Shown piece after piece: positions 1 through 20,229 of a stretch of DNA of 20,229 nt. The notes beneath the pieces were generated by a model. That model saw nothing but the letters and a program-made list of their open reading frames with translations. It had not been told where the DNA came from and did no database searches. Both the position numbers and the translations under genes were made by a program. The DNA lies in the IMG/VR virus record IMGVR_UViG_3300017782_000306, positions 1-20,229 of that record; one strand, written 5' to 3'. The DNA is from a virus. The stretch's first letter is position 1; each line of letters opens with the position of its first letter.

Positions 1-582
1 CATGTAAATAGAGTAGTTAGATGTGCTTTAAAACAATATGATCTTTGGGAATCTGAAGGTTGTGATATGACAACATTTACTAAGGAAGAATTAGTATTTT
101 CTGCTATTAATCATGATTTAGGTAAAATGGGTGATAAAGATCATGAAGCTTACATTCCCCAGACTGATCAATGGAGAAAAGATAAATTAGGTGAAGATTA
201 TATGTTTAATAAAAAATTAGCATTTTGTTCTGTCCCAGATCGTGGGTTATTTTTACTTCAACAACATGACATTTCTTATACATTTAACGAAATGATAGCC
301 ATCCAGACTCATGATGGTTTATATGATGCTGCTAATGAAAAATATTTAAAAGCATTTATGCCAGAGCAAAAACCACGTACATCTCTACCTTATATTTTAC
401 ATCAAGCAGATATGATGGCAGCACGTATTGAGTTTGAAATTGAATGGTTACCTAAGTTTTCTAAAGATAGTGTGGAGCAGCCAAAGAAAAATTATACATT
501 AAAGTCCAAGACAACTGCTAAAACCAAAGCACTTAATACTTTATCTAGTCCAGGGTTAAAAAGCATGTTAGATAACTTATGA
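1..582 (+). CDS. HD-superfamily phosphohydrolase, 5' end missing
   Basis: The reading frame is open from the first base, so the gene begins before the window; the ATG at 67 is an internal methionine, not the start. The visible 193 residues carry the spaced metal ligands of an HD-domain hydrolase: a His at visible residue 1 (HVNRVV), the His-Asp doublet in NHDLGK at 38-39, a further His-Asp in QTHDG at 104-105, and an Asp in HQADMMAAR at 137. HD enzymes are metal-dependent phosphohydrolases acting on nucleotides, nucleic acid ends or signalling nucleotides; the substrate cannot be told from sequence alone. The last about 50 residues are Lys/Ser/Thr-rich and probably flexible. The stop overlaps the next start (ATGA). 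In a lytic phage a nucleotide-metabolism or anti-signalling role is possible, but this is inference. The fold call is fairly firm, the function is not. Confidence 0.8.
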   Translation, partial: HVNRVVRCALKQYDLWESEGCDMTTFTKEELVFSAINHDLGKMGDKDHEAYIPQTDQWRKDKLGEDYMFNKKLAFCSVPDRGLFLLQQHDISYTFNEMIAIQTHDGLYDAANEKYLKAFMPEQKPRTSLPYILHQADMMAARIEFEIEWLPKFSKDSVEQPKKNYTLKSKTTAKTKALNTLSSPGLKSMLDNL

Positions 583-854
583 TATTAGAAATAACAATAG
601 GAATTTTAAGTTTATTAGTCGTTATCTTTGGATATACGACTTTTAACCTTTTGCGTAAAAATGAAAGGGCAGAGGATATTATATTCCAATATAATGAATA
701 TTTAACAGAGTTTAATAAGCAAATTAAATTTACTAGTGAACGTCTAAAAAAAATAGATGTACGGGGTACATTTGAAAGTGATGATGAGGTTGGTTGGTTT
801 TTCAAACAAATAAAAAATCTACAAGAAGGAATTGAAAAATTCCGAATCAACTAA
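579..854 (+). CDS. Small single-pass membrane protein of unknown function
   Basis: This 91-residue protein starts in an ATGA overlap with the stop of the HD-hydrolase gene, which suggests translational coupling. Residues about 3-24 form one hydrophobic segment (ITIGILSLLVVIFGYTTF), followed by a charged, helical cytoplasmic-type region and a conserved-looking C-terminus with ESDDEVGWFF and KNLQEGIEKF. The likely topology is an N-terminal membrane anchor with a soluble helical tail. Small anchored proteins of this kind occur beside late-transcription genes in marine T4-like phages as far as I recall, but no function is known to me. The gene ends 3 bases before the sigma-factor start, so both are probably on one transcript. 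The frame is real judging from the overlap and amino-acid composition; any role is unassigned. Confidence 0.75.
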   Translation: MILEITIGILSLLVVIFGYTTFNLLRKNERAEDIIFQYNEYLTEFNKQIKFTSERLKKIDVRGTFESDDEVGWFFKQIKNLQEGIEKFRIN

Positions 855-857
855 CAT

Positions 858-1562
858 ATGGTAAGAAAAAGAAAGAAAAAGAGTAAAAATTACTTTACTC
901 AAGAGACAGAGGACTATATTGTTAAATACAATAACCAACCAGATCCAGAAATAAGGAGTAAGATATATGAAACTCATATACATTATCCTTTTTTTAAACT
1001 TACACAAAATATAATTCATACATTTAAATTTTACCATACTGAAGTAGAAAACTTAGAGCATCTCCAACACGAAATAATTACCTTTTTATTGTCCAAAATG
1101 CATTTATTTGACCCAACAAGAGGTGCTAAAGCATATTCATATTTTGGTACCATAGTAAAACGTTGGTTAATCCTATATAATACTAAGAATTATAAAAAGA
1201 AAATTAAAAAGGTTGAAGTAGATATTCTAACAGGTGAAAATTCAACCCACACTTACAATATAGGAGATGATAAAGTAAAAAGTGATTTAGATAAATATGT
1301 TGATTTATTTGTTGAATACACAAGTGAAAATATATTAGAATTATTCCCAAAGAAAAATGATGCCCAAATAGCAGATGTTATTTTAGAATTATTTAGAAAA
1401 AGAGAAACAATCGAAGTATTTAACAAAAAGGCACTTTATATTTACATTAGAGAAATGGTAGATGTAAAAACTCCTAAAATTACCAAAATAGCTGATAAAC
1501 TTCATGAAATATTTAAATCACAATACATATTTTATTTAGAAAACGGTTACGCTAGATTCTAA
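858..1562 (+). CDS. 55: Late-transcription sigma factor, T4 gp55-like
   Basis: The 234-residue protein has a very basic N-terminus (MVRKRKKKSK) and at residues about 84-105 the segment FDPTRGAKAYSYFG followed by TIVKRWLI, which resembles sigma-70 region 2, the core-polymerase and -10 element binding part (a D-P-x-x-G-x-x-x-x-x-Y-F pattern). Residues about 171-223 are predicted helical (KKALYIYIREM, KITKIADKLHEIF) and could form a helix-turn-helix. In T4, gp55 replaces the host sigma on RNA polymerase and, with the sliding clamp and gp33, directs late transcription from TATAAATA elements. This protein is longer than T4 gp55 (185 residues), mainly at both ends. It sits just upstream of the structural genes it would be expected to switch on. 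No Shine-Dalgarno sequence precedes the start. I am fairly confident of a sigma-like role; the exact gp55 orthology is inferred from family pattern and context. Confidence 0.75.
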   Translation: MVRKRKKKSKNYFTQETEDYIVKYNNQPDPEIRSKIYETHIHYPFFKLTQNIIHTFKFYHTEVENLEHLQHEIITFLLSKMHLFDPTRGAKAYSYFGTIVKRWLILYNTKNYKKKIKKVEVDILTGENSTHTYNIGDDKVKSDLDKYVDLFVEYTSENILELFPKKNDAQIADVILELFRKRETIEVFNKKALYIYIREMVDVKTPKITKIADKLHEIFKSQYIFYLENGYARF

Positions 1563-1577
1563 CCCCTTCCTATATCC

Positions 1578-1587
1578 ATATTTATAA
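1578..1587 (+). promoter_or_regulatory. Candidate late promoter element ATATTTATAA
   Basis: The 37-base gap after the sigma gene contains ATATTTATAA ending 12 bases before the ATG at 1600. The same decamer occurs in the other two long gaps of the window (4793, 18393). It includes TATTTATA, which is the T4 late octamer TATAAATA read on the opposite strand, so its direction of action is uncertain. The position relative to the gene suggests a -10-like element for the + strand with a very short leader. No -35 element is evident. Confidence 0.45.
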
Positions 1588-1599
1588 TAAAATAACATT

Positions 1600-1959
1600 A
1601 TGGGATCATTAGACAATATTGTATTTAAGAAAAAAAAATTCTCGGATATATTAAGCGAAATTTACGATAACCAAAAGAAAAAAGAAACCCAAATCACAGG
1701 TTTAATTTCAGAATTAAAACCATTAATAAATGATATTGGTGATGCTACTTTAATCGTTCCACTTATTAAAGAATATATGGAAATTGGTGTTCGTAACGAT
1801 GAACAATTAATTAAAATGGCTACTATAGTACAGCGTGCGCTTAATAATAGTGGTGGTGAAGAATCAATGGGTATAACGGAAGAAGAAAAACAACAGTTAA
1901 TGGAGGAATTAGATAAATTAAACACTAACTTCGAAGGTAAAAAAGATGGCAATAAATAA
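1600..1959 (+). CDS. Small helical protein of unknown function
   Basis: This 119-residue protein lies between the sigma factor and the spike gene and overlaps the spike start by 14 bases. It is largely predicted helical and charged: a Lys-rich start (FKKKKFSDIL), a central amphipathic stretch (IVPLIKEYMEIGVRNDEQL), a Gly-rich linker near residues 84-87, and an acidic C-terminal helix (TEEEKQQLMEELDKL). No membrane segment or catalytic motif is visible. It could be a small baseplate or assembly factor, because it is translationally linked to the spike gene. A gp33-like coactivator is another possibility given the neighbouring sigma factor, but nothing in the sequence shows a gp33 signature. 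The candidate promoter before it makes it the likely first gene of a late transcript. Confidence 0.7.
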   Translation: MGSLDNIVFKKKKFSDILSEIYDNQKKKETQITGLISELKPLINDIGDATLIVPLIKEYMEIGVRNDEQLIKMATIVQRALNNSGGEESMGITEEEKQQLMEELDKLNTNFEGKKDGNK

Positions 1960-3289
1960 AGCAGGTTTCGGAAGTTTAAATCAAAACTTTAATTCTGTTG
2001 GGCTTAATAAAGAAGATATATTTAACCAATTAAATACATTAAAAGCTCAATTTATTACTGCTAGAGTAACTGATATAATTATAAGCAATACTCATCCTCT
2101 ATTTAATGAATATGGGGGGTGGAGTGGGTTAGGTACTATATTTTTTGAACCTTTAGATAATTTAGTTTCAAAAACAACAACAAAAACAAACCCAGTAGCT
2201 ACTCCTTTATTACCCTTTTTAAAAAATTATCCTTTAATAAATGAAATAGTAATATTATTCAACCTCCCCGGAAAAAACATCAGTAAAAGTACAAACTCAA
2301 CTAATATACTACAATATTACTATCTCAACCCAGTTGGGGTATGGAATCACCCCCACCATAATGCTTACCCTAATTTAATAGATCCTAAAAAAGACCCAAG
2401 CCAAGATATTAATTATGAACAAATTGAAAATGGTATAGTACGAAGAGTAACTGACTTTTCTACTAATATAAATTTAAATAGTCCTTTAACTGAAAGAGGA
2501 TCTTTTATAGAAAAAACAAACATCCACCCTTTATTACCTTTTGCTGGAGATAACATATATGAAGGAAGATGGGGTAATTCTTTGAGATTTGGAAGCACTG
2601 TACCTTCAACATCTATATCGGGTTCATCAAATTCTTTAGAATATCAAAATAATTGGTCATTTGTAGGTAAAAATGGAGACCCAATTACAATATTAAGAAA
2701 TGGCCAACCTAAGGATGCTTCTGATGCGGGTTGGTTGCCTTTAATAGAAGATATAAGTACAGATCTATCATCTATTTATATGACTTCTTACCAACAAATC
2801 CCTTTAAAGGCATCTAATGAAAACTACTCAGCATTATCTCCTGAACCTTTATTGCCTCGAGAATATTTTAACCCTCAAGTAATTTTAAATTCTGGGCGTT
2901 TAGTATTTAATGCTTCAACTGATAGTATAATTGCAAGTGCACAAGATTCTATATCATTATCCTCAAATAAACAAATAGGAATTACCTCTGAAAATGTAAA
3001 CATAGCAGCAGATAGCATTAAAATAGGAGGTCCAACAGCAAATGACCCTGCTTTATTAGGAGGTGCTTTTATTAATCAATTTAAAATTTTAGTTGAACAA
3101 ATTCAAGTTTTAGCATTTGCATGTTCAGGATTAGAAGGATATGATAGTGAATCCACAAACATTGAATCATCAGGTATAGATGCTGCGGGTCAATCATTGG
3201 ATGAAACTTGTAAAAATATTTTAGATTTATTACCTAATGATAATAAAATTACCTCACCTTTATTGTCTAATACCATAAGATTAAAATAA
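1946..3289 (+). CDS. Baseplate central spike / hub protein, gp5- or VgrG-like
   Basis: The 447-residue protein combines features of central spike proteins. After an N-terminal helical part (residues 1-35), FITARVTDIIIS at 36-47 opens a region resembling an OB-fold as in gp5, gpV and VgrG. EGRWGNSLRFGS at about 206-217 is a motif I associate with this phage spike family. Residues about 313-362 show short alternating beta strands (LVFNASTDSIIASAQ, ISLSSNKQIGITS, VNIAADSIKI), the pattern of an intertwined trimeric beta-prism. A helical C-terminus follows. In the virion this protein would cap the tail tube and pierce the outer membrane. No T4-lysozyme-like domain is seen, unlike T4 gp5. The start overlaps the preceding gene by 14 bases, and the stop shares a base with the next start (TAATG). 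The role is well supported by pattern and by nearby gp25 and gp6. Confidence 0.75.
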   Translation: MAINKAGFGSLNQNFNSVGLNKEDIFNQLNTLKAQFITARVTDIIISNTHPLFNEYGGWSGLGTIFFEPLDNLVSKTTTKTNPVATPLLPFLKNYPLINEIVILFNLPGKNISKSTNSTNILQYYYLNPVGVWNHPHHNAYPNLIDPKKDPSQDINYEQIENGIVRRVTDFSTNINLNSPLTERGSFIEKTNIHPLLPFAGDNIYEGRWGNSLRFGSTVPSTSISGSSNSLEYQNNWSFVGKNGDPITILRNGQPKDASDAGWLPLIEDISTDLSSIYMTSYQQIPLKASNENYSALSPEPLLPREYFNPQVILNSGRLVFNASTDSIIASAQDSISLSSNKQIGITSENVNIAADSIKIGGPTANDPALLGGAFINQFKILVEQIQVLAFACSGLEGYDSESTNIESSGIDAAGQSLDETCKNILDLLPNDNKITSPLLSNTIRLK

Positions 3290-4788
3290 TGGAAGTATCT
3301 GATAAAAATCCGAATAATGTAGGGGGTGTGGGGTCACAGTCTTTTTTAGCTTCATCTTCATTAATAAAAAATGGAGTTAATGATACTGCTTATATTAATA
3401 TATTATCTTTAAATGATGGTTCTCTAAAAACAGAAACTGTTGTATTAATAGATGATGCTCCACCTAATAGAATATCTGAGGCAAAATTTAGTGTGCCTAA
3501 TGATCAACTTATAGAAGATGCTTTAAGCCAATTAACAATAGATTTAAAATTGTCTCCTGGGGATCTTACTATTGAAAGTACCCAATACTTTGAAGTACCT
3601 AATACTATTAAAAAGGAATTTATAATTACGGGTACTGTAATAGATTTTTATAAAAATTTACCACTACCTAATGCTAGTGTAATATTACCCTTACCAGGTA
3701 CTAAATTTACTACTAAAACAAATAGTCAAGGGAAATTTAAAATTAAAGCTGTTTATCCGGTTGATAAAAACACAGAAAGAGCAACTTTAAGACCCCCTAT
3801 TTTAGTAACTGCTAAAGGGTATATTCCAAAAAAACTTAACCCCTATGCATTAGATCAAACAGTTAAATCCGACTTAAGGACAACCCAACTAAAATCTACT
3901 CAAGGTTTAACAGAAGAAGCAAAAGCTGAAATAGGAAGATTAAAAAGAAGAACAATTGCTATAATACAAGCATTAAAACCTAAAAAAGGGGCGTTAAAAT
4001 TAGTAATTAAAAAGTTTATAAAAATATTAAAAGAAAGACTAATTCCTTTTCTTTTAGCTTTATTAGCTCCTTTTTTAATAGGAAAAATTAGTGATATAAT
4101 AGCAGGGAAAATATCACAAGCATCTGCACAAGGTCCCTGTCCTTCTCCTGAAGAAGTAATACGAATAAAAAATAGAAGAAATAAAATTGTAAGGCAATTA
4201 AATCAACTATATAAATTAGTAAATACTGCTTTAGTAATAGTAGGTATACTAGGAGGTTTAGCTGCAGTTATCAAAATAGCAGCAGGGATAATAAGAGCTA
4301 TTCCTTTACCAACAGCAGTACCTCCGGGTGTTGGTTTTCCAACTAGCTTAATTTTAAATTTCCAAAGATTAATTGATAAATTATTGGTTGTAGCAGAAAA
4401 AGTATTCACTCTTTCCTTAGGTATTAGTTCAGCTTTATTAGTATTGTCTTCTTTACTACTACAAGCCTTAAAATTATTAAAACTATTAGATCAACAATTA
4501 CTAAGATGTAGTGAAGATATTGAAGATCTTGAGGATTTAGATTTTGTAATAGAAGATGATGGTGATGATGAAGACACACAGATAGATACATCAGTAAATG
4601 GTTTTACTTTAGCTGTTGTTGTTGATAATAAAAACCAAGTAGGTTCATTACAAAGAAGATATGCTACAGCTACCGATACTAATGGGGTAGTAGTATTAAA
4701 AGGGGAACCATCATTTAGTGCAAGTGAACAAATATTAATTGACGAACTTGCATTTTATATAAGATCAAACGATTTAAAAGCTAACTAG
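3289..4788 (+). CDS. Baseplate-associated protein with transthyretin-like domain and hydrophobic segments
   Basis: The 499-residue protein follows the spike gene in a TAATG overlap. Residues about 112-178 look like a carboxypeptidase-regulatory/CNA-B (transthyretin-like) beta domain: ITGTVIDFYKNLPLPNASV, then KTNSQGKFKIKAV, then VTAKGYIPKKL. Three strongly hydrophobic stretches follow at about 251-265, 311-338 and 372-398, separated by basic helical regions (for example IRIKNRRNKIVRQLNQLY) that may be coiled. An acidic linker at about 408-430 (EDIEDLEDL, EDDGDDED) leads to a small C-terminal beta domain with ATDTNGVVVLKGE. Hydrophobic segments inside a tail protein recall tape-measure proteins, which can insert into the host membrane, but the protein is short and carries a surface-type beta domain, so a hub or membrane-contact component is as likely. 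I do not recognise a named T4 counterpart. Membership of the baseplate set is inferred from position. Confidence 0.65.
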   Translation: MEVSDKNPNNVGGVGSQSFLASSSLIKNGVNDTAYINILSLNDGSLKTETVVLIDDAPPNRISEAKFSVPNDQLIEDALSQLTIDLKLSPGDLTIESTQYFEVPNTIKKEFIITGTVIDFYKNLPLPNASVILPLPGTKFTTKTNSQGKFKIKAVYPVDKNTERATLRPPILVTAKGYIPKKLNPYALDQTVKSDLRTTQLKSTQGLTEEAKAEIGRLKRRTIAIIQALKPKKGALKLVIKKFIKILKERLIPFLLALLAPFLIGKISDIIAGKISQASAQGPCPSPEEVIRIKNRRNKIVRQLNQLYKLVNTALVIVGILGGLAAVIKIAAGIIRAIPLPTAVPPGVGFPTSLILNFQRLIDKLLVVAEKVFTLSLGISSALLVLSSLLLQALKLLKLLDQQLLRCSEDIEDLEDLDFVIEDDGDDEDTQIDTSVNGFTLAVVVDNKNQVGSLQRRYATATDTNGVVVLKGEPSFSASEQILIDELAFYIRSNDLKAN

Positions 4789-4792
4789 TTTA

Positions 4793-4802
4793 ATATTTAT
4801 AA
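4793..4802 (+). promoter_or_regulatory. Candidate late promoter element ATATTTATAA
   Basis: This exact copy of the decamer seen at 1578 and 18393 lies in the 28-base gap after the membrane-segment protein and ends 14 bases before the ATG at 4817. The downstream bases AATAA... are also similar to the copy at 1578 (both read ATATTTATAATAAA). Function is inferred from recurrence and placement only. Confidence 0.45.
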
Positions 4803-4816
4803 TAAATCAATATAAC

Positions 4817-5206
4817 ATGAAATTAAGTCAACTAAAATCCATTGTAAAAGATGCTGTAAAAGAGGCAATTCAAGAGGAAATGAAAGACATTCTTATGGAA
4901 GCTGTACGCTCTCCTAAACCAACGGTTTATGAAAATAGAATGGGCATTCCTACAACAAATGTAGCAACAGCAAACCCAATAAACCCAGTGATGCAATCAT
5001 CACTCCCAGAAACCGATAAAGCAACATTAAGAGAAAATATGATGAATGTTTTAGATGGTATGAGACCTGGAGCTAATGGTACATTAAATGCAAATACATC
5101 AAATGTACCTTTACAAGTTACAGGAAATGCGGATACAATGAATGGTTCTTTACCTCAAGGTGAGGTAAATATGGATCAAATAATGGGGTTAATGAATAAA
5201 AGATAA
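4817..5206 (+). CDS. Small structural-cluster protein with amphipathic N-terminal helix
   Basis: The 129-residue protein begins with a long amphipathic helix (residues about 1-31; LSQLKSIVKDAVKEAIQEE) in which Ile, Leu and Val recur every three to four residues, suggesting helix bundling or coiled-coil assembly. The rest is Asn/Thr/Pro/Met-rich and probably unstructured, with short hydrophobic ends (MDQIMGLMNKR). There is no membrane segment and no catalytic motif. It is the first gene after a candidate promoter element and sits 4 bases before gp25. A role as a minor baseplate or assembly protein is possible from position; I recognise no named family. Confidence 0.65.
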   Translation: MKLSQLKSIVKDAVKEAIQEEMKDILMEAVRSPKPTVYENRMGIPTTNVATANPINPVMQSSLPETDKATLRENMMNVLDGMRPGANGTLNANTSNVPLQVTGNADTMNGSLPQGEVNMDQIMGLMNKR

Positions 5207-5210
5207 TTAA

Positions 5211-5618
5211 ATGGCATTTGGAGCAACTAGAATATTCCCTGATGATTTACGTCCTAGCGTAGCTATTGGATTTAATCTTCCTATGAATGAAGGTGGGGTA
5301 TTTACTCCTAATTATCAAACTAAAGAAGCCATTAAAAATAATTTGATTAATTATTTCTTAACAAACCCAGGAGAAAGGCTTGGCAATCCAACATTTGGTG
5401 CGGGTTTAAGAGCATTTATTTTTTCACAGATAGATTCTCAAGATTTATCTTATATAAAAGATGATATCCAAGAAAAATTAATTACTTTTTTTCCTGAAGT
5501 TATAGTACAAGAGTTAATAGTTTTACCTACAGAAACATCTAATCAAATTCAAATTAATATAACATATAGTGTAAAAGATACTAGTATAAATGATGCACTA
5601 TCTCTAAGCTTTAACTAA
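5211..5618 (+). CDS. 25: Baseplate wedge protein, gp25/GPW family
   Basis: The 135-residue protein matches the gp25 family in length (T4 gp25 has 132 residues) and in its signature: NPGERLGNPTFGAGLRAFIF at residues 52-71, corresponding to the family's T-x-x-G-E-R-x-x-x-P-x-F-G-x-G-L core. After this comes the usual alternating pattern (DDIQEKLITFFPEVIV, then beta strands ELIVLP and IQINITYSV). gp25 sits in the inner baseplate wedge, binds gp6 and helps start sheath assembly; its fold resembles the handshake domain of sheath proteins. The stop overlaps the gp6 start (TAATG), the conserved gp25-gp6 gene pair of contractile phages. This is one of the safest assignments in the window. Confidence 0.93.
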   Translation: MAFGATRIFPDDLRPSVAIGFNLPMNEGGVFTPNYQTKEAIKNNLINYFLTNPGERLGNPTFGAGLRAFIFSQIDSQDLSYIKDDIQEKLITFFPEVIVQELIVLPTETSNQIQINITYSVKDTSINDALSLSFN

Positions 5619-7519
5619 TGGCTACAATAAGAAGAAATATAGAATATTTAAATAAAGATTTTAGTGATTATAGATCACAACTAATTAATTATTCTCAAAC
5701 GTATTTTCCTAATACTTACACAGACTTTTCTGAAACATCTCCTGGTATGATGTTTATAGAGCAAGCAGCATATATAGGTGATATATTATCTTTTTATCTA
5801 GATAACCAAATTCAAGAAAATTTCTTACAATATGCTAGACAAACTAGTAATTTATATGATTTATCATATATGTATGGATATAAACCTAAAGTAACAGGTT
5901 TATCCTCTGTTGAATTATCTTTCTATCAGTTAGTTCCTTCAATCGTAGAAATTGATGGAGAAGGAAATAATATATATGTTCCTGATTTTAATTATGCTTT
6001 AAATATAGGTGCAAATACAATATCTCAAACTCAAAATGGAGTTTCTTTTACCATAGAAGACCCAGTAGATTTTACTGTATCAAATTCTTTAGATCCAACC
6101 GAAATTAATGTAGCCCAAATATCAAATAATAACCCAACATATTATCTTCTAAAAAAGAAAAGAAAAGCACTATCAGGTACAATATCATCAACATCCTTTA
6201 CTTTTGGTAACCCCCAAGAGTTTCCTACGGTAATTATACAAGATAACAATATAGGAGGAATAATAGATTGTTTTGATTCTAATGGTGATGAATGGTATGA
6301 AGTAGATTATTTAGGTCAAGAATTAGTTTTTGATAGTATTAAAAATACTAATGTAAATGATCCTAATAATTATCAAGATAGTGATAACACACCATATTTA
6401 CTTCAAACTAAACAGGTTCAAAGGAGATTTAATTCAAGATTTTTAAGTACTGACAGTTTACAAATCCAATTTGGGTCAGGCAATCCACTAGATACAGATG
6501 AAGAAGTTATACCTAATCCAATGAATGTTGGTTTAGGACTGCCCTTTGAAAGAAATAAGCTAACAACAGCTTATTCTCCTACTAATTTTATATTTACAAA
6601 TACTTATGGTATTGCTCCAAGTAATACTACATTAACTTTAAGATATTTAAAAGGTGGAGGTGTAAATTCTAATGTAGCTGCAAATACAATTATAAACTTA
6701 AATACATCATTAGTAAATTTCCAATCCCAAACATTAAACTCAACTGTAGCACAAACTGTATTTGATTCATTACAAGTAAATAATGAAGCAGCAGCTAGTG
6801 GGGGTAATAATGGTGATTCTGCAGATGAGATAAGACAAAATACTATTTCAAACTTTTCTTCCCAATTACGAAATGTTACAGCAGATGATTATTTAGTAAG
6901 AGCTTTAAGTATGCCCCCTAAATATGGAATTATTTCAAAAGCAATAACCCAAAAACCAAAAGCAAATGATCCTAATACTACATTAGATTTATATGTATTA
7001 TCGACTAACTTGAATGGAAATTTAACATCACCTTCAACTTCACTAAAAAGTAACTTACGTAATTACATAAACCAATATAGAATGATTGGTGATACTATTA
7101 ATATTAAGGATGCCTTTGTAGTTAACATAGGTGTAAATTTTGAAATTGTTACTTTACCTGATTACAATAATAACCAAGTTTTAACTAATTGTGTTATAGC
7201 ACTTCAAAACTTTTTCAATATAAATAATTGGCAAATTAACCAACCGATAATTTTAAGAGATATTAGTATTTTATTAGATAATATAGCTGGGGTACAAACA
7301 GTAAATAATATAAATATTGTTAATAAGGCTGGAACAACATCTGGATATTCGCAATATGCTTATGATGTAGCTGGTGCGTTACAAAATGGTACTATATTTC
7401 CCTCAATTGATCCTATGATTTTTGAAGTAAAATACCCAACTAGTGATATAATAGGTAGAGTAGTTACCTTGGGACAAGGAGGAGGAAGCACAGCAAATGG
7501 TGGAGGTAGAAATTATTAA
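5618..7519 (+). CDS. 6: Baseplate wedge protein, gp6 / baseplate-J family
   Basis: The 633-residue protein is close to T4 gp6 in length (660). Its first 110 residues carry the family hallmarks: YLNKDFSDYRSQLINYS, YFPNTYTDFSETSPGMMFIE, AAYIGDILSFYLDNQIQENF, then LYDLSYMYGYKPK. A variable middle holds beta-rich sequence, and residues about 400-440 (AADEIRQNTISNF-like region, LRNVTADDYLVRALSMPPKY) match the baseplate-J core. The C-terminus has the usual ferredoxin-like repeats (DAFVVNIGVNFEIVTLP, ALQNFFNINNWQINQPI, LRDISILLDNIAGVQTVNNI). gp6 forms the dimeric ring that joins baseplate wedges. It is translationally coupled to gp25 upstream and ends in a Gly-rich tail (GQGGGSTANGGGRN). Confidence is very high. 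Confidence 0.93.
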   Translation: MATIRRNIEYLNKDFSDYRSQLINYSQTYFPNTYTDFSETSPGMMFIEQAAYIGDILSFYLDNQIQENFLQYARQTSNLYDLSYMYGYKPKVTGLSSVELSFYQLVPSIVEIDGEGNNIYVPDFNYALNIGANTISQTQNGVSFTIEDPVDFTVSNSLDPTEINVAQISNNNPTYYLLKKKRKALSGTISSTSFTFGNPQEFPTVIIQDNNIGGIIDCFDSNGDEWYEVDYLGQELVFDSIKNTNVNDPNNYQDSDNTPYLLQTKQVQRRFNSRFLSTDSLQIQFGSGNPLDTDEEVIPNPMNVGLGLPFERNKLTTAYSPTNFIFTNTYGIAPSNTTLTLRYLKGGGVNSNVAANTIINLNTSLVNFQSQTLNSTVAQTVFDSLQVNNEAAASGGNNGDSADEIRQNTISNFSSQLRNVTADDYLVRALSMPPKYGIISKAITQKPKANDPNTTLDLYVLSTNLNGNLTSPSTSLKSNLRNYINQYRMIGDTINIKDAFVVNIGVNFEIVTLPDYNNNQVLTNCVIALQNFFNINNWQINQPIILRDISILLDNIAGVQTVNNINIVNKAGTTSGYSQYAYDVAGALQNGTIFPSIDPMIFEVKYPTSDIIGRVVTLGQGGGSTANGGGRNY

Positions 7520-7529
7520 AAAATAAAAA

Positions 7530-8681
7530 ATGGCAGTATATAAAATTTTCCCACTTCAAGATGCAACCCTATATTCAGGATACCCTGAAATGAATGCAGG
7601 TATAGATGCAATTTTAGAAATATCTAGCACATATCCTTCTACATTTTCTACTCCTATTGTAGCACGACCATTAATCCAATTTGATCAATCTCAAATTAAC
7701 AATATTATTGATACTTTAAATACTAGTTCCACTGCCATTTCATCAAGTTTAAAAGCTTTTATAGCAGATGCTAGTGGAGTAGTAATGAAGTCAGACATAT
7801 ATGTTTATCCTTCTTCTGGATCATGGAATAATGGTAGTGGAGAATATTTAGACAACCCTTCTACTGTTAATGGGGCGGGTTGGAAATTTAGAGCAAATAG
7901 TGGATCAACCCCTTGGTTATTAGATAACTTTACAGAAAATGTAACAGGATCATATACCTCAGCATCCCCAGGAGGTGGTAATTGGTATACAGAATCTAAT
8001 GATACTAGACTTAATTTAGAATATTCTCAATCTTTCAACTTAAGAACTACTAAAGATATTAATGTAGATGTAACTGATATAGTTAAGACTTGGTATTCTA
8101 GTTCATATAATATACCTGGTACTTACACTGAAATAGAAAATAATGGATTTTTACTAAAATGGAGTGATGAAATAGAATTTGATTCTAATTTATCTATTCA
8201 ACCTAAAATGCAGTTTTATTCTGTTGACACAAATACTATATATCCTCCTCAATTAGAAATTAAATGGAGAGACTATAAATATGATAAAGGGGGATTATCA
8301 ACTATTAATACTCCTGATTTATATCTAGCTATTGATAATAACCAAGGTATATTTTATAGTGAAAGTATTAACCAATTTAGAATAAACTGTAGACCAGAGT
8401 TTCCAACTAGAACCTTTCAAACAGCTTCTGTTTACACAGATAATTTTGCATTACCCCCAGCATCATATTATGCTATAAAAGATTTAGATACAAATGAATT
8501 TGTAATTGATTTTGATTCAGAATTTACTCAAATTAGCTGTGATAATACAGGTAGTTATTTTACATTATATATGAATGGTTTAGAACCTGAAAGGTATTAT
8601 GAAATTTTAATCCAAACTACAGTTGATGGCAATACTATAGTAAAAGATGATCAATATTATTTTAAAGTTGTTAATGGATAA
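7530..8681 (+). CDS. DNRLRE-like beta-sandwich structural protein
   Basis: The 383-residue protein starts with LQDATLYSGYPEMNAGIDA and continues with ARPLIQFD (residues 9-52), later SDIYVYPSSGSWNN (88-101) and DINVDVTDIVKTWYS (176-190) plus NNGFLLKW (204-211). That order of a DAT-x-x-S-G start, a RP-L-I-x-F-D strand, a W-N pair, a DVT-x-x-V-x-x-W strand and an NGF-x-L strand fits the DNRLRE domain, a beta-sandwich found in secreted surface and adhesion proteins. The C-terminal about 130 residues form another beta-rich unit ending in YMNGLEPERYYEI and VVNG, possibly Fn3-like. Position directly after gp6, where T4 has gp7 and gp8, points to an outer wedge or peripheral baseplate protein. A-rich bases (AAAAAATAAAAA) precede the start. 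The domain call is by eye and moderate. Confidence 0.7.
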   Translation: MAVYKIFPLQDATLYSGYPEMNAGIDAILEISSTYPSTFSTPIVARPLIQFDQSQINNIIDTLNTSSTAISSSLKAFIADASGVVMKSDIYVYPSSGSWNNGSGEYLDNPSTVNGAGWKFRANSGSTPWLLDNFTENVTGSYTSASPGGGNWYTESNDTRLNLEYSQSFNLRTTKDINVDVTDIVKTWYSSSYNIPGTYTEIENNGFLLKWSDEIEFDSNLSIQPKMQFYSVDTNTIYPPQLEIKWRDYKYDKGGLSTINTPDLYLAIDNNQGIFYSESINQFRINCRPEFPTRTFQTASVYTDNFALPPASYYAIKDLDTNEFVIDFDSEFTQISCDNTGSYFTLYMNGLEPERYYEILIQTTVDGNTIVKDDQYYFKVVNG

Positions 8682-8683
8682 TT

Positions 8684-9154
8684 ATGTCTCAAACAAGAAA
8701 CGTTGATTTAAGAAAAGAGGTTTTTAATAAACCTCAATATGAACAAGTAATTGACACTAGTTTTTCTCAACTAGGGGTTGCTAGTATTAGTGCTAGTGCT
8801 GAAGATCAAATAAGCATTGAAGAATTCTTTGGATATTACAATTCTCTTTTTTATGATATACCACCCACTGGTGAAACTAATTCACATGAATTTTTAGTTA
8901 AAAATAGTGGGGAATATATTAATTTTGATCAAATAGCAGAAGAAATTTTAGCATTACAACAAGAAATAGCAGGATTGAGAGAAGAACTATTAGCAGAACA
9001 AATTAAAGTAGTAGAATTAGAATCGGGAGTAACTGTAAATACTGGTTCTTTAGGATTAGGAGAAAACACCGATACATCTATTATATCAACAAGTATATCA
9101 TCAGGTGGACAATCAGCGGAATCAGGAACAACTTCTAATAATAGTGTTTATTAA
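8684..9154 (+). CDS. Coiled-coil structural-cluster protein, unknown
   Basis: The 156-residue protein begins 2 bases after the preceding stop. Residues about 82-113 (FDQIAEEILALQQEIAGL, then REELLAEQIKVVELE) form a clear heptad-bearing coiled coil, which suggests trimer or dimer formation. The N-terminal 75 residues are mixed (DLRKEVFNKPQYEQVIDTSF, EEFFGYYNSLFYDIP), and the last about 40 residues are a Ser/Thr/Gly-rich flexible tail. It lies between the DNRLRE-like protein and the giant protein, so it may be an adaptor or bracket between wedge and fibre, comparable in placement but not in sequence to small T4 baseplate proteins. I recognise no named family. Confidence 0.65.
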   Translation: MSQTRNVDLRKEVFNKPQYEQVIDTSFSQLGVASISASAEDQISIEEFFGYYNSLFYDIPPTGETNSHEFLVKNSGEYINFDQIAEEILALQQEIAGLREELLAEQIKVVELESGVTVNTGSLGLGENTDTSIISTSISSGGQSAESGTTSNNSVY

Positions 9155-9163
9155 TTATAAAAA

Positions 9164-12100
9164 ATGGAAGAAAAAATAATAATAAATCAAGTTAATCCCG
9201 AAACATTTGAATTTCAGGACTATTCTATATCTGATGAATCTTTAATTGTTTCTAATGATTTAGATACTGTATTTTCAGGTTCTACAGATTATATTGAAGC
9301 TTATATATATGATGAAAATCAAAACCAAGTTTCATTTCAAGTCCCTTTTACTAATTATAAAGTTACCGAAGGAGATGTTGTTTTAATGCCCTCAAACGAC
9401 TTAGAAAGATTAGGATTTGATGTTGGTTTATATTATATAACTTATAATTTTTATAGACCACAATTAGCTTCAACTTTAAACACACAATATTATATTAGTG
9501 AAATTAGTTCTGATAGAACAGAAATAAGATTAGACAGCACACAAATTAATAATGCCCTATTAATTAGTTCTAGTTTAGAATTTATAGAATATAGAGAAAA
9601 TGCAGACTATTTTGTAGACTTTTTACTTAATTTTGGTAATAATCAATTAGTTATTGCTAATAATCTAGAATTAGACTTAAGTGATGAGTTAAATCCCACA
9701 ATATTAATTAAACTATATGAATCTCTTCCTTCAACTTTTGACTTAAAATCTCAATGTTCTGTAGTAGAGCAAATATCAACCCCACAGTCATATAATGTAA
9801 ATTTCCCTCCATTAGATTTTACCTCAGAGGATTTTACTTATATATCAGGACCTAATTATAGTTTAAATATTAAGGGGCAATCAGGTACTCCGGGAATGGA
9901 TTTTTCTTACAACACACTAGTATCTTCAAACTTAACTTCATCATTTAATCAAATAAATAATTTACTTAATCGTAAGGAAATAAATATAAATGTTAATTAT
10001 AAGGATTATAATGATTTTATTTATTTTTCATCTGCTTTTACTCGTTTACAAAACTTTTATTATAAAGTTGGACTAATACAATCAGCTAGTGCCCAATTAG
10101 GGCAAATTACTTCTTCAACTACGGGGTCAACTGTTTATAGTTCAAGCCAAGCTGAATTTAGTGCAACTATAGAAAATACTATTAAAAATTTTGATGGGTA
10201 TGAATATTTTTTATATTTTAACAGTGGTTCTGAATATTCTTATCCTAAATCAAATACTGAACCTCCATTTACTTTATACCCTACAGGAAGCACAGAAGTA
10301 CTAACTTGGTTAGGTTCAACTGATATTAATAATGCCTATTACGGAGGACAAGCACTTACCGCATCTAATTATGATGAAAATAATCAAAATGCATTATATT
10401 ATGCAATTCCAGAATATTTAAGAAGTGACTTACAAAATGCTAAATATGAATTATTTGTTGATATGGTTGGTCAACATTATGATAATTTATGGTTATATAC
10501 TAAAAATATAACAACTAAATTTGATGCTGATAATCGTTTAGATTATGGTATTTCTAAAGATATGGTTGCCGATGCTATTAGAGATTTTGGAGTAAAATTA
10601 TACTCTAATAATTTTAATACTGATGATTTATATGTTGCATTTTTAGGATTAACTCCATCGGGTAGTTCATTTCCTTTTCCTTATATGACAGGGTCAATTG
10701 GTGGTATAGTTAATACACCTTCTGGGTATGAGTATGTTGATTCAACGATATCGGCATCAAATGATATAATCCCGTTGGATGATGTTAATAAGCGATTATA
10801 TAAACGAATTTACCATAACATACCTTACTTACTTAAAACAAAAGGTACAGTAGCTGGTTTAAGAGCATTGATTACTTCATATGGTATTCCCGATACAATT
10901 TTAAGAATTAATGAATTTGGAGGTAAAGATAGAAATAATTCCCAAGATTGGGATTTAAAACAAGATATATATAATGTAGGATTAAATACTACTAGTTCAG
11001 GATTTACTTCATCTTTTTCCCTTAATTCAGATTGGGGTGCAGATGAAAATTCTCCTGGGTCAATTCAATTTAGATTTAAAACAAATGGTATTCCATTATT
11101 AGGATCAAATGTACCCTCAGTATCCCAATCAATTTTTGAAACTAATTTAAATACGGGTGATGGTGGTCAATTAAGTAGAATTGCTATGGCCCTTGAATAT
11201 GATGTATCATTACTAGCAGAGGGGAATTATTCTGGTTCTGTGCCTAGTAAATATAAAGAATATGGTACTTTAAAATTTTGGCCCAATATAAATACAACAC
11301 CACAAAACTCAGCATCATTATATCTTCCCTTTTGGAATGGAGATTGGTGGTCAATACAAGTAGATAGAGATGTTGCAGGAGATACTGGCAACTTTATTTT
11401 AAGAGCTGCTAATAATATTGGAGAAAACTTAGGTTTTACTGGCAGTGACACTATTGAGGGTAATACTACAATATGGGAAAATTCAACTGAAATATACTGG
11501 TTACCCCAAAATTATGTTCAATTTATTGGGGTTAATTATTTTCCTTTTACAGGTTCACTACAGGAAGTAAGGTATTATGCTGAAATGATAAGTGAAAGTG
11601 TGTTTTATGATTATGCAATGAATCCATATTCTTTTGAAGGAAATACGATTAATAGTGCACCAAATCAACTTGCATTTAGGTTACCCTTAGGGTCACTACT
11701 AGACACAGGATCATATTCTAACTCTATTCACCCAAAAGTTACTGGTTCTTGGGTTACAACATCCTCGTTTAATACTAATAGCTCTGCTTCGTTTACATCT
11801 ACCCCAACTTGGTTAAATAATATAGAAGATATTTACCTAGATCAAACCCCTTCGGGGATGAGAAATAGAGTAACAGATAAAATTCAAACTGAAGCACTAA
11901 TTTTACCCGAAGGTGATACTTTATCAGGTTATAAATCTATCCAACAAACATCATACGTTAGTGAAAGTTTTACCCCTAACGTTAATTATTTAGAAGTAGC
12001 ATTTTCTCCACAAGACCAAATTAATGATGATATTATTGGTCAAATGGGTTATTTTAACATTGGGGAATATATTGGGGATCCAAGACTTATATCTTCTTCA

Positions 12101-15100
12101 AATAAAAGTTATCCTGATTTAGATGTTTTAAGAGATGCATATTTTGAAAAGTATATAACTAATTATAACGTAACTGATTTTGTTAGATTAATAAAATTCT
12201 TTGATAATTCATTATTTAAAATGATAGAAGATTTTACCCCTGCAAGAACAAGCTTATCATCTGGTGTTGTAGTAAAACAACATCTATTAGAAAGAAACAG
12301 ACAAAGACCAGCTCAAGTATCTTCATCATTTGAACAATATTCGGGATCAGTTAGAAACTTACCTAAAGATTATAGTTTAGGACCAGGTGACTTCCCACAA
12401 TATTCCGATTCAGGTTCTGCAATATATAAATTTGGAGGTGGTACCGCAGGGTCGTTTGAACCCTTTAATGGGTTAGCTACTTCTGTATCAGGTACTTTAG
12501 GAGAAGGTCCTGATAATAAATATTTCTTAACTCAAAGTTGGGAAGAAGCTTGGGTTTCACTATCAGGCTCATCACCCATTGATAGAAGTGATCAAAGAGA
12601 ATTTTATAATGGTGAATTTAGTGGGTCAATAATTCCTATAGGTATAAAAGATATTTGTAGTGCTTATTTTAAAGTAGGAAATACTTCTTATAGATATGTT
12701 CCTGTTTTTTGGAGTGGGGATGGTAATAATTTTACCCAAACAATCTCAGCTCAACAATTTTTGGATCCTACTAACCAACCCCCACCGGGTTATGTTTGGT
12801 TTTGGAATGATGGTCAAAATGGTACCCCACCTAACTCTACAGGTAATGTACTTTATATAAAAATGTCTTTGCAAACTCATAATGGTTTAAATATATCTTC
12901 ATTTATCCAAGATATTGATTTTGTTACTTTTTCATTTAATTCTCCTGTAGACATAAATGGTAATATTTTAAGTCCAAATACCCCACAAACCTATTATGTA
13001 GAATCTATAGCACTCCAAAGTAGTACTCTAGCATCAGATACAAATAGTGTTGGTTCAGCTTTATGTTTTACAGTACCTGAAATTTCATCACAAATAGTTT
13101 CTTCAAATGATGCAAGTTTTTATGATTTTAATTTTTCAGCAAGTGGTGATTTCCAATGGTATGCCACACAGGATACATCAGTGGATCCCTCACCAGTATT
13201 AGATACAGGAATATCCGAATCAGTACCACAAGGTTATTTTCCTTTAACTTATCATACTGAATCCTTTTTTAGAGGGTGGGCAAGTTCTAATTTTTATACT
13301 AATGGAACTTATAACCAGTATGAAGGAATGCTAAGTGATCCTTTAGATAATTTTAATACCGGTTCACATGAAATAGATAACACAGATTCAACAATACAAT
13401 CTGGAATAGACCCAGCAAGTAATGTCCCATGGTTTATGAATGCCTCAAACCCACAAGGATCTGGGAAAAGTTGGTTGCAAATCCCTTCTGAATCATTCTT
13501 AGATTATGGTAATATCCCTGATTCAACCGTAGGACCAACATCAACTAATAATTATTTTAATATTGCATGGACAAGTGCTAGTTCGGAAGAACCACAGGCT
13601 GTACAAGGAACTAATTATTATTATAATGCTAGTAATAATGCTATTTATATATCTGGTTCTGAATTTCAAAACGAATTAAAAATAGCAAACCCATTATATT
13701 CTAGTAGTTTAATGTATAAAATTAGTGGGGGTAGTCAACTTTCAAGTACTGCAACATCATATACTCCTTATGGTCAAACTAATTTAAGTATACCTATTGA
13801 CCTCTCAAGAGGACAAGAATTGTGGGTTTATAGAGGAGAATCATCTGATCCTGTTGCAGATCCAAATGCCTGGAGGTATAATAGATATATTCATAGACCA
13901 TTCAAAGTATATTATCTAACAGAAACAGGATCAGGGCAGCCTGGTATTCCCTATGATTTGTATGATCCTATGATTCATGAGGACTTTTCTTCCACGGTGT
14001 ATCAAAGTTTATTTTTTCAAAACCCACCTTTATATTATAATAATAGTTCTCAAAATTTTGCTACAATGTTGGGAACACAAGGGGATCTGGATCTTGGAAT
14101 TATTGACCAAACAATATCATTTTTTAGACCTTTAAACCCTTCAGAAACACTCCCATCGACAGATGCAGTAACAGGAACTTTTAAAGTATTTAATGAATTA
14201 AGACAAGTAAGACCTTTTATATTTACAACTTATAATACATTAACAAATATAGGTACTACACCAGCTAGAGGCTCAGGTTCGGCAGTAGCTATTTCTCAAT
14301 CTGATGGTACTCCTTTTGCATTATTGAGAATGTATCAAAATCAAACCTCAACAAGACAACCAGTTAGTGAAATTGCCTACTTAGTTAGTAATCTCACTAA
14401 TATAATTAATTTAATTACGTATCAATCAGAAGGAGTTAATGGTGAAAACTCAATACTTTTGCCACCACTTGGTCAACAAGTTATCTGTGGTGCTGGAGGC
14501 ACAACTTCAGGTACTGTTATAATAAGTTCTACTGGAAATTATGCTATTACACAAAACCTAGGTAGTCTTGCCAATCCTTGTCGTGCAGATAATAATGAAG
14601 CAGATGATATTGTAATCCCACGAGGTAATTTTGTTAACGAAAGTCCCTTCTTCTATTCTACAGATAATATTCTTCCGGGAGTTACTGTAGGTAATGTTGA
14701 AGGTCAAACTTATCAAATAGAATATGGAGAATTTTTTGAAGGAAAAAATACTTCATCTTTAAGTTTAACAACAGGGACCCAACCAGGAGGAACAACGGAA
14801 GGTATAGATATAGTATTTCCTCAGGGTAGTTATATTTTTACTATGAGTGATTTTGATACTACTACTTTTACTAATGGTAGAACAGAATTTGGGTTATGGA
14901 CGACCTATGGTGATTATGCTAGGTATAACTTTGAAAACCAGGCAGGATCAAACACCAACCCAGTTACTATAAATTATAAAAATACAAATTATCAAAATAC
15001 TTCTATTGACATCTATAGGTTTGCAATACAAGATGCAGACGGATCACCATCAACAATATCAGGTGGTGGTGGAACAAATAGTTCAACATCTAGAAGTTAT

Positions 15101-18100
15101 CGTATTAACGTAACTTCTGATGGTGATTATTATCAAAGAATAAATATAGATGTAGCAGGTAATTATAAAGCAACGTTACAACGTCCACTTGGAACCATTG
15201 CTTCAGAAGTAAAAATATATTCAGTTCCAAATCAAACAGAAACTGGATTTACTAACATAACGGGTACTGAAATTTTTTCAACCATAGATAGCACAGCAAC
15301 TACTTTTGATTTAACTGGAGCTTTACAAGGATTAAATGCAGGAACACAATTATTATTCCAATTAGTACAACTTGTAAGTTGGTATGTTCCATTTAGAATT
15401 CATGAGTTATATAATGATTCTTTACCAAATACCAATAGTATAATAGCTAATGTAGGATCCCCAGAAGCACAAGGAACATTTACAGATCCTTATGTTGTTA
15501 CTGGATCTATTTCTACCAGATATGAAAATGGGGTAGAAGTTCCATCTGCTTTAGCAACTAAAGTAGTGGATGCTTATATTGTATATTCTTCTTCTTTATC
15601 ATCTAGTTTAGATGGTGCTTATGTATTTGATGTAGTTCCAACTTTTGGAACATTGTCTGTTACCGCATCTGTAGTTGTTAGTTCATTTACCGATGCTGAA
15701 GCTGCTTTATATGGTAATGCTATTTATGGAGAAGATCAATATGGAGGGGGAGCTTCGGGTGGTGGTACTACTTGGACAACAGCCTCTATAATATTATATA
15801 CAGGTTCAGCTAATAATTTCCCTAATGAGTTACCAGAGTTAGGGGGTAACATATTTGCCCAAACCAGTTCATATAGCCTAACTCACCATACTGGAGAAAG
15901 AATAACATTACATGCCGAATTTTCTCCGGGAGAATTAGAATATAATGATGTTTTAAAAATGTCATTACGTGTAGGAAGTGGTTCAAATGTTCCTTCAGTT
16001 GTAGAAAACTCATTAATAGTAACAGAGTATAGTATGAGTTTTACTTCATCAATTGATCCTAATATAGATCCATCAATACCAACGGTATTTAGTGATGATT
16101 TAAATTTTAATAAAGCATTAGATTGTCAACCTTTATTAAATAACTATAATGATTCAAGAACAAATGGAAATTTAATGGATGTAGATTACACTACTGGACT
16201 TGTAATCCCATCTAATTGGCAACAAATAATTAATTATACCGCAACTAAAGCAACAGTTCCTGAATCTAATTATACCATATTAGCTTCATCAAGACCTAGA
16301 TATTTTGGAGTAAGAGGATTCCAAGAAAACTTAAATGAGTGGACACCTGGAGATACTGGAACTTATGGTAAATTACCTATTATTGAAATTTCAAGGGGTT
16401 ATTTAGCCTATTTTAATAAATCTAATGACCCATATCCACTATTAAATAATTCTACTCAATATAATTTACAATATTTAATTGGTCAAGATGGTACAGCTAC
16501 ACAGCCTAAATTATCGGATATTTCTTTATATAATATTCAGGGTACGTTTGATTCTTATCCTTTAGTTAGTAAAGGAACAGTATCTCTTAATGCAGAAGAT
16601 TCTAACGCATTAAAATCCTTAGATGGTTTAGTAACATTTAGAAAAGTTACTCAAAAACCAGTACCTATAGTTTATACCCAAAAATCAGGAATATTTCCAA
16701 ACTATACCTATATAGCAGGTGATAATGGAACCAACAACCCAGGTCCTGTTGCATACACTGGTTCAGGGATTGATTTAATTGGTGATCAACCTGTAGATGC
16801 TTCTATTGTACCTAATTTTGCAAATTATAGCGTTTTAGCAGAAGATCAAGGTTCGGGTACACAAACAACGGATTTTGTTCTTACAACTTTTGAGTCATCC
16901 CAAAAAACACCAATTAATAATTTAGCCCCAAACATAACATCCTCATTCCCACCTGCATCACAACCAAATACCGATGTTTACAATACTAATACAGGTATTT
17001 TAACTATACCAAATGTTGATGATTATAATAATGCAGGCGGAAATGGAGCACCAACTTCCCAACCCTACAATTTAACAATGGAATTAGGTATTGACACTAC
17101 TCCTTTGGTATATGCAGTACAAACAAGTAATGCTGGTAAAGGTGGAGGATATAATACATCTACAGATTTAGGTAGTTTAAATATTAGATTTCAAAGAACA
17201 ACAAGTGGGGGTCCTACAAATAATTCATTTTCTACTTTTGCTCCTCAAAATTTAAAAGTAACTCTATTAAATTATATCCAACAACCCCAGGGAGGAATCC
17301 AAATAGTAACAAGAAACTTTTTAGCAGCTGCTAGTTCTTTGGTAAATAGTACATCACAAGGTGTTACAATTATATACAATGCTAATACAATTAAAGGGAT
17401 ATTACCTTCTAATTATTCAGCAGTTCAACAGGGTGGTCCTTTATTAAAACAAAGGTGGTTAGTATCAGGAACAGTTCCTGCTTCTTATATTAGACAAGGA
17501 AGAAGATTTAGAATTCAGGCCGCTGGAAATTTAATAAACCCTAATGCTTCCCAAAGAGATTTTCAATTAGACCCTAAATTTTTCCCAACCAGCCAAAATG
17601 GAGGATTTCAAGTTAAAACGGATTTACAAGGACAGGATAGTAACCCTGTTACAGCAGCACTACCTCCATATTGGACATTCAAAACTACCACAGGAGATAA
17701 TAGTGGAGATATTATTGCTAATAAATTAATAATGTCTTCTTCTCAAATGAATAAGGGTTATGGTAGAGGATTTATACAAAAAGATTTAATCTATACTGCA
17801 AGTTTTAATAAAAACTTTCCCGATGGTATTGAACCTGGATACACACAATTCCCAACGGTTCAAACCCCATGGTCTTTACAACCTTTTGATGAGATTAGAT
17901 TTAATAATGATGAAGGTCAAAATTATATAATTACAGAGGTAATAACACCTCAAAATCAAACAATAGCTAGTTACGTAGAGGAAGGTGTTGGTATGTTAGA
18001 AATAACTTTAGATAGAGATGTACCTGAAAGTTTTGCTGTTTTTAAAGAAACATCACCCGGTGGGGTTGGTATTGCTTTAGATGTATCTGCTACATCCTCT

Positions 18101-18391
18101 ACAGCAGTTGCAATTGACAATGCACTTGTTGAACCAGAATCTAAATCTACACCACAATTAGTTAAGGTAGGGTTCCCACAGCAAATATTTAGACCTTTAG
18201 ATTTCTTTGTAATAAGAAGATATGTAGATGATGCTAGTTCTATTATTACAGAACAGCAATACCCATATGAAAACCCACCTAATACAGGGTCATCATCAGG
18301 ATTTTTAATTCCAGAGTACCCTACAAACACATTAAAAGTAAACCCAGATGAAATATTATCTGATTTAATTGATAAGAAACTAATAGAATAA
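9164..18391 (+). CDS. Giant baseplate/tail-fibre structural protein with LamG-like domain
   Basis: A single uninterrupted frame encodes 3,075 residues, about three times T4 gp7 (1,032). An N-terminal beta-rich part leads to helices near residues 255-310. At 554-587 comes PYLLKTKGTVAGLRALITSY followed by GIPDTILRINEFGG, a motif I associate with large baseplate proteins of T4-like phages. Residues about 612-830 look like a concanavalin/LamG-type sandwich: SIQFRFKTNG, WNGDWWSIQVDRD, FTGSLQEVRYYAE. At 1018-1045, FKMIEDFTPARTSLSSG continues into VVVKQHLLERN. Residues about 1150-2300 are variable, Ser/Thr/Asn/Gly-rich and beta-prone. A conserved-looking C-terminal part starts near 2311 (DDLNFNKALDCQPLLNN), with SSRPRYFGVRGF near 2375 and ISRGYLAYFNKSNDPYP near 2409. 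No membrane segment, signal peptide or protease motif was seen. It is likely the outer wedge/host-contact protein; lectin-like binding is inferred. The start follows A-rich bases (TTATAAAAA). Confidence 0.82.
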   Translation: MEEKIIINQVNPETFEFQDYSISDESLIVSNDLDTVFSGSTDYIEAYIYDENQNQVSFQVPFTNYKVTEGDVVLMPSNDLERLGFDVGLYYITYNFYRPQLASTLNTQYYISEISSDRTEIRLDSTQINNALLISSSLEFIEYRENADYFVDFLLNFGNNQLVIANNLELDLSDELNPTILIKLYESLPSTFDLKSQCSVVEQISTPQSYNVNFPPLDFTSEDFTYISGPNYSLNIKGQSGTPGMDFSYNTLVSSNLTSSFNQINNLLNRKEININVNYKDYNDFIYFSSAFTRLQNFYYKVGLIQSASAQLGQITSSTTGSTVYSSSQAEFSATIENTIKNFDGYEYFLYFNSGSEYSYPKSNTEPPFTLYPTGSTEVLTWLGSTDINNAYYGGQALTASNYDENNQNALYYAIPEYLRSDLQNAKYELFVDMVGQHYDNLWLYTKNITTKFDADNRLDYGISKDMVADAIRDFGVKLYSNNFNTDDLYVAFLGLTPSGSSFPFPYMTGSIGGIVNTPSGYEYVDSTISASNDIIPLDDVNKRLYKRIYHNIPYLLKTKGTVAGLRALITSYGIPDTILRINEFGGKDRNNSQDWDLKQDIYNVGLNTTSSGFTSSFSLNSDWGADENSPGSIQFRFKTNGIPLLGSNVPSVSQSIFETNLNTGDGGQLSRIAMALEYDVSLLAEGNYSGSVPSKYKEYGTLKFWPNINTTPQNSASLYLPFWNGDWWSIQVDRDVAGDTGNFILRAANNIGENLGFTGSDTIEGNTTIWENSTEIYWLPQNYVQFIGVNYFPFTGSLQEVRYYAEMISESVFYDYAMNPYSFEGNTINSAPNQLAFRLPLGSLLDTGSYSNSIHPKVTGSWVTTSSFNTNSSASFTSTPTWLNNIEDIYLDQTPSGMRNRVTDKIQTEALILPEGDTLSGYKSIQQTSYVSESFTPNVNYLEVAFSPQDQINDDIIGQMGYFNIGEYIGDPRLISSSNKSYPDLDVLRDAYFEKYITNYNVTDFVRLIKFFDNSLFKMIEDFTPARTSLSSGVVVKQHLLERNRQRPAQVSSSFEQYSGSVRNLPKDYSLGPGDFPQYSDSGSAIYKFGGGTAGSFEPFNGLATSVSGTLGEGPDNKYFLTQSWEEAWVSLSGSSPIDRSDQREFYNGEFSGSIIPIGIKDICSAYFKVGNTSYRYVPVFWSGDGNNFTQTISAQQFLDPTNQPPPGYVWFWNDGQNGTPPNSTGNVLYIKMSLQTHNGLNISSFIQDIDFVTFSFNSPVDINGNILSPNTPQTYYVESIALQSSTLASDTNSVGSALCFTVPEISSQIVSSNDASFYDFNFSASGDFQWYATQDTSVDPSPVLDTGISESVPQGYFPLTYHTESFFRGWASSNFYTNGTYNQYEGMLSDPLDNFNTGSHEIDNTDSTIQSGIDPASNVPWFMNASNPQGSGKSWLQIPSESFLDYGNIPDSTVGPTSTNNYFNIAWTSASSEEPQAVQGTNYYYNASNNAIYISGSEFQNELKIANPLYSSSLMYKISGGSQLSSTATSYTPYGQTNLSIPIDLSRGQELWVYRGESSDPVADPNAWRYNRYIHRPFKVYYLTETGSGQPGIPYDLYDPMIHEDFSSTVYQSLFFQNPPLYYNNSSQNFATMLGTQGDLDLGIIDQTISFFRPLNPSETLPSTDAVTGTFKVFNELRQVRPFIFTTYNTLTNIGTTPARGSGSAVAISQSDGTPFALLRMYQNQTSTRQPVSEIAYLVSNLTNIINLITYQSEGVNGENSILLPPLGQQVICGAGGTTSGTVIISSTGNYAITQNLGSLANPCRADNNEADDIVIPRGNFVNESPFFYSTDNILPGVTVGNVEGQTYQIEYGEFFEGKNTSSLSLTTGTQPGGTTEGIDIVFPQGSYIFTMSDFDTTTFTNGRTEFGLWTTYGDYARYNFENQAGSNTNPVTINYKNTNYQNTSIDIYRFAIQDADGSPSTISGGGGTNSSTSRSYRINVTSDGDYYQRINIDVAGNYKATLQRPLGTIASEVKIYSVPNQTETGFTNITGTEIFSTIDSTATTFDLTGALQGLNAGTQLLFQLVQLVSWYVPFRIHELYNDSLPNTNSIIANVGSPEAQGTFTDPYVVTGSISTRYENGVEVPSALATKVVDAYIVYSSSLSSSLDGAYVFDVVPTFGTLSVTASVVVSSFTDAEAALYGNAIYGEDQYGGGASGGGTTWTTASIILYTGSANNFPNELPELGGNIFAQTSSYSLTHHTGERITLHAEFSPGELEYNDVLKMSLRVGSGSNVPSVVENSLIVTEYSMSFTSSIDPNIDPSIPTVFSDDLNFNKALDCQPLLNNYNDSRTNGNLMDVDYTTGLVIPSNWQQIINYTATKATVPESNYTILASSRPRYFGVRGFQENLNEWTPGDTGTYGKLPIIEISRGYLAYFNKSNDPYPLLNNSTQYNLQYLIGQDGTATQPKLSDISLYNIQGTFDSYPLVSKGTVSLNAEDSNALKSLDGLVTFRKVTQKPVPIVYTQKSGIFPNYTYIAGDNGTNNPGPVAYTGSGIDLIGDQPVDASIVPNFANYSVLAEDQGSGTQTTDFVLTTFESSQKTPINNLAPNITSSFPPASQPNTDVYNTNTGILTIPNVDDYNNAGGNGAPTSQPYNLTMELGIDTTPLVYAVQTSNAGKGGGYNTSTDLGSLNIRFQRTTSGGPTNNSFSTFAPQNLKVTLLNYIQQPQGGIQIVTRNFLAAASSLVNSTSQGVTIIYNANTIKGILPSNYSAVQQGGPLLKQRWLVSGTVPASYIRQGRRFRIQAAGNLINPNASQRDFQLDPKFFPTSQNGGFQVKTDLQGQDSNPVTAALPPYWTFKTTTGDNSGDIIANKLIMSSSQMNKGYGRGFIQKDLIYTASFNKNFPDGIEPGYTQFPTVQTPWSLQPFDEIRFNNDEGQNYIITEVITPQNQTIASYVEEGVGMLEITLDRDVPESFAVFKETSPGGVGIALDVSATSSTAVAIDNALVEPESKSTPQLVKVGFPQQIFRPLDFFVIRRYVDDASSIITEQQYPYENPPNTGSSSGFLIPEYPTNTLKVNPDEILSDLIDKKLIE

Positions 18392-18392
18392 C

Positions 18393-18402
18393 ATATTTAT
18401 AA
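18393..18402 (+). promoter_or_regulatory. Candidate late promoter element ATATTTATAA, distal copy
   Basis: The 42-base gap after the giant gene holds two related elements. This distal copy is identical to those at 1578 and 4793 and starts 1 base after the giant gene's stop codon. It ends 31 bases before the ATG at 18434. Function is inferred from recurrence in intergenic gaps. Confidence 0.4.
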
Positions 18403-18411
18403 CATATAACA

Positions 18412-18421
18412 ATATTTATAT
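18412..18421 (+). promoter_or_regulatory. Candidate late promoter element ATATTTATAT, proximal copy
   Basis: This second element differs from the other copies by one base at the end (AT instead of AA). It ends 12 bases before the ATG at 18434, the same spacing as the element before 1600, so it is the better candidate for driving the downstream structural genes. The bases between it and the start are A-rich (AAAAACAACAAA). Confidence 0.45.
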
Positions 18422-18433
18422 AAAAACAACAAA

Positions 18434-19099
18434 ATGGGATATTTAAATAACGCAGTAGTAACAGTTGATGCTATTTTAACAACAAAAGGTAGAGAAGCAT
18501 TAGCATCAAACGATGGTTCGTTTCAAATTACTCAATTTGCACTATCTGATGATGAAATAGATTATACACTTTTTAATCCAACTCACCCTTCAGGTTCTGC
18601 ATATTATGGAGAGGCAATTGTAAATCAACCTTTATTAGAGGCATTTCCTTTAGAAAGCCAAATAATGAAATATAAACTAACAACTTTACCCAGAGGTACA
18701 GCAAAAATGCCAATTTTAAATCTTGGATATGCTGCTATTACTTTACAACAAGGAGCACAGTTAGCAATTACACCACAAACCCTAAATTATTTAGGTAATG
18801 ATCAAACTTTTGAAACAAGTGGTTACACAGCTACAATCGCTGATGTAAGAACTTTAGCTTCTTTTGAAGGGTTAGGAATTCAATCTGCTGCTACTACTAA
18901 TGCAAATGCAACAGCAACCCAAACAATTGGAACTAATGTATCATCAACCGTAACCGGAACACAAATAAATTTAAGAGCAACAACTATTAATACTTTATTT
19001 GGAACAAATTCTACTTTAGTAACAACATTAACTGTAATAGGTTTAGATAGTGGTGCACGAATTACAATACCTGTAACAATAACTAAATCAACCACATAA
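18434..19099 (+). CDS. Presumed virion structural protein, unknown family
   Basis: The 221-residue protein has an N-terminal domain that looks strongly conserved in style: GYLNNAVVTVDAILTTKGRE (residues 2-21), FQITQFALSDDEIDYTLFNP (30-49), then GSAYYGEAI and ESQIMKYKL. From memory, proteins with this start recur in structural clusters of marine T4-like and Bacteroidota phages, without an assigned function. The C-terminal about 75 residues are Thr/Ala/Asn-rich and beta-prone (NVSSTVTGTQINL, LVTTLTVIGLDSGARITIPV), resembling an Ig-like strand pattern. Two candidate promoter elements precede it, suggesting separate or boosted expression relative to the giant gene. It is followed after 12 A/T bases by the next structural gene. 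It is probably a peripheral tail or fibre component. Confidence 0.7.
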   Translation: MGYLNNAVVTVDAILTTKGREALASNDGSFQITQFALSDDEIDYTLFNPTHPSGSAYYGEAIVNQPLLEAFPLESQIMKYKLTTLPRGTAKMPILNLGYAAITLQQGAQLAITPQTLNYLGNDQTFETSGYTATIADVRTLASFEGLGIQSAATTNANATATQTIGTNVSSTVTGTQINLRATTINTLFGTNSTLVTTLTVIGLDSGARITIPVTITKSTT

Positions 19100-19111
19100 A
19101 AAAATAAATAA

Positions 19112-20161
19112 ATGAGCTTTAATAGACTAGACCCAGAAGATTTTGTAGTAAGTGCAGATGCAGTAGCAACAGCTGTATGGTCAGCAAACCAACCTACTTT
19201 ATCAACATTTTTTACTTCCTCTGCACAAGAAACAGGACAATCAGGTGAATTTTATTTAAATGTATTAAATACTGAAAGTGCTCAAGCTAATTCCGAAATA
19301 CAATTTGCTATTGCTTATGGAGATGCAACTGGTGGTGGCGCCGCTTCATATAACCCTAATGTAAATAATTATTCTCCTTCAACAACTACTTATGGTTCAT
19401 ATAGAACTCTAGTATTAGAAGATGAAAATTCTGAATTTGCATTTGGAGATGTTACAGGAAGTTATTTTTATGCCCTTAGTATTGAAAGAGCAAGATATAA
19501 AGAAACATTATTCCCAGGTTCTTTAAATTTACTAATATCTAGTAGTGTAGCAGGTTATAATACATTACAATTAACAGATAATTCTCAAGATGTTACTATA
19601 CCACAATATTTTGGTACAATGAGAGCTTACCAAGTTATTAGTGGATCTAATGGCACAGCTTACAATAAAACAACAGGAATTAATGATAACCGTACAGGGT
19701 ATACTCAAAATAGTGGGTCTTATGGTTTATTTCTCCCGGATATTGGAACTATTCTTTTAAATGGGGCTGCCTTAGATATTTCTGACACCCCAGAAGGTAT
19801 TAATTTAAGTACTAACAGAGATGATAATACTGATGCCAATAATGCCCAAAAATTATTTGTACATATGTCAGGTAGTGGAGGTGCCTCATTTAGTTTAGGT
19901 TGCCAAGAAACAATTACTTCTGATTATATATTTGTAAGATCAAGAAGTTCAGAATTTAATTATTCAGAAAACCCATCGTTTATATCGGGTTCAACAGGTG
20001 AAGTATTATATTCTTATTTTATAAATAACCCAACAGTATACCCAACAACAGTAGGTTTATACAATGATGCAAATGATTTATTAGCAGTAGCTAAATTATC
20101 AAAACCAATACAAAAAGATTTTACAAAAGAAGCTCTTATTAGAGTTAAATTAGACTTTTAG
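19112..20161 (+). CDS. Presumed virion structural protein, unknown family
   Basis: The 349-residue protein begins SFNRLDPEDFVVSADAVATA and contains YGSYRTLVLEDENSEFAFGD (residues 95-114), SYFYALSIERARYKETLFPG (117-136) and SLNLLIS, then a Gly/Ser/Asn/Thr-rich beta-prone remainder including HMSGSGGASFSLGCQE and a C-terminal basic strand (EALIRVKLDF). The residue use matches the giant protein and its neighbours. Its N-terminal pattern (F-x-x-x-D near the start, then VVS-x-x-x-V) reappears in the next gene, so the two may be paralogues. There is no membrane or catalytic motif. The start follows an A-rich run (AAAAAAATAAATAA). It is likely a tail or fibre protein by position; no named family is recognised. 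Confidence 0.7.
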   Translation: MSFNRLDPEDFVVSADAVATAVWSANQPTLSTFFTSSAQETGQSGEFYLNVLNTESAQANSEIQFAIAYGDATGGGAASYNPNVNNYSPSTTTYGSYRTLVLEDENSEFAFGDVTGSYFYALSIERARYKETLFPGSLNLLISSSVAGYNTLQLTDNSQDVTIPQYFGTMRAYQVISGSNGTAYNKTTGINDNRTGYTQNSGSYGLFLPDIGTILLNGAALDISDTPEGINLSTNRDDNTDANNAQKLFVHMSGSGGASFSLGCQETITSDYIFVRSRSSEFNYSENPSFISGSTGEVLYSYFINNPTVYPTTVGLYNDANDLLAVAKLSKPIQKDFTKEALIRVKLDF

Positions 20162-20166
20162 GATGA

Positions 20167-20229
20167 ATGGCTGCTTTCAAACAATTCAATTCACAGGATA
20201 TAATTGTATCGCCATTAGAAGTAAATAAA
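20167..20229 (+). CDS. Structural protein, N-terminal fragment cut by the window end
   Basis: An ATG 5 bases after the preceding stop opens a frame that stays open to the last base and encodes 21 residues, MAAFKQFNSQDIIVS followed by PLEVNK. Its start resembles that of the upstream protein (FNRLDPEDFVVSADAV against FKQFNSQDIIVSPLEV): a Phe near the N-terminus, a conserved Asp, two hydrophobics, then Val-Ser and a further Val. This suggests a tandem paralogue continuing beyond the window. An alternative ATG at 20163 in another frame ends after 21 codons and is not favoured. The gene is real with moderate confidence; the function is unknown. Confidence 0.6.
   Translation, partial: MAAFKQFNSQDIIVSPLEVNK

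Follow-up and report, generated by a model that had tools for sequence, protein, structure and literature searches.

Results

The window analysed here, a stretch of viral DNA of 20,229 nucleotides, carries an open reading frame (ORF) of 3,075 codons whose product is a fusion of two proteins, A and B, and has beta-rich modules clustered where the two join. The ORF is a member of a large and uncharacterised family of tail/baseplate proteins, found by a profile scan in at least 531 viral contigs, and A and B are encoded by two adjacent genes in about 24 relatives (A corresponding to residues 1 to ~1430–1446 and B to residues ~1475–3075 of the window protein). The build is unusual and works alongside separate tail fibres.

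The open reading frame and its genomic context

The frame had been described from the letters alone as unbroken for 9.2 kb, and it is indeed real and intact: it runs from ATG to stop on the same strand as all neighbouring genes, its GC3 is low and even (0.11–0.17) and similar to that of the neighbours, and the chance of an open run this long at 31% G+C is about 10^-113. Two-gene relatives do exist, and one might suspect that sequencing or assembly had joined two genes in the window. However, fused full-length homologues of 2,957–3,083 aa are present in several independent contigs, at 46–65% identity or more, and one of the related proteins (L001) is 99% identical across the seam. Therefore, the ORF is not an assembly join, an explanation that we consider negligible. 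Scans of the ORF against Pfam, NCBIfam and PHROG returned nothing.

The nearest annotated phage is Flavobacterium phage immuto, followed by Microcystis phage Mel-JY01 and a 484-kb uncultured phage (LR756508), and the gene order of the window is matched by all three. Genes for gp25-like and gp6/Baseplate_J-like proteins lie upstream of the ORF, which places it in the baseplate module of a contractile-tail phage. Two small genes (7530–9154; 383 and 156 aa) are located between the gp6-like gene and the ORF. The 383-aa one (7530–8681), directly after gp6, is kept in immuto and Mel-JY01 and shows a weak match to a DNRLRE domain (E 1.7e-4, below cut-off). Several paralogues of the 349-aa gene near the other end of the window (19112–20161) lie downstream in Mel-JY01, where some form the C-terminal domains of 593–955-aa proteins; this is suggestive of a domain for attachment or trimerisation that tail appendages have in common.

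The features are listed below, W denoting the residue numbering of the 3,075-aa protein. Locus counts are by domain profiles, those of C1 and C3 including the effect of several loci cut off by contig ends.

5211–5618 (+): gp25-like baseplate wedge subunit, context (phrog_261, E 1.8e-17)
5618–7519 (+): gp6/Baseplate_J-like wedge subunit, context (TIGR02243, E 7e-20, below cut-off; PHROG baseplate wedge subunit)
9164–18391 (+): whole fused A+B protein, ATG to stop, 3,075 aa; full-length fused relatives
9164–10939 (+): N1 (W1–592), conserved A core with the KRIYHNIPYLLKTKGT..GLR block at W546–587; 99 loci, immuto, Mel-JY01 and LR756508
10940–11899 (+): LG (W593–912), predicted lectin/LamG-like beta-sandwich between N1 and N2 (pLDDT 80–90 in large parts; Foldseek); 97–99 loci, size varying in relatives
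11900–12343 (+): N2 (W913–1060), conserved FVRLIKFFDNSLFKMIEDFTPARTSLSSGVVVKQHLLERN block; 99 loci, immuto and Mel-JY01
12344–12808 (+): N3 (W1061–1215), end of the common part of A; 97 loci
12845–13444 (+): M1 (W1228–1427), accessory beta domain, C-terminal in A of split relatives; 46 loci
13502–13585 (+): fusion seam (W about 1447–1474), between the end of A homology and the start of split B
13802–14275 (+): M2 (W1547–1704), accessory domain, N-terminal in B of split relatives; 39 loci
14294–15493 (+): M3+M4 (W1711–2110), hypervariable beta-rich stretch, 18–59% identity in the window clade; 13 and 10 loci only
15530–16048 (+): C0 (W2123–2295), accessory domain; 38 loci
16076–16687 (+): C1 (W2305–2508), conserved B core; 80 loci, its first half matching immuto gene 162 (iE 2e-20)
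16766–17686 (+): C2 (W2535–2841), variable accessory region; 11 loci
17720–18388 (+): C3 (W2853–3075), conserved C-terminus of B; 72 loci
18434–20161 (+): pair of conserved tail genes downstream, coding for 221 and 349 aa and also present after A/B in immuto, Mel-JY01 and LR756508

Conserved cores

N1, LG, N2, N3, C1 and C3 form the core of the family, and M1, M2, M3, M4, C0 and C2 are accessory. An initial scan of viral contigs retrieved 42 relatives, in all of which residues 1–1170 are conserved. The motif blocks picked out by the sequence-only reading are real: identity within the window clade reaches 97% at residues 526–600 and 93% at residues 976–1050, both blocks are almost invariant across 71 relatives, and the 2305–2508 block was recovered in 80 of the loci examined. 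An apparent internal repeat, in which the C1 block seemed to resemble W852–968, was dropped; the C1 profile had drifted onto W852–968 and was rebuilt without it. The anatomy as a whole can be considered well supported: two proteins of the baseplate module are fused in one intact ORF, which bears modules where they meet as well as a lectin-like insert.

Three related contigs (L115, L116 and L117) were binned with bacterial metagenome-assembled genomes (MAGs), one with Winogradskyella (L115) and one with Flavobacteriaceae. L115 itself has the look of a phage tail module, and for this reason the binning serves as a host hint only; it points to marine Flavobacteriaceae as hosts but does not prove it.

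Fused and split, long and short forms

When the window ORF was mapped on the ORFs of relatives, four forms were distinguished: a long fused form of about 2.55–3.27 thousand residues; a long split form, in which A of 1,726–2,281 aa is followed by B of about 1,307–1,773 aa; a short fused form of 1,733–2,097 aa; and a short split form, with A of 1,181–1,277 aa and B of 798–1,001 aa. In split relatives homology to A ends at W1427–1446, and residues 3–7 of the B genes align at W1475–1485, which sets the seam at about W1447–1474. Immuto genes 161 and 162 belong to the same family, as judged from matches to N1 (iE 4e-92), N2 (iE 2e-22) and C1 and from the shared neighbours; the presence of the first half of C1 in gene 162 makes the latter a free-standing B. 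One locus (L032:10001–19197) was at one point taken for a short split form and was rejected as such, being a long form with the frame broken near W626–675 and W2500–2780. The collagen ORF on the same contig (L107) is also in pieces, and the breaks in both are probably sequencing or assembly errors.

In the tree of the family the fused window clade is sister to the long split clade. The fused or split state changes at least four times and the length class twice, and split forms branch early in several subclades.

If domains had been inserted between aligned flanks, as the sequence-only reading proposed, the middle of the protein (residues 1150–2300) was expected to be absent or swapped in relatives, and this is what we observed. 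Twenty-two shorter relatives keep W1–1220 and parts of W2300–3075 and are missing about W1290–2260. In the cleanest case, L106, W1–1175 corresponds to residues 1–1109 and W2311–2508 to residues 1107–1301 of its protein, with nothing between W1175 and W2311. The middle does come and go, then, but the idea that it entered a single scaffold fared less well: in immuto, about 24 long relatives and several short ones each flank has a gene of its own, and we are therefore dealing with a fusion of two proteins rather than an insertion into one gene. It could still be argued that one ancestral gp7-like gene took up host-recognition domains in its middle and that the split forms arose by later gene fission, as the middle is missing from short fused relatives and fusion in L050 is at the same seam as in the window clade; moreover, fusion and fission come at about equal cost by within-family parsimony (four changes). 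We regard this history as rather unlikely, since the outgroup immuto keeps A and B as separate genes, split forms are early branches in several subclades, accessory domains occur at the end of A and at the start of B alike in split forms, and similarity to T4 gp7 was not found. A literature search on gene fusion found nothing.

A second insertion site within A

W593–912 is a second insertion site, inside A, that the sequence-only reading had missed, and, as judged from the alignments, the segment is an insertion relative to immuto, which matches W7–592 and W913–1053 with only 24 residues between them. The gap between N1 and N2 is about 175 residues in Mel-JY01 and about 390 in LR756508. AlphaFold predicted a beta-sandwich over most of W593–890, with 10-residue mean pLDDT values mostly of 70–92. 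The best PDB matches of the A model in Foldseek were neurexin LNS2, eqolisins and legume lectins, with 6pnq matched at E 1.5e-4, and the viral matches include proteins labelled LamG or ConA; as Foldseek gives no aligned residues, the lectin match was placed on LG by strand pattern and length. No match to a LamG or lectin model of Pfam was obtained in any of 24 family members. LG has a predicted lectin/LamG-like fold, with putative sugar binding.

The variable stretches

The middle of the protein had been thought to consist of about 1,000 variable, beta-prone residues. Its beta-rich nature is borne out by the model of W1224–2423, which is nearly all beta, albeit weak (mean pLDDT 57). As to variability, the picture was only partly right: within the window clade identity falls to 19–38% at W1726–1875 and to 18–23% at W1951–2100, but W1201–1725 is fairly conserved (50–82%), and W2476–2850, which lies outside the region originally named, is also variable (32–49%). 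Inside the hypervariable stretch a 15-base repeat is present in two copies, in frame, at 14971–15000 of the window. Foldseek matches of the middle model were scattered and weak, all to beta proteins, with glycosidase and carbohydrate-binding beta domains among them, and were set aside as uninformative on function. That the variable parts contact the host is possible, though we would not call it probable.

Separate fibres and the proposed place of A in the baseplate

The window ends at 20229, just past the second gene after the ORF and before the position at which relatives carry their fibre genes. In relatives of the window clade two further genes are followed by a giant ORF:

L109:4837–17049: ORF of 4,070 aa, collagen-like
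L110:4357–13866: ORF of 3,169 aa, collagen-like
L111:4299–14396: ORF of 3,365 aa; the two ORFs scanned were those of L109 and L110

A Pfam scan of the L109 and L110 ORFs revealed at least 24 collagen stretches, and the former ends in an S74 chaperone domain; all three look like very long phage collagen fibres. Of 18 records, 12 contain collagen-rich ORFs, among them each of the six tested from the window clade, and nine contain S74 domains. A literature search on collagen fibres of Bacteroidetes phages found nothing. The proposal that the large protein replaces separate fibre genes is contradicted by these data, as in close relatives a collagen-like fibre gene follows downstream. The predicted lectin-like LG domain and the hypervariable beta-rich stretches would suit a protein that is itself the main receptor-binding apparatus; with such ORFs a few kilobases downstream in the window clade, we consider a role of this kind in place of tail fibres very improbable.

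Whether A is the counterpart of T4 gp7, the wedge scaffold suggested by the sequence-only reading, was approached through gene order and similarity. A lies downstream of gp25-like and gp6-like genes, as would a gp7/gpI wedge protein, and this arrangement is conserved in immuto, Mel-JY01 and LR756508. The sole match to TIGR02242 in the immuto genome falls in the KGT..GLR block of gene 161 (E 0.006); at 13.5 bits, the best score obtained, it does not reach the curated cut-off of 51.85 bits, and the window family gave no match. By eye the order of motifs in the KGT block resembles that of a TIGR02242 member, which we treat as a lead only. Using hhalign, no similarity was detected to any of T4 gp6–gp12 (probability below 1%), and comparison with two TIGR02242 members was no better than chance. 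Profile searches of the PDB with the protein gave nothing relevant, a PF09684 search gave nothing, and a solved gp7-like protein was absent from the best 50 Foldseek rows; the helical blocks are modelled at low confidence, with pLDDT of about 30–60 in most. The gp7 proposal retains gene order and one weak match in immuto, and finds no match in T4 gp6–gp12, in the PDB profile searches or among the best 50 Foldseek rows. A gp7-like wedge role for A is plausible and slightly favoured by us, while its membership of the gp7 family is putative.

The main competing view holds that A is a peripheral tail component, such as a fibre-attachment platform, and assigns gp7 to either of the two genes at 7530–9154. 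It fits the position of the 383-aa gene, rather than A, directly after gp6, and the failure to find a gp7 match for A; however, what the 383-aa gene weakly matches is a DNRLRE domain, not gp7, and the one TIGR02242 match of immuto falls in A. We judge this view the less probable of the two, though it deserves consideration.

Discussion

On balance, we favour the reading that the product of the ORF is part of the wedge or periphery of the baseplate and arose by fusion of the adjacent tail genes A and B, separate in many relatives. In this protein A would use its conserved helical blocks to dock on the gp6/gp25-like wedge, where gp7 sits in T4, and might display the predicted lectin-like domain. 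The beta-rich modules of the joint could form an exposed arm, the fast-changing parts of which may contact the host envelope or the base of the fibre, while the conserved end of B would tether the next baseplate parts and long-range contact would be made by the separate collagen-like fibre.

Domains turn over at two sites, W593–912 and around the A/B joint. Tentatively, the A/B gene boundary of this widespread family might be viewed as a standing site of domain acquisition, at which modules accumulate on either side and repeated fusing and splitting yields wedge proteins, 1.7 to 3.3 thousand residues long, with interchangeable host-contact domains beside a separate collagen fibre. The analysis gives a large family without Pfam, NCBIfam or PHROG match a defined anatomy, with cores conserved in A and in B, insertion sites at two places and a fusion seam of mapped position. 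The long and short, fused and split forms constitute a natural series in which the gain of host-contact domains by phage baseplates can be studied, along with the question whether covalent joining or separation of wedge parts leaves function intact.

Comparison with known systems

Immuto (vB_FspM_immuto, MW353176, Immutovirus) shares with the window the gene order, the A segments on both sides of LG (gene 161) and half of C1 (gene 162). It differs in having two genes, of 1265 aa (161) and 403 aa (162), no LG, no joint modules resembling those of the window protein, and separate annotated tail fibre and spike genes; genes 161 and 162 are annotated as a hypothetical protein and a putative nucleic acid binding protein, respectively. 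The A model also matches in fold proteins of uncultured Caudovirales and marine viruses in BFVD (A0A218ML37, A0A6J5PNZ3, A0A1B1IUQ9 and others; E down to 5e-57), which are unannotated and mostly of about 1,060–1,440 aa.

T4 gp7, like the window protein, is large and encoded after gp6 in a contractile-tail module. Unlike it, gp7 is the product of one gene directly after gp6 and has 1,032 aa, and the window protein is without detectable similarity to gp6–gp12. Sizes vary widely among such proteins, XM1 gp17 having 242 aa against the 1,032 of T4 gp7 (PMC10457771). In Alg12 of AlgoCIS, and in Afp12/Pvc12, the gp7-like part is fused to a gp6-like part and not to a B protein, and no PDB sequence match to the window protein was found. 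Carbohydrate-binding modules occur in Alg11, the neighbour of Alg12 in AlgoCIS. The likeness lies in the kind of protein: the gp7-like part of Alg12 is an exposed, variable part of the wedge that binds tail fibres, and has been described as an evolutionary hotspot and a hotspot for re-engineering (PMC8894135).
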